This document shows, piece by piece, positions 1-64,000 of a stretch of 64,000 bases of DNA (within the stretch, counting starts at the first letter, position 1; the number at the start of each line of letters is the position of its first letter). The translations under genes and the position numbers were made by a program. Origin of the DNA: Actinomycetospora straminea. GTDB taxonomy: Bacteria > Actinomycetota > Actinomycetes > Mycobacteriales > Pseudonocardiaceae. The notes under the pieces are model-generated. The model was not told where the DNA came from and searched no databases. It saw nothing but the letters and a program-made list of their open reading frames with translations. The stretch is taken from NCBI RefSeq assembly GCF_028737255.1, contig NZ_JAQZAN010000004.1, positions 124,001 through 188,000 on the forward strand, in the 5' to 3' direction.

Positions 1-198
1 GTGCCGCTTCGCGCGGTGCACGCGCGCGACGACGACCGCGTGCCGTTCCGGGTCAGCGAGCACTACGTCGCGGCCGCCCGGGCCGCCGGCGACGACGCGG
101 CGCTCGTCGAGGTCCCGGGCGACCACTTCACCCTCGTCGACCCGCACCACCTCACGTGGCCGACCGTGTACGGACAGATCACGGATCTGCTCGCCTAG
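1..198 (+). CDS. alpha/beta hydrolase, C-terminal fragment (cut by window edge)
   Basis: Only the last ~65 residues are present. The segment carries a late Asp-rich strand (ARDDDRVPF) and the motif PGDHFTLVDP. These resemble the acid and the catalytic His of the C-terminal part of alpha/beta hydrolase or thioesterase domains. The His of GDHF would be the triad His. The frame opens with a GTG at base 1, but the protein almost certainly begins upstream of the window. Substrate cannot be judged. It ends 34 bp before the LuxR-type regulator on the same strand. Confidence 0.6.
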   Translation: MPLRAVHARDDDRVPFRVSEHYVAAARAAGDDAALVEVPGDHFTLVDPHHLTWPTVYGQITDLLA

Positions 199-232
199 TG
201 GGAAGGGCCTCCGACCTGCGACGATCCGTCGG

Positions 233-2863
233 GTGAGCACCGTCCTGCTCGAGCGCGCCACGGAGCTCGAGGTGCTCGCCTCGACGCTCGCGCCGGCGGC
301 CGCCGGGCAGGGGACCGTGGTCCTGCTCGCGGGCGAGGCGGGCATCGGCAAGACCAGCCTCATCCGCGCGTTCCTCGCGGCGGTCCCGCCCGGGATCCGG
401 GTCCTGGTCGGCGCCTGCGACGACCTCGTCACGCCCCGCACGCTCGGCGCGGTGCGCGACGCCTTCGCCGGTCACTCGCCGCGCCTCGACCGCGTCCTCG
501 CCGAGGGCACGCGCGACGACGTGCTGGTCGGGGTGCTCGCCGAGCTCGTCGAGTCGTCCCGGCCGACGGTGCTCGTCGTCGAGGACGTGCACTGGGCCGA
601 CGACGCCACCCTCGACGTCCTGCGCTACGTGTCGCGACGCATCGAACGGACGTCGGCGGTGCTGGTGGTGTCCTACCGCGACGACGAGGTGGGTCGCGAC
701 CACCCCGCGCAGCGCCTGCTCGGCGGACTCGCCGCCATGCCGGCGCACCGCGTCGTCATCCCGCGCCTGTCCCCGGCCGCCGTGGCGAGGCTCGCCGGGA
801 GGACCACGTCGGGGTCGCTGTACGCGCTCACCGGCGGCAACCCCTTCTACGTCACCGAGGTCGTCGCGGCCGGGAGCCGCGGCGACGGGGCGGTGCCGCT
901 GACCGTCGCCGACGCCGTCATGGCCCGCGTCCACGGGCTCCCGGCGGCGACCCGCAGCGCGCTCGAACAGCTCGCCGTCGTCCCGTCCCAGGTCGAGCTG
1001 CCGCTGGCCCGCGCCCTGCTGGGCGACCTCACCGTGCTGGCCGAGGCCGAGCGGCGCGGGGTCCTGCAGGTGCGTCCGGACGCCGTGGCCTTCCGTCACG
1101 AGCTGGCGCGGCGCGCGGTGGAGGACTCGCTGCCGGTGAGCGAACGCATGCATGCGCACGCCGCGGTCCTCGACGCGCTGCTCGGCGCCTCCGGCGATCC
1201 CGACGAGGTCGAGCTGCCCCGGGTGCTGCACCACGCCGTCGAGGCGGCCGACGACGAACGGGTCGTCGCGCTCGCCCCGCGGGCGGCGGCGCGGGCGGCG
1301 CGCGACGGCGGCTACGGCCAGGTGATCGAGTGCCACCGCCTCCTGCTCGAGCGCGAGCACCTCGTGCCCGCCACCGAGATCGGGACGACCCGGTGCCAGC
1401 TGGCCGCGGCGCTCTGGACGATGGACTCGCCCACCGAGGCGCTGGAGCACGGGCTGGCCGCGGCCCGGATCTTCGAGGAGCTCGGCGACGTCGTCGCCCA
1501 GGGTGAGGCGTTGGCCGTGCTCGCGCCGTCGCAGTGGTCGCTGGCGCGCACCGCCGAGGCGAAGGTGAGCCTGGCGCGTGCCGTCGCGCTGCTCGAGTCG
1601 GTGCCCGAGACGCCCACGCGGACCTTCGCGCTGCTGTGGTACGCGGTGCTGCTGGGTGTCGCCGGCGACGGGGACGCCCTGGCCGCCGCCGAGCAGGCCG
1701 CGGCCTCGGCCGAGCGCACCGGGGCGCCGGAGCACATCGGCATGAGCCGGACGTGCCTGGGCCGGGCGCGGGTGATGCGCGGCGAGCACGACGCGGGCCT
1801 GGAGCTGATGCGCGCCGGCCAGGCCGCCACCCGCGCGGCGGGGGCGCACACGTTCGCCCTCATCGCCCACGGGCTCCTCGTGCTCGACCTGTTCGCCCTG
1901 GCGCGCTACGCGGAGTGCCGGCGTCACCTCGACGAGGCCATCGCCTACGCCGAGGAGCTCGAGACCTGGTTCCTCGCGTCCTCCTGGCAGGCCATCGGGC
2001 ACTGCCTGCAGGCCGTGCACGGCGAGTGGGACGAGGCGATCGCCGGGCTCCGCGAGATCGCCGGCGTGCGGGGGGCGGAGGAGAAGGGCTCGCTGCGGTA
2101 CGCGCTGCCGCCGCTCGCCGGCCTGCTCGCGCGCCGGGGCGAGGACGACGCCGCGGCGTACCTGGCGTGGAGCCGGGACCTCGCTGCCCGCGCCGACTGC
2201 TACGACGTCGGGTGGGCGTCCGGGCTGGTGGAGATCGAGGCGGCGTGGCTGTCGGGGCGCCCGGCCGACGCCGACGAGGCGGTCGCGCGGCTCGCCGCAT
2301 GGACCGCCCGGCCCGGTCGCGAGTTCGACCGCGGCGAGCTGGCCCGCTGGGAGACCCGGCTCGGGCGGCCGGCCGCGGTGCCGGCGGGCGCCCGGGCCGT
2401 CCACGCCGCCGGCATCCGCGGCGACTGGGAGGCGGCGGCCGCGGCGTGGGAGGCCGAGCGGATGCCGTACCACCAGGCGCTCGAGCTGCTCGACTCCGGG
2501 GAGGCGGAGCCGACCCTGCGGGCGCTGCGGATCCTCGACGGGCTCCGGGCGAAGCCCGCCGCCCGCCTGGCCCGTCGGCGGCTGCGCGCGCTGGGCGTCT
2601 CGCACATCCCGCGCGGCCCCTACGCGGCGACCCGCGCCAACCCCGCCGGGCTGAGCGACCGGCAGGTCGAGGTGCTGCGCCTGCTCGCCGAGGACCTGAC
2701 CAACGCCGAGATCGCGGCCCGCCTCGTCATCTCGGAGAAGACCGCCGACCACCACGTCTCGGCGATCCTGGCGAAGCTGGTGGTGCGGACCCGCCGGGAG
2801 GCCGCCGCGGTCGCCCGCACGCTCGGCGTCGCCCCCGAGAGGCGGCGCGCGCCCCGCGCCTGA
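233..2863 (+). CDS. LuxR-family transcriptional regulator with N-terminal AAA ATPase (LAL type)
   Basis: An 876-residue protein of the large ATP-binding LuxR class. A Walker A motif GEAGIGKT lies at about residues 34-41 and a Walker B-like VLVVEDVHWAD near 110. A long alpha-helical, TPR-like middle follows. A LuxR/GerE helix-turn-helix occupies about residues 806-865 (LSDRQVEVLRLLAEDLTNAEIAARL). The GTG at 233 places the AAA domain at the very N-terminus, as usual for the family. Family knowledge: an ATP- and ligand-gated transcription activator. The target is unknown. Its stop codon abuts the stop of the convergent gene at 2864, so there is no spacer. Confidence 0.9.
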   Translation: MSTVLLERATELEVLASTLAPAAAGQGTVVLLAGEAGIGKTSLIRAFLAAVPPGIRVLVGACDDLVTPRTLGAVRDAFAGHSPRLDRVLAEGTRDDVLVGVLAELVESSRPTVLVVEDVHWADDATLDVLRYVSRRIERTSAVLVVSYRDDEVGRDHPAQRLLGGLAAMPAHRVVIPRLSPAAVARLAGRTTSGSLYALTGGNPFYVTEVVAAGSRGDGAVPLTVADAVMARVHGLPAATRSALEQLAVVPSQVELPLARALLGDLTVLAEAERRGVLQVRPDAVAFRHELARRAVEDSLPVSERMHAHAAVLDALLGASGDPDEVELPRVLHHAVEAADDERVVALAPRAAARAARDGGYGQVIECHRLLLEREHLVPATEIGTTRCQLAAALWTMDSPTEALEHGLAAARIFEELGDVVAQGEALAVLAPSQWSLARTAEAKVSLARAVALLESVPETPTRTFALLWYAVLLGVAGDGDALAAAEQAAASAERTGAPEHIGMSRTCLGRARVMRGEHDAGLELMRAGQAATRAAGAHTFALIAHGLLVLDLFALARYAECRRHLDEAIAYAEELETWFLASSWQAIGHCLQAVHGEWDEAIAGLREIAGVRGAEEKGSLRYALPPLAGLLARRGEDDAAAYLAWSRDLAARADCYDVGWASGLVEIEAAWLSGRPADADEAVARLAAWTARPGREFDRGELARWETRLGRPAAVPAGARAVHAAGIRGDWEAAAAAWEAERMPYHQALELLDSGEAEPTLRALRILDGLRAKPAARLARRRLRALGVSHIPRGPYAATRANPAGLSDRQVEVLRLLAEDLTNAEIAARLVISEKTADHHVSAILAKLVVRTRREAAAVARTLGVAPERRRAPRA

Positions 2864-3313
2864 TCAGGCGTGCGGGTAGCCCCGCCCCGCGTAGTCGAAG
2901 CCGCCCAGCTCGAGGCGCTCGTACCCCGCGGCCTGCGGCGAGGCGTAGTAGGCGCGGATCTCGGTGATGCGGCCCTCCTCGTCGAACTCGTACCACTCCG
3001 CGCCGCGCAGGATCACCCCGAGCGAGCCCTTGTGGTGGGTCCACTCGCACACGGCCTGGCGGCGGGCCTCGTCGACGACGATCGCGTCGACGGTCCACGA
3101 CGATCCCCGCTCGCGGACCGCGGTCGCCCAGCGCTCGCCGATCGCCTGCGCGCCGACCCAGGGCCCGTCGTACATGTCCGGCGGGAAGAAGTGCCGGGCG
3201 TGGTCGGCGAGGTGGGCGGCGACGGCGTCGGCGTCCCCGGCGGTGCAGGCGTCCATGTAGCCCCGCACCGTCGCCTCGAGCGCCGCGGAGGTGGTGCCGG
3301 CTGCTGTGCTCAC
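2864..3313 (-). CDS. SnoaL/NTF2-like family protein
   Basis: About 149 residues of the NTF2-like cone fold. An N-terminal helix (LEATVRGYMDACTAGDADAVAAHL) is followed by beta strands with the usual FFPPDMYDGPWVGAQAIGERW and DEEGRITEIRAYY signatures, ending in YAGRGYPHA. The frame stays open upstream to 3403, but the conserved fold begins just after the GTG at 3313, so that start is chosen. Members include small cyclases, isomerases and many uncharacterised proteins. No specific reaction can be assigned. It is convergent with the LuxR-type gene and divergent from the flavoenzyme at 3397. Confidence 0.75.
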   Translation of the reverse strand: MSTAAGTTSAALEATVRGYMDACTAGDADAVAAHLADHARHFFPPDMYDGPWVGAQAIGERWATAVRERGSSWTVDAIVVDEARRQAVCEWTHHKGSLGVILRGAEWYEFDEEGRITEIRAYYASPQAAGYERLELGGFDYAGRGYPHA

Positions 3314-3396
3314 CGCGCGAGCATGGGGAGCCCGCGCCGCGCCTGGCAAGCGCGGGTGCGCAGGACGGAACGGGAGCGGCGGGCCAGGATGACCCG

Positions 3397-4683
3397 GTGA
3401 CACCGAGCGGGCGCGTGCGGCAGGACGAGGTCTACCGGGGCGGGATCACGGGGCGGCGGCCGGTGGTGCCGACCGCGTTCCCGGCGCTCGAGCGGCGGGC
3501 GCGCCGGGTGATGTCGCGGCGGGCCCATGCCTACGTCGCCGGCGGGGCGGGGAGCGAGGAGACCGTGCGCGCCAACCGCGCGGCCTTCGAGCGTCACCGG
3601 ATCGTGCCGCGGATGCTGCGCGGGGTGGGGGAGCGCGACACCTCGGTGGAGATCTTCGGCCGGCGCCACGAGCACCCCCTGCTGCTCGCCCCGATCGGCG
3701 CCTGCGACCTCGTGCACCGGCGCGCCGACCTCGCCGTCGCGGAGGGCGCCGCGCACGCCGGCGTGACGATGATCGTGTCCAACCAGGCCGGCTTCCCGTC
3801 CGAGGAGATCGCGCCGAGGGCGACGGCCGGCTGGTGGTCGCAGCTCTACTGGTCGACCTCCGACGACCTCGTCGACAGCTTCCTGGCCCGGGCCGAGGCG
3901 GCGGGCGCCGGCGCGGTCGTCGTCACCCTCGACACGACGACCCTCGGGTGGCGCCCGCGCGACCTCGACCTCGGGCACCTGCCCTTCGCCCGCGGGCTGG
4001 GCATCGCGCAGTACACCTCCGACCCGGTCTTCGCGCGGCTCACGCAGGAGACCGCCGACGGCCCCCGGCGCCCGTCCCCGACGCCCACGCCGGCCGCCGT
4101 CCGCACGCTGCTCGAGATCAGCCGTCACCACCCCGGCGCCCTCCTCGACAACCTGCGCTCGCCGCTGCCGCGGGCCGCGGTCGAGACGTTCCTGCGCGTC
4201 TACTCCCGGCCCACGCTCTCCTGGGACGACATCGCCACCCTGCGCTCGCGCACGCGCCTGCCCGTGGTGCTCAAGGGCGTCCTGCACCCCGACGACGCCC
4301 GCCGCGCCCTGGACCACGGCGTCGACGGCGTGCTCGTCAGCAACCACGGCGGGCGGCAGGTCGACGGCGGCGTCGCGGCGCTCGACGCCCTGCCCGGCGT
4401 GGTCGAGGCGGTCGACGGGCGGGCGCCGGTGCTGCTGGACTCCGGCGTCCGCAGCGGGTCCGACGCCGCCCGCGCGCTCGCCCTCGGCGCGACGGCGGTG
4501 TGCCTGGGCCGGCCGTGGGTCTACGGCCTCGCGCTGGCCGGGGCGGCGGGGGTGTCCCAGGTGGTCCGCGACGTCCTCGCCGAGCTGGACCTCACCCTCG
4601 CCCTCGCCGGGGCCCGCACCGCGGCCGACGTCGAGCTCACCCCGTTCGCCACGGCGGAACCCGCCGCGCGGGGCCGGGGCTGA
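3397..4683 (+). CDS. FMN-dependent alpha-hydroxy-acid oxidase, lactate 2-monooxygenase-like
   Basis: A 428-residue TIM-barrel flavoprotein of the L-lactate oxidase/glycolate oxidase family. Visible signatures are FPALERRARRVMSRRAHAYV at the N-terminus, APIGACDLVHRRADLAVAEGA, WWSQLYW, the substrate-loop region, PVVLKGVLHPDDA, and SNHGGRQVDGG. The last holds the active-site His and a substrate-binding Arg. VLLDSGVRSG and ALGATAVCLGRP form the phosphate-binding end. The N-terminal form and WWSQLYW favour lactate 2-monooxygenase over membrane lactate dehydrogenase. The substrate is inferred. GTG start; an 83-bp gap separates it from the divergent SnoaL gene. Confidence 0.85.
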   Translation: MTPSGRVRQDEVYRGGITGRRPVVPTAFPALERRARRVMSRRAHAYVAGGAGSEETVRANRAAFERHRIVPRMLRGVGERDTSVEIFGRRHEHPLLLAPIGACDLVHRRADLAVAEGAAHAGVTMIVSNQAGFPSEEIAPRATAGWWSQLYWSTSDDLVDSFLARAEAAGAGAVVVTLDTTTLGWRPRDLDLGHLPFARGLGIAQYTSDPVFARLTQETADGPRRPSPTPTPAAVRTLLEISRHHPGALLDNLRSPLPRAAVETFLRVYSRPTLSWDDIATLRSRTRLPVVLKGVLHPDDARRALDHGVDGVLVSNHGGRQVDGGVAALDALPGVVEAVDGRAPVLLDSGVRSGSDAARALALGATAVCLGRPWVYGLALAGAAGVSQVVRDVLAELDLTLALAGARTAADVELTPFATAEPAARGRG

Positions 4684-4702
4684 TCACGACAGGGTGGAGG
4701 GC

Positions 4703-5449
4703 ATGTCCCGGGTGCTGCTGATCCGCCACGGCGAGACCCACGGCTACTTCGACGACGTCGGGCTCACCGAGCACGGCGAGGAGCAGTGCCGGGCGAAGGC
4801 CGCCGAGCTCGCCGCCGACCTGCCCGACGGCGCCGCGGTCGCGCTGGTCCACGCGCCCACGACCCGGGCCACCGCGACCGCGCGGACGCTCCGCGCGGTG
4901 CTCGCCGCCCGCCGCGACGACCTCGACCTCGGCGACCTGCGCCCCGACGCGCGGTTCGACAGCGTCCAGTTCCTGCACGACGGCGCGGCCCGCGAGTCGT
5001 CCGGGGTCGCCGCGCACCGGCTGCGGTTCGCGGAGAACGGGGCGGGCGTCCCCGACTGGGTCCGCGCCTACGACCGCTTCGACACCGACTACGGCGCCGG
5101 CTCGCGCCTCGGCGGCCCGATCGACCGGTGGATGGACCTCGTCAGCCTCCACTTCGAGCCGCCCCAGGTGATCGCCTACCGGGCGTGGGCCGGGATCCGC
5201 GCCCTCGGGGAGGGGACGACGCTGGTGTCGTCGCACTCCGCGCTGCTGCGCGGCTTCGCGGCCGCCGCGCTCGGGCACGACCCCGGCGAGCCGCGCAACC
5301 TCGAGCACGTCGAGGTGGTCCACGACGGCCGGCGCGCGGTCGTGACGTTCCGCGGCGAGACCGCCGAGGTCGACGTGCCCGCCGAGCTGCCGCCGTGGCT
5401 CGACGCGTCGTACCTGGAGGCGGGGGAGCGGGCCGCCCACCGGTGGTGA
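4703..5449 (+). CDS. histidine phosphatase superfamily protein
   Basis: About 248 residues with the RHG signature LLIRHGETHGY at residues ~5-15, where the first His is the phospho-acceptor. A second catalytic His lies in VSSHSALLRGF. The Arg/His set matches the phosphoglycerate-mutase-like branch. A GGAGG at 4696-4700 sits close to the ATG at 4703. An upstream in-frame GTG at 4694 is possible but has no visible ribosome site. It lies 19 bp after the flavoenzyme gene and may share its transcript. The substrate is unknown. Confidence 0.85.
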   Translation: MSRVLLIRHGETHGYFDDVGLTEHGEEQCRAKAAELAADLPDGAAVALVHAPTTRATATARTLRAVLAARRDDLDLGDLRPDARFDSVQFLHDGAARESSGVAAHRLRFAENGAGVPDWVRAYDRFDTDYGAGSRLGGPIDRWMDLVSLHFEPPQVIAYRAWAGIRALGEGTTLVSSHSALLRGFAAAALGHDPGEPRNLEHVEVVHDGRRAVVTFRGETAEVDVPAELPPWLDASYLEAGERAAHRW

Positions 5450-5539
5450 GCGCACTCGTCGCCGGGTCGTGACGTTTCGGGCCCCCGGACCCCGCCGATT
5501 CCCCTGGGTCAGCGCTGTCCAGCACGGGGAGCCCCCACC

Positions 5540-5833
5540 ATGTCCCTCGCCGAGACCCTCGCCCGCCTGCGGGCGCGCCTGACCGGGGAGAGCGGTCCCG
5601 TCGGCCCCTCCCGCTCGTCCGACGGCGACGAGTCGGACGCGGGCCACGACCCGCGCACGGCGGCGTCGCGCGTCACCGGCGGCGTCCACGCCGAACATCG
5701 CGGCGACCAGGGTTCGGTCACCGGCACCGGCGACACCGACACGTTCGTCGGCCGGGCCGCCGGCCGCGACCTGGGCTACGCCGGCGAGACCGGCGCCGAG
5801 GCCCGCCGCGAGGCCGAGCGGGGCGAGCGGTGA
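5540..5833 (+). CDS. small hydrophilic protein, function unknown
   Basis: A 97-residue protein with no recognised domain. The N-terminus MSLAETLARLRARLTG could be an amphipathic helix. The rest is Gly/Asp/Glu/Arg rich and probably disordered. Support for expression is the four-base GTGA overlap with the DUF4383 gene downstream, which suggests translational coupling, and normal GC-rich third-position use. No homologous family is recognised. Confidence 0.55.
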   Translation: MSLAETLARLRARLTGESGPVGPSRSSDGDESDAGHDPRTAASRVTGGVHAEHRGDQGSVTGTGDTDTFVGRAAGRDLGYAGETGAEARREAERGER

Positions 5834-6591
5834 CCGGCGGCGACGGGGGCGGCTCCGGCCCGATGCAGGCGAACCACCGGGTCGTGTGGGTGCACCGCGT
5901 CGGCGCCGTCGTCGTCGCGATCGTCATCGCGGTGTTCGGCGTCCTCGGCTTCGTCGGCGGCCTGTCCTTCTTCGACACCCAGGGCGCCCCGATCGCGGGC
6001 CTGTCCACGAACGGCGCGCTCTCGACGATCTCGGTGGTCACCGCCGTCGTGCTCATCGCCGCCGCCGTCCGCGGCGGGCGGCTGTCGTCGACGGTGATGA
6101 TCGTGGTCGGGACGCTGTTCCTGGTCTCGGCGTTCGTCAACCTCTGGCTCATCGGCACGCCGTACAACCTGCTGGCCTTCCGCCTGCCGAACGTCTTCTT
6201 CTCGATCGGCGCGGGCCTGGTCCTGCTGTTCACCGGCGCCTACGGGCGGCTCTCGGCGAAGCTGCCGAGCGACAACCCGTACAAGCAGGAGCGGCGCCCC
6301 GGCGACCCCGAGGACCACGGCGACGCCGCCGAGGCGCCGCAGGACTCCCACCGCCAGCCGCGCCCGTCGTCGCCCGCCGAGGCCGCCGCCGACCTGGCGA
6401 TGGCCGAGGCCGAGCGCGCGCTCGTGCAGGGTGCGGCCACCGCGGACCAGCGCCGGCGCCTGGCCGCGGCCGAGCGTGCGCGGACCCACGAGGAGCGCCG
6501 CGAGATCTGGATGGGGTTCGACCGGTCCGACGAGCGTTCCGGTCACCGCCCCGACCGACGCTCCCACCGACGCGGCACGACCATGGCGTGA
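5830..6591 (+). CDS. DUF4383 family membrane protein
   Basis: A 253-residue protein whose first ~150 residues hold four predicted membrane helices (VVVAIVIAVFGVLGFVGGL, ISVVTAVVLIAAAV, VMIVVGTLFLVSAFVNLWLI, VFFSIGAGLVLLFTGAYG). The phrase PYNLLAFRLPNVF is characteristic of DUF4383. The C-terminal ~100 residues are charged and cytoplasm-like, with an Arg/Glu-rich helix. It overlaps the preceding small gene by GTGA. Biochemical role is unknown for the family; in actinobacteria such genes are often associated with stress responses. Confidence 0.75.
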   Translation: MTGGDGGGSGPMQANHRVVWVHRVGAVVVAIVIAVFGVLGFVGGLSFFDTQGAPIAGLSTNGALSTISVVTAVVLIAAAVRGGRLSSTVMIVVGTLFLVSAFVNLWLIGTPYNLLAFRLPNVFFSIGAGLVLLFTGAYGRLSAKLPSDNPYKQERRPGDPEDHGDAAEAPQDSHRQPRPSSPAEAAADLAMAEAERALVQGAATADQRRRLAAAERARTHEERREIWMGFDRSDERSGHRPDRRSHRRGTTMA

Positions 6592-6603
6592 TCACCCGGC
6601 TCG

Positions 6604-6637
6604 CTGTCGACCCCGCTGTCGACCCCGCTGTCGACCT
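6604..6637. repeat. tandem 12-bp repeat
   Basis: Just after the DUF4383 stop, the unit CTGTCGACCCCG occurs twice exactly, followed by a third partial copy. The spacer to the next gene is otherwise GC-rich, without a clear promoter. Probably neutral slippage. Confidence 0.6.
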
Positions 6638-6698
6638 CGACCCGACCCGGCCACCCGGCCCCTGGTCCCGCCGTCGCGTGACTGATAGACGTGGACGC

Positions 6699-7487
6699 AT
6701 GACCGTGAGTGCGCCCGCCGCCGTCCGCGTCGAGGTCGAGGGGTCGACCGCGGTGCTCACCCTCGACAACCCGAAACGCCGCAACGCCCTGTCGGTGGCG
6801 ACGATGACGGAGCTGACCGCCGCGCTGCGCGACGCGTCGGCCCGCGAGGGTGTGCGCGTCATCGTCCTGCGCGCCGAGGGGCCCGCGTTCTCCGCCGGGC
6901 ACGACCTGTCGGAGATGATCGACCGCACGCTCGAGCAGGAGCGTGAGGTCTTCGCGGTCTGCACCGAGCTCATGACCACGCTGCACGCGGTGCCCCAGCC
7001 GGTGATCGCCGCGGTGCAGGGCGTCGCGGTCGCCGCGGGGTGCCAGCTCGTCGCCGCGTGCGACCTCGCCGTCGCCGCCGACGTCGCCGTCTTCGGGACG
7101 CCCGGGGTGAAGATCGGGCTGTTCTGCTCGACGCCGATGGTCGCGGTGACCCGCGCGATCGGGCGCAAGCGCGCGATGCAGCTGCTGCTCACCGGCGAGA
7201 CCATCGACGCCGCGACGGCCGCCGAGTGGGGCCTGGTCAACCAGGTCGTCGCGCCCGACGCGCTCGACGGGGCGGTGCGCGAGCTCGCGGCCAAGGTCGC
7301 CGACGCCAGCGCCGTCACCCTGCGCATCGGCAAGGAGGCGTTCTACCGCCAGGTCGACCTGCCCGAGGACGCGGCCTACGAGCAGATGCAGGAGACGATG
7401 GCGACGAACGCGATGACCTGCGACGCGCAGGAGGGCATGTCCGCCTTCCTCGCCAAGCGGGCCCCCGTCTGGGCGCACCACGACTGA
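6699..7487 (+). CDS. enoyl-CoA hydratase/isomerase family protein
   Basis: A 262-residue crotonase-fold protein. NPKRRNALS, FSAGHDLSEM (oxyanion loop) and AAVQGVAVAAGCQLVAACDLAVAA are typical. The second Gly-rich turn supplies the oxyanion hole. FGTPGVKIGLFCSTP follows in the region where hydratases carry catalytic Glu, but here no Glu is obvious, so strict hydratase chemistry is uncertain. The long C-terminal trimerisation helices are present (MSAFLAKRAPVWAHH). The start is the ATG at 6699. It is followed 28 bp later by a VOC gene on the same strand. Confidence 0.85.
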   Translation: MTVSAPAAVRVEVEGSTAVLTLDNPKRRNALSVATMTELTAALRDASAREGVRVIVLRAEGPAFSAGHDLSEMIDRTLEQEREVFAVCTELMTTLHAVPQPVIAAVQGVAVAAGCQLVAACDLAVAADVAVFGTPGVKIGLFCSTPMVAVTRAIGRKRAMQLLLTGETIDAATAAEWGLVNQVVAPDALDGAVRELAAKVADASAVTLRIGKEAFYRQVDLPEDAAYEQMQETMATNAMTCDAQEGMSAFLAKRAPVWAHHD

Positions 7488-7515
7488 CCCCCTCACGAGG
7501 CAAAGGAGCCCCGTC

Positions 7516-7917
7516 ATGGCCTTCCCCGGCCTGCAGCACGTCGCGATCACGGTGTCCGACCTGGATCGCAGCACCGAGTGGTACACCCGCCTCCTCGGTG
7601 CCGAGCCGGTGCTCGTCGAGGACGAGGAGGGCGGGGAGTTCCGCCACGTGGTGTACGCCCTCGACGGCGGGACGCTCTTCGGGCTGCACACCCACATGGG
7701 CAGGGAGTCGAAGGACCGGGCCGACGAGCGGCGCACCGGGCTCGACCACGTCAGCTTCGGCCTGTCGAGCACCGCGGAGCTCGAGCAGTGGCGCGACAAG
7801 CTCGACGAGCTGGGCATCGAGCACGGCAGCATCAAGAAGGCGCACTACGGCTCGGGCGTCTCGTTCCGCGACCCCGACAACATCGCCCTCGAGTTCTTCA
7901 TCGCCCCGGGCACCTGA
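7516..7917 (+). CDS. VOC (glyoxalase/dioxygenase fold) family protein
   Basis: A 133-residue single VOC module pair. Metal-ligand candidates are the His of LQHVAITVSD, the His of GLDHVSFGL and the Glu of IALEFFIAPGT, matching the H/H/E layout of metal-dependent VOC enzymes. A good ribosome site (AAAGGAG) precedes the ATG. It probably shares a transcript with the enoyl-CoA hydratase-like gene. The substrate is not predictable. Just downstream is the dispersed palindromic repeat. Confidence 0.8.
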   Translation: MAFPGLQHVAITVSDLDRSTEWYTRLLGAEPVLVEDEEGGEFRHVVYALDGGTLFGLHTHMGRESKDRADERRTGLDHVSFGLSSTAELEQWRDKLDELGIEHGSIKKAHYGSGVSFRDPDNIALEFFIAPGT

Positions 7918-7930
7918 GCCGGCGTGGTCC

Positions 7931-7972
7931 GCAGCGAACGCGCTGTTCGCTGCTTCTACGCGCACGAAGTGC
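7931..7972. repeat. dispersed palindromic repeat, copy A
   Basis: The core has arms GCAGCGAA and TTCGCTGC around a short centre (7931-7953), followed by TTCTACGCGCACGAA. The same core plus flank recurs, reverse-complemented, at 41852-41895 inside a gene. The core alone recurs twice more at 8008-8058. Confidence 0.8.
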
Positions 7973-8007
7973 CCGTTGATCACCGAAGGGCCTGCGCTCC
8001 CGGTACG

Positions 8008-8058
8008 AGCGAACGCGCTGTTCGCTGCTTCTAGCGCAGCGAACAGCGCGTTCGTTGC
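8008..8058. terminator. large hairpin from two inverted copies (B, C) of the dispersed repeat
   Basis: Copy B (8008-8028) and copy C (8036-8058) are inverted with respect to each other across a 7-base loop TTCTAGC. They form about 19 consecutive base pairs. The position 90 bp after the VOC stop, before the HxlR gene, suits a transcription terminator, although no U-tract follows. It may equally be a REP-like element. Confidence 0.6.
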
Positions 8059-8152
8059 GACGGAGTGGGTCGCCGCCGAACCGTCACAGGCCCTATGGTC
8101 CTACGGAGCAACTTCTCGGGTCGGTAGACGTATCCGGTGATAGGCTGCCGGT

Positions 8153-8809
8153 ATGGCTGCACGACGGGACTACTTCGACGGCTGCGGCGCCGCGCACGCG
8201 CTCGACCTCGTCGGGGAGCGGTGGGCGCTGCTGGTGGTGCGCGAGCTGGTGCTCGGGCCCAAGCGGTTCACCGACCTGCGGGCGGGTCTCCCGCACGCCA
8301 GCCCCAACGTCCTCTCCCAGCGCCTGCGCGAGCTGGAGGACGCCGGCGTGCTGCGCCGGCGCCGCCTGCCCCCGCCCGCCGCGTCCGCGGTGTACGAGCT
8401 CACCGAGTGGGGCCAGGAGCTCGAGCCGGTGCTCCAGGCCCTCGGGCGCTGGGCGGCACGCTCGCTCCCGGAGTCCGACAGCATCAAGGTCGACTCGTTC
8501 GTCCTGTCGCTGCGCACGATGTTCGACCCGGCCCGCGCGGCCGACGCCGACGTCACCCTGCAGCTCGTGCTCGACGAGCAGCCCTTCCGCACGCGCCTGG
8601 CGCACGGGGTGCTCGACATCGAGCGGGGCGAGGTGTCCGGCGCCGACGCGACGGTGCGCTGCTCGCCGACCGTCCTCGCCGGCGTCGTCTACCAGGGCCT
8701 GTCGGTGGACGCCCTGCAGGCGGACGGCGCCCTCGAGCTCACCGGCGACCCCGCGGCCCTGCAGGCGCTGGTCGACGCCGTGCACCTCCCGGAGCCCCTG
8801 CCCGCCTGA
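8153..8809 (+). CDS. HxlR-family winged-helix regulator with C-terminal extension
   Basis: A 218-residue protein. Residues ~10-100 form an HxlR winged helix: a Cys near the N-terminus (GCGAAHALDLVGERWALLVVREL), RFTDLRAGLPHASPNVLSQRL and VYELTEWG. The C-terminal ~100 residues (VTLQLVLDEQPF, LSVDALQADGALELTGDPAALQAL) resemble an SCP2-like lipid-binding domain, which is frequent in actinobacterial HxlR proteins. It may sense a small hydrophobic ligand. The cognate target is unknown; the flanking genes are acyl-CoA genes. Confidence 0.82.
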   Translation: MAARRDYFDGCGAAHALDLVGERWALLVVRELVLGPKRFTDLRAGLPHASPNVLSQRLRELEDAGVLRRRRLPPPAASAVYELTEWGQELEPVLQALGRWAARSLPESDSIKVDSFVLSLRTMFDPARAADADVTLQLVLDEQPFRTRLAHGVLDIERGEVSGADATVRCSPTVLAGVVYQGLSVDALQADGALELTGDPAALQALVDAVHLPEPLPA

Positions 8810-8818
8810 CGCCGCTGC

Positions 8819-9700
8819 TCACGGACGGCGTGGCCACTCCGGCACGAGGTCGGTGTGGTCGCGCGTGCGGCGCAGCGGGAAGCGCGGCGGTCGCTTCTCG
8901 AGGAACGCCGTGACGCCCTCGGCGGCGTCGGCGTCGCGCCCGAGCTCGACGATGGCGCGCGAGTCCAGGGCGTGCGCCTCCCACGGCGAGGCGGCCGAGA
9001 GCATCGACCACATCATGTGCCGGGTGACGGCCACGGACACCGCCGAGGTGTTCTCGGCGACCTCCCGCGCCAGGCCGTACGCCGTGTCGAGCAGCTCGTC
9101 GTCGCCGACGACGCGCGAGACGAGCCCGCCGTCGAGGGCCTCCTGGGCGCCGAAGACCCGGCCCGTCATCGCCCACTCCATGGCCCGCGAGATGCCCACG
9201 ACGCGCGGCAGGAACCAGCTCGACGCCGCCTCCGGGACGATCCCGCGACGCGCGAAGACGAAGCCGAACCGGGCCGACGCGCCCGCGAGCCGCACGTCCA
9301 TCGGCAGGGTCATGGTGGCCCCGACGCCCACGGCCGCGCCGTTGATCGCGCCGATCACCGGGACCTGCAGCGCCGCGAAGCGCAGCGCCACCACCCCGCC
9401 GCGGTCGCGTCCGACGCCGTCGACCTCGCCGTAGCGCGCCGCCTTCGTCTGTGCGGGGTCCCGTCCGCGGTCGTCGAACGTGCTGCCGCCCTCGCCGAGG
9501 TCCGCGCCGGCGCAGAACGCCCGGCCCCGCCCGGTGACGACGAGCGCGCGGACCGCGTCGTCGGCGTCGATGGCGTCGCACGCCGCCACCAGCTCGTCGC
9601 ACATGCGGCCGGTGAACGCGTTCATCCGGTCCGGCCGGTCGAGCACGATGGTGGCAATCCCGTCCGTGATCGAGTACTCGATCTCCGTGCTGTCCTGCAC
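8819..9700 (-). CDS. enoyl-CoA hydratase family protein
   Basis: A 293-residue crotonase-fold protein. Signatures are DRPDRMNAFTG, FCAGADLGEGG (oxyanion loop), PVIGAINGAAVGVGATMTLPMDVRLA and FARRGIVPEAASSWFLPRVVG, which carries a Glu at the catalytic position. The start is GTG at 9700, preceded by AGGAGG at good spacing; the frame extends to 9958 but without conserved sequence. Between FCAGADL and the second turn there is a ~25-residue insertion (FDDRGRDPAQTKAARYGE), seen in carnitinyl/crotonobetainyl-like subgroups. It is convergent with the HxlR gene, 9 bp away. Confidence 0.87.
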   Translation of the reverse strand: MQDSTEIEYSITDGIATIVLDRPDRMNAFTGRMCDELVAACDAIDADDAVRALVVTGRGRAFCAGADLGEGGSTFDDRGRDPAQTKAARYGEVDGVGRDRGGVVALRFAALQVPVIGAINGAAVGVGATMTLPMDVRLAGASARFGFVFARRGIVPEAASSWFLPRVVGISRAMEWAMTGRVFGAQEALDGGLVSRVVGDDELLDTAYGLAREVAENTSAVSVAVTRHMMWSMLSAASPWEAHALDSRAIVELGRDADAAEGVTAFLEKRPPRFPLRRTRDHTDLVPEWPRRP

Positions 9701-9945
9701 ACGACCTCCTCGCCACCGTTGTCTCGCCACCACTGCCTCGCCACCAGTGCTGCGCCGCAGCCTCCCGCCGGCGCCCGGAACGGTCAACCCTGACCGGAAA
9801 CGGCGGGCGCTCATCCGGGCAACGAGGAGGTCTCGGGCGGCGCGCGGCGTGGACATGCCCCGATCGGGGTACAAGAGTGAGGAGTCCGGGTCGACGGTGC
9901 GGTCGCCCGTTCCCGACCGGCGCTCCGAGCGCCCGAGGAGGGCCC

Positions 9946-10236
9946 GTGACCACTGCACTGCCGAGGTCGAGCGAGTCGGCCGACATGCCCGAGCACACCG
10001 GGCCCCCGGGGCCCACAGGACCCCCGGGGCCCACCGAGGTCGTCGTCGCGGTCCCCGACGACGCGGCCACCCTGAGCTGCCGCCTCCACGGCGTCATCGC
10101 CGGGGCGGGCGCGGGCGCGGTGCTGACGATCGTCGTCGACGCCGGCGACCGCATCCACGACCCCGATCTCGCCCGCGTGCTCGCGTGCGCCCGCGACGCC
10201 GCCGCCGGGCGTGGCCTGGGGTTCGTCGTCCGCTAG
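9946..10236 (+). CDS. small STAS-like protein with collagen-like leader
   Basis: About 96 residues. The N-terminus includes GPPGPTGPPGPT, a collagen-like Gly-X-Y stretch. Residues ~30-96 (EVVVAVPDDAATLSC, TIVVDAGDRIHDPDLARVL, GRGLGFVVR) weakly resemble a STAS/anti-sigma-antagonist fold, but the usual phospho-Ser is not evident. The GTG at 9946 has GAGGAG five bases upstream. The identity is tentative. Confidence 0.45.
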   Translation: MTTALPRSSESADMPEHTGPPGPTGPPGPTEVVVAVPDDAATLSCRLHGVIAGAGAGAVLTIVVDAGDRIHDPDLARVLACARDAAAGRGLGFVVR

Positions 10237-10411
10237 CAGGGGCGCCTGTCGGACCGCCGTGCTTTCCTGGAGCCATGTCGTTCGTCCACGGGCACCCGCG
10301 TGAGTCGGGCTGGGTGGTGAGCCACTACCGGCGTCCCCAGCACGCCGGGGACGACCAGCTCGATCTCGCCCTGCCCGCGCCGCGCGCGCAGCAGGACGAG
10401 GCCGAGCAGGC

Positions 10412-16102
<5,691 letters not shown>

Positions 16103-16204
16103 GGTCGCCGACCCTAACGGCGACGGGCCGTCGCGCGAGTCCTCGCGGCGGGCCGCTACGCCGGCAGGCGGAAGATCGGCGTCCCGTCGGCCCGCCGGAC
16201 CGGT

Positions 16205-16405
16205 TCAGTCGCGGGCGCGGGCCGCCGGGAACGTCAGCAGACCCGGGACGTGCCCGACCCCCCGGCGCGGGACGACGACCCGGTGCCGCGGTGCCTCCTC
16301 GCGCAGGGAGCGCAGGAGGTCGGTCACCGACCGGCCCTCGCCGTGCGCGCCGGACCGGGCGGGCTCGGTCGCGGCGAGGTCGCTGAAGATCGGCGTGGGC
16401 TCCAT
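16205..16405 (-). CDS. small protein downstream of ferric-reductase-like gene, unknown
   Basis: A 66-residue frame beginning MEPTPIFSDLAATEP and ending in a basic stretch (RHRVVVPRRGVGHVPG). The ATG at 16405 lies 12 bp after the stop of the membrane protein on the same strand, so it could be the last gene of the nicotianamine-synthase operon. No domain, signal peptide or Cys/His metal motif is seen. It could also be non-coding. Confidence 0.4.
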   Translation of the reverse strand: MEPTPIFSDLAATEPARSGAHGEGRSVTDLLRSLREEAPRHRVVVPRRGVGHVPGLLTFPAARARD

Positions 16406-16416
16406 CGCCGGCGACG

Positions 16417-17040
16417 CTAGCCGCGGGCCTCGTCCTCCGTCCGGACCTGACCACGATCGTGGGCGGTGGTGTCACCCGGCGGCGTGGCCGGGCGACGCAG
16501 CACCCGGACGAGCCGCACGACGACCCCCACCGCCCCCAGCCCGCCGAGGACGACGAGCACCGCCTCGCCCCACCCGTCGAGCGCGCCCTGGATGATCACC
16601 GCGTGGCCCACGCCCAGCACGACGACGAGCCCGGCGAGGCTCCCGTGCACGAACCGCCAGGTGGCCGCGGACCAGGGCAGGCGCCGCCGCAGCAGGCCGA
16701 GCAGCGTGACGACGACGAGCAGCACCGTCGCGAACAGCGCCATCCGCGCCCGCGTCGGCCCGTCCGGCGACATCGAGTAGAGCGCGTCGTCCGGGCTCTC
16801 GACGACCAGCGCGACCACGTGCACGGCGACGAGCGCGGCGACGATCCCGCCGACCCGGACGTGCGCGCCGACCCGGCGCCGGGTCAGCCAGGGCTGGACC
16901 GCCAGCGCGGCGACCGCGACACACGCCGCCAGCGTCGACACCACCACCACCGGCGAGGCCTGGGCGAGGTGCGGGGCGGCCAGCGCGAGGGCGACGAGCA
17001 GCGCGCCGCCGAGCGCCGCGACCGCGACGAGGACCCTCAC
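16417..17040 (-). CDS. ferric-reductase-like transmembrane protein
   Basis: About 207 residues with five to six membrane helices. Two helices carry His pairs spaced H-x13-H: HVRVGGIVAALVAVH, and the pair in VHGSLAGLVVVLGVGH. This is the bis-haem ligand pattern of the ferric reductase/YedZ-type membrane domain. There is no FAD or NAD domain, so electrons would have to come from a partner. GTG start at 17040 overlaps the upstream gene by GTGA, implying coupled translation. Context next to a nicotianamine-synthase homologue suggests reduction of a chelated metal, which is inference. Confidence 0.65.
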   Translation of the reverse strand: MRVLVAVAALGGALLVALALAAPHLAQASPVVVVSTLAACVAVAALAVQPWLTRRRVGAHVRVGGIVAALVAVHVVALVVESPDDALYSMSPDGPTRARMALFATVLLVVVTLLGLLRRRLPWSAATWRFVHGSLAGLVVVLGVGHAVIIQGALDGWGEAVLVVLGGLGAVGVVVRLVRVLRRPATPPGDTTAHDRGQVRTEDEARG

Positions 17041-17603
17041 GACACCGGCGCCAGCGTCAGGTCGACGACGGCGAGGGTGTCGTCGGCGCGCAGGACGTGG
17101 CGCTGCCACACCGAACGCCACGGGCTGTCGTCGGGGTCGTGGGCGACGTGGACGTTGGGCTCGCCGAACTGGGCGACGGCCGGGTCGGTCGAGACGCGGT
17201 AGCGGCCGTCGGGACCCGTGAGCACGGTCGTGCGGTTCTCCCGCTCGCTGCCGAGGGCGGTCTGCAGCCACACCTGCACGGGCACGCCGGGCAGGGGGCG
17301 GCAGGCGGTGTCGCGCACGAGGCCCGTGACCACGAGCCCGCGGCCCAGCGGCACGTCGAACGGGGCGTCCTCGCGGTAGTTGTTGTCCCCGCCGGGGTTG
17401 GTGACGGTCGGGGCGCACGACGCGCCGGGCAGGGGCGGGGGGAGCGCAGCGACCGGCGCGGCGACCGCACCGGCGGACTCGCCGACCTGGCGCGCCCCGG
17501 TCCCCGACTCGTCGGAGTTCCACAGCGCGGCGGCGATCATCGCCACGAGCAGCACGACCGCGCCCACCGCGAGGGGGTGCGGGCCGGTGCGGGTGGTGGG
17601 CAC
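17037..17603 (-). CDS. membrane-anchored intradiol ring-cleavage dioxygenase-like protein
   Basis: 188 residues. One membrane helix (LAVGAVVLLVAMIAAALW) near the N-terminus is followed by a linker. A ~120-residue beta-sandwich resembles the intradiol dioxygenase/transthyretin-like fold (NNYREDAPFDVPLGRGLVV, PLPGVPVQVWLQTA, VLTGPDGRYRVSTDP). Candidate Fe(III) ligands are the Tyr of NNY, the Tyr of GRYRV and the two His of VHVAH, approximating Tyr2His2. Catalysis is unproven; it may be a metal-binding extracytoplasmic protein. GTG start at 17603. It sits between the nicotianamine-synthase gene and the ferric-reductase-like gene. Confidence 0.65.
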   Translation of the reverse strand: MPTTRTGPHPLAVGAVVLLVAMIAAALWNSDESGTGARQVGESAGAVAAPVAALPPPLPGASCAPTVTNPGGDNNYREDAPFDVPLGRGLVVTGLVRDTACRPLPGVPVQVWLQTALGSERENRTTVLTGPDGRYRVSTDPAVAQFGEPNVHVAHDPDDSPWRSVWQRHVLRADDTLAVVDLTLAPVS

Positions 17604-17628
17604 GTCACCAGGGTGCCCTGCGCGCGGA

Positions 17629-18558
17629 TCAGGCGGGGACGCGGGCGAGCACGACGGAGTTGACGACGTCGGTGTGCGGGTGCAGGACCGCCAGCGGCTC
17701 CAGCCCGCCGAGGCCGTCGCCGGCGACGTCGAGCACGGGGTAGAGCAGGCCGCGCAGGGAGTGCGCGCTGCGGGCCAGCACGGTCGCTCCGGGGCGCATC
17801 CGGGCCCGGACGTGGGCCAGCGCCGCGGTCTTGGCGTCGGGGTCGAGGCCGACGAGGGCGGCCACGCAGACGAGGTCGTAGCCGGCGAGGTCGTCGAGGT
17901 GCAGGACGTCGCCCTCGCGGACGGTGACGTCGTCGCCGAGCGCCCGGGCCACCGCGCCGCCGAGCGCGACCGCCTCGGCGTCGACGTCCACCGCGTCCAC
18001 GGCGACGCCGTACCGGGCGAGCAGGAGCGCCGAGAGCGGCAGGGGCCCGGCGCCGACGAACAGGGCCCGCCGCGGCGGGAGGGGGGCGTGGCCGGCGACG
18101 GCGTGGTACTCGATCCGCGTGAGGTCGCGGTAGTTCTGCAGGTAGGGGAAGCGCTCGAGGGCGGCGGCGGGATCGTCGGCGGCGAGGACGCGGCGGGCCC
18201 ACGCCCGCTCCAGGGCGTACTCGCCGGCCGAGCACCGTGCCCGCAGGTCCGGGAGCCGGTCGGTGAGCTGTGGGTCGGCGAGGACGGCGTCGACGACGTG
18301 GGCCGGGCGCGGGACGACGGCCAGCCCGACGAGGCGGGTGAACAGGGCGTCGGTGCCGGGGCCGGGCTCGAGCGTCGGGGCGGCGACGAGGGCGTCGTGC
18401 AGGGCGAGGATCTCGGTGACGAGGGCGGCGGCCCCGCGGTCGGGCGTGCAGGCCCGCACGGGCACCCGGGCCGGGAGGTCGAGCGGGCGTTCGGCACGGC
18501 TGCGGGCGGCGGCCCGGGCGGCGGGTCGGGCAGCGGGTCGGTCGAACGGGGTGCTCAT
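17629..18558 (-). CDS. nicotianamine synthase family protein
   Basis: 309 residues matching nicotianamine synthase along its length. Motifs are GEYALERAWA (~112-121), FPYLQNYRDLTRIEY (137-151), the SAM-binding GAGPLPLSALLLA (169-181), VDVDAEAVALG, DLVCVAALVGLDPDAK (228-243), RSAHSLRGLLYPV (263-275) and HPHTDVVNSVVLAR (293-306). These follow plant and archaeal enzymes in order. By spacing, Glu117 and Tyr143 could correspond to the catalytic pair of the archaeal enzyme (inference). The reaction would join aminocarboxypropyl groups from SAM into a nicotianamine-like metallophore. ATG with GGAGG ten bases upstream. First gene of a minus-strand operon, divergent from an ArsR sensor. Confidence 0.9.
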   Translation of the reverse strand: MSTPFDRPAARPAARAAARSRAERPLDLPARVPVRACTPDRGAAALVTEILALHDALVAAPTLEPGPGTDALFTRLVGLAVVPRPAHVVDAVLADPQLTDRLPDLRARCSAGEYALERAWARRVLAADDPAAALERFPYLQNYRDLTRIEYHAVAGHAPLPPRRALFVGAGPLPLSALLLARYGVAVDAVDVDAEAVALGGAVARALGDDVTVREGDVLHLDDLAGYDLVCVAALVGLDPDAKTAALAHVRARMRPGATVLARSAHSLRGLLYPVLDVAGDGLGGLEPLAVLHPHTDVVNSVVLARVPA

Positions 18559-18641
18559 CGGGAGTGGACCTCCACCGGGCGGGGCGTCGTCGGCCGGTCA
18601 CCCATGGAACACGATCTGTCGCCCTGGCACGATACGTAAAC
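18559..18641. promoter_or_regulatory. divergent control region between nicotianamine synthase and ArsR genes
   Basis: An 83-bp shared intergenic region. It holds an inverted repeat GTGGA-CC-TCCAC at 18564-18575 that overlaps the ribosome site of the nicotianamine-synthase gene. It also has an unusually AT-rich, partly palindromic GATACGTAAACGTGTAC at 18631-18647, abutting the GTG of arsR. Both are candidate ArsR operators; binding is inferred. Confidence 0.45.
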
Positions 18642-19010
18642 GTGTACGCAACCGACAACGTCGACGCGACCCGCGCGTTCGCCCACCTGCCGGACCCGGC
18701 GCACGTCGAGGTCGCCGTCGAGGGGCTGCGGATGCTCGCCGACCCGACCCGGTTGCGGATGTTGTGGCTGCTCTGCGGCGCGGAGCTCGACGTCTCGACG
18801 CTCGCCGACCGGCTCGGAGCGACGCGGCCCGCGATCTCGCAGCACCTCGCGAAGCTCCGGCTGGCGGGCCTCGTCACCCAGCGGCGTGCGGGACGTCACG
18901 TCCTCTCGCGTGCGCGGGACCACCACGTCGGCGAGCTCCTCGACGTGCTCGTGCACGACGCGGGACACCGTAGGGCGATGAGCGCGCACCCCGCGGGGGG
19001 CGCGCCGTAG
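18642..19010 (+). CDS. ArsR/SmtB-family metal-responsive repressor
   Basis: 122 residues from the GTG at 18642. The winged helix spans ~25-90 (RMLADPTRLRMLWLL, VSTLADRLGATRPAISQHLAKLRLAGLV). The last helix carries D93-x-H95 ... D106-x2-H109, the alpha5 ligand layout of SmtB/NmtR-type zinc or nickel sensors with Asp in place of the second His. The alpha3 ELCVCDL arsenic/cadmium site is absent. It therefore probably senses Zn, Ni or Co (inference). Divergent from the nicotianamine-synthase operon, its likely target. An upstream GTG (18564) would add a non-conserved leader. Confidence 0.85.
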   Translation: MYATDNVDATRAFAHLPDPAHVEVAVEGLRMLADPTRLRMLWLLCGAELDVSTLADRLGATRPAISQHLAKLRLAGLVTQRRAGRHVLSRARDHHVGELLDVLVHDAGHRRAMSAHPAGGAP

Positions 19011-19021
19011 GGTCCGGCGCC

Positions 19022-20170
19022 GTGGGGGAGGCAGCACCGGACGTCCCGGACGCGCCGGACGGGCGGCTGGGCGAGGTCGTCGCCGCGCTCGCCGCGGGAC
19101 GCACCGCCGCGCAGGTCGTCGACGCCGAGGGGCGCCTGGCGTGGGTGTCCGAGCAGATGCAGCTGCTGGCCGGCATCGACGACGGCACCGACCTCGGCCT
19201 CGGGCACCACCTCGACGAGGTCCTCGAGCGCGAGGTCTGGCACGACCTGCTGACCGCCGAGGCCGTCGACACGCTGCGCCACGAGCTGCACCCGCGCCTC
19301 GCCGACCCGGGGAGCACGCCGCTGTGGGTGCTCGCGCTGGACCTGCGGGTCGGCGGGCGGCAGCGGGGCGTCGGCATGCTCGGGGTGACGCTGCGCCACC
19401 CCGACGGGAGCCCGCTGGGCGCGGTGCTGATCTACGCCCCGCTGCTGCCGGCGCGGGTGCTGGCGCTGGTCAGCGAGGGCGACGAGGCCATGTTCACGCG
19501 GATGGCGGACCTCTCCGCGCCCGCGCAGCGGCCGGCCGCCGTGGTGTTCGCCGACATCGACGGCTCCGGCCCGCTGTCGCGGCGGCTGCCGACGCCGGTG
19601 TACTTCGAGCTGGTCCGGGGGGTGACGACGGCGTTCGACGAGCTCGTCGGGCGCCACGGCGGCATCGTCGGCAAGCACGCGGGCGACGGGGCGAGCGCCT
19701 ACTTCCTCAGCGACTCCCACGGGTCCGACGCCGCGGCCGCGGGCGCGGCGCTGCGGACGGTCCAGGAGCTGCCGGGGGTCGTCGCCGACGTCGTCGCGGA
19801 CCTCGCCGAGAGCGGGGCGGAGATCCGCCGCGAGGACTGCCTCATGAACATCGGCGCGCACTGGGGCGCCGACCTGTTCATCGGCCAGATCGTCACCGGC
19901 GGGCGCCTGGAGGTGACGGCGCTCGGCGACGAGGTCAACGAGTGCGCGCGGGTCGAGCAGGTCGCGAGCGGGGGCCAGCGGCTGGTGACGAAGAACCTGG
20001 TCGAGCGCCTCGACGACGAGGCCGCGAACGCCCTGGGCCTGCGCCCGCGGAGCCTGACCTACCGGATGCTCGCCGAGCTCACCCGCGACGGCGAGGCCGC
20101 GGGCGGCAAGGCCGAGCGCGACGCCGGGTCGCTCGCGGTCCACGATCTGGGCCCCAGCGGGCTACGGTGA
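19022..20170 (+). CDS. class III adenylate/guanylate cyclase with N-terminal sensor-like region
   Basis: 382 residues. The N-terminal ~150 resemble a PAS-like sensor (VVDAEGRLAWVSEQMQLL, GMLGVTLRHPDGSPLG). The cyclase domain spans ~175-350: VVFADIDGSGPLS supplies the first metal Asp, GKHAGDGASAYF the second Asp and the Lys before it, and ALGDEVNECARVEQVA the substrate-contacting Asp and the N-x3-R transition-state pair. Key residues look intact, so an active cAMP-forming enzyme is likely. No membrane helix is seen. GTG start. Its stop overlaps the next VOC gene. Confidence 0.85.
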   Translation: MGEAAPDVPDAPDGRLGEVVAALAAGRTAAQVVDAEGRLAWVSEQMQLLAGIDDGTDLGLGHHLDEVLEREVWHDLLTAEAVDTLRHELHPRLADPGSTPLWVLALDLRVGGRQRGVGMLGVTLRHPDGSPLGAVLIYAPLLPARVLALVSEGDEAMFTRMADLSAPAQRPAAVVFADIDGSGPLSRRLPTPVYFELVRGVTTAFDELVGRHGGIVGKHAGDGASAYFLSDSHGSDAAAAGAALRTVQELPGVVADVVADLAESGAEIRREDCLMNIGAHWGADLFIGQIVTGGRLEVTALGDEVNECARVEQVASGGQRLVTKNLVERLDDEAANALGLRPRSLTYRMLAELTRDGEAAGGKAERDAGSLAVHDLGPSGLR

Positions 20171-20700
20171 CCGGCGTGAGCGCCGCCGAGAAGTCGTCGT
20201 TGATCAGCGAGGAGGAGCGGCAGCGGCTGACCACCGCCCGCGACCGCATCCGCGAGGAGTTCCTGTTCTCCCGTGAGCACCGCCCGCCGTCGACCGGCAA
20301 GGGCATCCACCACACGGCCCTGATCTGCCGCGACGTGCGCACGACCGTGGAGTTCTACCAGAACGTGGCCGGCTTCCCGGTCACCGTGCTGTTCGAGAAC
20401 CGCGACCTCGCGGGCTCGACGCACTTCTTCTTCGACGTGGGCAACGGCAACTGCCTGGCCTTCTTCGACCTGCCCGGCGTCGACCCCGGCCCCTACGACG
20501 AGGTGCTCGGCGGGCTGCACCACATCGCCATCTGCGTGCCCGGCACCCAGTGGTACGGGATCAAGAGCCGGCTCGACGAGCGCGGGATCGAGTACATGGT
20601 CGAGTCGCAGGTCTCGATCTACACGCGCGACCCCGACGGCGCCCGCATCGAGTTCATCATGGACCCGCTCGGCGAGATGTACGGCGAGGACACCGTCTGA
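20167..20700 (+). CDS. VOC family (glyoxalase/extradiol dioxygenase fold) protein
   Basis: About 177 residues. An N-terminal helix-rich leader (SLISEEERQRLTTARDRIREEF) is followed by the VOC fold. Candidate metal ligands are the His pair in GIHHTALIC, the His pair in GLHHIAICV and the Glu of ARIEFIMDP. The GTG at 20167 overlaps the cyclase stop (GTGA); a GTG three codons later (20176) is an alternative. Translational coupling to a cyclase is unusual. The substrate is unknown. Confidence 0.8.
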   Translation: MTGVSAAEKSSLISEEERQRLTTARDRIREEFLFSREHRPPSTGKGIHHTALICRDVRTTVEFYQNVAGFPVTVLFENRDLAGSTHFFFDVGNGNCLAFFDLPGVDPGPYDEVLGGLHHIAICVPGTQWYGIKSRLDERGIEYMVESQVSIYTRDPDGARIEFIMDPLGEMYGEDTV

Positions 20701-20763
20701 CGCAGGGGTGGGTCAGCGTGGCGTCCACGCTGTCACCGGACGCGCGGAAATCCCCCACGATCA
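20701..20763 (-). repeat. ~60-bp hairpin repeat, left copy
   Basis: Read on the minus strand it begins TGATCGTGGGGGATTTCC and contains a perfect 8-bp stem CAGCGTGG/CCACGCTG with a 3-base loop (20714-20732). It matches the right copy (22027-22090) with about ten differences over 59 bases, in the opposite orientation. It lies between the converging VOC and DUF262 genes, so it may also act as a terminator. Confidence 0.75.
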
Positions 20764-20769
20764 CGGGGC

Positions 20770-21870
20770 TCAGTAGCCCGACACCGCGCCGCCCGCCAGG
20801 TCCTGGCGGGCGGCGGCGGTGCCGTCGCGCAGGCGCGCGAGGTGGTCGCCGACGAGCCGGGGGTCGGCGGGCCGGGGCGGGCGCGCCCGGGCGGGCGGCC
20901 GGATCGTGCCGGGCGCGAGCCGGGCGGCGGGCTCGCGGATCGGGAGCCCGGCGGCCGTGAGGTCGGGCGTCGGCGCGTGCAGGGCGCTGCGCGCGGCGTC
21001 GTACCCGCGGTCGGCGGGGGAGGTCCAGGCCGGGTCGTCCTGCGCCGGCGCCGCGTCGACGTCGAGGAACCAGGCGGAGAGCTCGTCGAAGATGGGCTCG
21101 TCGTCCGCCGGGCGGCGGTGGGCGCCGTGCTCGCGGTCCGGCGCCCGGTCGGGGGGCGCCGCCGCGGGACCGCCGTCGAACAGCGGCGCCTGCGCACGTG
21201 GCCGCGCGACCGGCTGCTCCGGGATCGTCGGCTGGTCGAACGCTGCCGTCGGCTCGGGGACGACCGGGCCCGGGGCCTCCCGCGGCGGTGCCTCCCGTGG
21301 CGGGGGCGGCGGCGGCACCGTCGAGATCTCGCCGGACGGCGGCGGGGGCGGGACGACCACCTCGGGCCGCGGCGCCGGACGGGGCCGCACCTCGGGCTCC
21401 GCGGGCGTCTCCGGTCCGGTCGGTCTCGTCGCGGTCATGGGACGCGCGGCGCCCCAGCGCGACATCAGCTCCCGCACCTCGGCGTCGTCGGCGGCCGGCA
21501 CCCGCAGCACGGGGACCCCGTAGCGCCGCAGCCGCCGGCGGAACCGCTCGGGGAGCTGGGCGTGGCGCATCCCGTCGAGCTGCTCGAGGTACTCGCCGCC
21601 CGGCGTCGGTCGACCGGCGAACGGCAGGTCGTCCTGGACGAACCGCCACAGCGCGCGGAGACGTTCGCGGCCGTCGAGGACGACCTCGCGCTCCTCCCCG
21701 CCGGCGACGACGAGCGGGGGGATCGGCCAGTCCCGCACGACGGTGTCGACGAGGAGCTGCTGGCGGCGCGTGTCCCAGGTGCCCGTGTCGGACCAGCCCG
21801 GATCGAGCTCGCCACGGCCGATCCGCGCGAGCAGCACCTCGAGCTCGACGACGGTGTGGTGGAGCTCCAT
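20770..21870 (-). CDS. DUF262-like protein with long proline-rich tail
   Basis: 366 residues. The first ~140 resemble the DUF262 (ParB/GmrS-like) N-domain: WDTRRQQLLVDTVVRDWPIPPLVV, then VVLDGRERLRALWRFV in place of the usual DGQQRL motif. Residues ~150-270 are low-complexity Pro/Glu/Arg rich. The C-terminal ~90 residues (DEPIFDELSAWFLDVD, DPRLVGDHLARLRDGTAAARQDL) match nothing recognised. The HNH/DUF1524 nuclease domain usual in GmrSD-type proteins is absent. ATG with CGGAG upstream. Flanked by an inverted pair of hairpin repeats. Confidence 0.7.
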   Translation of the reverse strand: MELHHTVVELEVLLARIGRGELDPGWSDTGTWDTRRQQLLVDTVVRDWPIPPLVVAGGEEREVVLDGRERLRALWRFVQDDLPFAGRPTPGGEYLEQLDGMRHAQLPERFRRRLRRYGVPVLRVPAADDAEVRELMSRWGAARPMTATRPTGPETPAEPEVRPRPAPRPEVVVPPPPPSGEISTVPPPPPPREAPPREAPGPVVPEPTAAFDQPTIPEQPVARPRAQAPLFDGGPAAAPPDRAPDREHGAHRRPADDEPIFDELSAWFLDVDAAPAQDDPAWTSPADRGYDAARSALHAPTPDLTAAGLPIREPAARLAPGTIRPPARARPPRPADPRLVGDHLARLRDGTAAARQDLAGGAVSGY

Positions 21871-22026
21871 GGCTGATCTCCGGGGCTGGCGGGTCCCGAT
21901 CGCGCGACGGCCGACGCCCGGGGAGCCGGGCGCCGTCGCGATCGTAGGAGGTCAGGTGCCCCGCGCGGGCGGGTAGGACACCACTGGGCCTTCCGCACGA
22001 ACGGGGCACCCGGCGACGGCGCACGC

Positions 22027-22090
22027 TGATCGTGGGGGGTTTCCTGACGTCCAGTGCCAGCGTGGACGCCAGGCTGGCACACCTCGCGAG
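22027..22090 (+). repeat. ~60-bp hairpin repeat, right copy
   Basis: It begins TGATCGTGGGGGGTTTCC and holds a 12-bp stem GTGCCAGCGTGG/CCAGGCTGGCAC (22054-22080) with one mismatch and a 3-base loop. It lies just past the stop of the minus-strand enoyl-CoA hydratase gene, in the same gene-relative orientation as the left copy beyond the VOC gene. Stem bases differ from the left copy while pairing is largely kept. Confidence 0.75.
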
Positions 22091-22108
22091 CCACAGGGCG
22101 CCCGAGCG

Positions 22109-22891
22109 TCAGCGGCCCCGCCAGACCGGGGCGCGCTTCTCGGCGAAGGCCGCGGCGCCCTCGCGGGCGTCCTCGCTGTTCAGCACCGGCCCCAGGATCT
22201 CGCCCTGGCGCGCCCAGACCTCGTCCGCCGGCCAGGTCGGCGACTCGACGATGACCTGCTTGCTCGCCCGCACCGCGAGCGGCCCGTTCGCGCCGATCCT
22301 CCCCGCCAGCTCGCGGGCGCCGTCGAGCGCGCCGCCGGGCGCGGTCAGGTGGTTGACCAGGCCCCAGCGGTGGGCGTCCGCCGCCGACATCGGGTCGCCC
22401 GTGAGCGCGAGCTCCATGGCCACGGCCCGCGGGATGCGCGTCGGCAGGCGCAGCAGCCCACCCGCGGCGGCCGCGAGCCCGCGCTTGACCTCCGGGATCC
22501 CGAAGCTCGCCTCCTCCGACGCGACGACGAGGTCGCACGAGAGCGCCAGCTCGCAGCCCCCGGCGAGCGCGGGGCCCTCGACGGCGGCGATCAGGGGCTT
22601 GGCCGGTGGGCGCTGGGTGATGCCGGCGAAGCCCCGGTCCCCGATGTGCGGGCGCTCGCCGCGGAGGAACGCCTTGAGGTCCATGCCGGCGCTGAAGAAC
22701 CCGCCGGCGCCGGTGAGGATGCCGGTGACCAGCGCGTCGTCGCCGTCGAGCTCGTCGAGGGCGTCGGCGATGCCCTGCGCGACCGCGGTGTTCACCGAGT
22801 TCCGGGCCTTCGGCCGGTCGATCGTGATGACCAGCGTCGTGCCCTCGCGCTCGGTGCGGAGGACCTGCTCGTCGGGGTCGGGGGAGCTCAC
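22109..22891 (-). CDS. enoyl-CoA hydratase
   Basis: 260 residues, crotonase superfamily. DRPKARNSVNT, FFSAGMDLKAFL, IAAVEGPALAGGCELALSCDLVVA and FGIPEVKRGLAAAAGGLLRLP are visible. The Glu of IPEVKRG sits in the usual catalytic region. AAFAEKRAPVWRGR is the C-terminal helix. GTG start overlaps the stop of the SDR gene by GTGA, so the two are translationally coupled. Likely acts with that dehydrogenase in fatty acid or side-chain beta-oxidation. Confidence 0.88.
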   Translation of the reverse strand: MSSPDPDEQVLRTEREGTTLVITIDRPKARNSVNTAVAQGIADALDELDGDDALVTGILTGAGGFFSAGMDLKAFLRGERPHIGDRGFAGITQRPPAKPLIAAVEGPALAGGCELALSCDLVVASEEASFGIPEVKRGLAAAAGGLLRLPTRIPRAVAMELALTGDPMSAADAHRWGLVNHLTAPGGALDGARELAGRIGANGPLAVRASKQVIVESPTWPADEVWARQGEILGPVLNSEDAREGAAAFAEKRAPVWRGR

Positions 22892-23646
22892 CGCGGCGCC
22901 ATCCGGATCGCGCCGTCGAGACGGATCGTCTCGCCGTTGAGCATCGGGTTCTGCAGCATCGAGACCGCCATCTGCCCGTACTCGGCCGGGTCGCCGAGGC
23001 GTCGGGGGTGGGGCACCGAGTCGCCGAGGGCCTTCCGCACGTCCTCGGACAGCGTCGCGAACAGCGGGGTGTCGAAGAGCCCCGGGGCGATGGTGTTGAC
23101 CCGGATCAGCTTCGAGGCGAGGTCGCGCGCGGCGCACAGCGTCATCGACACGACGCCGCCCTTCGACGCCGAGTAGGCCATCTGCCCGATCTGGCCCTCG
23201 AACGCGGCCACCGACGCCGTCATGATCATCGCGCCGCGCTCGCCGTCCACCGGCTCGGTGCGGGCGATCGCGGCGCCGGCGAGGCGCAGGGCGTTGAACG
23301 ACCCGAAGAGGTTGACGCGCACGACGCGCTCGAAGGCCTCCATGTCACCGGGGTCGCCGTTCTTCTCGACGACGCGGGTGAGGCTGCCGATGCCGGCGCA
23401 GTGTACGAGCGCGCGGAACGGCCCGGCGGCCTCGGCCGCGGCGACCGCCTGGCCCAGGGCGTCGGCGTCGGTGACGTCGGCGGCCACGAACTCACCGCCG
23501 AGGTCGGAGGCCACCTCCTTGCCGTTCGACGACGGCAGGTCGGCGACGACCACGCGCCCGCCGGCCGCGGTGATCGCCTTCGCGGTGGCCAGGCCGAGGC
23601 CCGACGCGCCGCCGGTGACGAGGGCCGAGACGCCCTGCAGATCCAT
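22888..23646 (-). CDS. SDR family 3-hydroxyacyl-CoA dehydrogenase (HSD10-like)
   Basis: 252 residues. TGGASGLGLATA is the NAD-binding turn and HCAGIGSLTRVV the NNAG equivalent. Ser of MTASVAAFEGQIGQ and YSASKGG give the Ser-Tyr-Lys triad. The EGQIGQMAYSASKG and IAPGLFDTPL phrases are typical of type II 3-hydroxyacyl-CoA/17-beta-hydroxysteroid dehydrogenase 10. It would oxidise 3-hydroxyacyl-CoA using NAD, the step after the coupled hydratase. ATG with GGAGG ten bases upstream. Confidence 0.88.
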   Translation of the reverse strand: MDLQGVSALVTGGASGLGLATAKAITAAGGRVVVADLPSSNGKEVASDLGGEFVAADVTDADALGQAVAAAEAAGPFRALVHCAGIGSLTRVVEKNGDPGDMEAFERVVRVNLFGSFNALRLAGAAIARTEPVDGERGAMIMTASVAAFEGQIGQMAYSASKGGVVSMTLCAARDLASKLIRVNTIAPGLFDTPLFATLSEDVRKALGDSVPHPRRLGDPAEYGQMAVSMLQNPMLNGETIRLDGAIRMAPR

Positions 23647-23707
23647 GATCGGAGTCCTCCCGTGGTCGTGGTGCGGACCGCACCGTAACCAGTCACGGCT
23701 GACCGTG

Positions 23708-24898
23708 TCACCGGGTCCGGCTGCCGGCCCGCGTCCCGGTCACCGCGGCGGCGACGCCCGCCACCACGAGCACCAGCACCGACGCGCCGACGACCGCCGC
23801 CCACGGCGCGACCGTCTCGATCAGCACGCCGGCCAGGGGCGAGGCGATCGTCGCCCCGACCATGAGCGCGGAGCTGTGCAGGCCGGTCGCGACGCCGCGC
23901 GCCGCGTCCGGTGCGAGGCGCCCGACGGTCTCGGCGGCCGCGGCCAGGGCGGGCGCGCAGAACGCGCCGGCGGGCACGAGCAGCAGCGTGATCGTCCACC
24001 ACGGCCCGCCGAGGGCCACCGGCAGCGACCCGGCCGCGAGCAGCGCCAGCAGCGCGGCCGTCGGCGGCGTCCGGCGTGCGGCCCCGTAGATCCAGCCGCC
24101 GAGCAGCGACGCCGCGCACCAGACGGTGTTGGCGAGCGCGAACCACGCCGTCTCGTCGCGGGCGGTGAGCATCGCGACGACCGCCAGCTCGGTCGCGGTG
24201 AGCATGAGGATGGCCGCGCCGGTCGAGGCGAGGGCGACGAGCATCGGGCTGCGCAGCCACGTCCGCAGCCGCGGCGGCCTCCCGCCGTGGGCGACGCCGG
24301 GTGGCCGCACGGGCGGGTCCAGCCGGGCCAGCGCCGCGGTCGCCAGCACGAACGCGCCGCCGACGACCCACGGCCCGGTGCCGGGCAGCGTCAGGGCCAC
24401 CAGCGTGCCCAGCGCCGGCCCGACCGCGTAGGTGACCTCCACCGACATCGCGTCGAGCGCGAACGCGGGCCGCTGGTGCTCGGCCGGCACCGAGGCGGCC
24501 AGCGACTGGCGCACGATCGAGAACGCCGGCGGCATGAGCAGCCCGGCGACAAGGGCGGCGGGCACGAGCGCGGTGGCGCCCAGCAGCGGCACGACGGCCC
24601 AGAACACCGCCTGCACGACCCCGCACAGCGCCAGGACCGGGCGCAGCCCGTGGCGGTCGATCAGCCGTCCCAGCAGCGGCGCCCCGAGCGCCACGCCCGC
24701 GGTGACCGCGCCCCCGACGAGCCCCGCGGCCGCGAAGCCGCGGTCCATCCCCACCGCGACGTGCAGCGTGAGGAACACCCCGACCGCGGTGACGGGCAGC
24801 CGCGCGGCGAACCCGATCGCCACCAGCGGTGCGAGGCCGGGCAGGCGCAGCACCGCCCGGTACGTGGCGAGGCTCCCGCCGACCGCCGTGTCCGCCAC
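23708..24898 (-). CDS. MFS transporter
   Basis: 396 residues with about twelve hydrophobic helices. The cytoplasmic loop LLGRLIDRHGLRPVLALCG is the MFS motif A region (G-x3-D-R-x-G-R-like). A long central loop (RLDPPVRPPGVAHGG) separates the halves. The start GTG at 24898 precedes the first helix (LVAIGFAARLPVTAVGVFL). The substrate is unknown; drug or metabolite efflux is most common for this shape. Divergent from the NmrA gene. Confidence 0.85.
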   Translation of the reverse strand: MADTAVGGSLATYRAVLRLPGLAPLVAIGFAARLPVTAVGVFLTLHVAVGMDRGFAAAGLVGGAVTAGVALGAPLLGRLIDRHGLRPVLALCGVVQAVFWAVVPLLGATALVPAALVAGLLMPPAFSIVRQSLAASVPAEHQRPAFALDAMSVEVTYAVGPALGTLVALTLPGTGPWVVGGAFVLATAALARLDPPVRPPGVAHGGRPPRLRTWLRSPMLVALASTGAAILMLTATELAVVAMLTARDETAWFALANTVWCAASLLGGWIYGAARRTPPTAALLALLAAGSLPVALGGPWWTITLLLVPAGAFCAPALAAAAETVGRLAPDAARGVATGLHSSALMVGATIASPLAGVLIETVAPWAAVVGASVLVLVVAGVAAAVTGTRAGSRTR

Positions 24899-24988
24899 CC
24901 CGCCATCATCACCCGCGGGCGCCGGCCGCCCCGCGACGATCACCCCGGGCACGTCTGTCCGCCCCCGCGCGTGGGCACACTGCCGACC

Positions 24989-25882
24989 ATGACCGCCCCG
25001 ACCGACCCGCCCGTCCTGCCCACCGCGAGCTACGCCGTCACCGCCGCGACCGGCCACCTCGGCCGCCTCGCCGTCGACGCCCTGCTGCGGCGCGGGGTGC
25101 CCGCGCGCAACGTCTTCGCGCTCGTGCGGCAGCCGGACAAGGCCGGCGACCTCGCCGACCTCGGCGTCGGCGTCCGCGAGGCCGACTACGACCGTCCCGA
25201 CACCCTCGACCCGGCCCTCGAGGGCATCGAGCGCCTGCTGCTCGTGTCGAGCCCCACGGTCGGCAACCGGCTCGAGCAGCACACGAACGTCCTGCGCGCC
25301 GCGGACGCCGCCGACGTCGGGTTCGTCGTCTACACGAGCGTGCTGCACGCCGACGAGACCGAGCTGGCGCTCGCCCCGGAGCACGCCGCGACCGAGGACG
25401 TCCTGCAGGGCTCGGGCATGCCGTTCGCGGTGGCCCGCAACGGCTGGTACGTCGAGAACTACACCGGCCGCCTCGACGAGTACCTCGCGCGCGGGGAGAT
25501 CGTCGGTGCCGCGGGCGACGGCCGCGTCTCCGCCGCCACCCGCGCCGACTACGCCGAGGCCGCGGTCTCGCTGCTCACCGGCGACATCGCCGACCAGCAG
25601 GGCTACTGGGAGCTCGGCGGCCCGGCCTTCTCGATGACCGAGCTCGCCGCCGCGATCACCGAGGTCACCGGCATGGAGGTGACCTACCGCGACCTGTCCG
25701 CCGAGGAGTACACCGACGTCCTGCGCAGCGCGGGGATGGACGAGGACACCGCCGCGTTCGTCACGGGCCTCGAGCTCTCCACCGCCCGCGGCGAGCTGGA
25801 GACCGACAGCCCGGCGCTGGAGAACCTGCTCGGCCGCGCGCCGACGTCGCTGCGCGACGCGATCCGGGCGGCGCGGCTGTAG
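24989..25882 (+). CDS. NmrA-like NAD(P)-binding oxidoreductase
   Basis: 297 residues with a Rossmann fold. TAATGHLGRLAVDALL is the dinucleotide turn, followed by ALVRQPDKAGDLADLGV. LLLVSSPTVGNRLEQHTNVLRAA, YTSVLHADE and NGWYVENY match quinone oxidoreductase 2 (QorB)-type atypical SDRs. It is likely an NADPH-dependent quinone reductase or redox sensor; the exact substrate is inferred. ATG at 24989, 90 bp from the divergent MFS gene. A MaoC gene follows 11 bp downstream. Confidence 0.83.
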   Translation: MTAPTDPPVLPTASYAVTAATGHLGRLAVDALLRRGVPARNVFALVRQPDKAGDLADLGVGVREADYDRPDTLDPALEGIERLLLVSSPTVGNRLEQHTNVLRAADAADVGFVVYTSVLHADETELALAPEHAATEDVLQGSGMPFAVARNGWYVENYTGRLDEYLARGEIVGAAGDGRVSAATRADYAEAAVSLLTGDIADQQGYWELGGPAFSMTELAAAITEVTGMEVTYRDLSAEEYTDVLRSAGMDEDTAAFVTGLELSTARGELETDSPALENLLGRAPTSLRDAIRAARL

Positions 25883-25893
25883 CTTCCCCGGTC

Positions 25894-26349
25894 ATGGAGA
25901 CCTTCCACGGACGCGAGGAGCTGGTCGCGTCGCTGGGGCGCGAGCTCGGGCCGGGGGAGTGGCTGGAGATCGGCCAGGACCGGATCGACGGGTTCGCCGA
26001 CGTCACCGGCGACCACCAGTGGATCCACGTCGACCCCGAGCGCGCGGCGGGCGGGCCGTTCGGCGCGACGGTGGCGCACGGGTTCCTCACCCTGTCCCTG
26101 GTGCCGCTGCTCCTCGACGGCCTGCGCCGCGTGGAGGGCACCCGGATGGGGCTGAACTACGGCCTGGAGCGCGTGCGCTTCCCGTCCGCGGTGCGCTCGG
26201 GCACCCGGGTGCGGGCCCGCTCCACGCTCGTCGACGCCACCGACGTCGGCGAGGGCGGGCTCCAGCTCGTCACGCGCGTGACGATCGAGGTCGAGGGCTC
26301 GGCGAAGCCGGCGTGCGTCGCCGACCTCGTGACCCGCGCCTACTTCTGA
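25894..26349 (+). CDS. MaoC family dehydratase (R-specific enoyl-CoA hydratase-like)
   Basis: 151 residues, single hotdog domain. The hydratase-2 motif is intact: FADVTGDHQWIHVDPERA gives the catalytic Asp (~40) and His (~45), followed by FGATVAHGFLTLSLVP. It probably hydrates trans-2-enoyl-CoA to the R-3-hydroxyacyl-CoA. Likely co-transcribed with the NmrA gene. Confidence 0.87.
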   Translation: METFHGREELVASLGRELGPGEWLEIGQDRIDGFADVTGDHQWIHVDPERAAGGPFGATVAHGFLTLSLVPLLLDGLRRVEGTRMGLNYGLERVRFPSAVRSGTRVRARSTLVDATDVGEGGLQLVTRVTIEVEGSAKPACVADLVTRAYF

Positions 26350-26502
26350 GCGGCCGCTACCGGAGGGTGATCGGGCACGGACGGTGAGGCGTGCGGGCCG
26401 TGCGGTGCGACGAACGGGACGGGAACGCGACGGGACGGCCCCCAATCGGGGCAGTTCGGAGGTCGTGGGCGGGGGCCCCGGGTTGCGGCCGACCGGCACC
26501 GG

Positions 26503-26518
26503 GTAAACACCTGTTCAC
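26503..26518. promoter_or_regulatory. imperfect palindrome upstream of alpha/beta hydrolase
   Basis: GTAAACA-CC-TGTTCAC, 7-bp arms with one mismatch, 45 bp before the hydrolase start. It is the most AT-rich spot of the 213-bp gap 26350-26562. It could be an operator or include a -10 element. Nothing else is clear in that gap. Confidence 0.35.
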
Positions 26519-26562
26519 ACCGGGCCGCGTCGATGCGGCGGCGGTGCGAGGAGGTGGTCGTC

Positions 26563-27423
26563 ATGGACGCCCCCACACCGATCTGGCGATCGGCCCACCC
26601 CGGTGCCGAGGCGCTCCCTTTCCCCTCCTGGTGGCTCACCGCCACCGACCTCGCCCGGGCCTCGGTCGAGACGGTCGCCTGGCACACGGTGCGGCACGTC
26701 CTGCCGACGGGCGGCCGTGGTGACGGGCGCCCGGTGCTCGTCATCCCCGGGTTCTGCACCAGCGACCTCGCCACGGGCTCCCTGCGCGCCCACCTGCGCA
26801 AGCGTGGCTTCCACACCCACCGGTGGACCCTCGGACTCAACCGCGGCTTCACCGACGACATCCTCCACGGCCTGCTCGAGCGCTTCGACGAGCTGCACGC
26901 CCGCCACGGGCGCAAGATCGCGATCGTCGGCTGGAGCCTGGGCGGGCTGATGGCCCGCTGGCTCGCGCAGCTCCGTCCCGACGCCGTCGAGCGCATCATC
27001 TGCCTGGGCTCGCCGTGGCGCGCCGAGGCCGAGGAGAACCGGGTGTCCGGCGCCTTCCGGGCCGCCGAGCGCCACTGGGGCTTCTCGTCGGACACCGCGG
27101 ACGTCGTCGACCTCATCCGCCGCCCCGTGCCGGTGCGGTCGATCGCCGTGTACTCGCCGTTCGACGGCCTGCTGCACGGCGAGGGCTGCCGCCAGGACGA
27201 CGGGGACCTGTGCGAGAACGTCGTCGTGCCGGGCAGCCACTGCGGGCTGACCCACAACCCCGCGGCGGTCGTCGCCGTCGTCGACCGGCTCGAGGTGCCG
27301 CTGGACCGCTGGCGGCCCTTCCGCTGGGCGTCGGCGGTGTCGCACGGCTTCGCGGGCGACGGTCGGACCCCCGAGCAGCGAGCGGCGGCCGTGCCCCCCG
27401 CGCCGGTCGCGGCGGCGGCCTGA
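26563..27423 (+). CDS. alpha/beta hydrolase (lipase-like)
   Basis: 286 residues. PVLVIPGFCTSD holds the oxyanion strand, GWSLGGLMARWLA the nucleophile Ser elbow, and a late GSHCGLTHNPAAV the likely catalytic His. The Asp is plausibly in VYSPFDGLLHGEG. The form matches actinobacterial esterase/lipase class proteins acting on acyl or cell-wall lipids; substrate inferred. The ATG at 26563 follows GAGGAGG; an upstream in-frame ATG (26533) lacks one. A hairpin and whiB follow. Confidence 0.82.
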   Translation: MDAPTPIWRSAHPGAEALPFPSWWLTATDLARASVETVAWHTVRHVLPTGGRGDGRPVLVIPGFCTSDLATGSLRAHLRKRGFHTHRWTLGLNRGFTDDILHGLLERFDELHARHGRKIAIVGWSLGGLMARWLAQLRPDAVERIICLGSPWRAEAEENRVSGAFRAAERHWGFSSDTADVVDLIRRPVPVRSIAVYSPFDGLLHGEGCRQDDGDLCENVVVPGSHCGLTHNPAAVVAVVDRLEVPLDRWRPFRWASAVSHGFAGDGRTPEQRAAAVPPAPVAAAA

Positions 27424-27427
27424 ACCG

Positions 27428-27449
27428 GATCGGTCGCCCGCGACCGATC
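27428..27449. terminator. perfect 10-bp hairpin after the hydrolase stop
   Basis: Arms GATCGGTCGC and GCGACCGATC with a 2-base centre, starting 5 bp after the hydrolase stop and 66 bp before whiB. No U-run follows, as is common in high-GC actinobacteria. It could also be a protein-binding palindrome for whiB control. Confidence 0.55.
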
Positions 27450-27515
27450 GAGACGTGGATCTCACAGCCGTCCATCGGCCGGAGGTGTACGACGGTCGGT
27501 AGGAGGTGAGCATCA

Positions 27516-27809
27516 ATGGCTGATGTCTCCCGGCTGCCGTGGGCGATCACCGACCACTGGGACTGGCAGCGCCACGCCGCGTGCCGCGGCATGAACTCCG
27601 AGGTGTTCTTCCACCCCGACGGAGAGCGCGACCCCCGGCGCAGCCAGCGTGTCGAAGCAGCGGCACGCATCTGCTCGGGGTGCTCGGTCCGCGAACCCTG
27701 CCGGGACTGGGCCCGCCGCGTCGCCGAGCCCTACGGCGTGTGGGGCGGCGAGAGCGAGCAGGAACGCCGCGAGCACCTCGCCCGCGTCCGGACCGACCGC
27801 AGCGCCTGA
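27516..27809 (+). CDS. WhiB-family iron-sulfur transcriptional regulator
   Basis: 97 residues. The four cluster Cys are C23, C53, C56 and C62 (AACRGM; CSGCSVREPC), followed by the GVWGG turn (74-78) and a short basic tail. The 4Fe-4S form normally binds sigma factor region 4. No AT-hook is present, so it is not WhiB7-like; WhiB1/WhiB2-like is more likely. AGGAGG precedes the ATG. Target genes unknown. Confidence 0.93.
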   Translation: MADVSRLPWAITDHWDWQRHAACRGMNSEVFFHPDGERDPRRSQRVEAAARICSGCSVREPCRDWARRVAEPYGVWGGESEQERREHLARVRTDRSA

Positions 27810-27841
27810 CCCGCTCGCGGGGGAGTGGCAGGCTGGTGACC

Positions 27842-28249
27842 ATGGACGCGCCGACGGTGTGGGCCCGTGGTCACCTCGCCGACGGGGACGGGCGGGTGGT
27901 CCACGTCGACGTCAACGGACTGCCCGTCGCGTGCACCGTCCCCGCCGACGACGACGTGCCGGAGGGGGCCACCTCGTACGGCCTGCTCGCCGCGTCCCTG
28001 TCCTCCTGCACCGCGATGTCGGTGCGCACGTTCCTCCAGCGCTGGGAGTGCGACGGCAGCGACGTCGAGGTGGACGTGGCGTTCGAGTCCTCGTCCCCTC
28101 CGGTCATGCACCGCCGGGTCCGCCTCACCGCACCCCTCGACGAGGACGCCCGCCGCCAGCTCGCGTCCGTCGTCGACAGCACCCCGGTGACGATCCTGCT
28201 GCGCGACGCCCTGGTGATCGTCACGCAGCTGGACGTGCGCACACCCTGA
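27842..28249 (+). CDS. OsmC family protein
   Basis: 135 residues. TSYGLLAASLSSCTAMSVRTFL carries the conserved peroxidatic-type Cys56. The second conserved position, normally Cys-Pro in classic OsmC/Ohr, is here STPVTILL, so the resolving Cys appears to be lacking. Peroxidase activity is therefore uncertain. It lies 32 bp after whiB on the same strand. Confidence 0.83.
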   Translation: MDAPTVWARGHLADGDGRVVHVDVNGLPVACTVPADDDVPEGATSYGLLAASLSSCTAMSVRTFLQRWECDGSDVEVDVAFESSSPPVMHRRVRLTAPLDEDARRQLASVVDSTPVTILLRDALVIVTQLDVRTP

Positions 28250-28252
28250 GGG

Positions 28253-28615
28253 TCAGACCCCGCCGTCGAGCAGCGTGTGGAGCCGGACGATGCGCCCGTC
28301 CTGCGTGAGGGCGATGTCGGTGCCGGTGACGACGGGCTCGCCGCCCTCGGGGCCGAGCGCCCAGGTCAGGACGCCGAGGTCCCCGCTGACCCGGACGGGC
28401 CCGGTGGGACGGAAGGCGAACGCCGGCGGCGCGTCGGCGAGCAGCGCGGCCACCTTGGCGTCGATCGCGTCGCGACCGCGCACCGCGCCCTCCGGGTCCT
28501 GGAACAGGACGTCGGCGTCGTAGAGCTCGTCGATCACGGCGCGGCGGCGCGCGTCGTCGCGCTCGCCGAACACCTCGAGCAGGTTGCGGGTCAGGATGTC
28601 CTCGACGTCGGCCAT
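28253..28615 (-). CDS. SnoaL/NTF2-like family protein
   Basis: 120 residues: helix LTRNLLEVFGERDDARRRAVIDEL, then YDADVLFQDPEGAVRGRDAIDAKVAALL, and strands VSGDLGVLTWALG, DIALTQDGRIVRLHTLLD. The polyketide-cyclase-like SnoaL fold is clear, the reaction unknown. Convergent with OsmC, 3 bp apart. Confidence 0.75.
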   Translation of the reverse strand: MADVEDILTRNLLEVFGERDDARRRAVIDELYDADVLFQDPEGAVRGRDAIDAKVAALLADAPPAFAFRPTGPVRVSGDLGVLTWALGPEGGEPVVTGTDIALTQDGRIVRLHTLLDGGV

Positions 28616-28645
28616 GCCGCGATCATGCCGCGATCACGCCCCGGA

Positions 28646-29422
28646 TCACGAGCGCGGCAGCACGCTCGTGAACACCCGGTGCGCCGCGGCCTTGACCTGG
28701 TCGGGCAGGACCCCGTTCACCGCGGCCTGGGCCTTCACCCACGGCGAGCCGCCGACGACCGCCGTCCGCCCCTTCATCATCGCCGCGTAGCCCTGCGCCG
28801 CGACCGTCGCGGGGTCGTCGACGGCCGAGCGGGCGAGCAGCGTGCCGTCGAGGCCCGCGCGGCGGAAGAAGTCGGTGTCGGTGGGGCCGGGCATCAGCGA
28901 GGTGACGGTGACGCCGGTGTCGCGCAGCTCGTCGGCGAGCGCCTCGGCGAGCGACTGCACGAACGACTTCGCCGCGTTGTACACCGGCTGGCCCGGGCCG
29001 GGCATCGTCGAGGCGATCGACGACGTGATCAGCAGCTTGCCGTGGTCCCGCGCCGTCATGTCCGTGAGCAGCAGGTGGGCGAGGTGCACGACGCCGCGGA
29101 CGTCGAGGTCGACCACGCGTAGCTGGTCGGCGACCGGCGCGTCGAGGAAGGCGCGGCCCTGACCGACGCCGGCGTTGAGCGCGGCCGCGGCGAGGGGGCG
29201 GGGGAGGGCGGCGTGGAGCGTGCGGACCCCGTCCTCGGTCGCGAGGTCGGCCTGCACGACGTGCACCTCCACGTCGTGCCCGTGCAGCTCCCGGGCGGCG
29301 TCGGAGATCGCGGCGTCCTCCGCGGAGACGACGAGGTCGTGGCCGTGGCGGGCGAACTCGTGCGCGAGCGCGAGACCGATCCCGCGCGAGGCGCCGGTGA
29401 CGAGGGCGAGGGGGCGTGCCAT
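28646..29422 (-). CDS. short-chain dehydrogenase/reductase
   Basis: 258 residues, classical SDR. VTGASRGIGLALA is the cofactor turn, NAGVGQGRAF the NNAG-like strand, ITSSIAST the Ser, and YNAAKSFV the Tyr-x3-Lys. PGPTDTDFFRRAG and the C-terminal helix resemble membrane-proximal or acyl-acting SDRs such as DltE-like proteins. ATG at 29422; the frame upstream is not conserved. Lies between a SnoaL gene and the divergent lon. Confidence 0.85.
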   Translation of the reverse strand: MARPLALVTGASRGIGLALAHEFARHGHDLVVSAEDAAISDAARELHGHDVEVHVVQADLATEDGVRTLHAALPRPLAAAALNAGVGQGRAFLDAPVADQLRVVDLDVRGVVHLAHLLLTDMTARDHGKLLITSSIASTMPGPGQPVYNAAKSFVQSLAEALADELRDTGVTVTSLMPGPTDTDFFRRAGLDGTLLARSAVDDPATVAAQGYAAMMKGRTAVVGGSPWVKAQAAVNGVLPDQVKAAAHRVFTSVLPRS

Positions 29423-29537
29423 GCGACAGGGCCTACCCGGAGGTAGCCGCCCCGCACGCGTCGGCGACCCGGCTGGAATACCCGTAGCCACTTCAACGCT
29501 TGTAGCAACTATCGAGCACGAGTGATGGGGTGACGAG

Positions 29538-31838
29538 ATGACCGAGCTGCTGCTGGTCCCCGTCGACGACAACGTGGTCTTCCCGGGGATGACCGTGGTG
29601 GTGCCGGCCGCCGAGGTGGGGCCGGTCGAGGCGGGCGAGCAGGTCCTGCTCGTCCCGCGTCACGAGGGGACGTTCGCCGCGGTCGGCACGGTCGCCGACG
29701 TCGGTGGACGCACACGCCTGCCGAACGGTGTGACGGCGGTCCAGCTGACCGGCGTCCACCGCGGGCGCGCGGGCACGGGCCGGACCGACGACGAGGGACG
29801 CCTCCGCGTGGAGGTGACCGCCCACCCGGACGCGGTGGAGCGCGACGGCCGGATCCGCGAGCTGGAGACGACGTACCGCGCGGTGGTCGAGGAGGTCCTC
29901 GAGCTGCGCGGTGACGACGGCCGGGTGTCGGCGGTGCTGCGCGGCATCGACGAGCCCGGGGCGCTGGCCGACACGTCGGGCTGGGCGCCGGAGATCCCGT
30001 ACGACGAGAAGGTGTCGCTGCTCGCGACGCTGGACGTCCGCGAGCGCCTGGAGCTCGCCCTGCGCCTGCAGCGCGAGCGGCTCGCCGAGCTGCAGGTGCG
30101 CAAGTCGCTGCGCGAGGACGTCGAGTCCGGCGCGGCCAAGCAGCAGCGCGAGTACGTGCTGCGCCGCCAGCTGGAGGCGATCCGCAAGGAGCTCGGGGAG
30201 GGCGGCGACGACGCCGGCTCCGGCGACGACTACCGGGCGAAGATCGCCGAGGCCGGCATGCCCGACCACGTGCGCGAGCAGGCCGAGCGCGAGCTCGCCC
30301 GCCTCGAGCGCGCCGGCGACCAGTCCGGCGAGTCCTCGATGATCCGGACCTACCTCGACTGGCTGCTCGCCCTGCCCTGGGCGCAGCGGTCCGCCGAGCA
30401 GCTGGACCCGACGGCCGCGCGCGGCGTCCTGGACGCCGACCACACCGGCCTCGAGGACGTGAAGGACCGCATCGTCGAGTACCTGGCCGTCCGCAAGCTG
30501 CGCCGCGACCGCGGCGTGGAGGACGACAAGAAGGCCGGCACGATCCTCACGCTGGTCGGGCCTCCGGGCACCGGCAAGACCTCGATCGGCGAGTCCGTGG
30601 CCCGCGCGATGGGCCGCGAGTTCGTCCGGATGTCGCTCGGCGGCGTCCGCGACGAGGCCGAGATCCGCGGTCACCGGCGCACCTACGTCGGCGCCCTGCC
30701 CGGGCGTCTGGTGCGGGCGCTGCGCGACGCGGGCACGATGAACCCGGTGATCCTGCTCGACGAGGTGGACAAGGTCGGCGCCGACTGGCGCGGCGACCCG
30801 TCCGCCGCGCTGCTGGAGGTCCTGGACCCGGCGCAGAACCACGCGTTCCGCGACCACTACCTCGACGTCGAGATCGACCTCTCGCAGGTGGTGTTCCTGG
30901 CGACGGCCAACCAGCTCGACACGATCCCGGGTCCGCTGCTCGACCGCATGGAGGTCATCTCCTTCGACGGCTACACCGTCGAGGAGAAGGTCGCCATCGC
31001 GCGTGACCACCTGCTGCCGCGGCAGATCACGAGTGCCGGCCTCACGGTCGACGACGTGACCGCCGACGAGTCGGCACTGCGGCTCGTGGTGTCCGAGTAC
31101 ACCCGCGAGTCCGGCGTCCGCCAGCTCGACCGCGAGCTGGGCAAGCTGACCCGCAAGATCGCGACGGAGATCGCCTCCGGGGCGAGCGGCGTCGTCGTGG
31201 ACACCGACGTGGTGCGCAGGCACCTGGGCCGGCAGCGGGTCTTCACCGAGTCCGTCGAGCGGACCGCGGTGCCCGGCGTCGCGACCGGCATGGCCGTGAC
31301 CGGCGCGGGCGGCGACGTCCTGTTCATCGAGGCGGCCGCCATGGCGGGCGACGAGGGGCTGGTCCTGACCGGCCAGCTCGGCGACGTCATGAAGGAGTCG
31401 GCCCGGATCGCCCTGTCGTGGGTGCGCTCGCACGACGCGGAGCTGGGCATCGCGCAGGACGCGTTCACGGGGCGCTCGTTCCACGTGCACGTCCCCGCGG
31501 GCGCGATCCCGAAGGACGGGCCGTCGGCCGGCGTCACGATGGCGACGGCGCTGGTCTCGCTGCTCACCGGCCGCCCGGTGCGGCACACGGTGGCGATGAC
31601 CGGCGAGCTGACCCTGCAGGGTCGCGTGCTGCCGATCGGCGGCGTGAAGCAGAAGGTGCTGGCCGCGCACGCGGCGGGCCTGACGCAGATCGTCGTCCCG
31701 GAGCGGAACCGCGCCGACCTCGACGACGTCCCCGCCGACGTCGCCGGGCAGCTGGAGTTCCACCCGTCGATGACGATCAGTGAGGTCCTGGACGTGGCTC
31801 TCGAGCCCGTCTCCCAGGGCCTCGAGGTGGCCGCCTGA
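29538..31838 (+). CDS. lon: ATP-dependent Lon protease
   Basis: 766 residues with N-domain ([15 protein letters not shown]), coiled coil, AAA module and protease domain. Walker A GPPGTGKT at ~341-348, Walker [10 protein letters not shown], and the sensor [10 protein letters not shown] are present. The Ser-Lys dyad is S663 ([12 protein letters not shown]) and K706 ([12 protein letters not shown]), spaced 43 residues as in E. coli Lon. It unfolds and degrades misfolded and regulatory proteins in the cytoplasm. The upstream gap contains GGAATA and an AT-richer stretch (29475-29515); no clear heat-shock operator is recognised. A small HxlR gene starts 1 nt after its stop. Confidence 0.96.
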
Positions 31839-31839
31839 C

Positions 31840-32157
31840 ATGTGCTCACGGGAGCCGATACCGCCCGAGGTGCGCGCGCTGACGGCACTGCTGGAGCGAC
31901 GCTGGTCGCTCTCGGTGCTCTACGCCGCGCACCTCGGTGCGGTCCGGTTCTCGGAGTTCGAGCAGGCCCTCGGCCAGGTGCCGCCCGCGACGCTCGCGGC
32001 GCGCCTGGCCGATCTCGAGGCGGCGGGGCTCATCGAGCGGCGGGTGCTCGACACCCGCCCGCCCCGCACCGAGTACGCCCTCTCCGCGGAGGGCCGGCGC
32101 CTGGCGCCGTTGCTGGAGGCGCTGACCACCTGCAGCCGCGACCGGCGACCCCGTTGA
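31840..32157 (+). CDS. small HxlR-family winged-helix regulator
   Basis: 105 residues, a minimal HxlR domain: ALTALLERRWSLSVLYAAHLGAVRFSEFEQAL, LAARLADLEAAGLIERRV, PRTEYALSAEGRRLAPLLEAL. Cys2 (MCSREP) could be redox active as in HypR/QorR-type members. The ATG starts 1 nt after the lon stop, so co-transcription with lon is likely. Such linkage suggests a stress-responsive role, which is inference. Confidence 0.82.
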   Translation: MCSREPIPPEVRALTALLERRWSLSVLYAAHLGAVRFSEFEQALGQVPPATLAARLADLEAAGLIERRVLDTRPPRTEYALSAEGRRLAPLLEALTTCSRDRRPR

Positions 32158-32179
32158 CGTGGGGCCCTACGCTCACGGC

Positions 32180-33379
32180 GTGAAGGTCCTGCTCCTCGAG
32201 AACATCCATCCGGTCGCCGCCGACGCGCTGCGCGCCCGGGGCTTCGAGGTCGACGTGCGCTCGTCGGCCCTGAGCGGCCCCGAGCTGGCCGACGCCCTGC
32301 CCGGGGTGTCGCTGCTCGGCATCCGGTCCAACACCACGATCACCGCCGACGTCCTCGACGCCGGCAAGGACCTGCTGGCCGTCGGCTGCTTCTGCATCGG
32401 CACCAACCAGGTCGACCTCCCCGCCGCCGCCGAGCGCGGCGTCGCGGTCTTCAACGCGCCCTTCTCCAACACGCGCAGCGTCGTCGAGCTGGTGCTCGGC
32501 GAGATCATCGCGCTGGTGCGCCGGCTGCCCGAGAAGACGCAGCGCATGCACGAGGGCATCTGGGACAAGTCGGCGCGCGGCAGCCACGAGTTCCGCGGGC
32601 GCACGCTGGGCATCGTCGGCTACGGCAACATCGGCACCCAGCTGGGCAACATGGCCGAGGCCGTCGGGCTCCGAGTGATCTTCTACGACACCGCCGACCG
32701 CCTCGCCCACGGCAACGCCCGCCGCGTCGAGTCGCTCGAGGCGCTGCTGGCCGAGGCCGACATCGTGAGCCTCCACGTCGACGGCCGCCCCGGGAACGCC
32801 GGCCTCTTCGGCGCCGAGCAGTTCGCGCAGATGAAACCGCGCTCGATCTTCATCAACGCCTCGCGCGGCATGGTGATCGACGACGAGTCGCTGCGCGAGC
32901 ACATCCTGTCCGGGCACCTCGCGGGCGCCGCGATCGACGTCTTCCCGATCGAGCCCAAGGCCCAGGGCGACGCCTTCGAGTCGCCGCTGCGCGGGCTCGA
33001 CAACGTGATCCTCACCCCGCACGTCGGGGGCTCCACGCAGGAGGCGCAGGAGGAGATCGGGCACTTCGTCAGCGGCAAGCTGCTCAACTTCGTCACCACC
33101 GGCGTCACCGCGCTGTCGGTGAACATGCCGGAGGTCGCCCTCCCCGCGGCGCCCCACGCGTTCCGCACCGGCTTCCTGCACACCAACACCCCGGGCGTGC
33201 TGGCGGGGATGAACCAGGTCCTCATCGACCACGGCGTCAACGTCGTCAGCCAGGCGCTCGCGACCCGCGGCGAGCGGGGCTACGTGCTGACCGATACCGA
33301 AGGCGCCATCCCGGACGAGGCGCTGTCGGACCTGCGCCGGTCGTCCCACACCGTGTGGTTGCGGACCTGGGCGTCCTAG
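32180..33379 (+). CDS. serA: D-3-phosphoglycerate dehydrogenase, ACT-domain form
   Basis: 399 residues, close to the E. coli-type length. KVLLLENIHPVAADAL opens the substrate domain. GIVGYGNIGTQLGNMAEAVGLRV is the NAD turn, FINASRGMVID has the active Arg, and ILTPHVGGSTQEAQEEIG the catalytic His. The last ~75 residues (GFLHTNTPGVLAGMNQVLIDHGVNVVSQ) form the serine-binding ACT domain, so feedback inhibition by serine is expected. It catalyses the first step of serine synthesis. GTG at 32180; an upstream GTG would add seven residues. Its stop abuts the decayed gene on the other strand. Confidence 0.93.
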   Translation: MKVLLLENIHPVAADALRARGFEVDVRSSALSGPELADALPGVSLLGIRSNTTITADVLDAGKDLLAVGCFCIGTNQVDLPAAAERGVAVFNAPFSNTRSVVELVLGEIIALVRRLPEKTQRMHEGIWDKSARGSHEFRGRTLGIVGYGNIGTQLGNMAEAVGLRVIFYDTADRLAHGNARRVESLEALLAEADIVSLHVDGRPGNAGLFGAEQFAQMKPRSIFINASRGMVIDDESLREHILSGHLAGAAIDVFPIEPKAQGDAFESPLRGLDNVILTPHVGGSTQEAQEEIGHFVSGKLLNFVTTGVTALSVNMPEVALPAAPHAFRTGFLHTNTPGVLAGMNQVLIDHGVNVVSQALATRGERGYVLTDTEGAIPDEALSDLRRSSHTVWLRTWAS

Positions 33380-33828
33380 TAGCTTCCCGGCGCGCCACGG
33401 AGACGCAGTCCCAGCGCGAGCGCCGGTGGGCGACGTCGAGTCGGTCCAGGGCCGCCTCGCAGACGGCGAGGATGTCGAGTGACTTGTCGGAGAAGAAGTA
33501 GCGGGGGTACTCGTAGCGGACCATCCCGGACGACCTCTTCGTCGAGGTCCGGTTGGTGACGCGGCAGCCGTCGGCGTGGATGAGCCCGCGAACCAGCGGT
33601 CCAGGGTGCTGCTCGGCGATCTGTTCTTGCCACGGCTCCAGCGCGATCGCGCGAGGAGTGCATCGCGGACCTCGGCGGCGATACCCGGCCAGTCGTCGGC
33701 GCAGTAGATCGCCGCGACACCAGTGGGCGACCGTGCCCTTGGCAGCCGAGGACGCGAGCGACCTCGAACGGGCGGAGGCCGACCGCCGCCGGCTTCAGGG
33801 CCTGGGCGACCGTCGTCCGGGGGTGCAC
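33380..33828 (-). pseudogene. remnant of a LAGLIDADG-type helix-turn-helix protein
   Basis: Pieces of one protein run across three frames. The N-terminal piece is KPAAVGLRPFEVARVLGC. After a one-base shift comes AKGTVAHWCRGDLL. In another frame are DDWPGIAAEVRDALLAR, then a gap, then LEPWQEQIAEQHPGP, LVRGLIHADGCRVTNRTSTK and YEYPRYFFSDKSLDILAV, ending RRSRWDCVSVARREA. LIHADG is the LAGLIDADG-like motif. At least two frameshifts, a large internal deletion and loss of the C-terminus against serA make it non-functional. It lies 136 bp from the tRNA-like gene. Confidence 0.8.
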
Positions 33829-33964
33829 GTCGCCATGGTGCTTCCGCGCCCCGACAGTGCCCTGGTCACCCTTCGATGCGCCCGGGGAACGGGATCGGTC
33901 GGACCTCTATGCTTCTCCTGTCCGGCTCAGACTCGTCCCTCGAGGTGCCGAAGCCGGCCGAGCC

Positions 33965-34039
33965 GCCCCCGTAGCCCAATCGGCAGCAGGCAATGGTCTC
34001 AAACTCCATACAGTGTGGGTTCGAATCCCACCGGGGGCA
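33965..34039 (+). tRNA. tRNA with anticodon CAA (Leu codon), class I shape, atypical
   Basis: A complete cloverleaf of 75 nt. The 7-bp acceptor is GCCCCCG/CGGGGGC, the T-arm GTGGG-TTCGAAT-CCCAC, and the anticodon loop CTCAAAC has anticodon CAA at 34000-34002. The variable loop is only five bases. Leucine tRNAs normally have a long variable arm, so identity is uncertain. The anticodon stem has a U-U mismatch next to the loop, and the D-loop is long (~12 nt). CC but not CCA is encoded. It could be unusual, decaying or specialised. Confidence 0.7.
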
Positions 34040-34050
34040 CCGTGGGTTCC

Positions 34051-34085
34051 GCCTCCCCTTGCGCGTTACCGCGCGCCCGGGAGGC
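34051..34085. terminator. two-tier hairpin after the tRNA
   Basis: An outer stem GCCTCCC/GGGAGGC encloses an inner stem GCGCG/CGCGC with TTAC loop, beginning 12 bp after the tRNA. It is a likely terminator for the tRNA transcript. The rest of the gap to 34261 shows only a weak -10-like TAGGCT near 34121. Confidence 0.6.
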
Positions 34086-34261
34086 AAGCGTCACCGTCGG
34101 GGGGCGGGCGTTCGACAGGTAGGCTCCTGAATCGACACGGCCTGCTCCGACGGTCGTCGCCGGCCACCGGCCGCGGCCCGGACAGGTCGGCCGTTCCTCC
34201 CAGGTCTCACCGGGGCGGCCCGACGAGGGCGGCGCGACGAGGCGATCACCGAGGAGCCCTC

Positions 34262-34912
34262 ATGAGCCAGTCGGCCGACACCATCAGCGAGACCGCGAGC
34301 GCTCCGGAGGACCAGGTCCCCACCGGGCTGCGCGTCGTGGTCGCCGAGGACGAGGCGCTCATCCGGCTCGACCTCGTGGAGATGCTCCGCGAGGAGGGCT
34401 ACGAGGTCGTCGGCGAGGCCGGCGACGGCGCGGAGGCCGTGCGCCTCGCCCGCGAGCTCCGCCCGAACCTGATCATGATGGACATCAAGATGCCCGGCAC
34501 CGACGGGCTCGAGGCCGCGCGCACGATCGCGGGGGAGCGGCTGGCGCCGGTCGTCATGCTCACCGCGTTCAGCCAGCGCGAGCTCGTCGAGTCCGCGCGT
34601 GACGCGGGCGCGATGGCCTACCTGGTCAAGCCGTTCTCGAAGACCGACGTCGTGCCGGCCATCGAGCTGGCCGCCTCGCGGTTCGCCGAGGTCACCGCCC
34701 TGGAGGCCGAGGTCACCGCCCTGGAGGCCGAGGTCGCGGGCCTCACCGAGCGGCTGGAGACCCGCAAGGCCGTCGAGCGCGCCAAGGGCCTGCTCATGGC
34801 CAAGAAGAAGATGTCGGAGCCCGATGCCTTCCGCTGGATCCAGCGCACCGCCATGGACCGGCGCACGACCATGAAGGCCGTCGCGGACGCGGTCGTGGAG
34901 ACGTTCGGCTGA
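34262..34912 (+). CDS. pdtaR: ANTAR-domain response regulator (PdtaR-like)
   Basis: 216 residues. The receiver domain occupies ~22-140 (VVVAEDEALIRLDLVEMLREEGYEV; phospho-Asp in LIMMDIKMPG; YLVKPFSKTD with the conserved Lys). A coiled-coil linker follows. The ANTAR RNA-binding domain (~160-215) has AVERAKGLLMAKKKMSEPDAFRWIQRTAMDRRTTMKAVA. It matches mycobacterial PdtaR, which prevents termination by binding paired hexaloop hairpins. The linker has an exact 21-bp tandem duplication (34691-34732), giving VTALEAE twice. GAGGAG precedes the ATG. The kinase partner is not nearby. Confidence 0.92.
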   Translation: MSQSADTISETASAPEDQVPTGLRVVVAEDEALIRLDLVEMLREEGYEVVGEAGDGAEAVRLARELRPNLIMMDIKMPGTDGLEAARTIAGERLAPVVMLTAFSQRELVESARDAGAMAYLVKPFSKTDVVPAIELAASRFAEVTALEAEVTALEAEVAGLTERLETRKAVERAKGLLMAKKKMSEPDAFRWIQRTAMDRRTTMKAVADAVVETFG

Positions 34913-34925
34913 CGGTACGCAGCGT

Positions 34926-34953
34926 GAGTGCCCCGATCGGGTGACAGGCACTC
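34926..34953. terminator. hairpin after the ANTAR regulator gene
   Basis: GAGTGCC/GGCACTC stem, 7 bp, with a second palindrome CCCGATCGGG nested at its base (34932-34941). It starts 13 bp after the regulator stop. Confidence 0.55.
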
Positions 34954-34974
34954 GGCCGGCGGCCCGCCAGGACG

Positions 34975-35002
34975 CTGACCAGGACAGACGTATCCCTACC
35001 GT
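34975..35002 (+). promoter_or_regulatory. candidate promoter of first binding-lipoprotein gene
   Basis: CTGACC (34975-34980) and TACCGT (34997-35002), separated by 16 bp, fit a weak SigA-type promoter about 77 bp before the GTG at 35079. Confidence 0.35.
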
Positions 35003-35078
35003 CCCCTGCGCGGCCGTCACTCCGCCGTGACCTACCGTGGGCCCTCGCCACGCATCGGACGGCGAGGGGTTGAGGCCA

Positions 35079-36299
35079 GTGGGCGCGCGACGGCGACGTC
35101 GGTTCGGCACGGTCGCGGCGCTGGCCGTCGCCGTCGTCCTCCTCGCCGGGTGCGGGGGCGTGAGCGGGTCGTCGGGCGACGGCAGCGACTGCGACACGAG
35201 CCGCGGCACGCTCGTCGTCGGCCTGGTGGCGCCGCTGTCCGGCGAGCTCGCGTCGGTGGGGCTCGGCATGAAGAACTCCGCCGACCTCGCCGTCAGCCAG
35301 GCCAACGCGCGGTGCGCGGTCCCCGGCTACCACCTCGCCGTGCAGAGCCAGGACGACCGCGCCGACCCGGCGACCGGCGCCGCGGCCGCCCGGACGCTCG
35401 CGCAGGACCCGTCGCTCCTGGGCGTGCTCGGGCCCTTCAACTCGTCGGTGGCGCAGGCGATCCAGCCCGTGCTCAGCGACGCGGGCATCGTGCAGATCTC
35501 GCCCGGCAGCACCGCGACGTCGCTGACCCGCGGCGCCAACGCCGTGACGGCACCGCTTCGGCAGTACCAGACGTTCTTCCGCACCGTCGCGACCGACGCC
35601 GTGCAGGGCCCGGCCGCCGCGACGTACCTGACGCGCGTCGAGGACAGGCGCCGCATCGCCGTCGTCTCCGACGGCAAGACCTACGGCGAGGGCATCGCCG
35701 AGGAGTTCGCCAAGCAGCTCGCGACCGAGGGCGGCCAGGTCGCCGTCCGCGTCACCGCCCCGCCCGGGTCGGCCCGCGACGGGGTCGTCGCGCGCGTCGC
35801 CGCCGCCCGGCCGGACGCGGTCTTCTACGGCGGCGAGTACCCCGAGGGCGGTCCGCTGTCGGCGGCGCTCGCCGCGCGGGGCGTCACCGTGCCCGTGATG
35901 GGCGGCGACGGCATCGTGAACCCCGGCTTCGTCACCTCCGGGGGCCGGGAGGGCGACCTCGGCACGTCGGTGGGCCCGCCCCCGGAGACGCTGCCGGCCG
36001 CGCAGGGGTTCGTCGACGCCTACCGCCGCGCCGGCTACCCCGAGAGCATCGGGTCGTACGGGGCCTTCACCTTCGACGCCGCGAACGTGCTCGTCGACTC
36101 CGCCGTCCGCACCCTGGGCGACGACCGCGAGTGGAGTCCGGCGGTGCGCCCGGAGATGGTCCGGGCGGTCCAGGGCTTCCACGGCGACGGCGTCACGGGG
36201 CCGCTGTCGTTCGACCGATTCGGCGACGTCAGCCGCGACGCGGTGACCGTCTACCGGGTGCAGGCCGGCGGCTGGTCGGTCGTCGGTCCCGTCGACTGA
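35079..36299 (+). CDS. ABC transporter substrate-binding lipoprotein (branched-chain amino acid type), first copy
   Basis: 406 residues. The lipoprotein signal is RRRRRF..VAALAVAVVLLAGC with the lipobox Cys. The periplasmic-binding type 1 fold shows LVVGLVAPLSGELASVGLGMKNSADLAV, GPFNSSVAQAIQPVLSDAGIVQISPGST and AVFYGGEYPEGGPL. The GTG at 35079 follows GAGG and gives a proper signal peptide; an earlier GTG (35037) adds a non-signal leader. Ligand probably a branched-chain amino acid or small amide. It is one of two tandem paralogues ahead of the permease genes. Confidence 0.88.
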   Translation: MGARRRRRFGTVAALAVAVVLLAGCGGVSGSSGDGSDCDTSRGTLVVGLVAPLSGELASVGLGMKNSADLAVSQANARCAVPGYHLAVQSQDDRADPATGAAAARTLAQDPSLLGVLGPFNSSVAQAIQPVLSDAGIVQISPGSTATSLTRGANAVTAPLRQYQTFFRTVATDAVQGPAAATYLTRVEDRRRIAVVSDGKTYGEGIAEEFAKQLATEGGQVAVRVTAPPGSARDGVVARVAAARPDAVFYGGEYPEGGPLSAALAARGVTVPVMGGDGIVNPGFVTSGGREGDLGTSVGPPPETLPAAQGFVDAYRRAGYPESIGSYGAFTFDAANVLVDSAVRTLGDDREWSPAVRPEMVRAVQGFHGDGVTGPLSFDRFGDVSRDAVTVYRVQAGGWSVVGPVD

Positions 36300-36385
36300 G
36301 TCCCGACCAGCGGATCTCCACCTCCGCCGCGAGCGGATCTCCGGCCTGATCGGACGTTACGGTCCGAATACGACGGCCCCGCCGC

Positions 36386-36414
36386 TTGCGCGAGCGCCGT
36401 CACGCGCCTATACC
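36386..36414 (+). promoter_or_regulatory. SigA-type promoter of second binding-lipoprotein gene
   Basis: TTGCGC (36386-36391), a 17-bp spacer and TATACC (36409-36414) lie about 70 bp before the start. This is the best-spaced promoter seen in the window. The two lipoprotein genes therefore probably have separate promoters. Confidence 0.55.
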
Positions 36415-36486
36415 TTCCACACCCGACTGGGCGAGCGATCACGCGAACCCGTCGCGAACATCTGACAGCAGGTGACGGAGGTGGAC

Positions 36487-37686
36487 GTGATCCGACGACG
36501 GATCGCAGCCGCGGGTGCGCTCGTGGCGGCGGTGGCGCTGGTCCTCAGCGGCTGCGCCAACCAGGGGGGCGGTGAGCAGCAGGGCGGGGGACCGGCGGCG
36601 GGTGCGCCGAGCCAGCCGACCAATGCGGAGCTGCCCGCCGGCAACGGGCAGGGGCGCTGCGCGCCGGGCACGTCGATCGGGTACGCGGGCACCATCGCCG
36701 GGCAGAACGCCGCCCTCGGCATCGCGATCCTGAACGCTGCGCAGCTCGCGGTCGACCAGCACAACCAGGCCAACCCGAACTGCCAGGTGACCCTGGTGCG
36801 CGCCGACACCGGCGGCACCCCGGACACCGCGGTCGGCCCCACCACGGCGCTGATCAACAACCCGGCCGTCCTCGGCATCGTCGGCCTGCCGTTCTCCGGC
36901 GAGTCGCGGGCCGTCGGCCCGGCCCTCAACGCGGCCGGCCTCGTCAACATCACGCCGTCGGCCACCAACCCGAGCCTGACGCAGAACGGGTGGACGAACT
37001 TCTTCCGCGGCCTCGGCAACGACGCCGTCCAGGGCCCGGCGGTCGCCCGCTACATCCAGCAGCGGGTCAACGCCCAGAACGTCTGCGTCATCAAGGACGA
37101 CTCGGACTACGGCATCGGTCTGGCCACCCAGGTCAGCCAGGTGCTCGGCCCGGCAGCCGGCTGCCAGATCGACGTGAAGACCAACCAGCGCGAGTTCTCG
37201 GCCATCATCGGCCAGGTCCAGCAGACCAACCCGCAGGCGATCTTCTACTCGGGCTACTACCAGGAGGCCGCGCCGCTGATCCAGCAGCTGCGTGACGCCG
37301 GTGTGCAGACCACCTTCATCGGCCCCGACGGCGTGAAGGACGAGCAGTACGTCGTCAACGCGGCCGGCTCGGCCGACGGCACGCTGCTGTCCTGCCCGTG
37401 CGTGCCGCAGGAGGGCTTCACCGACTTCACGAACGCCTACCGCCAGGCCTTCGGCGTCCCGCCGCAGACCTACTCGGCCGAGTCGTACGACGCCACGACG
37501 ATCCTGCTGCGGGGTCTCGACCGGGGCATCGCCGACCGCGCCGGGCTGCTCAACCACGTCCGCAACTACCAGGGCCAGGGCCTCACCAAGTTCTTCCAGT
37601 GGAGCCCCACCGGCGAGCTGACGAACACGCCGGTCTGGATGTACCGCGTCCAGGGCAACACGATCGTCACGGACAGCCAGATCTGA
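36487..37686 (+). CDS. livK: ABC transporter substrate-binding lipoprotein (branched-chain amino acid type), second copy
   Basis: 399 residues. Signal RRRIAAAGALVAAVALVLSGC with lipobox LSGC, then a Gly/Gln-rich linker. The type 1 binding fold shows IGYAGTIAGQNAALGIAILNAAQLAV, GLPFSGESRAVGPALNAAGLVNITPSATNP, CVIKDDSDYGIGL and AIFYSGYYQEAAPLI. The GTG at 36487 has GGAGG five bases upstream; earlier GTGs (36472, 36481) are less well placed. It is paralogous to the preceding gene. A strong hairpin follows, before the permease genes. Confidence 0.9.
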   Translation: MIRRRIAAAGALVAAVALVLSGCANQGGGEQQGGGPAAGAPSQPTNAELPAGNGQGRCAPGTSIGYAGTIAGQNAALGIAILNAAQLAVDQHNQANPNCQVTLVRADTGGTPDTAVGPTTALINNPAVLGIVGLPFSGESRAVGPALNAAGLVNITPSATNPSLTQNGWTNFFRGLGNDAVQGPAVARYIQQRVNAQNVCVIKDDSDYGIGLATQVSQVLGPAAGCQIDVKTNQREFSAIIGQVQQTNPQAIFYSGYYQEAAPLIQQLRDAGVQTTFIGPDGVKDEQYVVNAAGSADGTLLSCPCVPQEGFTDFTNAYRQAFGVPPQTYSAESYDATTILLRGLDRGIADRAGLLNHVRNYQGQGLTKFFQWSPTGELTNTPVWMYRVQGNTIVTDSQI

Positions 37687-37706
37687 CCGACCCGTCCGGC
37701 GTCCTC

Positions 37707-37744
37707 GGCCGCGTCCCCGCGCACCGTCGCGCGGGGGCGCGGCC
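37707..37744. terminator. 16-bp-stem hairpin between binding protein and permease genes
   Basis: 5' arm 37707-37722 and 3' arm 37729-37744 pair over 16 bp with one G-U and a 6-base loop ACCGTC. It starts 20 bp after the lipoprotein stop. It may partly terminate transcription so that the binding protein is made in excess over the membrane parts. Confidence 0.7.
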
Positions 37745-37810
37745 GTCGGGTGTCGGGCACGATGTCCGCGGGCGCCGCCCGCGGATGGACACTCCCGTCC
37801 AGCATCCCCC

Positions 37811-38878
37811 GTGCCTGCCGCAGGGCGGGCGCCCGACGCCCCCGGGGAGCGCGTCATCTCCACCGTCCTCGACCCGGCCGTGCTCACGCCGCTGGTCGTG
37901 CACACCGAGGCCTGGATCAACTTCGACGTCGGTCTGCTGATCGACCGGTTCTGGGCGAACACCATCAACGGGCTCGCCTACGGCAGCATCTACGCGCTCG
38001 TCGCCCTGGGCTACACGCTGGTCTACGGCGTGCTCCAGCTGATCAACTTCGCACATTCCGAGATCTTCGTGATCGGCGTGTTCGGGGTCTACCTGACGTT
38101 CCTCGGGCTCGGGTTCGAACCCGGCGCGCTGCCGAACCTGCCGCTGGCCGCGATCATCCTCGACCTGCTGCTCGCCGGGGTCGTGGCGATGGTGGTCGCC
38201 GGGCTCGCCGCGGTCGGGCTGGAACGGGTGGCCTACCGGCCCCTGCGACGGCGCAACGCGCCGCGCCTCGCGTTCCTCATCACCGCGATCGGCGCCTCGT
38301 TCGCGATCCAGCAGGTCATCCGCATCGTGCGGGGCTCCAACCCCGAGGGCACGATCCGCCTGCTGCCGCCGTCGCCCGCGTTCACGGTCTTCGGCGCGCC
38401 GGTGACGAACCTGCAGATCGTCATCATCCTGGCCTCGATCGCGATGTTCATCGTCGCCGATCAGTTCGTGAACCGCAGCCGGCTGGGCCGCGGCATCCGG
38501 GCGGTCGCGCAGGATCCGGCGACGGCGACGCTGATGGGCGTCAACCGCGAGCGCGTCATCATGATCACGTTCCTGGTCGGCGGCGTGCTCGCCGGTGCGG
38601 CCGCGCTCTTCTACCTCATGACGATCCCGCAGGGCGCCGTCTACAACGGCGGCTTCCTGCTCGGCATCAAGGCGTTCACCGCCGCGGTGCTCGGCGGCAT
38701 CGGCAACCTGCGCGGGGCGCTGCTCGGCGGCCTGATCCTCGGCGTCGCGGAGAACTACGGGCAGAGCCTGTTCGGCGGCGACTGGCGCGACGTCGTCGCG
38801 TTCGTGCTGCTCGTGCTCGTGCTGATGTTCCGCCCGACCGGCATCCTCGGCGAGTCGCTGGCGAGGTCGCGCGCATGA
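37811..38878 (+). CDS. livH: branched-chain amino acid ABC transporter permease (LivH)
   Basis: 355 residues, about eight membrane helices. The family phrase NGLAYGSIYALVALGYTLVYGVLQLINFAHSE opens the permease, and GRGIRAVAQDPATATLMGVN is the EAA-type loop contacting the ATPases. AFTAAVLGGIGNLRGALLGGLILGV and MFRPTGILGE close it. A GTG at 37811 is the only start before the first helix; it leaves a ~40-residue N-terminal extension. Overlaps livM by ATGA. Confidence 0.92.
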   Translation: MPAAGRAPDAPGERVISTVLDPAVLTPLVVHTEAWINFDVGLLIDRFWANTINGLAYGSIYALVALGYTLVYGVLQLINFAHSEIFVIGVFGVYLTFLGLGFEPGALPNLPLAAIILDLLLAGVVAMVVAGLAAVGLERVAYRPLRRRNAPRLAFLITAIGASFAIQQVIRIVRGSNPEGTIRLLPPSPAFTVFGAPVTNLQIVIILASIAMFIVADQFVNRSRLGRGIRAVAQDPATATLMGVNRERVIMITFLVGGVLAGAAALFYLMTIPQGAVYNGGFLLGIKAFTAAVLGGIGNLRGALLGGLILGVAENYGQSLFGGDWRDVVAFVLLVLVLMFRPTGILGESLARSRA

Positions 38879-40044
38879 GGACCCGCTTCGCGACCGTCTC
38901 GCACTGGTGGAACAGGCAGAGCCGGCCCGTCCAGTGGGCCTACATGGTCCCGGTCGTCCTGTTCCTGCTCGCCCTGCCGGTGCTCAACCCGCCGATCATC
39001 ACCACCGAGCCGTACACCGACTTCCCGATCTCGCTGTTCAACGCGGCGGTGTTCGCGCTCATCGCGATCGGGCTCAACGTCGTCATCGGCCAGGCGGGCC
39101 TGCTCGACCTCGGCTACGTCGGCTTCTTCGCCATCGGCGCCTACACCGCGGCGCTGCTCTCGAGCCCCGACTCCGAGCTGGGCGTGCGCTACCCGTGGCT
39201 CGTCATCGTGCCCATCGCGATGGTGGTCACGATGATCTCCGGGGTCATCCTGGGGACGCCGACGCTGCGCCTGCGCGGCGACTACCTCGCGATCGTCACG
39301 CTGGGCTTCGGCGAGATCGTGCGGTTGCTCGCCGACAACGTCGACCCGCTGCGCGGCAACCGGGGCTTCCAGAACATCGCCCGTCCCGGCGGCGAGTTCG
39401 CGGACGGCACCCCGATCTTCAGCCAGACCGACGCGCTCGGGTTCTACTGGCTCGCAGTGATCATCATCGTCATCGTCCTGCTGTTCATGGGGAACCTCGA
39501 GCGCTCGCGGGTCGGGCGCGCGTGGATCGCCGTGCGCGAGGACGAGGACGCCGCCGAGCTCTCCGGCGTGCCGACCTACCGCTTCAAGATCTGGGCGTTC
39601 GCGATCGGCGCCGCGGTCGGCGGCCTGTCCGGGACGCTGTTCGCCGCGCAGGTCGGCTACGTCAACAACCAGCGCTTCGACGTGACGACCTCGATCCTCT
39701 ACCTCGCCGCCGTCGTGCTCGGCGGCCAGGGCAACAAGGTCGGCGTCATCGTCGGGGCGTTCATCGTGTCCTACATCCCGGACCGGTTCCAGTTCGAGCC
39801 GCAGTACCGCTTCCTGGTCTTCGGCATCGCGCTGATCGTGCTGATGATCTTCCGTCCGCAGGGCCTGCTCGGCATGCGCCAGCACCTGCTGACCTACGGC
39901 CGCCAGGCGTACCAGAAGCTGTTCGGGGCCAGGGCCGCGGTGGCGCCGAGCGGGCTCTCGGCGTCCTCGCGCGCCCGCGGGGACCTCCCGGAGGCCGTAC
40001 CCGACGACCACGCGGGCACCTCGCCGCGCGGAGGTGGGGAATGA
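38875..40044 (+). CDS. livM: branched-chain amino acid ABC transporter permease (LivM)
   Basis: 389 residues, about nine helices. [58 protein letters not shown], and [19 protein letters not shown] (coupling loop) are typical of LivM. The C-terminal ~50 residues are charged and cytoplasmic. Starts in the ATGA overlap with livH and ends in another with livG, so translation is coupled through the operon. Confidence 0.92.
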
Positions 40045-41006
40045 GCGAACCCACGCACGACAGCACCTCGACCAGCCTCGACGTCCCGCCCTCGGAGGAG
40101 GGCCTGCTCGAGTCACTCGAGCACATGGACGCCGCCGAGCGCGCCGAGCACGACGCGGCGGTGTCGGCGAGCGTCGCCCCGGCCCGCGACTTCGCCGTCG
40201 CGCAGGGGGAGACCCTGCTCGCGGTGGACGGGCTGACGGTCCGCTTCGGCGGCCTCACGGCGCTCGACGACGTCACCTTCGACGTCAAGCGCGGCGAGAT
40301 CCTCGGGCTGATCGGCCCGAACGGTGCGGGCAAGACCACGTGCTTCAACATCATGACCGGCGTCTACCGGCCGACGGCGGGCGACGTCCGGCTCGAGGGC
40401 CAGTCGCTCGCCCGGATGAAGCGCTACCGGATCATCCAGGCCGGCGTCGCGCGCACGTTCCAGAACATCCGGCTCTTCGGCGCGATGACCGCGCTGGAGA
40501 ACGTCGTCGTCGGCACCGACGCGCGGCACCGGACGTCGGTGCCGGGCGCCCTGCTGCGGCTGCCGCGCCACCGTCGCGAGGAGCGCGACGCGGTCGAGAA
40601 GGCGATGGCGCTGCTCGAGTTCGTCGGCATCGCCGACCGGGCCGCCGACAAGGCCACGGCCCTGCCGTACGGCTACCAGCGACGCCTGGAGATCGCCCGC
40701 GCGCTCGCCACGGAGCCGAAGCTGCTCTGCCTCGACGAGCCGGCGGCCGGCTTCTCGGCGACGGAGAAGGACGCGCTCTCCGAGCTCATCCTCAAGATCC
40801 GTGACGACGGCTACACGGTGGTCATCGTCGAGCACGACATGCGGGTGGTGCTCGGCGTGACCGACCGCCTCGTCGTGCTCGACTTCGGCCGCAAGATCGC
40901 CGACGGCCTGCCCGACGAGGTCCGGCGTGACCCCGCGGTGATCTCGGCGTACCTGGGTGGCGCGGTCGAGGACGCACCGGCGGGCGCGGGGGAGGAGGAC
41001 GCATGA
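40041..41006 (+). CDS. livG: branched-chain amino acid ABC transporter ATP-binding protein (LivG)
   Basis: 321 residues, longer than the usual ~255. An extra ~55-residue acidic N-terminus ([20 protein letters not shown]) precedes the ATPase domain. Walker [11 protein letters not shown]-loop [17 protein letters not shown], signature [16 protein letters not shown], Walker [12 protein letters not shown] and switch His IVEHDM are present. The extension is of unknown role. ATGA overlaps on both sides. Confidence 0.92.
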
Positions 41007-41725
41007 CGACCATGCTCGAGCTGGACGACGTGCACGTCGCCTACGGGCGGATCCAGGCCCTGCGCGGGATCTCCCTGCGCGTCGAGGTGGGCCAGATCGT
41101 CGCGCTCATCGGCGCGAACGGCGCGGGCAAGACCACGACGATGAAGGCGATCTCGGGCATCCTCGGCCTGCAGTCGGGGTCGATGCGCTTCGAGGGCGAG
41201 GACCTCACCGCGATCCGGGCCGACCTGCGGGTGGGCAAGGGCATCAGCCAGGTGCCCGAGGGCCGCGGGATCTTCCCGGGCATGACGGTGGCCGAGAACA
41301 TCGACATGGGCGCCTACCTGCGCAGCGACCGGCGCAGCCCGGAGTTCGCCGCCGACCTCGAGCGGGTCTACGAGCTCTTCCCGCGCCTGGCCGAGCGCCG
41401 CTCCCAGGCCGGCGGGACGCTGTCCGGCGGCGAGCAGCAGATGCTCGCCATGGGCCGCGCGCTCATGGCCCGCCCGCGCCTGCTGTTGCTCGACGAGCCG
41501 TCGATGGGGCTCGCGCCCCAGTTCATCGCGCAGATCTTCCGCGTCATCGAGGAGATCAACGCGCAGGGGACGACGGTGCTGCTCGTCGAGCAGAACGCCA
41601 CCCAGGCGCTCGGGCTCGCGCACGAGGCCTACGTCATGGAGACCGGCGAGGTCACGCGCTCGGGCACCGGGGCGGAGCTCCTCGCCGACCCGACGATCCA
41701 GGACGCGTACCTCGGGGTGAGCTGA
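41003..41725 (+). CDS. livF: branched-chain amino acid ABC transporter ATP-binding protein (LivF)
   Basis: 240 residues. ELDDVHVAYGRIQALRGISL, Walker A GANGAGKTT, Q-loop region QVPEGRGIFPGMTVAENI, signature LSGGEQQMLAMGRALM, Walker B LLLLDEPSMGL and LLVEQNATQAL all match LivF. Last gene of the operon; starts in ATGA overlap with livG. A bidirectional hairpin follows. Confidence 0.94.
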   Translation: MTTMLELDDVHVAYGRIQALRGISLRVEVGQIVALIGANGAGKTTTMKAISGILGLQSGSMRFEGEDLTAIRADLRVGKGISQVPEGRGIFPGMTVAENIDMGAYLRSDRRSPEFAADLERVYELFPRLAERRSQAGGTLSGGEQQMLAMGRALMARPRLLLLDEPSMGLAPQFIAQIFRVIEEINAQGTTVLLVEQNATQALGLAHEAYVMETGEVTRSGTGAELLADPTIQDAYLGVS

Positions 41726-41740
41726 CCCATCGGCGGCGGT

Positions 41741-41760
41741 CGGGGCAGCGCGCTGCTCCG
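41741..41760. terminator. hairpin between convergent livF and FAD-monooxygenase genes
   Basis: GGGGCAGC/GCTGCTCC arms with one G-U pair and a central GC, inside a 12-bp perfect palindrome GCAGCGCGCTGC. It is placed between converging genes, so it may serve both. Confidence 0.5.
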
Positions 41761-41811
41761 GACGGTGCGGCGCGGGACCGTCGACGTCCACGGGGTGTGG
41801 CGAGGCGACCC

Positions 41812-43386
41812 TCAGGCGACGGGCAACGGCTCGCCCTCCCGCGGAACGACCGGGGAGTTCGTGCGCGTAGAGGCAGCGAACAGCGCGTTCGCTGCATCCC
41901 CGGACGCGAGCCCCAGGGTCCGGGCCACGGCACCGCGCAGGGTGGTGGCGGGGTCGGTGGCGACGGCGTCGTGGCGCCAGGCGACGCGGCCGTCGGGTCG
42001 GACGAGCACCGCGCCGCCGCTGCCCAGCCGGTAGGCCCGGCTCAGCCGGCCGCGCGGGTCGTCGAGGACCGGCGCGTCCACCCCGACCTCCGCGGCCGCC
42101 CGGCGCCAGCTGTCCTCGGCGGTGACGACGGTGAGCCGCCCGTCCCAGAGGTCGAGCGTCGAGCGACGCCGGCCGTCGACGCTGACCCAGACGTGCGGGG
42201 CCCGCTCCCCGGGGGCCGCGGTGAGCCGCGAGGGGTCGACGAGTGCCTGGTCCCCGTACCGGGTGCCCAGGTCGCCGACCATGCCGTCGGACGGGTCGGT
42301 CTCGCCGGCCCGCACCGAGCGGCGGGCGTTGCGCTCGCCGACTGGCCGGCGCTCGGTCACGTAGCTCGCGAGCAGCCCCTCGCCGGCGCGGCCCCGCGCC
42401 GCCCAGGCCAGCTTCCAGCCCAGGTCGTGCCCGTCGTGCACCGCGGTGTTGAGCCCGACGGCCGCGATCGGCGTCATGCGGTGCGCCGCGTCGCCGACGA
42501 GGAACGCCGCACCCGCTCGCGAGGCGGTCGCGAGCTCGGCGGCGAGGTCGAACGTGGCGGCGCCGAGCAGCTCGGGCTCCAGGTCCGGCACCCCGGTCGC
42601 GGCGCGCACCATCGCGACCCACTCCGCGTCGGTGGGCACGGTGTCGGGGGTGACGCCGAGGCGGGCGAAGCCCCAGCGGTCGGTCCCGGACGCGGTCCCG
42701 AAGGCGATGAGCAGCCCCGTGCCCTCCGGGTGGGTCAACCAGTAGAGCGCGTGGCGAGGCCCGGGCAGGACGCGGGAGAGGTCGGCGCGGAAGAGCACCT
42801 GGGCCGCGGGGCCCAGGCCCCCGAGGGGCTCGGTGACGATCCCGAGGGCGGTCCGCACGCGGCTGCGCGGCCCGTCGGCGCCGACGACGAAACGGCTGCG
42901 CACGGTGTCCGGCGTGCCGGTGATCGTGTCCCGCACCCGGGCCCACGCCCCGTGGTCGTCGACGGCGAGGTCGGTGAGCTCCGTGTCGAAGCGCACCTCG
43001 ACCCCGGCCGCGCGGGCGGCGTCGAGCAGGATCGGCTCGAGGTGGTCCTGGGCGCAGCAGGCCGGGTACGTCGGGCTGACGGCCAGCGCCTCGCGGGGGA
43101 ACGGGAAGCCGAGCGCGCTCTCGGTCAGCTCGCCGTCGGCGAGCGTCACCCCGGTGGCGCTGCGCGCGATCACCGTCGAGCTCGCGGCGCGGACGGCGTC
43201 GGCGACGCCCCAGGCACGGAAGATCTCCATGGTCCGCGTACTGAGCCCCGAGGCCCGGGGATGGATCGAGGTACTGCGGTGCCGTTCCACGACGAGCACC
43301 TGCGCGCCGTGGCGCGCGGCGGAGATGGCGGTCGCGAGGCCCGCGGGGCCGGCGCCGACGACGAGGACGTGGGGTGTGTGCTCCAT
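41812..43386 (-). CDS. FAD-dependent aromatic-ring monooxygenase (PheA/TfdB-type)
   Basis: 524 residues. VLVVGAGPAGLATAI binds the ADP of FAD, FVVGADGPRSRVR is the DG motif and FLVGDAAHRMTPIAAVGLN the GD motif. A thioredoxin-like C-domain follows (DGRLTVVTAEDSW, VLVRPDGRVAWR). It should hydroxylate a phenolic or polyketide substrate with NAD(P)H and O2; substrate unknown. The ATG at 43386 is chosen over a GTG five codons earlier. The last ~26 residues (ANALFAASTRT...PLPVA) are encoded by the dispersed repeat, not the family fold. The LuxR-type gene lies 45 bp upstream. Confidence 0.88.
   Translation of the reverse strand: MEHTPHVLVVGAGPAGLATAISAARHGAQVLVVERHRSTSIHPRASGLSTRTMEIFRAWGVADAVRAASSTVIARSATGVTLADGELTESALGFPFPREALAVSPTYPACCAQDHLEPILLDAARAAGVEVRFDTELTDLAVDDHGAWARVRDTITGTPDTVRSRFVVGADGPRSRVRTALGIVTEPLGGLGPAAQVLFRADLSRVLPGPRHALYWLTHPEGTGLLIAFGTASGTDRWGFARLGVTPDTVPTDAEWVAMVRAATGVPDLEPELLGAATFDLAAELATASRAGAAFLVGDAAHRMTPIAAVGLNTAVHDGHDLGWKLAWAARGRAGEGLLASYVTERRPVGERNARRSVRAGETDPSDGMVGDLGTRYGDQALVDPSRLTAAPGERAPHVWVSVDGRRRSTLDLWDGRLTVVTAEDSWRRAAAEVGVDAPVLDDPRGRLSRAYRLGSGGAVLVRPDGRVAWRHDAVATDPATTLRGAVARTLGLASGDAANALFAASTRTNSPVVPREGEPLPVA
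41852..41895. repeat. dispersed palindromic repeat, copy D, within the monooxygenase 3' end
   Basis: The reverse complement of this segment matches copy A (7931-7972): same arms GCAGCGAA/TTCGCTGC (41873-41895) and then YTCTACGCGCACGAA. Reading in frame it encodes ANALFAASTRT, the same peptide copy A would encode. Confidence 0.8.
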
Positions 43387-43431
43387 GGCGTCGAGGGTCA
43401 CGGCCGGGCCCGCGCCGCGCGTCCGTGGTGA

Positions 43432-46230
43432 CTACCGATCCAACGCCCAGGCCCGCAGCCCGACCCGGTCGGTGGTGCCGGTCTTGGCCAGCAGCCGGGC
43501 CACGTGGGTCTCGACGGTCCGGGTCGAGAGGTGCAGGCGGGCGGCGATGTCGGCGTTCGTGCGGTGCTCGACGACGAGCGCCAGGACCTCCGCCTCCCGC
43601 GCGGTCACCCCGAGACGTCGCAGCTCCGGGGCCACCCCGTCGCCGGACCGTCGGGTGGGCGCGCCGGCGGCGCGCAGCAGGTCGCGGCAGGTCCGGGCCA
43701 GAGCCCGGGATCCGGCGTCGTCGCCCCGCTCGTGGACCGCGAGGTCGGCACGCAGCGCGGGCACCGGGTCGCCCCAGCCGTCGCGTACCGCCGCGTCGAG
43801 GACGATCGTGCGCAGCAGCCGGTGCCACCACGGCCAGTCCGCGAGCTCCGTGGCCGCCGCGGCGACGAGGGCGTCCGCCTCCGCGGCGCGCCCGGCGCGT
43901 CCCGCCGCCACCGCGTCGGCGTAGACGAGCGCCGCGCGGTTGGGCACGGCGATGAGCACCGGGTGCCCGCGCAGGCGGTCGCGGGCCTCGGCGTCGCGGT
44001 CGCCGACGGCGGTGCGCAGCAGGGGCCAGAGACCGTAGAAGGGGACCGGTGCGGCGCTGCGGTGGGCGAGCACGGCGGGCACGGCGCGGTCGACGAGGTC
44101 GGCGGCGCGCGGCAGGTCGTGGGCGAGCAGCGCGGTCAGTGCCGGCACGAGCGGGCCGAGGACCGCGATGTCGGCGGGGAGGTCGGCCCGGGTGGACGCC
44201 CTCGCGAGCAGGGCCTCCGCCCCGGCGCGGTCGCCGGTCAGCGCCGTCGACGCCGCCGCGAACAGCTCGGCGGTGCCCTGGAGGGTGGCGAGCCGCAGGC
44301 GGCCGAGCTGCTCGATGGCCGGGTGCAGGATGGCCAGGGCCGCCCGCGGGCCGTGCACGTGCAGCGCGGCGTCCGCGCGCAGCAGGTCGGCCTGGGCGGC
44401 GCGGGCGAGCATGCCGTGGCGCTCGGCCAGGTCCCGCGCGGCGTGCAGGTCGGCGGCGCCGGTGTCGCCGCGGCTCATGCGACGGGCGCCGAGGGAGAAC
44501 AGCGCCTCCACCCGCCACGGCGCGAGCCCGTGCTCGGCGGCCACCGCCGCCGCCCGACGCACGAGGGCGTCGGCGTCGGGCGCGGAGTCCGGCGACGCGA
44601 CGGCACAGCGGGCCAGCACCAGCAGCGCCTCGCAGAGGGTCGCGGCCACCTCGCTGTTGCCGTCGCGGATCAGCGCCGCGTCCGCGGCGGCCACCGCCTC
44701 CTGCGCCCGCGGGGCGGCGACGGCGGTCGCGCCGGCCCCGTACGCGGCGTCGGCACCGAGCACCAGCGAGCGGGGGTCGTCGGGGCGCGCGGCGCGTCCG
44801 ACCCACTCGTCGGCCTCGCCGTAGCGGCCCGCGAGCACCGCGGCCCGGGCCAGGCGGAGGCACAGCTCGGCGTGCTCGTCGCCGGCCACGTCGCCGAGGG
44901 CCGCCTCCCCGAGGGCGAGGGCGTCCGCGGCCGCCCCGCGCAGCGTCAGCACCCGGACCCGCTCGGCGGCGACGCGGCCCGGGGCCGCACCCAGGGCCCC
45001 GGCGCGGCGCAGGAGCTCGTCGGCGTGACCGAGGGCGCCGCGGTCGGCGTCGCGGCGGGCGAGGTCGAGCAGGAGCGCGACGGCCCGCCGGTGGTCCCCG
45101 GACTCCGCGTGGCGGTCGGCGGCCGCCTCCCGGTCGCCGGGCGCGTCGCGGGCCTCGAGCGCGATGGCCACCCGCGCGGAGACGGCGGCGCGGTCGGTCG
45201 GCAGGAGGGCCGCGAGCACCGCGTCGCGGGTCAGGGCGTGGCGCCAGGTGAGGTGGTCCCGGGCGGCGACCAGTAGCCCGGCCCCGACCGCGGCTCGCAG
45301 CCCGTCGAGGACGGCGTCCCCGCCGACGCCGGTGGCCGCCGCGAGCAGGCGGTGGTCGGGGTCGCCGGGCGCCACGGCCGCGGCGTCGAGCACGACCCGG
45401 GCGGTCGCGGGCAGCGTCGCCAGGCGGCGGGCGACCAGCGCGGTCCAGCTCGGCGGCACCGTCCCGTCGCCGGCGTCGAGGAGCTCGGCGACCAGGAAGG
45501 GCAGGCCCTCGGACCGGCGCACCAGGTCGTCGACCGCGGCGCGTCCGGTCCCGTCGGACGCCACCAGTGCCGCGACCTGGCCGGCGTCGAGGCGGGCCGG
45601 GCGCAGGACGGTGACGTCGGGGTGCGCGACGAGCGTGGCGAGCGCGGCCACGGGGTCCCCGGCCTCCGCCGGCCCCTCGTCGTCGCGCGCCCCCAGCGCG
45701 AGCACGACCGGGACCCGGCCGACGGCCCCGGCGAGGTAGGCGAGCAGGTCGTGGGTGTCGGCGTCCGCCCAGTGCAGGTCGTCGAGGACCAGGACCGCAC
45801 CGTCGGGGTGGAGGGCGGCGAGCAGGGCGAGCACGCCCTCCCCGAGGACGACGGCCGCGTCGAGGGCCGGTCCCGCGGGCGTCCCGGCCGGCCCGTCGAC
45901 GGCGGCGCCCGGCACGAGCCGGGCGAGCGCGGCCCGGAACGGCCGCAGCCGCGGGGACTCCGGCAGGGGCGCGTCCCGCAGGGGCGGCGCGAGCGCCTCG
46001 GCGAGCGGGCGGTACGCCCCGCCGCCCGCGACCGCGCGGCCGGTCAGGACCCCGAGGCCGGCCGCCGCCGCGACGTCGGCCACCTCGGCCAGCAGCCGGG
46101 ACTTGCCGATGCCCGCCTCGCCCGTGACCAGCAGCGTCCCGCCGTGGCCCGCGCGTGCCGCGGCGACGCGGGCGCGCACCACGGCCCGCTCGGCCTCCCG
46201 GCCGACCAGCGGGCGTCGCGGCGCGACCAT
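43432..46230 (-). CDS. LuxR-family regulator with N-terminal AAA ATPase (LAL type)
   Basis: 932 residues. Walker A GEAGIGKS at 37-44, Walker B AVLVLDDLHWAD near 125, a long helical TPR-like middle, and a LuxR helix-turn-helix at ~870-928 (LGVTAREAEVLALVVEHRTNADIAARLHLSTRTVETHVARLLAKT). It shares architecture with the regulator at 233 but little sequence beyond motifs. Immediately upstream of the FAD monooxygenase on the same strand, it may control or be co-transcribed with it. ATP-dependent ligand sensing is family knowledge. Confidence 0.9.
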   Translation of the reverse strand: MVAPRRPLVGREAERAVVRARVAAARAGHGGTLLVTGEAGIGKSRLLAEVADVAAAAGLGVLTGRAVAGGGAYRPLAEALAPPLRDAPLPESPRLRPFRAALARLVPGAAVDGPAGTPAGPALDAAVVLGEGVLALLAALHPDGAVLVLDDLHWADADTHDLLAYLAGAVGRVPVVLALGARDDEGPAEAGDPVAALATLVAHPDVTVLRPARLDAGQVAALVASDGTGRAAVDDLVRRSEGLPFLVAELLDAGDGTVPPSWTALVARRLATLPATARVVLDAAAVAPGDPDHRLLAAATGVGGDAVLDGLRAAVGAGLLVAARDHLTWRHALTRDAVLAALLPTDRAAVSARVAIALEARDAPGDREAAADRHAESGDHRRAVALLLDLARRDADRGALGHADELLRRAGALGAAPGRVAAERVRVLTLRGAAADALALGEAALGDVAGDEHAELCLRLARAAVLAGRYGEADEWVGRAARPDDPRSLVLGADAAYGAGATAVAAPRAQEAVAAADAALIRDGNSEVAATLCEALLVLARCAVASPDSAPDADALVRRAAAVAAEHGLAPWRVEALFSLGARRMSRGDTGAADLHAARDLAERHGMLARAAQADLLRADAALHVHGPRAALAILHPAIEQLGRLRLATLQGTAELFAAASTALTGDRAGAEALLARASTRADLPADIAVLGPLVPALTALLAHDLPRAADLVDRAVPAVLAHRSAAPVPFYGLWPLLRTAVGDRDAEARDRLRGHPVLIAVPNRAALVYADAVAAGRAGRAAEADALVAAAATELADWPWWHRLLRTIVLDAAVRDGWGDPVPALRADLAVHERGDDAGSRALARTCRDLLRAAGAPTRRSGDGVAPELRRLGVTAREAEVLALVVEHRTNADIAARLHLSTRTVETHVARLLAKTGTTDRVGLRAWALDR

Positions 46231-46270
46231 CCGCCCATTGCAGCGCGGTGGCGCCGCCCTGACCAGGGGC

Positions 46271-46714
46271 TCAGCCGCCGGACCCCGGCGGGCGCGAGCG
46301 GTAGACGCAGGTCAGCTTCGCGGTGCAGACGCGGCGGCCCTCGTCGTCGCTGACGACGATCTCGAAGGTGCCGATCGTGCGGCCGACCGACAGCGGGGTG
46401 CAGACGCCGGTCACCTTCCCGTCCAGGGCCGAGCGGTGGTGCGTGCAGGAGAGCTCGAGGCCCACCGGCATGCGCTCGGGCCAGCCGTGCAGCGCGGCCG
46501 CGGTCGACCCGAGGGTCTCGGCGAGCACACCGTTGGCGCCCCCGTGCAGCAGGCCGAAGGGCTGCCGGTTGCCGGTCACGGGCATCGTCCCGACGACCCG
46601 GTCGGGGTCCCACGCCGTGATCTCGATGCCCATCCGCGCGGCGAGCTGCTCGTCGGGGTACTGGACCTCGATGTCGGGCACCGCAGCGGACTCGGGGGCC
46701 GAGGAGCTGGTCAT
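46271..46714 (-). CDS. PaaI-like hotdog thioesterase
   Basis: 147 residues, single hotdog domain. NRQPFGLLHGGANGVLAETLGSTAA holds the catalytic-region HGG and acidic residue, with LELSCTHHRSALDGKVTGVCTPLSVGRT after it. It likely hydrolyses an aromatic or fatty acyl-CoA. Divergent from polA. Confidence 0.85.
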   Translation of the reverse strand: MTSSSAPESAAVPDIEVQYPDEQLAARMGIEITAWDPDRVVGTMPVTGNRQPFGLLHGGANGVLAETLGSTAAALHGWPERMPVGLELSCTHHRSALDGKVTGVCTPLSVGRTIGTFEIVVSDDEGRRVCTAKLTCVYRSRPPGSGG

Positions 46715-46782
46715 CCCCGCAGGGTAGGGCGGGCCCGGGGACGGGGCCGCCCGGGCGCCCGGGGTGTGTCGGGGGTCGCGCC

Positions 46783-46795
46783 TAGACTCGGCGTG
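46783..46795 (+). promoter_or_regulatory. -10 element for leaderless polA transcript
   Basis: TAGACT (46783-46788) ends six bases before the GTG start of polA. This is the spacing expected if transcription begins at the start codon. No ribosome site is present upstream, which agrees. No good -35 is seen. Confidence 0.55.
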
Positions 46796-49566
46796 TGGCT
46801 CCGACCAGCACGGCAGCGCCGACCTCAGGCCAGCCCGAGACGACCCCGGACGCGCCGGCGAGCGGGCGTGGGCGGCTGCTGCTGCTCGACGGGCACTCGC
46901 TGGCCTACCGGGCGTTCTTCGCGCTGCCCACCGAGAACTTCAACACCACGACGGGGCAGACGACGAACGCCGTCTACGGCTTCACGTCGATGCTCATCAA
47001 CCTGCTGCGCGACGAGGAGCCGACGCACGTCGCGGTCGCGTTCGACGTCTCGCGCCAGACGTTCCGCGCCGAGACCTACGCGGCCTACAAGGCCAACCGC
47101 AGCTCGACGCCCGACGAGTTCCGCGGCCAGATCGACCTGATCAAGGACATCCTGGCCGCGCTGGCGATCCCGGTGCTGGCGGTGGAGGGCTACGAGGCCG
47201 ACGACCTCATCGCCACGCTGACGACGCAGGCGGTCGCGCAGGGGATGACGGTGTCGATCTGTACCGGCGACCGGGACGCCTTCCAGCTGGTCTCCGACGA
47301 CGTCACCGTGCTCTACCCGCGCAAGGGCGTGTCGGATCTGGTGCGCTACACGCCCGAGCAGGTCATGGAGCGCTACACGCTCACCCCGGCGCAGTACCCG
47401 GACTTCGCGGCCCTGCGCGGCGACCCGAGCGACAACCTGCCGAGCATCCCGGGCGTGGGGGAGAAGACCGCGCAGAAGTGGATCCGCGAGTTCGGGTCGC
47501 TCGACGCGCTGGTCGACCGTGTGGACGAGGTGCGGGGCAAGGCCGGCGACGCGCTGCGCGAGCACCTGTCGTCGGTGGTGCTCAACCGCCAGCTCACCGA
47601 GCTGGTCCGCGACGTCGAGGGCATCGGCATGGGCCCGGACGACCTGGTGGTGCGGCAGTGGGACCGCGACGCGGTGCACCAGCTGTTCGACAACCTCGAG
47701 TTCCGGGTGCTGCGCGAGCGGCTGTTCTCCACGCTCACCGCGGCGGAGCCGGAGGCCGAGGAGGGCTTCGAGGTCCGCGGCGCCGCGCTCGAGACCGGCG
47801 CGGTGGCCGACTGGCTGGCCGACCACGCCCGCGACGGCAGCCGGGTCGGCCTCGCCTTCCGCGGCACCTGGGCGCACGGCACCGGCGACCTCGAGGGCAT
47901 CGCGCTCGCGGCGGCCGACGGCGAGTCCGCCTACGTCGACGTCCGGGCGGTCGACGAGGCGGACGAGAAGGCGCTCGCGGCGTGGCTCGCCGACGTCGAC
48001 GTGCCGAAGGCCGGTCACGAGGTCAAGGGCCCGAGCCACGCGGTGCGCGCCCGGGGCTGGCGCCTCGACGGGGTCACCAGCGACACCGCGCTCGCGGCCT
48101 ACCTCGCCCGCCCCGGCGAGCGCAGCTTCGACCTCGCCGACCTCGCGCTGCGCTACCTGCGCCGCGAGCTGCGCGTCGAGGACAGCACGGAGGGCGGCGA
48201 CCAGCTCACCCTCGACGGCGGCGAGGAGGAGGCCGACACCGCGCTCGCGCAGGCCGAGATGCTGCGCGCCCGCGCGGTGTACGACCTCGCCGACAAGCTC
48301 GACGCCGACCTCGCCGAGCTGGGGGGCACGGCGCTGCTCACCGAGCTGGAGCTGCCGCTGCTCGCGGTGCTCGCCGACCTCGAGGCCGCCGGCGTCGCGG
48401 TCGACATCAGCGCACTGCACGACCTCGAGTCGCAGTTCGGGGCGCGCGTGCAGTCGGCGGCGCAGCAGGCGTACGACGTCATCGGCAAGGAGATCAACCT
48501 CGGCTCGCCGAAGCAGCTGCAGGTCGTGCTGTTCGACGAGCTGGAGATGCCGAAGACGAAGCGCACCAAGACCGGCTACACCACCGACGCCGACGCGCTG
48601 CAGACGCTCAACGAGACGAACCCCCACCCCTTCCTCGAGCACCTCCTCGAGCACCGCGACGCCACGCGGCTGCGGGTGACGGTCAAGGGCCTGCTCGAGT
48701 CGTGCAGCGACGACGGGCGCATCCACACGACGTTCAACCAGACGATCGCGCGCACCGGGCGGCTGAGCTCCACCGAGCCCAACCTGCAGAACATCCCGGT
48801 GCGCACCGCGGAGGGCCGGCGCATCCGCGACACGTTCGTCGTCGGGTCCGACTCCGCCGACGGCGCGTTCGCCGAGCTCATGACCGTCGACTACTCGCAG
48901 ATCGAGATGCGCATCATGGCGCACCTCTCGCGCGACGAGGCGCTGATCGAGGCGTTCCAGTCCGGCTACGACTTCCACTCCGCCACGGCGGCGCGGGTGT
49001 TCGGCGTCGGCGAGGACGAGGTGTCCCCGGCCCAGCGCGCCAAGATCAAGGCGATGAACTACGGCCTGGCCTACGGGCTGTCGGCCTACGGGCTCTCCGC
49101 CCAGCTCCGGATCTCCACCGACGAGGCCAAGGAGCTGATGGAGGAGTACTTCGCCCGGTTCGGCGGGGTGCGCGACTACCTGCAGCAGGTCGTCGGCCAG
49201 GCGCGCAAGGACGGCTACACCAGCTCGATCCTCGGCCGGCGTCGCTACCTGCCCGACCTCACGAGCGACAACCGCCAGCGTCGCGAGATGGCCGAGCGGA
49301 TGGCGCTCAACGCCCCGATCCAGGGCAGCGCGGCCGACATCATCAAGGTCGCGATGCTCGGGGTGCACCAGGCGCTGCGCGACGAGGGCCTGCGCTCGCG
49401 GATGCTGCTCCAGGTCCACGACGAGCTCGTGCTCGAGGTCGCGGCGGAGGAGAAGGAGCAGGTCACCGAGCTGGTGCGCCGCGAGATGGGCGCGGCCTTC
49501 GAGCTCGACGTGCCGCTCGAGGTGTCGGTGGGCTTCGGGCGGTCCTGGGACCAGGCGGCCCACTGA
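46795..49566 (+). CDS. polA: DNA polymerase I
   Basis: 923 residues. The 5'-nuclease domain (~25-310) has LLLLDGHSLAYRAFFA, FDVSRQTFR, GYEADDLIATL and GDRDAFQLV. The middle domain has the 3'-5' exonuclease fold but its Asp/Glu site is replaced (VGLAFRGTW), so proofreading is probably lost, as in mycobacteria. The polymerase domain has motif A VDYSQIEMRI (~698), motif B RAKIKAMNYGLAYGLSAYGL and motif C QVHDELVLE (~875). It acts in repair and Okazaki fragment processing. GTG start, apparently leaderless. Confidence 0.97.
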   Translation: MAPTSTAAPTSGQPETTPDAPASGRGRLLLLDGHSLAYRAFFALPTENFNTTTGQTTNAVYGFTSMLINLLRDEEPTHVAVAFDVSRQTFRAETYAAYKANRSSTPDEFRGQIDLIKDILAALAIPVLAVEGYEADDLIATLTTQAVAQGMTVSICTGDRDAFQLVSDDVTVLYPRKGVSDLVRYTPEQVMERYTLTPAQYPDFAALRGDPSDNLPSIPGVGEKTAQKWIREFGSLDALVDRVDEVRGKAGDALREHLSSVVLNRQLTELVRDVEGIGMGPDDLVVRQWDRDAVHQLFDNLEFRVLRERLFSTLTAAEPEAEEGFEVRGAALETGAVADWLADHARDGSRVGLAFRGTWAHGTGDLEGIALAAADGESAYVDVRAVDEADEKALAAWLADVDVPKAGHEVKGPSHAVRARGWRLDGVTSDTALAAYLARPGERSFDLADLALRYLRRELRVEDSTEGGDQLTLDGGEEEADTALAQAEMLRARAVYDLADKLDADLAELGGTALLTELELPLLAVLADLEAAGVAVDISALHDLESQFGARVQSAAQQAYDVIGKEINLGSPKQLQVVLFDELEMPKTKRTKTGYTTDADALQTLNETNPHPFLEHLLEHRDATRLRVTVKGLLESCSDDGRIHTTFNQTIARTGRLSSTEPNLQNIPVRTAEGRRIRDTFVVGSDSADGAFAELMTVDYSQIEMRIMAHLSRDEALIEAFQSGYDFHSATAARVFGVGEDEVSPAQRAKIKAMNYGLAYGLSAYGLSAQLRISTDEAKELMEEYFARFGGVRDYLQQVVGQARKDGYTSSILGRRRYLPDLTSDNRQRREMAERMALNAPIQGSAADIIKVAMLGVHQALRDEGLRSRMLLQVHDELVLEVAAEEKEQVTELVRREMGAAFELDVPLEVSVGFGRSWDQAAH

Positions 49567-49567
49567 G

Positions 49568-49608
49568 CCCGAGTCGTCACGCCGGGGCGTGGTGGTCCCC
49601 GTCTCGGG
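49568..49608. terminator. nested hairpin after polA
   Basis: An outer stem CCCGAG/CTCGGG (49568-49573, 49603-49608) encloses CACGCC-GG-GGCGTG (49578-49591). Begins right at the polA stop. Confidence 0.5.
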
Positions 49609-49617
49609 TCGTCTCCC

Positions 49618-49662
49618 TTGGTACGCGTCGGTACCACGCGCTACCGTGGTACGCGTGAGTAC
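49618..49662 (+). promoter_or_regulatory. promoter/operator of the EthA-like monooxygenase
   Basis: -35 TTGGTA (49618-49623), 18-bp spacer, -10 TACCGT (49642-49647), then GTG at 49655, fitting leaderless start. An inverted repeat GTACCACG/CGTGGTAC (49631-49638, 49645-49652) overlaps the -10. TGGTACGCGT occurs as a direct repeat at 49619 and 49647. This looks like a repressor (TetR-type) operator. Confidence 0.6.
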
Positions 49663-51142
49663 CGAGCACCTCGACGTGGTCATCGTCGGCGCGGGCCTGT
49701 CCGGGATCGGGACGGCCTGCCACCTCGAGCGCGAGCTGCCCGACCACTCCTACGCGGTGCTCGAGGCCCGCGAGGACCTGGGTGGCACCTGGAGCCTCTT
49801 CCGGTACCCGGGCATCCGGTCCGACTCGGACATGCACACCCTGGGCTACCGGTTCCGCCCGTGGAGCAGCGCGACGGCGCTCGCCGACGGCCCGTCGATC
49901 CTGGAGTACGTCCGCGAGACGGCGCAGGAGTTCGGCGTCGATGAGAAGATCCGTTACGGGCACCGCGTCACGCGCGCGTCGTGGGACTCCGACGCCCAGC
50001 GCTGGACGCTCGAGATCCCGGGACAGGCCCCGCTGACCTGCTCGTTCCTGCTCATGTGCTCGGGCTACTACCGCTACGACCACGGCTACACCCCCGACCT
50101 GCCGGGCATCGACCGGTTCGGCGGCACCGTCGTGCACCCGCAGCTCTGGGACCCCGAGCTCGACTACGCCGGCAAGCGCGTCGTCGTCATCGGCAGCGGC
50201 GCGACGGCCGTGACCCTCGTGCCCGCCCTGCTCGAGGGGGACGGCGCCGCCGCGAAGGTGACGCAGCTGCAGCGCTCGCCGAGCTACGTCCTCTCGATCG
50301 GGCGCACCGACCCCGTGGCCGCGGCCCTCTCGCGGTGGCTGCCCCGCGCGGTGGCCGATCCGCTCACGCGCGCGAAGAACATCGCCCAGATCATCGCGCT
50401 CTACCAGATCAGCCAGCGGTTCCCGCGGTTCGTCCGCGGGCTGCTCCGCAGGGCGACGCAGTCGTCGCTGCCCGAGGGTTACGACGTCGACACCCACTTC
50501 AACCCGCGCTACGACCCGTGGGACCAGCGCATGTGCATGGTCCCCGACGGCGACCTGTTCCGGGCGATCCGGCGCGGCGACGCGGAGATCGTCACCGACA
50601 CGATCGACACCTTCACCGAGACCGGCATCCGCCTGGCGTCCGGGCGCGAGCTCGAGGCCGACATCGTCGTCACCGCGACCGGGCTGACGCTGCAGATGTT
50701 CGGCGGCGCCGAGGTCGTCGTCGACGGCGAGCCGCTGCACCTGCCCGACACCATGGCCTACAAGGGCATGATGCTCTCCGGCGTGCCCAACCTCGTGTAC
50801 ATGATTGGCTACACGAACGCGTCGTGGACGCTCAAGGTCGACCTCGTGGCCGAGTACGTCGTGCGGCTCCTGCGCCACCTGCGTGACCGTGGCCTCGGGG
50901 TCGCGGTGCCCGAGCGCGACCCGTCGGTCGAGGAGGCCCCGTTCCTCGACTTCGGCGCCGGCTACGTGCAGCGCTCCATCGACGAGCTGCCGAAGCAGGG
51001 CACGCGGGCGCCGTGGCGCCTGGCGATGAACTACGCCGTCGACGCGGTGTCGCTGCGGCGCAGCCGGGTCGACGACGAGGTGATGCGGTTCGTGCCGGCG
51101 AGCGCCGCCCGGGTGCGCGCGGAGGACCGCGCCGCGGGCTGA
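49655..51142 (+). CDS. EthA-like flavin-containing Baeyer-Villiger monooxygenase
   Basis: 495 residues, close to mycobacterial EthA in length and sequence order. FAD turn VVIVGAGLSGIG; EDLGGTWSLFRYPGIRSDSDMHTLGYRF; the BVMO fingerprint FxGxxxHxxxW as FGGTVVHPQLW; NADP turn VVIGSGATAVTLVPAL; and TATGLTLQMFGGAEV with YKGMMLSGVPNLVYMIGYTN. It inserts oxygen next to ketones or oxidises thioamides. The GTG at 49655 matches the family N-terminus (STEHLDVVIVG). No ethR-like gene is adjacent, although the promoter carries a palindrome. Confidence 0.92.
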   Translation: MSTEHLDVVIVGAGLSGIGTACHLERELPDHSYAVLEAREDLGGTWSLFRYPGIRSDSDMHTLGYRFRPWSSATALADGPSILEYVRETAQEFGVDEKIRYGHRVTRASWDSDAQRWTLEIPGQAPLTCSFLLMCSGYYRYDHGYTPDLPGIDRFGGTVVHPQLWDPELDYAGKRVVVIGSGATAVTLVPALLEGDGAAAKVTQLQRSPSYVLSIGRTDPVAAALSRWLPRAVADPLTRAKNIAQIIALYQISQRFPRFVRGLLRRATQSSLPEGYDVDTHFNPRYDPWDQRMCMVPDGDLFRAIRRGDAEIVTDTIDTFTETGIRLASGRELEADIVVTATGLTLQMFGGAEVVVDGEPLHLPDTMAYKGMMLSGVPNLVYMIGYTNASWTLKVDLVAEYVVRLLRHLRDRGLGVAVPERDPSVEEAPFLDFGAGYVQRSIDELPKQGTRAPWRLAMNYAVDAVSLRRSRVDDEVMRFVPASAARVRAEDRAAG

Positions 51143-51594
51143 GCGCAGCGCGCCGGACGGGCGGTGCGGACCGGTCCGCGCGCCGCGAATCGGGTCACCC
51201 TTCGTAGCCGTCCGTGCGCGGCGCGTGCGGCGGCCGTCGAGCGACCGAACGCGAGCGGTGGCACCTCCGTTGACGCGACGGCGTTCGCCCCTGCGGCGGT
51301 CGTCGCGGCCCCGATCGCTGCGTGGCGGGACTCGTTCGGGTGCTTTCCGTCCACCCGTGTCGGAACGGTCAGGTCGCCGAACGGCCGACAGGGAAGGGCT
51401 CCGCCCGGCCCTCGACCTCTCCGTCGTCCGGAGACTGACGGCACGATCGACGTCGACGCACCGTGACGGGCTGGTCGGTCGGCAGCCGTCTGATCAGCGC
51501 TTCTGCGCTTCTCCGTGCGGCCATGGTCAACGCTGCGTGTACGGTTCGGCACCCTCATCACCGATGTGGCACCGAGGAGGGCGACCCGCAGCAC
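51143..51594. other. 452-bp non-coding gap before the conservon
   Basis: Between the monooxygenase and the sensor-kinase gene. A perfect palindrome GCGGACCGGTCCGC (51166-51179) 24 bp after the stop may be a terminator. A TACGGT at 51540-51545 could be a -10 element. Frames across it are rich in Arg and match no family, so it is treated as leader/promoter sequence for the conservon. Confidence 0.4.
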
Positions 51595-53718
51595 ATGGTC
51601 CCTGTCCTGGACTATCTCCCGCGCGGGGACACGCTGGACGTCGCCGCCCGGTCCGGCCGGCACCGTGTCCTGGTCGGCGTCCTGCTCGCCGCCGTGCCGA
51701 TCGCGGCCCTCGTCGGTCTCGCGACCGGCGCCCCGGCGCTCGAGACGGCGCTCGCCGCCGTCGTGCCCCTGTTGGCCGGACTCGTGGGTGTCCGGGTCGG
51801 CGCGGGCCACCGTGTCGGCCCGCTCGTCGTCGCCGTCGGTCTCGGGGCCACGTGCGCAGGCCTGGTGGCCGTCGGCGAGGGCGCCCCTGCCGCGCAGTTC
51901 TCCTTCTTCGTGCTCGTCGCCGCCGTGGCCCTCTACCGGTCGTGGATCCCGTTCGCCGGGTTCGCCGGGGCGGCCGTGGTCGGCACCGGGCTCGCCGTCG
52001 CGACGTCCTCCGCGGGCCCGCTCGATGGTGGATGGTGGCTGGTCCACGGCACGGCGGTCGTGGCGGCATGTGCCGGGGTGGCCGTCGTCGTGCGCCTCGG
52101 CGAGGACGAGCAGCAGCACCTGGTGGCCCGGGCGGAGGCGCTGTCGCGGGAGCAGGTCCGTCGGCGGGAGTTCACCTCGGAGCTGCTGCTCAACCTGGCG
52201 CGTCGCAACCAGAGCATGTTCCACCGCCAGCTGGAGATCATCAACGACCTCGAGGAGCGGGAGCGCGACCCGGACGTCCTCGCCGACCTGTTCCGGCTCG
52301 ACCACCTCGCCACCCGGGTGCGGCGCAACGCCGAGAGCCTGCTCGTGCTCTCCGGGGAGCAACCCGCCCGCGTGTGGTCGGGCCCCGTCGCCCTGCGGGA
52401 CGTCGTGCGCGCCGGGGTCGCCGAGACCGAGGAGCTCGACCGGGTCACCCTCGTGGTCGACGAGCGCCTGCGGGTCGTCGGGAGTGCAGTGGCCGACCTG
52501 ACCCACGTGGTCGCCGAGCTGGTCGAGAACGCGGTGCGCTCCTCCCCGCCGTCCGCGCCGGTGGTGGTGCAGAGCCGCGCCGACCGGCGCCGGCCCGGCG
52601 CGTTCCTGCTCGTCGTCGAGGACACGGGCAGCGGGATGCCGCCGCGGGAGCTGGCGGCGGCCAACGACCTGCTCGCGCGCCCGCAGGACGTCGACGCGCC
52701 GGCCGCGACGCGGCGGCTCGGCTTCCACGTGGTGTCGCGCCTCGTGGCGCGGCACGGGATCGAGGTCTCGCTGACGCCGACCCCCGGGTGCGGTGTCACC
52801 GCGGTGATCGTGCTGCCGCCCGCCCTGTTCGCGGAGCCGGCCGCGCCGGCGCACGGTCCGGGCCCCGGCTCCGCCACGGACTCCGCGGTCCCCGTGCCCC
52901 GGCGCAGCGCCGACGACGACGGCCAGCCGGGGCGCGACCCGGTGGGCGCGGGTGGCCGCCACGCCTGGCCCGGGGGTGGTCCGGCGGCCGGGCGCGCGGC
53001 GGGCGCGCCACCGGCGCCTCCCGGAGCGCACGCGGCCGCCCCCGGCGCGGAGCCGCCCGAGGACCGCCCCGACGCCCCCGACGCCCCCGGGGCGGGCGGG
53101 GCCGGCGGTCACGAGCACGGGTTGGGCGGGGCCCGGGTCGAGGCCGCCGTCGACGAGACCGAGGCGGGCGGGGACGGCCACACCACCGTCGAGCACCCGC
53201 CCTCGACGCCGCCCGCGCCCGCACCGCGCCGCGGGCTGATCCACCCGATCGTCGTCCCGCCGCCGCCCTCGCCCGCCGGTCCCGGGGACGACCCGGACGC
53301 CCGGGCGGCCCGCCCGGAGCGCCTGCCGGGACGTCCCCCCGGCCGGATGCCCGCGGCGGCGCCACCGGCGCGTCGGGCGCCGGGGCCGGACCCCGCGGCC
53401 CCCGGGCGGTCGGGGATCGTCCTCGCTCGACGCACCCCCCAGACCCATCTCGCGCCCGAGCTCGTGCGGCCGGGCGGACCGCCCCCCGCCGGCGACGAGC
53501 CGACGCCGACGCCGCCGTCGGGCGCGACCCCGCCCGACCGCGCCGCGCCCAGTGGCCTCGGGGCGGTGCAGGCCCTGTCGGCCTACCAGGCGAGCCGCGC
53601 CGTCGCCCGCTCCGAGATCGACGGGGGTCCCACGGCGGACCGCGGCGACGACGAGGTGGACGCCGAGGGCCGGCGCGGCCCGTCCGACGACGGCGACACG
53701 ACGAGGAGGCAGCCGTGA
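51595..53718 (+). CDS. conservon sensor histidine kinase-like protein (CvnA type)
   Basis: 707 residues. Residues ~25-170 hold about five membrane helices. A dimerisation-like region (ELLLNLARRNQSMFHRQLEIINDLEERE, FRLDHLATRVRRNAESLLVLSG) follows; a classical HisKA phospho-His motif is not clear beyond LDHLATR. The HATPase domain has VAELVENAVRSSPP, VVEDTGSGMPP and LGFHVVSRLVARHGI. The last ~290 residues are Pro/Ala/Gly-rich and disordered. ATG at 51595 with GAGGAGG 14 bases upstream. First of four overlapping genes forming a conservon. Confidence 0.87.
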   Translation: MVPVLDYLPRGDTLDVAARSGRHRVLVGVLLAAVPIAALVGLATGAPALETALAAVVPLLAGLVGVRVGAGHRVGPLVVAVGLGATCAGLVAVGEGAPAAQFSFFVLVAAVALYRSWIPFAGFAGAAVVGTGLAVATSSAGPLDGGWWLVHGTAVVAACAGVAVVVRLGEDEQQHLVARAEALSREQVRRREFTSELLLNLARRNQSMFHRQLEIINDLEERERDPDVLADLFRLDHLATRVRRNAESLLVLSGEQPARVWSGPVALRDVVRAGVAETEELDRVTLVVDERLRVVGSAVADLTHVVAELVENAVRSSPPSAPVVVQSRADRRRPGAFLLVVEDTGSGMPPRELAAANDLLARPQDVDAPAATRRLGFHVVSRLVARHGIEVSLTPTPGCGVTAVIVLPPALFAEPAAPAHGPGPGSATDSAVPVPRRSADDDGQPGRDPVGAGGRHAWPGGGPAAGRAAGAPPAPPGAHAAAPGAEPPEDRPDAPDAPGAGGAGGHEHGLGGARVEAAVDETEAGGDGHTTVEHPPSTPPAPAPRRGLIHPIVVPPPPSPAGPGDDPDARAARPERLPGRPPGRMPAAAPPARRAPGPDPAAPGRSGIVLARRTPQTHLAPELVRPGGPPPAGDEPTPTPPSGATPPDRAAPSGLGAVQALSAYQASRAVARSEIDGGPTADRGDDEVDAEGRRGPSDDGDTTRRQP

Positions 53719-54137
53719 GCGCACCGACCGACGAGGGTCTGGACTGGCTGCTCTCCGACTTCGCGACCGGCACGCCGGGCGTGCGGCACGTGCTCGTGGT
53801 GTCCGCCGACGGGCTGCGCCTGGCGGTGAGCAACGGGGTCGATCCCCGGCTCGCCGACCAGATGTGCGCGGCGGTGTCGGGCCTCGTCAGCCTGGCGCGG
53901 GGCACCGCCACCCTCCTCGACGGGGAGCCGGTCACCCAGACCATCGTCGAGATGGCGGGCGGTTACCTGTTCGCGAGCGCGATCAGCCTCGGCTCGACGC
54001 TGGCCGTGGTGACCACGCGCGCCGCCGACATGGGTCTCGTGGGCTACGAGATGACCCTGCTCGCGGCACGGGTCGGGCACGCCCTGACGCCGTCGCCCAC
54101 GAGCTCGCCGGGAGGTCCCGGCAGGGGAGCTCCGTGA
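53715..54137 (+). CDS. roadblock/LC7 domain protein (CvnB type)
   Basis: 140 residues: LDWLLSDFATGTPGVRHVLVVSADGLRLA, DQMCAAVSGLVSLARGTA, and YLFASAISLGSTLAVVTTRAADMGLVGYEM match the roadblock fold that partners small GTPases. AGGAGG precedes the GTG, which overlaps the kinase stop (GTGA). Conservon order supports it as a modulator of the GTPase at 54495. Confidence 0.9.
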   Translation: MSAPTDEGLDWLLSDFATGTPGVRHVLVVSADGLRLAVSNGVDPRLADQMCAAVSGLVSLARGTATLLDGEPVTQTIVEMAGGYLFASAISLGSTLAVVTTRAADMGLVGYEMTLLAARVGHALTPSPTSSPGGPGRGAP

Positions 54138-54514
54138 GCGTCGACGGCCGGGAGGACACCCGCGGCGATGGCGGGCGGGTGGTCCCGAACTACGCGTTCA
54201 CCGCCGGCCGCACGCGGTCGGCGCGCGGTGCCGACATGCCGATCGAGGCCCTGGTGACCGCCACGGAGTCCGGCCTCGCCGCGGCGCCGGGCCTGCCGCC
54301 GGAGTCGCGGGCGATCATCGAGGCGAGCACGGGGCCGCAGTCGCTGGCCGAGATCGGGGCGCTGCTCGAGGTCCCCCTCGGCGTGGCGCGGGTGCTCGTC
54401 AGCGACCTCGCTGCCGACGACCACCTCGCCGTCCACCTGCCCCTCGTCGGGACCGACGGCCGTCCGCGTCGAGAACTCCTGGAAAGGCTCCTCGATGGTC
54501 TCCGTGCACGGTGA
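54134..54514 (+). CDS. DUF742 protein (CvnC type)
   Basis: 126 residues with the DUF742 pattern: VPNYAFTAGRTRSA near the start, IEALVTATESG, ESRAIIEASTGPQSLAEIGALLEVPLGVARVLVSDLAADDHLAVH. A winged-helix-like regulator of conservons. GTG overlaps the roadblock gene by GTGA; the 3' end overlaps the GTPase gene by 20 bp. Confidence 0.9.
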   Translation: MSVDGREDTRGDGGRVVPNYAFTAGRTRSARGADMPIEALVTATESGLAAAPGLPPESRAIIEASTGPQSLAEIGALLEVPLGVARVLVSDLAADDHLAVHLPLVGTDGRPRRELLERLLDGLRAR

Positions 54515-55109
54515 CCACGCCGCCGATGGTGGCCTGGTGCGCGCCGGGGCGAAGGCGGCGCAGGCCGAGCTGCTCCCTCTGAAGATCCTCGTCGCCGGCG
54601 GGTTCGGGGTCGGCAAGACGACCCTCGTCGGTGCCCTGTCGGAGATCCCGCCGCTGTCGACCGAGCAGGAGATGACCAGCCTGTCGGAGGGCATCGACGA
54701 CACGAGCGCGGTGCCGGACAAGACCACGACCACCGTGGCGATGGACTTCGGTCGCGTGACGGTCGACGACGCGCTGGTGCTGTACCTGTTCGGGACGCCG
54801 GGCCAGTCGCGGTTCTGGTTCATGTGGGACGAGCTCGCTCGCGGTGCCGTCGGGGCGGTGATCCTCGTCGACCTGCGACGCATCGACGAGTGCTTCGCCG
54901 CCGTCGACTACTTCGAGAACCGTGGCGTGCCGTTCGTCGTCGCGCTCAACGACTTCCCCGGCACCGAGGGGGTCGACGACGACGCCGTGCGGGATGCGCT
55001 CGCCGTACCTCCGGGCTGCCCGCTCGTGCACGTCGACGCGCGCGACGGCACCTCCTGCACGGCCGCCCTGATCTCACTGGTGGAGCACGCCCTCGCGGAG
55101 GCCGCCTGA
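54495..55109 (+). CDS. conservon small GTPase (CvnD type)
   Basis: 204 residues. G1 loop LVAGGFGVGKTTLVGAL (~33-47), Thr of TTTTVAMDFG as G2-like, G3 as LFGTPGQSRFWFMW, and LNDFPG in place of NKxD as usual for this family. An MglA/Arf-like Ras-superfamily GTPase working with the roadblock protein and membrane kinase-like protein in a G-protein-like relay. ATG lies inside the DUF742 gene. Confidence 0.92.
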   Translation: MVSVHGDHAADGGLVRAGAKAAQAELLPLKILVAGGFGVGKTTLVGALSEIPPLSTEQEMTSLSEGIDDTSAVPDKTTTTVAMDFGRVTVDDALVLYLFGTPGQSRFWFMWDELARGAVGAVILVDLRRIDECFAAVDYFENRGVPFVVALNDFPGTEGVDDDAVRDALAVPPGCPLVHVDARDGTSCTAALISLVEHALAEAA

Positions 55110-55128
55110 CCGGTGCGGGCCGGGCGTC

Positions 55129-56331
55129 TCAGCCCGACCGGTCGCCGCGCAGCGCCTCGAGGAGCTCGTCGAGGGCGTCGAGGCGGTGGGCGCTGACCAC
55201 CGCGTCGCAGTGGGGCCACGCGGCGGCGATCCCACGGGCGAGCGGCTGGAAGTGCGGCCGGGCGGTCCGCGGGTTGGCCCACACCACGCGGTGCGCGAGG
55301 CGCTGCAGGTGGGCCATCTCGCGGCCGAGCAGCGCCGGGTCGCCGGTGTCCCAGCCGTCGGAGACGACGAGCAGGACCGCACCGCGGGCCATCCCGCGGC
55401 GCCCCCACCGGCGGGTGAACTCCGCGATCGACTCACCGATGCGGCTGCCGCCGGACCAGTCCGTCGCGAGGCTCCCGGCGCGGGCGAGGGCGTCCTCCGG
55501 CCCGCGGCGGGCGAGGGCCGGGGTCAGCCGCGTCAGGCGGGTGGCGAAGGTGAAGATCTCGGCGCGCGACGAGACCCGGGCGCACCACAGCATCTGGAGC
55601 AGGGCCCGGGCGTACGGCTCCATCGAGCCGGAGATGTCGCACAGCACGACCAGCCGCCGGGGGCGCGGGCGCCAGGTCCGCCGGGCGAGCGTCACCGGTT
55701 GCCCGCCGGTCCGGCGCGCGCGGCGCAGGGTGGCCCGCAGGTCGACGGCGGCGCCGCGCGGCGAGGCCCGGTGGCGGCGGGACGGGCGCGGCGGGGTGGC
55801 CACGCGGAACCGGCGCATCGCCACCGCGAGGGCGGCGAGCTCGGCGGGGGAGAGGTCGGCGAAGTCGCGGGCGCCGAGCCGCTCCGCCGCGCTGGCGGCC
55901 ACCGGCACCGGCCGGGGGTCGTCGTCCGCGGAGGTCTCGCCGGTGGCGGCGTCGACGCGGGGGACGCCGCCGACCGCGGCGGTGCCCCGGGCCGGGGCGG
56001 CGACGGGCGGCGGCGCGTGCTGGTCACCGCGGGAGTCCGCGGGATCGGTGGGGCCGGCCGTGTCCGTGGCGTCGCCCGCCCGGAACACCGCGTCGAACAC
56101 CGCGTCGAAGGCGGGCACGAGGGCGAGGTCGGTGAGCAGTGTGACGCGGGCGACCCAGTACAGCTCCCGCGTGCTCGCCGGGTCCGCCGCGACGACACCG
56201 GTCGCGAAGCGTGTCGCCTGCCCGACGTCGACCGGCACGCCGGCCCGCCGCAGGGCGCCGGCCAGGCGGGCGGCGAGGGTCGCCAGGTCGGGGCCGGCGC
56301 GCCCGGGCGGGTCGGGGCGGTCAGGGTCCAC
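55129..56331 (-). CDS. coxE: CoxE-like VWA-domain protein of CO dehydrogenase operon
   Basis: 400 residues. A VWA domain with MIDAS motif DISGSMEPYARALLQ (~230-245) and later SGGSRIGESIAEF, LVVSDGWDTGDPALL. An N-terminal helical part and a disordered linker (TDTAGPTDPADSRGD) precede. Family knowledge: CoxE works with the MoxR ATPase CoxD in maturation of the Cu-Mo active site. Last gene of the operon; starts 11 bp inside coxD. Confidence 0.87.
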   Translation of the reverse strand: MDPDRPDPPGRAGPDLATLAARLAGALRRAGVPVDVGQATRFATGVVAADPASTRELYWVARVTLLTDLALVPAFDAVFDAVFRAGDATDTAGPTDPADSRGDQHAPPPVAAPARGTAAVGGVPRVDAATGETSADDDPRPVPVAASAAERLGARDFADLSPAELAALAVAMRRFRVATPPRPSRRHRASPRGAAVDLRATLRRARRTGGQPVTLARRTWRPRPRRLVVLCDISGSMEPYARALLQMLWCARVSSRAEIFTFATRLTRLTPALARRGPEDALARAGSLATDWSGGSRIGESIAEFTRRWGRRGMARGAVLLVVSDGWDTGDPALLGREMAHLQRLAHRVVWANPRTARPHFQPLARGIAAAWPHCDAVVSAHRLDALDELLEALRGDRSG

Positions 56332-57202
56332 CGACGACCGACTCCAGCCCCGTCCGCAGGACGAGCTCCCGGTCCTCGTCGTGCTTGACGACCGCGCCGA
56401 GCGTACGGCGCGCCTGCTCGGCGTCGAGTCGCTCGACGCCGAGCGCCTGCAGGGCGCGCACCCAGTCGATGGCCTCGGCGAGGCCCGGTGGTTTGAGCAG
56501 GGCGGCGGTGCGGAGCCGGGCCAGCGCGTGGGCGACCTGGTCGGCGAGGACGTCCCCGACCTCCGGGACCCGGACCCGGATGATCGCCTCGACGGCGGCG
56601 GTGTCGGGGTGGGGGATCGCGTGGTGCAGGCAGCGCCGGGTCAGCGCGTCGTGCAGGTCGCGCGTCCGGTTCGAGGTGAGCACGACGACCGGTCGGTGCA
56701 CCGCCCGCCGGGTGCCGAGCTCGGGGATCGTCACCGCGCCCTCGGCGAGGAGCTCGAGCAGGTGGGCCTCGAACTCGTCGTCGGCGCGGTCGACCTCGTC
56801 GATCAGCAGGACGGCCGGTCGCGGCCCGGGGTGGGTGACCGCGGCGAGGAGCGGCCGCGCCAGCAGGAACTCCTCGCCGAACAGGTCGTCGTCGCCCAGC
56901 GGCTGACCACGGCTCTCGGCGAGCCGGATCGCGAGCAGCTGGCGGGGGTGGTTCCACTCGTAGAGCGCCTCGGCCGCGGTGAGCCCCTCGTAGCACTGCA
57001 GCCGCACCAGCGGGGTGTCCACGACCTCGGCCAGGGCGAGGGCAGCGCGGGTCTTCCCGACGCCCGGCTCGCCCTCGAGCAGCAGCGGCTGGCGCAGGGC
57101 GACGGCGAGGAACAGGGCGGTCCCCAGGCCGTCGTCGGCGAGGTAGCCGGTCGCGGCCAGCGCGGACCGCAACGACGCGACGTCGGTCGGGAGGTCCGTC
57201 AC
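56321..57202 (-). CDS. coxD: CoxD-like MoxR AAA ATPase
   Basis: 293 residues. LLLEGEPGVGKTRAALALAEV is Walker A, VLLIDEVDRADDEFEAHLLELLAEG Walker B plus sensor region, VLTSNRTRDLHDALTRRCLHH the arginine-finger region. MoxR-family chaperone for the CO dehydrogenase cofactor. GTG overlaps the XdhC gene stop (GTGA). Confidence 0.9.
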   Translation of the reverse strand: MTDLPTDVASLRSALAATGYLADDGLGTALFLAVALRQPLLLEGEPGVGKTRAALALAEVVDTPLVRLQCYEGLTAAEALYEWNHPRQLLAIRLAESRGQPLGDDDLFGEEFLLARPLLAAVTHPGPRPAVLLIDEVDRADDEFEAHLLELLAEGAVTIPELGTRRAVHRPVVVLTSNRTRDLHDALTRRCLHHAIPHPDTAAVEAIIRVRVPEVGDVLADQVAHALARLRTAALLKPPGLAEAIDWVRALQALGVERLDAEQARRTLGAVVKHDEDRELVLRTGLESVVGGP

Positions 57203-58146
57203 GAGCGGCCCGCCGCGAGGTCGACGACGGTGAAGCGCGCCGGGTCGTCGAGGAAGGCACGGCGACAGCCCGGTCCGCAGAACCACCAGGTCCGGCCGTC
57301 GACGACCGCGGACGGGTCGGCCGCCGCGCGGGCCACGGCCATCCCGCACACCGGGTCCACCGCCGGTCCGGCGCCGTCCCCGTGGTCCACGGCCGCGGGC
57401 GGTCGGGCCACCCGTTCCCGACCGGCGACCATCTCCGCGTAGATCGAGAGGGCGATCTCCGCCGGCGTCGTGGCGCCGAGGTCGAGACCGGCCGGGGTCC
57501 GCACCCGGGCGCGCTCCGACGGCGTGACGTCGAGCGCGTCGAGCACGGCCGTGCCGCGTGTCCGGCTCGCCACCAGCGCGACGTAGGGCACGCCGGCGCG
57601 CAGCGCGGCGACCAGCGCCTCGTCCTCGTCGCGTCCGTGCGCGGCGACGACCACGGCTGCCGGCGGGGACGAGGCGGACGGGTCCCCGCCGGCCCGGACG
57701 TCGAAGTCCATGGCCTCCCCGATCCGCACCAGGGCCCGGGCCACCGGGCCGTCGCCGCACACGTGCACCACCGTCGGCGGCACCATGGCCTCCAGGAAGA
57801 TCTCGAGGGTGCCGCCGGACAGGCACGGGTTGTCGACCGTGATCACGCCCTCCCGCTCCGCCCCGCCGATGTCGACCGGTGGCGTCGCCGCGTCCCCGCC
57901 GGCCGGGACGATCCGCAGCAGGGTCGAGCTGCGGTCGCGGAGCAGGCGCAGCCCCTCCACCCGCACCGTCGACTCGGCGCAGGCCCCGCCCACGAACCCC
58001 TCGAGGGTGCCGTCGGGCAGGACGAGCGCGCTGTCGCCGGCCCGGGCGCTCGTGGGGCTCTGGGCCCGGACGACGGTGGCGAGCACGAAGGGTGTCCCGG
58101 CGTCGCGCAGCGCCCCGGCACGACGGAGGACGTGCGCGGTGGTCAC
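57199..58146 (-). CDS. XdhC/CoxI-family maturation protein fused to a YHS domain
   Basis: 315 residues. The XdhC part (~1-250) has FVLATVVRAQSPTSARAGDSALVLPDG, FVGGACAESTV, VITVDNPCLSGGTLEIFLE and a Rossmann half (TVVHVCGDGPVARALVRI; TPAGLDLGATTPAEIALSI). A C-terminal YHS domain (DPVCGMAVARAA, WWFCGPGCRRAFLDDP) carries a Cys trio suited to metal or copper handling. XdhC proteins load sulfurated Mo cofactor; the fused YHS could assist copper delivery (inference). GTGA overlaps on both sides. Confidence 0.88.
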   Translation of the reverse strand: MTTAHVLRRAGALRDAGTPFVLATVVRAQSPTSARAGDSALVLPDGTLEGFVGGACAESTVRVEGLRLLRDRSSTLLRIVPAGGDAATPPVDIGGAEREGVITVDNPCLSGGTLEIFLEAMVPPTVVHVCGDGPVARALVRIGEAMDFDVRAGGDPSASSPPAAVVVAAHGRDEDEALVAALRAGVPYVALVASRTRGTAVLDALDVTPSERARVRTPAGLDLGATTPAEIALSIYAEMVAGRERVARPPAAVDHGDGAGPAVDPVCGMAVARAAADPSAVVDGRTWWFCGPGCRRAFLDDPARFTVVDLAAGRS

Positions 58147-60602
58147 GTGATCGCGAGGTCGGTGCGCAGGGGACGACCCTGGGCGGCGCACCAGACGGCG
58201 GCCGGGGTCAGCGGCATGTCGGCGTGCCGAACCCCGTAGGGCGCCAGTGCGTCGATCACCGCGTTCACGATCGCGGGCGGCGAGCCGACCGTGGCCGACT
58301 CCCCGATGCCCTTGGCGCCGATCGGGTGGTGCGGCGACGGGGTCACGGTCTCGCCGAGCTCCCAGGACGGGCACTCCAGGGAGGTCGGCAGCAGGTAGTC
58401 CATCATCGACCCGCCCAGGCAGTTGCCGTCGAGGTCGAACGCGATGCCTTGCATCAGCGCCATCCCGACGCCGTCGGCGAGCCCCCCGTGGATCTGTCCC
58501 TCGACGATCATCGGGTTGATGCGCACGCCGCAGTCGTCGACGGCCACGAACCGCCGGACGTCGACCGCGCCCGTGCCGGGGTCGACGTCGACGACGCAGA
58601 CGTAGGCGCCGCACGGGTAGGTGAGGTTGGGCGGGTTGTAGACGCACGTGGCGTCCAGGTGGCCCTCGACGCCCTCGGGCAGCTCGAGGTTCGAGTGCGC
58701 GGCCATGGCGATCTCGGCCATCGACCGGGACGCCTCGGGGTCACCGGCGACCTGCCAGCGCCCGTCGTGCCACTCGAGGTCCTCGGGCGCGACCTCGAGC
58801 ATGGTCGCGGCCACGATGCGCGCCCGCTCGCGGACCTTGCGGGCGACGACCGCGGTAGCGGCGCCCGAGACCGGTGTCGAGCGGGAGCCGTAGGTGCCCA
58901 GCCCGAACGGCGTGAGGTCGGTGTCGCCGTGCACCACCTCGACGTCGTCGGGGGAGATCCCCAGCTCCTGCGCGACGATCTGCGCGAACGTCGTCTCGTG
59001 CCCCTGCCCCTGGCTCTGCGCGGAGATGCCGAGGACGGCCTTGCCGGTGGGGTGCACCCGCAGGTCGGCGCCGTCGGCCATGCCGAGCCCGAGGATGTCC
59101 ATCGACCGGCGCGGGCCGGCGCCCACGGCCTCGGTGAAGAAGCTGAGCCCGATCCCCATGAGGCGCACGCGTTCCCCGGCCTCGTGGCGGCGGCGCCGGT
59201 CGGCCTGTTCCGCGCGCAGCGCCTCGTACCCGGCCTTCTCCAGCGCGACCTGCAAGGTGTGCGGGTAGTCGCCCGAGTCGTACTCCCACCCCGTGGCGCT
59301 GCGGTAGGGGAACTGGTCGGGACGCAGGAGGTTGCGCATCCGCAGCTCGGCGGGGTCCATCCCGAGGTCGTGGGCGACGACGTCGACCATCCGCTCGACG
59401 AGGTACACGGCCTCGGTGATCCGGAACGAGCAGGCGTAGGCGACGCCGCCGGACGCCTTGTTGGTGTACACCCCCGTCACCGCACAGTGCGCGGCCTCGA
59501 GGTCGTAGGAGCCGGTGAACACCCCGAAGAAGCCGGCCGGGAACTTCGTCGGCTGGGCGGTGGCGTTGAACGCGCCGTGGTCGGCCAGCACGTCGACCCG
59601 CACCGCGCGGATCGTGCCCTCGTCGGTCACCGCCACCTCGCCGCGCATGTGGTAGTCGCGGGCGAAGGAGGTGCTCATGAGGTTCTCGGAGCGGTCCTCC
59701 ATCCACTTGACCGGCTTGCCGGTGACGATCGAGGCGACGATCGCGCACACGTAGCCGGGGTAGATGCCGACCTTGTTGCCGAAGCCCCCGCCGATGTCGG
59801 GGGACACGACGCGGATCTTGTGCTCGGGCAGGCCGGCGACCAGCGCGTAGAGCGTCCGGTGCGCATGCGGGGCCTGCGTGGTGGTCCAGAGCGTGAGCTT
59901 GCCGGTCACCGGGTCCATGTCGGCGATCGCGCCGCAGGTCTCCAGGGGTGCCGGGTGGACCCGCGGGTAGAGGATGTCCGCGGTGACGACGCGCTGGTCG
60001 GGCGCGGCCTCGGCCTCGGCGAACACCCGGTCGGTGGCCGCGGAGTCGCCGGACTCCCAGTCGAAGATGTGGTTGTCGGCCTGGCCGTCCTTGTCGTCGC
60101 GCACCACCGGCGTGCCCGCCTCGAGGGCGCGCCGCGCGTCGATGACCGGGTCGAGCGGCTCGTACTGCACGTCGATGAGGTCGAGCGCGTCCCGCGCGGC
60201 GTACTTGTCGTCGGCGACGACGAAGGCGACCTCCTGGCCCTGGAACCGGACCTTGTCGGTGGCCAGCACCGCCTGCGTGTCGTTCGACAGCGTCGGCATC
60301 CACGCCAGGCCGAGCCCCGCCAGGGTCTCGCCGGTGATCACGGCGTGGACCTTCGGGTGCGCCTCGGCGGCGCTGGTGTCCACCGCGGTGATGCGGGCGT
60401 GGGCCAGCGGGCTGCGCAGCACCGCGCCGTGGAGCATGCCGGGCAGCACGACGTCGTCGACGTAGCGGCCCCGCCCCCGCACGAAGCGCGCGTCCTCCTT
60501 GCGCTTCATCGAGCCGTAGCCCCGCGGCGTCTCGGCCTCGGCGTGGATCTGGACCGCCGGGTCCTGCACGCCGGGGATGCGGCTGTCGTCGATGCTGGTC
60601 AC
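58143..60602 (-). CDS. coxL: aerobic CO dehydrogenase large subunit (Mo-Cu), form I
   Basis: 819 residues, usual length. The active-site loop is AYACSFR at 388-394, fitting the form I consensus AYXCSFR with the copper-binding Cys391. Form II would be AYXGAGR. DIGGGFGNKVGIYPGY and the C-terminal KGIGESATVGSPPAIVNAVIDAL (Mo-adjacent Glu) are present. It oxidises CO to CO2 with CoxM and CoxS. GTG at 60602 overlaps coxS (GTGA). Confidence 0.92.
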   Translation of the reverse strand: MTSIDDSRIPGVQDPAVQIHAEAETPRGYGSMKRKEDARFVRGRGRYVDDVVLPGMLHGAVLRSPLAHARITAVDTSAAEAHPKVHAVITGETLAGLGLAWMPTLSNDTQAVLATDKVRFQGQEVAFVVADDKYAARDALDLIDVQYEPLDPVIDARRALEAGTPVVRDDKDGQADNHIFDWESGDSAATDRVFAEAEAAPDQRVVTADILYPRVHPAPLETCGAIADMDPVTGKLTLWTTTQAPHAHRTLYALVAGLPEHKIRVVSPDIGGGFGNKVGIYPGYVCAIVASIVTGKPVKWMEDRSENLMSTSFARDYHMRGEVAVTDEGTIRAVRVDVLADHGAFNATAQPTKFPAGFFGVFTGSYDLEAAHCAVTGVYTNKASGGVAYACSFRITEAVYLVERMVDVVAHDLGMDPAELRMRNLLRPDQFPYRSATGWEYDSGDYPHTLQVALEKAGYEALRAEQADRRRRHEAGERVRLMGIGLSFFTEAVGAGPRRSMDILGLGMADGADLRVHPTGKAVLGISAQSQGQGHETTFAQIVAQELGISPDDVEVVHGDTDLTPFGLGTYGSRSTPVSGAATAVVARKVRERARIVAATMLEVAPEDLEWHDGRWQVAGDPEASRSMAEIAMAAHSNLELPEGVEGHLDATCVYNPPNLTYPCGAYVCVVDVDPGTGAVDVRRFVAVDDCGVRINPMIVEGQIHGGLADGVGMALMQGIAFDLDGNCLGGSMMDYLLPTSLECPSWELGETVTPSPHHPIGAKGIGESATVGSPPAIVNAVIDALAPYGVRHADMPLTPAAVWCAAQGRPLRTDLAIT

Positions 60603-61087
60603 GGGGCCACCTCGCTCTGCTGCTCGGCCTGGGTCCTCTCGGCGGCCCACCGCACCGACCGCACGATGTTCTCGTAGCCGGTGCAGCGGCAGATCTGTCC
60701 GGAGATGGCCTCCCGGATCGTCGCGGGGGAGGGGTCGGGGTCGCGGTCGAGCAGGGCCCGGGTCGTCATGAGCATCCCCGGGGTGCAGAAGCCGCACTGC
60801 AGGCCGTGACAGGTCACGAACCCCTCCTGCACCGGGTCGAGCTCGGCGCCATGGGCGAGGCCCTCCACGGTGTCGACCGACGCGCCGTCGGCCATCACCG
60901 CGAGCACGGTGCAGGACTTGACCGGGACCCCGTCGAGGCGGACCACGCAGGCCCCACAGTTGGTGGTGTCGCAGCCCCAGTGGGTGCCGGTGAGGCGGAG
61001 CTCGTCGCGCAGGAAGTGGGTGAGCAGCAGGCGGGGTTCGACGTCACGGGTCTGCGGCACCCCGTTGACGCGGACGGTGATCTCCAT
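60599..61087 (-). CDS. coxS: CO dehydrogenase small subunit (two 2Fe-2S)
   Basis: 162 residues. N-terminal plant-type cluster Cys C39, C44, C47, C59 (GCDTTNCGACVV..SC); C-terminal cluster C98, C101, C133, C135 (CGFC; CRC). Transfers electrons from the Mo-Cu site to the FAD in CoxM. ATG 1 nt after the coxM stop. Confidence 0.95.
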   Translation of the reverse strand: MEITVRVNGVPQTRDVEPRLLLTHFLRDELRLTGTHWGCDTTNCGACVVRLDGVPVKSCTVLAVMADGASVDTVEGLAHGAELDPVQEGFVTCHGLQCGFCTPGMLMTTRALLDRDPDPSPATIREAISGQICRCTGYENIVRSVRWAAERTQAEQQSEVAP

Positions 61088-61088
61088 G

Positions 61089-61961
61089 TCAGGCCTCTCC
61101 TCGGGCGCGTGCGGTGGCGCGCTGGAGCGTGCGGGTCACCAGCTCGCCGACGAGGTGGCGCTTGTAGTCGACGGGTCCGCGCTGGTCGGCCGACGGCGAG
61201 CAGTGCTCGGCCGCGACCCGGGCGGCGGCGGCGAAGGCGTCGTCGGTGGCGGGGCCGCCGCGCAGGGCGTCCTCGGCCTCCGGGGCGACGAAGTGCGGGG
61301 CGCCCACGGCGGTCAGGCCGATGCCGACGTCGACGACGGTGTCGCCGTCGAGGGTCACGACCGCCCCGGCCGACGCCACGGCCCAGTCCCCGGCCCGGCG
61401 TTCGATCTTCTGGTAGGCGCTCCCGGTCGCCGCACGGATCGGGACCCGCACCTCGAGCAGCAGCTCGCCGTGGGCCACGGCGGTCTCGTAGGGACCGTGG
61501 TGGAACTCGCGGACCGGGACGACGCGCTCGCCGTCGGCCGAGCGGATCACCACCGAGGCGCGGAGGGCGGAGAACGCCGCCGAGAGGTCCTCCGACGGGT
61601 CGGCCTGGCAGAGCGAGCCGCCGACCGTGCCGCGGTTGCGCACGATCGGGTCGGCGATGAGGCGCTCGGCGTCGGCGAGGATCGGGAAGTGCTCGCGCAC
61701 GACGGGGGAGTCGAGGACCTCGCCGTGGCGCACCATGGCTCCCAGGCGCACCTCGTCGCCCTGCACGGCCACGCCGGTGAGCTCGGAGAGACCGTTGATG
61801 TCGATGAGCGCGGTCGGTTCGGCGAGGCGGAGCTTCATCATGGGGATGAGGCTGTGCCCGCCGGCGACGACGAGGGCGTCGGGTCCGTGGCGGCGCAGCA
61901 GCGCGATCGCCTCGTCGACGCTGCCGGCCTTCGCGTAGGCGAACTGGGCGGGGACCTGCAT
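61089..61961 (-). CDS. coxM: CO dehydrogenase medium subunit (FAD)
   Basis: 290 residues. FAD-binding VVAGGHSLIPMMKLRLAEPTALIDI and NRGTVGGSLCQADPSEDL match the CutM/CoxM type; the C-terminal CODH FAD domain has SAYQKIERRAGDWAVASAG. Passes electrons to quinone. ATG with GAGGGG six bases upstream. First gene of the operon. Confidence 0.94.
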   Translation of the reverse strand: MQVPAQFAYAKAGSVDEAIALLRRHGPDALVVAGGHSLIPMMKLRLAEPTALIDINGLSELTGVAVQGDEVRLGAMVRHGEVLDSPVVREHFPILADAERLIADPIVRNRGTVGGSLCQADPSEDLSAAFSALRASVVIRSADGERVVPVREFHHGPYETAVAHGELLLEVRVPIRAATGSAYQKIERRAGDWAVASAGAVVTLDGDTVVDVGIGLTAVGAPHFVAPEAEDALRGGPATDDAFAAAARVAAEHCSPSADQRGPVDYKRHLVGELVTRTLQRATARARGEA

Positions 61962-62136
61962 GGGTTTCCCCTCGGTGGTGGGAGACGGAGCGGGGCCGGT
62001 GTGGTGGTCGGCCTCACCACGACGAGTGTGGGCGAGGTCACTGTCGTCGACGTCCCGCATGTTGGGACAGTCGGAGTTGAGCGATCGCTCAACCGGCCGC
62101 TGGCCGCCCCTCGGGGGCTGCACGAGACTCGTGTGG
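61962..62136. promoter_or_regulatory. divergent coxM/LysR control region
   Basis: 175 bp. An 18-bp perfect palindrome GTTGAGCGATCGCTCAAC at 62076-62093 and a second dyad GTCCC-N7-GGGAC at 62052-62068 lie between the genes. The first is even-spaced, so not a strict T-N11-A LysR box. Likely binding sites for the LysR protein (inference). Confidence 0.6.
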
Positions 62137-63081
62137 GTGACGTTGACCCAGCTGCACACCTTCGTGCTCGTCGCCCGTCTGGGGACGGTGCGAGCGGCGG
62201 CCGAGGCGCTCGGCGTCACGGACTCCGCGGTGTCGCAGGCCCTGTCGGTGCTCCGCAAGCACCTCGACGACCCCCTCGTCGTGCGGGTCGAGGGCCGGAT
62301 GGAGCCGACGCCGGCCGGGGTGCGCCTGCTCGGGCTGGCGTCGCAGATGGTGGCCCTGGGCGCCGAGGCGGAGGCCGCGGTGCGCACCGCCCAGGGGCGC
62401 GCCGAGGAACTGCGGGTGGTGACCACCTCGGTCACCGCGGAGTTCGTCGCCGGGCCCGTGACCGCGGCGTTCGACGCCCGCGGCGGTGGCTTCGACGTCT
62501 CGACCGGGGTGGCGTCCACCGCCGAGCTCGAGGTCCTCGTGGCCAACCGGCTCGCCGACGTCGCCCTCGGCCCGGCGCTCGGCGCCGACCCCGGTCTCCG
62601 GCTGGCGTCCGAACCGGTGCTGCGCACCCAGCTGGTCGCCGTCGCCGCCCCCGGGCTGCGCCTCGCGGGTCGCCCCGCGGGCTGGCCCTGGCTGGCGGAC
62701 CCGAGCGCGGGGGACCCGGACAGCGAGACCAGCGAGCTCCTGCGCCGCCTCGGCGTGCCGGAGGACCGGGTGCGGGTGTTCGGCTCCCACGCCGGCGCCT
62801 GGGACACGGCGGTGGCCGGCGGCGGCGTCGCCGTGGCGACGGCGCACCTGGTCAACCCGCAGGTCCGCCGGGGCGATCTGCGGGTCGTGCCGACCCCGGC
62901 CACCCCGCTCGCGGGAGCCTGGCACGCCACGACCCTGCGCCCGGAGCTGCGCGGCGCGGGCGCCGCGGCGTTCCTGCGCTTCCTCACGACGCCCGAGGCG
63001 ATGGCGTTGATGCGGTCCCCCCACGGCGGGGTGGTGCCCTCCCGGTTCCGGCCACCGGTGTACGTCACGATCTGGAACTAG
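62137..63081 (+). CDS. LysR-family regulator, probable CO dehydrogenase operon control
   Basis: 314 residues. HTH at ~1-60: LTQLHTFVLVARLGTVRAAAEALGVTDSAVSQALSVLRKHLDDPLVVRV. Effector domain follows (EELRVVTTSVTAEFVAG, VATAHLVNPQVRRGDLRVV). GTG at 62137 is chosen at the HTH start; GTG at 62131 is possible. Divergent from coxM, the usual place for a LysR activator. Confidence 0.85.
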   Translation: MTLTQLHTFVLVARLGTVRAAAEALGVTDSAVSQALSVLRKHLDDPLVVRVEGRMEPTPAGVRLLGLASQMVALGAEAEAAVRTAQGRAEELRVVTTSVTAEFVAGPVTAAFDARGGGFDVSTGVASTAELEVLVANRLADVALGPALGADPGLRLASEPVLRTQLVAVAAPGLRLAGRPAGWPWLADPSAGDPDSETSELLRRLGVPEDRVRVFGSHAGAWDTAVAGGGVAVATAHLVNPQVRRGDLRVVPTPATPLAGAWHATTLRPELRGAGAAAFLRFLTTPEAMALMRSPHGGVVPSRFRPPVYVTIWN

Positions 63082-63083
63082 CC

Positions 63084-63690
63084 GCCCGACGATCGCGCGA
63101 GGGAGGCTGCTGGCGACCACGAGCGCCGAGGAGGTGGCCATCGCCCCGCCCGCGACGCGGGCTGAGCAGGCCCCCCGGGGCGACGGGGAGGGCGGCGACG
63201 TTGTGGGCGAAGGCCCGGGCGAGGTCGCGGCGGATGGTGCGGCGGCTGGCGCGCGCGAGGGCGAGTGCCGCGGGGACGACGCCGAGCCCGTCCCGCACGA
63301 GCACCATGTCGGCGGCACCGATCGCGACGTCGGTGCCCGAGCCCATCGCCGGTCCGAGGTCGGCCGGGGCGAGCGCGGGGGCGTCGTTCACCCCGTCCCC
63401 GAGCATCGCCACCGACACCCCCGCGGCGCGCAGCCGGTCGATCTCCGCCGCCTTCTCGTCGGGGGTGACGCCGGTGACCACGTCGTCCACCCCGACGGTG
63501 ACGCCGTCCGCGAGCGCGAAGGCGCCGACCACCCCGGAGCCGCGACCGACCAGCACCGTGGTGTAGCCCCCGCGTTCCCACCGCGCGGTGCACGCGGCGA
63601 TGTCCCGGGAAGGTGCGAGGCCCTCGGCGCCGAGCAGGCGCACCGAGCCGACGCCGTCGCGTCGACGGGGATGCGGGAGGTCTGCTTCAC
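63084..63690 (-). pseudogene. remnant of a metal-transporting P-type ATPase
   Basis: The C-terminal part of a P1B-type ATPase is recognisable: PDEKAAEIDRLRAAG, MLGDGVNDAPALAPADLGPAMG (hinge motif), GTDVAIGAADMVLVRDGL and RRTIRRDLARAFAHNVAALPVA. After ~63165 a one-base shift moves the rest (RVAGGAMATSSALVVASSL) to another frame. The phosphorylation site (DKTGT) and N-terminal membrane region are missing, and the TGD segment looks deleted. Non-functional. Confidence 0.75.
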
Positions 63691-63710
63691 CGGGGCGAGG
63701 GTGGGCGGTC

Positions 63711-64000
63711 GTGGAGTCGGCCCGCCGGGCGCACACCGGCGGGGAGGGCGACGTCGTCGCGCTCGGCTACCCGACCCCGGACACCCCGCGGTGCTCCGCC
63801 GGGCGGCGCGGCTACCTCATCGACGTCACGCCCGGTCCGGACAGGACCGACCCCGCGCACGCGCGCCGGTCGTCCCTGCGGCCGATCCACGACGAGGCCC
63901 TCGCGCGCGACGCGCTCGCCGTGCTGGACGACCACCTCCACCCCCGTGCCGGAGGCCGGCCTGGCCCTGCTCGAGTGGCTGGAGGTGGCGCGGGCGCGCT
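63711..64000 (+). CDS. unidentified partial frame at window end
   Basis: A GTG at 63711 opens a frame to the window end without a stop (RRAHTGGEGDVVALGYP, RRGYLIDVTPGPDRTDP, RPIHDEALARDALAVLDDHL). Near 63940 a different frame (PEAGLALLEWLEVARAR) reads more like protein, suggesting a frameshift. Not recognised; may be a further decayed gene beside the P-type ATPase remnant. Confidence 0.25.
   Translation, partial: MESARRAHTGGEGDVVALGYPTPDTPRCSAGRRGYLIDVTPGPDRTDPAHARRSSLRPIHDEALARDALAVLDDHLHPRAGGRPGPARVAGGGAGA

What the first reader, a model, noticed from the sequence alone, without database searches (positions are those of the whole stretch)
16205..19010. Nicotianamine-synthase operon in an actinobacterium, with redox-like partners
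The 309-residue protein at 17629-18558 shows the main nicotianamine synthase motifs in order (GAGPLPLS, FPYLQNY, AALVGLD, RSAHSLRGLLYP, HPHTDVVNSVV). Directly downstream, with GTGA coupling between the last two, are a membrane-anchored intradiol-dioxygenase-like protein with Tyr/His ligands and a ferric-reductase-like membrane protein with two H-x13-H pairs, plus a small protein. No opine dehydrogenase (CntM) or histidine racemase (CntK) is near, so the product should be nicotianamine-like rather than staphylopine-like. The combination suggests a metallophore made inside and a membrane redox pair acting on its metal complex. I know of no described system with this layout.
Basis: partly seen in the sequence, partly recalled or inferred. 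Interest (0 to 1): 0.85.

Follow-up and report, generated by a model that had tools for sequence, protein, structure and literature searches.

The report
Repressor-controlled nicotianamine synthase in Actinomycetospora
A soil bacterium carries a plant-type gene for making the metal-binding molecule nicotianamine, paired with its own metal-sensor switch, which suggests that it may make the molecule to cope with too much metal rather than to scavenge scarce metal.

Summary
The nicotianamine synthase (NAS) gene is real (Pfam NAS 191 bits, cut-off 27) and has counterparts of residues essential in Arabidopsis NAS1. The genus is Actinomycetospora. The proposed redox partners do not belong to it: in 5 of 18 genomes they lie about 50 kb away or on another contig, one genome keeps them with only a NAS fragment, and two keep NAS without DIOX.

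An operator-like palindrome lies between them; its core occurs exactly once per genome in 12 of 16 genomes, each time at NAS. NAS of other actinobacteria often has a Zur-box-like site upstream (22 of 40 loci with either of two published motifs; Actinomycetospora 0 of 11).

Best reading: NAS stands under a dedicated repressor that excess metal releases, making nicotianamine an intracellular metal buffer, a small-molecule counterpart of smtB-smtA. Binding, sign of control, metal and product are inferred, not shown.

The parts
17629..18558 (-). nicotianamine synthase (NAS), 309 aa
   Evidence: PF03059 191.1 bits, cut-off 27.1; E113, E117, Y143 and V236-G-L-D239 match residues essential in AtNAS1
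18642..19010 (+). ArsR/SmtB-type regulator, 122 aa, divergent from NAS; GTG start
   Evidence: HTH_5 52.3 bits, cut-off 22; NF033788 85.1 bits, cut-off 55; adjacent to NAS in 14 of 14 Actinomycetospora loci; D93, H95, H109 invariant in 15 rows
18634..18661 (.). operator-like 28-bp imperfect palindrome (8 of 14 pairs in the window), overlapping the ArsR start codon
   Evidence: its core TGCGYACACGNNNACGTAT occurs once per genome in 12 of 16 genomes, always at NAS; not reported by the repeat finder in the window itself
17037..17603 (-). DIOX: membrane-anchored beta-sandwich protein resembling intradiol dioxygenases, iron ligands not kept; neighbour, not judged part of the NAS system
   Evidence: separable from NAS
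16417..17040 (-). FRED: ferric-reductase-like membrane protein with two H-x13-H pairs, no flavin domain; partner of DIOX, not of NAS
   Evidence: PF01794 25.5 bits, under its cut-off of 28; four invariant His
16205..16405 (-). small conserved ORF, 66 aa, between FRED and a carboxylase gene; kept also where NAS or DIOX-FRED is lost
   Evidence: L037, L210

Best explanation
The unit is a two-gene, dedicated switch: arsR <- operator -> NAS. NAS joins aminobutyrate units of S-adenosylmethionine into nicotianamine or a close relative (inferred from kept residues). An ArsR dimer sits on the palindrome between the genes and represses both (inferred from layout and conservation). When free divalent metal (zinc, nickel or cobalt; not resolved) rises and fills the alpha-5 site, ArsR lets go and NAS is made. 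Nicotianamine then binds the excess metal inside the cell. It would do chemically what the SmtB-controlled metallothionein SmtA does with a protein. This is the opposite sign of control from that expected for the Zur-box-bearing NAS genes of other actinobacteria. DIOX-FRED is a separate membrane module that became a neighbour in one lineage.
For: Shown: NAS family membership. ArsR beside NAS in 14 of 14 Actinomycetospora loci and in 0 of 16 loci of other genera, some of these cut short by contig ends. The pair is kept in three settings whose other neighbours differ, ArsR 68-73% and NAS 54-56% identical between window and the other settings. Conserved palindrome: mean symmetry 8.29 of 14 pairs against 4.09 at other offsets, best other 6.21, 14 related rows. 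Core pattern (drawn from these loci) once per genome in 12 of 16, nowhere else; reversed control 0 of 16; none in the two genomes without intact NAS. At the G210 locus ArsR and most of NAS are missing together. Zur-box-like sites: S. coelicolor motif, at most 1 mismatch, upstream of 19 of 40 other actinobacterial NAS genes against 4 of 401 control genes; 0 of 11 in Actinomycetospora. ArsR-linked NAS form one clade, 99/92. From families: M. smegmatis SmtB detaches from DNA in the presence of zinc and the exporter gene zitA is transcribed (PMC7174638, passages).
Against: No binding, expression or product data. The alpha-5 site is not canonical: Asp106 stands where NmtR and the L102 ArsR have His, although His105 is beside it. 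One Actinomycetospora NAS (L036) is followed by a nickel/cobalt permease gene (NicO, 315 bits), which fits uptake better. Group A loci have, by my reading of the sequences, an amino-acid-type ABC transporter and an MFS gene within a few genes. No TGAWAATNATTWTCA within 1 mismatch occurs in 4 Actinomycetospora genomes, and znuA of 3 genomes has instead a palindrome like CGATAACCGTTATCG, so the genus may use another Zur sequence; that palindrome is not upstream of NAS either (best 5-7 mismatches of 14). The nearest relatives of the ArsR clade (L101, L103) and L102 also lack a Zur-box-like site at NAS, so a loss of Zur control is not shown. Loci are not independent. G178 and G227 have the operator only in a more diverged form. 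SrnR, an ArsR-family protein, is recalled as using metal as co-repressor.
Confidence: 0.47

Rival explanations
1. Secreted zincophore: NAS makes nicotianamine that is exported and re-imported under zinc or nickel shortage; ArsR only fine-tunes it or uses metal as co-repressor.
For: Many other actinobacterial NAS genes have Zur-box-like sites, and some lie with SBP_bac_5, permease and MFS genes. L036 has NicO next to NAS. Group A loci have MFS and ABC genes a few genes away. An Egibacteraceae NAS lies in a locus with znuA and a FUR-family gene (L102).
Against: No Zur-box-like site upstream of Actinomycetospora NAS (0 of 11). The transporter genes near group A NAS are not the ones near group B NAS. 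Alpha-5-type ArsR proteins are as a rule released by metal (family knowledge).
Confidence: 0.28
2. One reading: a metallophore with DIOX-FRED as a redox pair acting on its metal complex.
For: Same strand and close spacing in the window and in 7 other genomes, so co-transcription is plausible; FRED keeps four His as in diheme membrane cores.
Against: Unlinked in 5 genomes, reciprocal losses in G235 and G210, no DIOX in NAS-bearing G219, DIOX-FRED pairs without NAS nearby in two other families of the phylum.
Confidence: 0.07
3. The NAS product serves something other than metal handling, such as a building block of a secondary metabolite, and the ArsR senses a non-metal signal.
For: In Jiangellaceae and a myxobacterium NAS is followed by an ATP-grasp ligase-like gene, and elsewhere lies beside or is fused to a GNAT gene, so NAS can feed longer pathways.
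Against: No tailoring gene is constant beside NAS in Actinomycetospora. The window ArsR has one Cys (C45), which is Ser in L010, while D93, H95 and H109 are invariant; this favours a metal site over a thiol switch.
Confidence: 0.13

Closest known systems
smtB-smtA divergent pair of Synechococcus (ArsR-family repressor and metallothionein)
   Same: Divergent ArsR/SmtB-family repressor and a metal-binding effector with the operator between (layout recalled; SmtB is the best PDB match by sequence, 55.7 bits)
   Different: Here the effector gene encodes an enzyme making a small chelator, not a metallothionein; the alpha-5 site has Asp in place of one His
Plant and fungal nicotianamine synthase (AtNAS1)
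   Same: PF03059; counterparts of the catalytic Glu and Tyr and of the E73 and VGMD features of NA producers (VGLD here)
   Different: Bacterial, beside a dedicated ArsR; product untested
Archaeal thermonicotianamine synthase (3FPE, 3O31)
   Same: The only solved structures that match by sequence at E 0.001, 54 bits
   Different: They lack most of the VG(M/L)D stretch in that alignment; about 190 of 309 residues align
Staphylopine/pseudopaline (Cnt) opine metallophores
   Same: Both use an NAS-type aminobutyrate transferase
   Different: CntL model not met (17.5 against 350 bits); CntM search inconclusive
Zur-box-bearing actinobacterial NAS loci (Jiangella, Nocardiopsis, Haloechinothrix and others)
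   Same: Homologous NAS, about 40-50% identity
   Different: Zur-box-like site upstream, in some transporter or ATP-grasp genes beside; no ArsR seen next to NAS

Membership tests
Nicotianamine synthase (PF03059) | Profile score over the curated cut-off | tested here: met
   191.1 against 27.1 bits
Nicotianamine synthase (PF03059) | Catalytic residues equivalent to AtNAS1 E77 and Y106 | tested here: met
   E117 and Y143 invariant in 20 NAS rows; essentiality from PMC10248798 passages; correspondence made by motif and spacing, not by aligning AtNAS1 itself
NA-producing class of NAS | AtNAS1 E73 and 206-VGMD-209 | tested here: met
   E113 four residues before E117; VGLD at 236-239 (Met to Leu); in the other actinobacterial rows the four letters vary, only the Gly is invariant
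NA-producing class of NAS | Makes nicotianamine from SAM | not testable with these tools
   needs an enzyme assay
Staphylopine CntL | NF033601 equivalog cut-off | tested here: not met
   17.5 against 350 bits
Opine metallophore system | CntM-type opine dehydrogenase in the genome (PF10100) | tested here: inconclusive
   no match in 7 genomes, but no control genome rang either
ArsR/SmtB metalloregulators | HTH_5 and metalloregulator profiles over cut-off | tested here: met
   52.3 against 22 bits; 85.1 against 55 bits
Alpha-5 metal sensors (SmtB, CzrA, NmtR) | D-x-H-x10-H-x2-H/E | tested here: inconclusive
   D93, H95, H109 kept, Asp106 in place of the third ligand, His105 beside it; consensus recalled, checked only against the NmtR alignment and L102
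Zur-controlled zincophore genes | Zur box upstream | tested here: not met
   best window match 5 and 4 mismatches for the two motifs, 0 of 11 congeners within 1; the genus may have another Zur sequence
Intradiol dioxygenase (DIOX) | PF00775 cut-off | tested here: not met
   18.2 against 27.3 bits
Intradiol dioxygenase (DIOX) | Two Tyr and two His iron ligands | tested here: not met
   one invariant His, Tyr not invariant, Asn150 two before H152; ligand set recalled
Intradiol dioxygenase (DIOX) | Fold | tested here: inconclusive
Ferric reductase transmembrane component (FRED, PF01794) | Cut-off score | tested here: not met
   25.5 against 28 bits for the window protein; many relatives carry PF01794
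Ferric reductase transmembrane component (FRED, PF01794) | Two H-x13-H heme pairs | tested here: met
   H60/H74 and H132/H146 invariant in 24 rows

The most novel reading that the evidence does not exclude
Nicotianamine acts in Actinomycetospora as a small-molecule counterpart of metallothionein: a single-target SmtB-type repressor turns on NAS when metal is in excess. One NAS lineage would then stand under the opposite sign of metal control from the Zur-box-bearing NAS genes of other actinobacteria.
Probability: 0.4. Interest if true: 0.75.

Novelty: new variant of a known kind. Interest (0 to 1): 0.6.

Why it matters
The bacterial nicotianamine-type molecules that I know of are scavengers made when metal is scarce. 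A NAS under its own ArsR repressor would show that bacteria also use such a molecule to buffer excess, as plants do. [quoted passage not shown] outline, passages, sections 5 and 9). The single-site operator makes the idea testable with one gel-shift and one transcript assay.

Tried and rejected
The redox-pair idea was rejected on linkage. My early idea (note) that ArsR and NAS are also divergent neighbours in the Egibacteraceae MAG L102 was wrong: a reading frame that I take for methionine aminopeptidase lies between them. A nickel-only reading (NicO in L036, a HypB-like gene in L062) was set aside because zinc links are commoner. For this, and for the transporter genes near group A NAS, I lowered the main confidence from 0.50 to 0.47 and the novel case from 0.42 to 0.40, and raised the zincophore rival from 0.25 to 0.28 and the third rival from 0.12 to 0.13. 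The PF10100 search gave no information. The sigma-70 scan found no promoter, and none is claimed. In the window the palindrome was not reported by the repeat finder and is only 8 of 14 pairs. My first Zur scans used a consensus from memory; two published motifs replaced it. One search used 51 of the 80 named loci: L100 was dropped as too near a contig end, and L106, L129, L136-L138 and L146-L168, which are mostly not actinobacterial, were left out; unnamed loci were not used. The class-level DIOX search found only weak matches outside the own genome and scored 8 candidates a genome. No fold for FRED was obtained. Literature. ArsR together with nicotianamine synthase occurs in one held paper, a phytoremediation review seen only in the listing. 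A work on 'ancient roots of nicotianamine' is named in papers listed; it was not read. PMC10248798, PMC7438024, PMC8000910, PMC5472717 and PMC7174638 were seen as passages only.
Full report
WHAT IS THERE. The ORF at 17629-18558 (-) is a nicotianamine synthase: PF03059 191.1 bits against a cut-off of 27.1, positions 5-270 of 276, the only match in the genome. Its nearest named relatives are from Actinomycetospora (A. lemnae 89%), so I take the window to be from that genus. The solved relatives are archaeal (54 bits). Residues reported as essential in AtNAS1 (E77, Y106, E73, VGMD; PMC10248798, passages) have counterparts E117, Y143, E113 and VGLD 236-239; E117, Y143 and G237 are invariant and E113 nearly so in 20 NAS rows. 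The CntL model is far from met (17.5 against 350 bits). A nicotianamine-like product is therefore likely but not shown.

THE REAL PARTNER. An ArsR/SmtB-family gene (18642-19010, +) is divergent from NAS. tblastn found it beside NAS in 14 of 14 Actinomycetospora loci and in 0 of 16 loci of other genera among the 30 loci (about 1.5 kb on each side, some shorter). The pair sits in three settings whose other neighbours differ: group B (carboxylase and cyclase side, 8 loci), group A (5 loci) and L036. Solved relatives include SmtB (55.7 bits) and NmtR (48.8 bits). D93, H95 and H109 are invariant; position 106, His in NmtR and in the ArsR of L102, is Asp in the Actinomycetospora rows, with His at 105.

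OPERATOR. The DNA between the genes holds a block conserved between groups whose NAS are only about 55% identical: a 28-bp imperfect palindrome, clearest in L012 and L016 (11 of 14 pairs). Mean symmetry is 8.29 of 14 pairs over 14 sequences, against 4.09 at other offsets and 6.21 at the best of these. The rows are related, so this is descriptive. In the window it is 8 of 14 (letter-shuffle P 0.005; 0.05 for L005; 0 of 20000 for L012). The core pattern, drawn from these loci, occurs with up to one mismatch once in 12 of 16 genomes, at the NAS locus, and nowhere else. G178 and G227 have more diverged copies, G200 and G210 none; the reversed control gives 0 of 16. This looks like a repressor with one target.

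CONTRAST WITH OTHER NAS. Two published Zur motifs (PMC5472717, passages) were sought in the 260 bp upstream of the NAS match. With at most one mismatch the S. coelicolor motif is found at 19 of 40 other actinobacterial loci against 4 of 401 control genes from the same loci; the 17-genome znuA motif at 9 of 40 against 6 of 401. Read from those rows, either motif is at 22 of 40 (no control was run for the union). Actinomycetospora gives 0 of 11 for both. Half of the 22 are Jiangellaceae; 11 named genera are involved. The 12 ArsR-linked rows and the 22 Zur-box rows fall on two sides of one branch (99/92; 59 rows). Three Pseudonocardiales MAGs (L100, L101, L103) are sister to the ArsR clade; L101, L103 and the deeper L102 have no Zur-box-like site (L100 could not be tested), so the ancestral control is unknown. 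A further caution: TGAWAATNATTWTCA within one mismatch occurs nowhere in 4 Actinomycetospora genomes. Upstream of znuA two genomes have CGATAACCGTTATCG and a third a diverged form, which may be the genus's own Zur box or another regulator's site. It is not upstream of NAS (best 5-7 mismatches of 14 in 11 congeners, the window and L036). Each of 4 Actinomycetospora genomes has three FUR-family proteins.

MECHANISM. SmtB/CzrA-type repressors leave DNA on binding metal; in M. smegmatis SmtB detaches in the presence of zinc and the exporter gene is transcribed (PMC7174638, passages). Applied here, excess metal would switch NAS on and nicotianamine would bind the metal within the cell. Shown: gene identities, linkage, operator conservation and uniqueness, and the Zur-box contrast. 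Inferred: binding, sign of control, metal, product and cellular role. Against it stand the odd alpha-5 site, NicO beside NAS in L036, and an ABC and an MFS gene near group A NAS.

KNOWN OR NEW. NAS in actinobacteria is known from genomes (PMC12454661; NCBI names 'nicotianamine synthase family protein'). An ArsR-linked NAS was not found in the held literature by the searches listed under Tried and rejected. I rate it a new variant of a known kind.

Noticed in passing
L104:10801-12063; L106:10843-12126: In Jiangellaceae and the myxobacterium Pyxidicoccus an ATP-grasp/L-amino-acid-ligase-like gene follows NAS (PF13535 and PF18603 in L104; cluster c2 within four genes in 23 of 118 NAS loci, duplicates included), with an MFS-like gene next in L106: a possible amide-extended nicotianamine metallophore.
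   Followed up: partly
L118, L119, L126, L181 (partly L134, L143): NAS beside SBP_bac_5, permease, ABC ATPase and MFS genes (Pfam run on L118 only; same clusters in the others), with Zur-box-like sites upstream in several: a likely nicotianamine-type zinc import system. They were not searched for an opine dehydrogenase.
   Followed up: partly
L036, L101, L105, L111, L115, L121; P0278: A GNAT acetyltransferase gene (Pfam run on L105 only) lies next to NAS, or beside its ArsR in L036, and P0278 is a NAS-GNAT fusion (489 aa), suggesting an acetylated product.
   Followed up: no
L210 (G210, about 10044-10277): Actinomycetospora locus in which ArsR, most of NAS and the start of the cyclase-like gene are missing while DIOX, FRED and the rest of the locus remain.
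   Followed up: yes
L036:10317-11453: A NicO nickel/cobalt permease gene directly follows the ArsR-linked NAS in one Actinomycetospora genome.
   Followed up: no
L102:8805-16500: Egibacteraceae MAG: NAS in a locus with znuA, further zinc-ABC-like genes, a FUR-family gene and a separate ArsR with a canonical alpha-5 motif.
   Followed up: partly
window 10412-16102 (-): A single 1896-aa chain with biotin carboxylase, biotin, ACC-central and carboxyltransferase domains, which I recall as an unusual, eukaryote-like architecture for a bacterium.
   Followed up: no
L228 and L229, upstream of znuA: Palindrome CGATAACCGTTATCG upstream of znuA (diverged in L230); in L229 and L230 a LacI-like reading frame runs the other way. 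It may be the genus's Zur box or a LacI-type operator.
   Followed up: partly
L219, L220, L222: DIOX-FRED pairs without NAS nearby in two other families of the phylum: an unexplained module of a putative diheme membrane protein and a beta-sandwich protein.
   Followed up: partly
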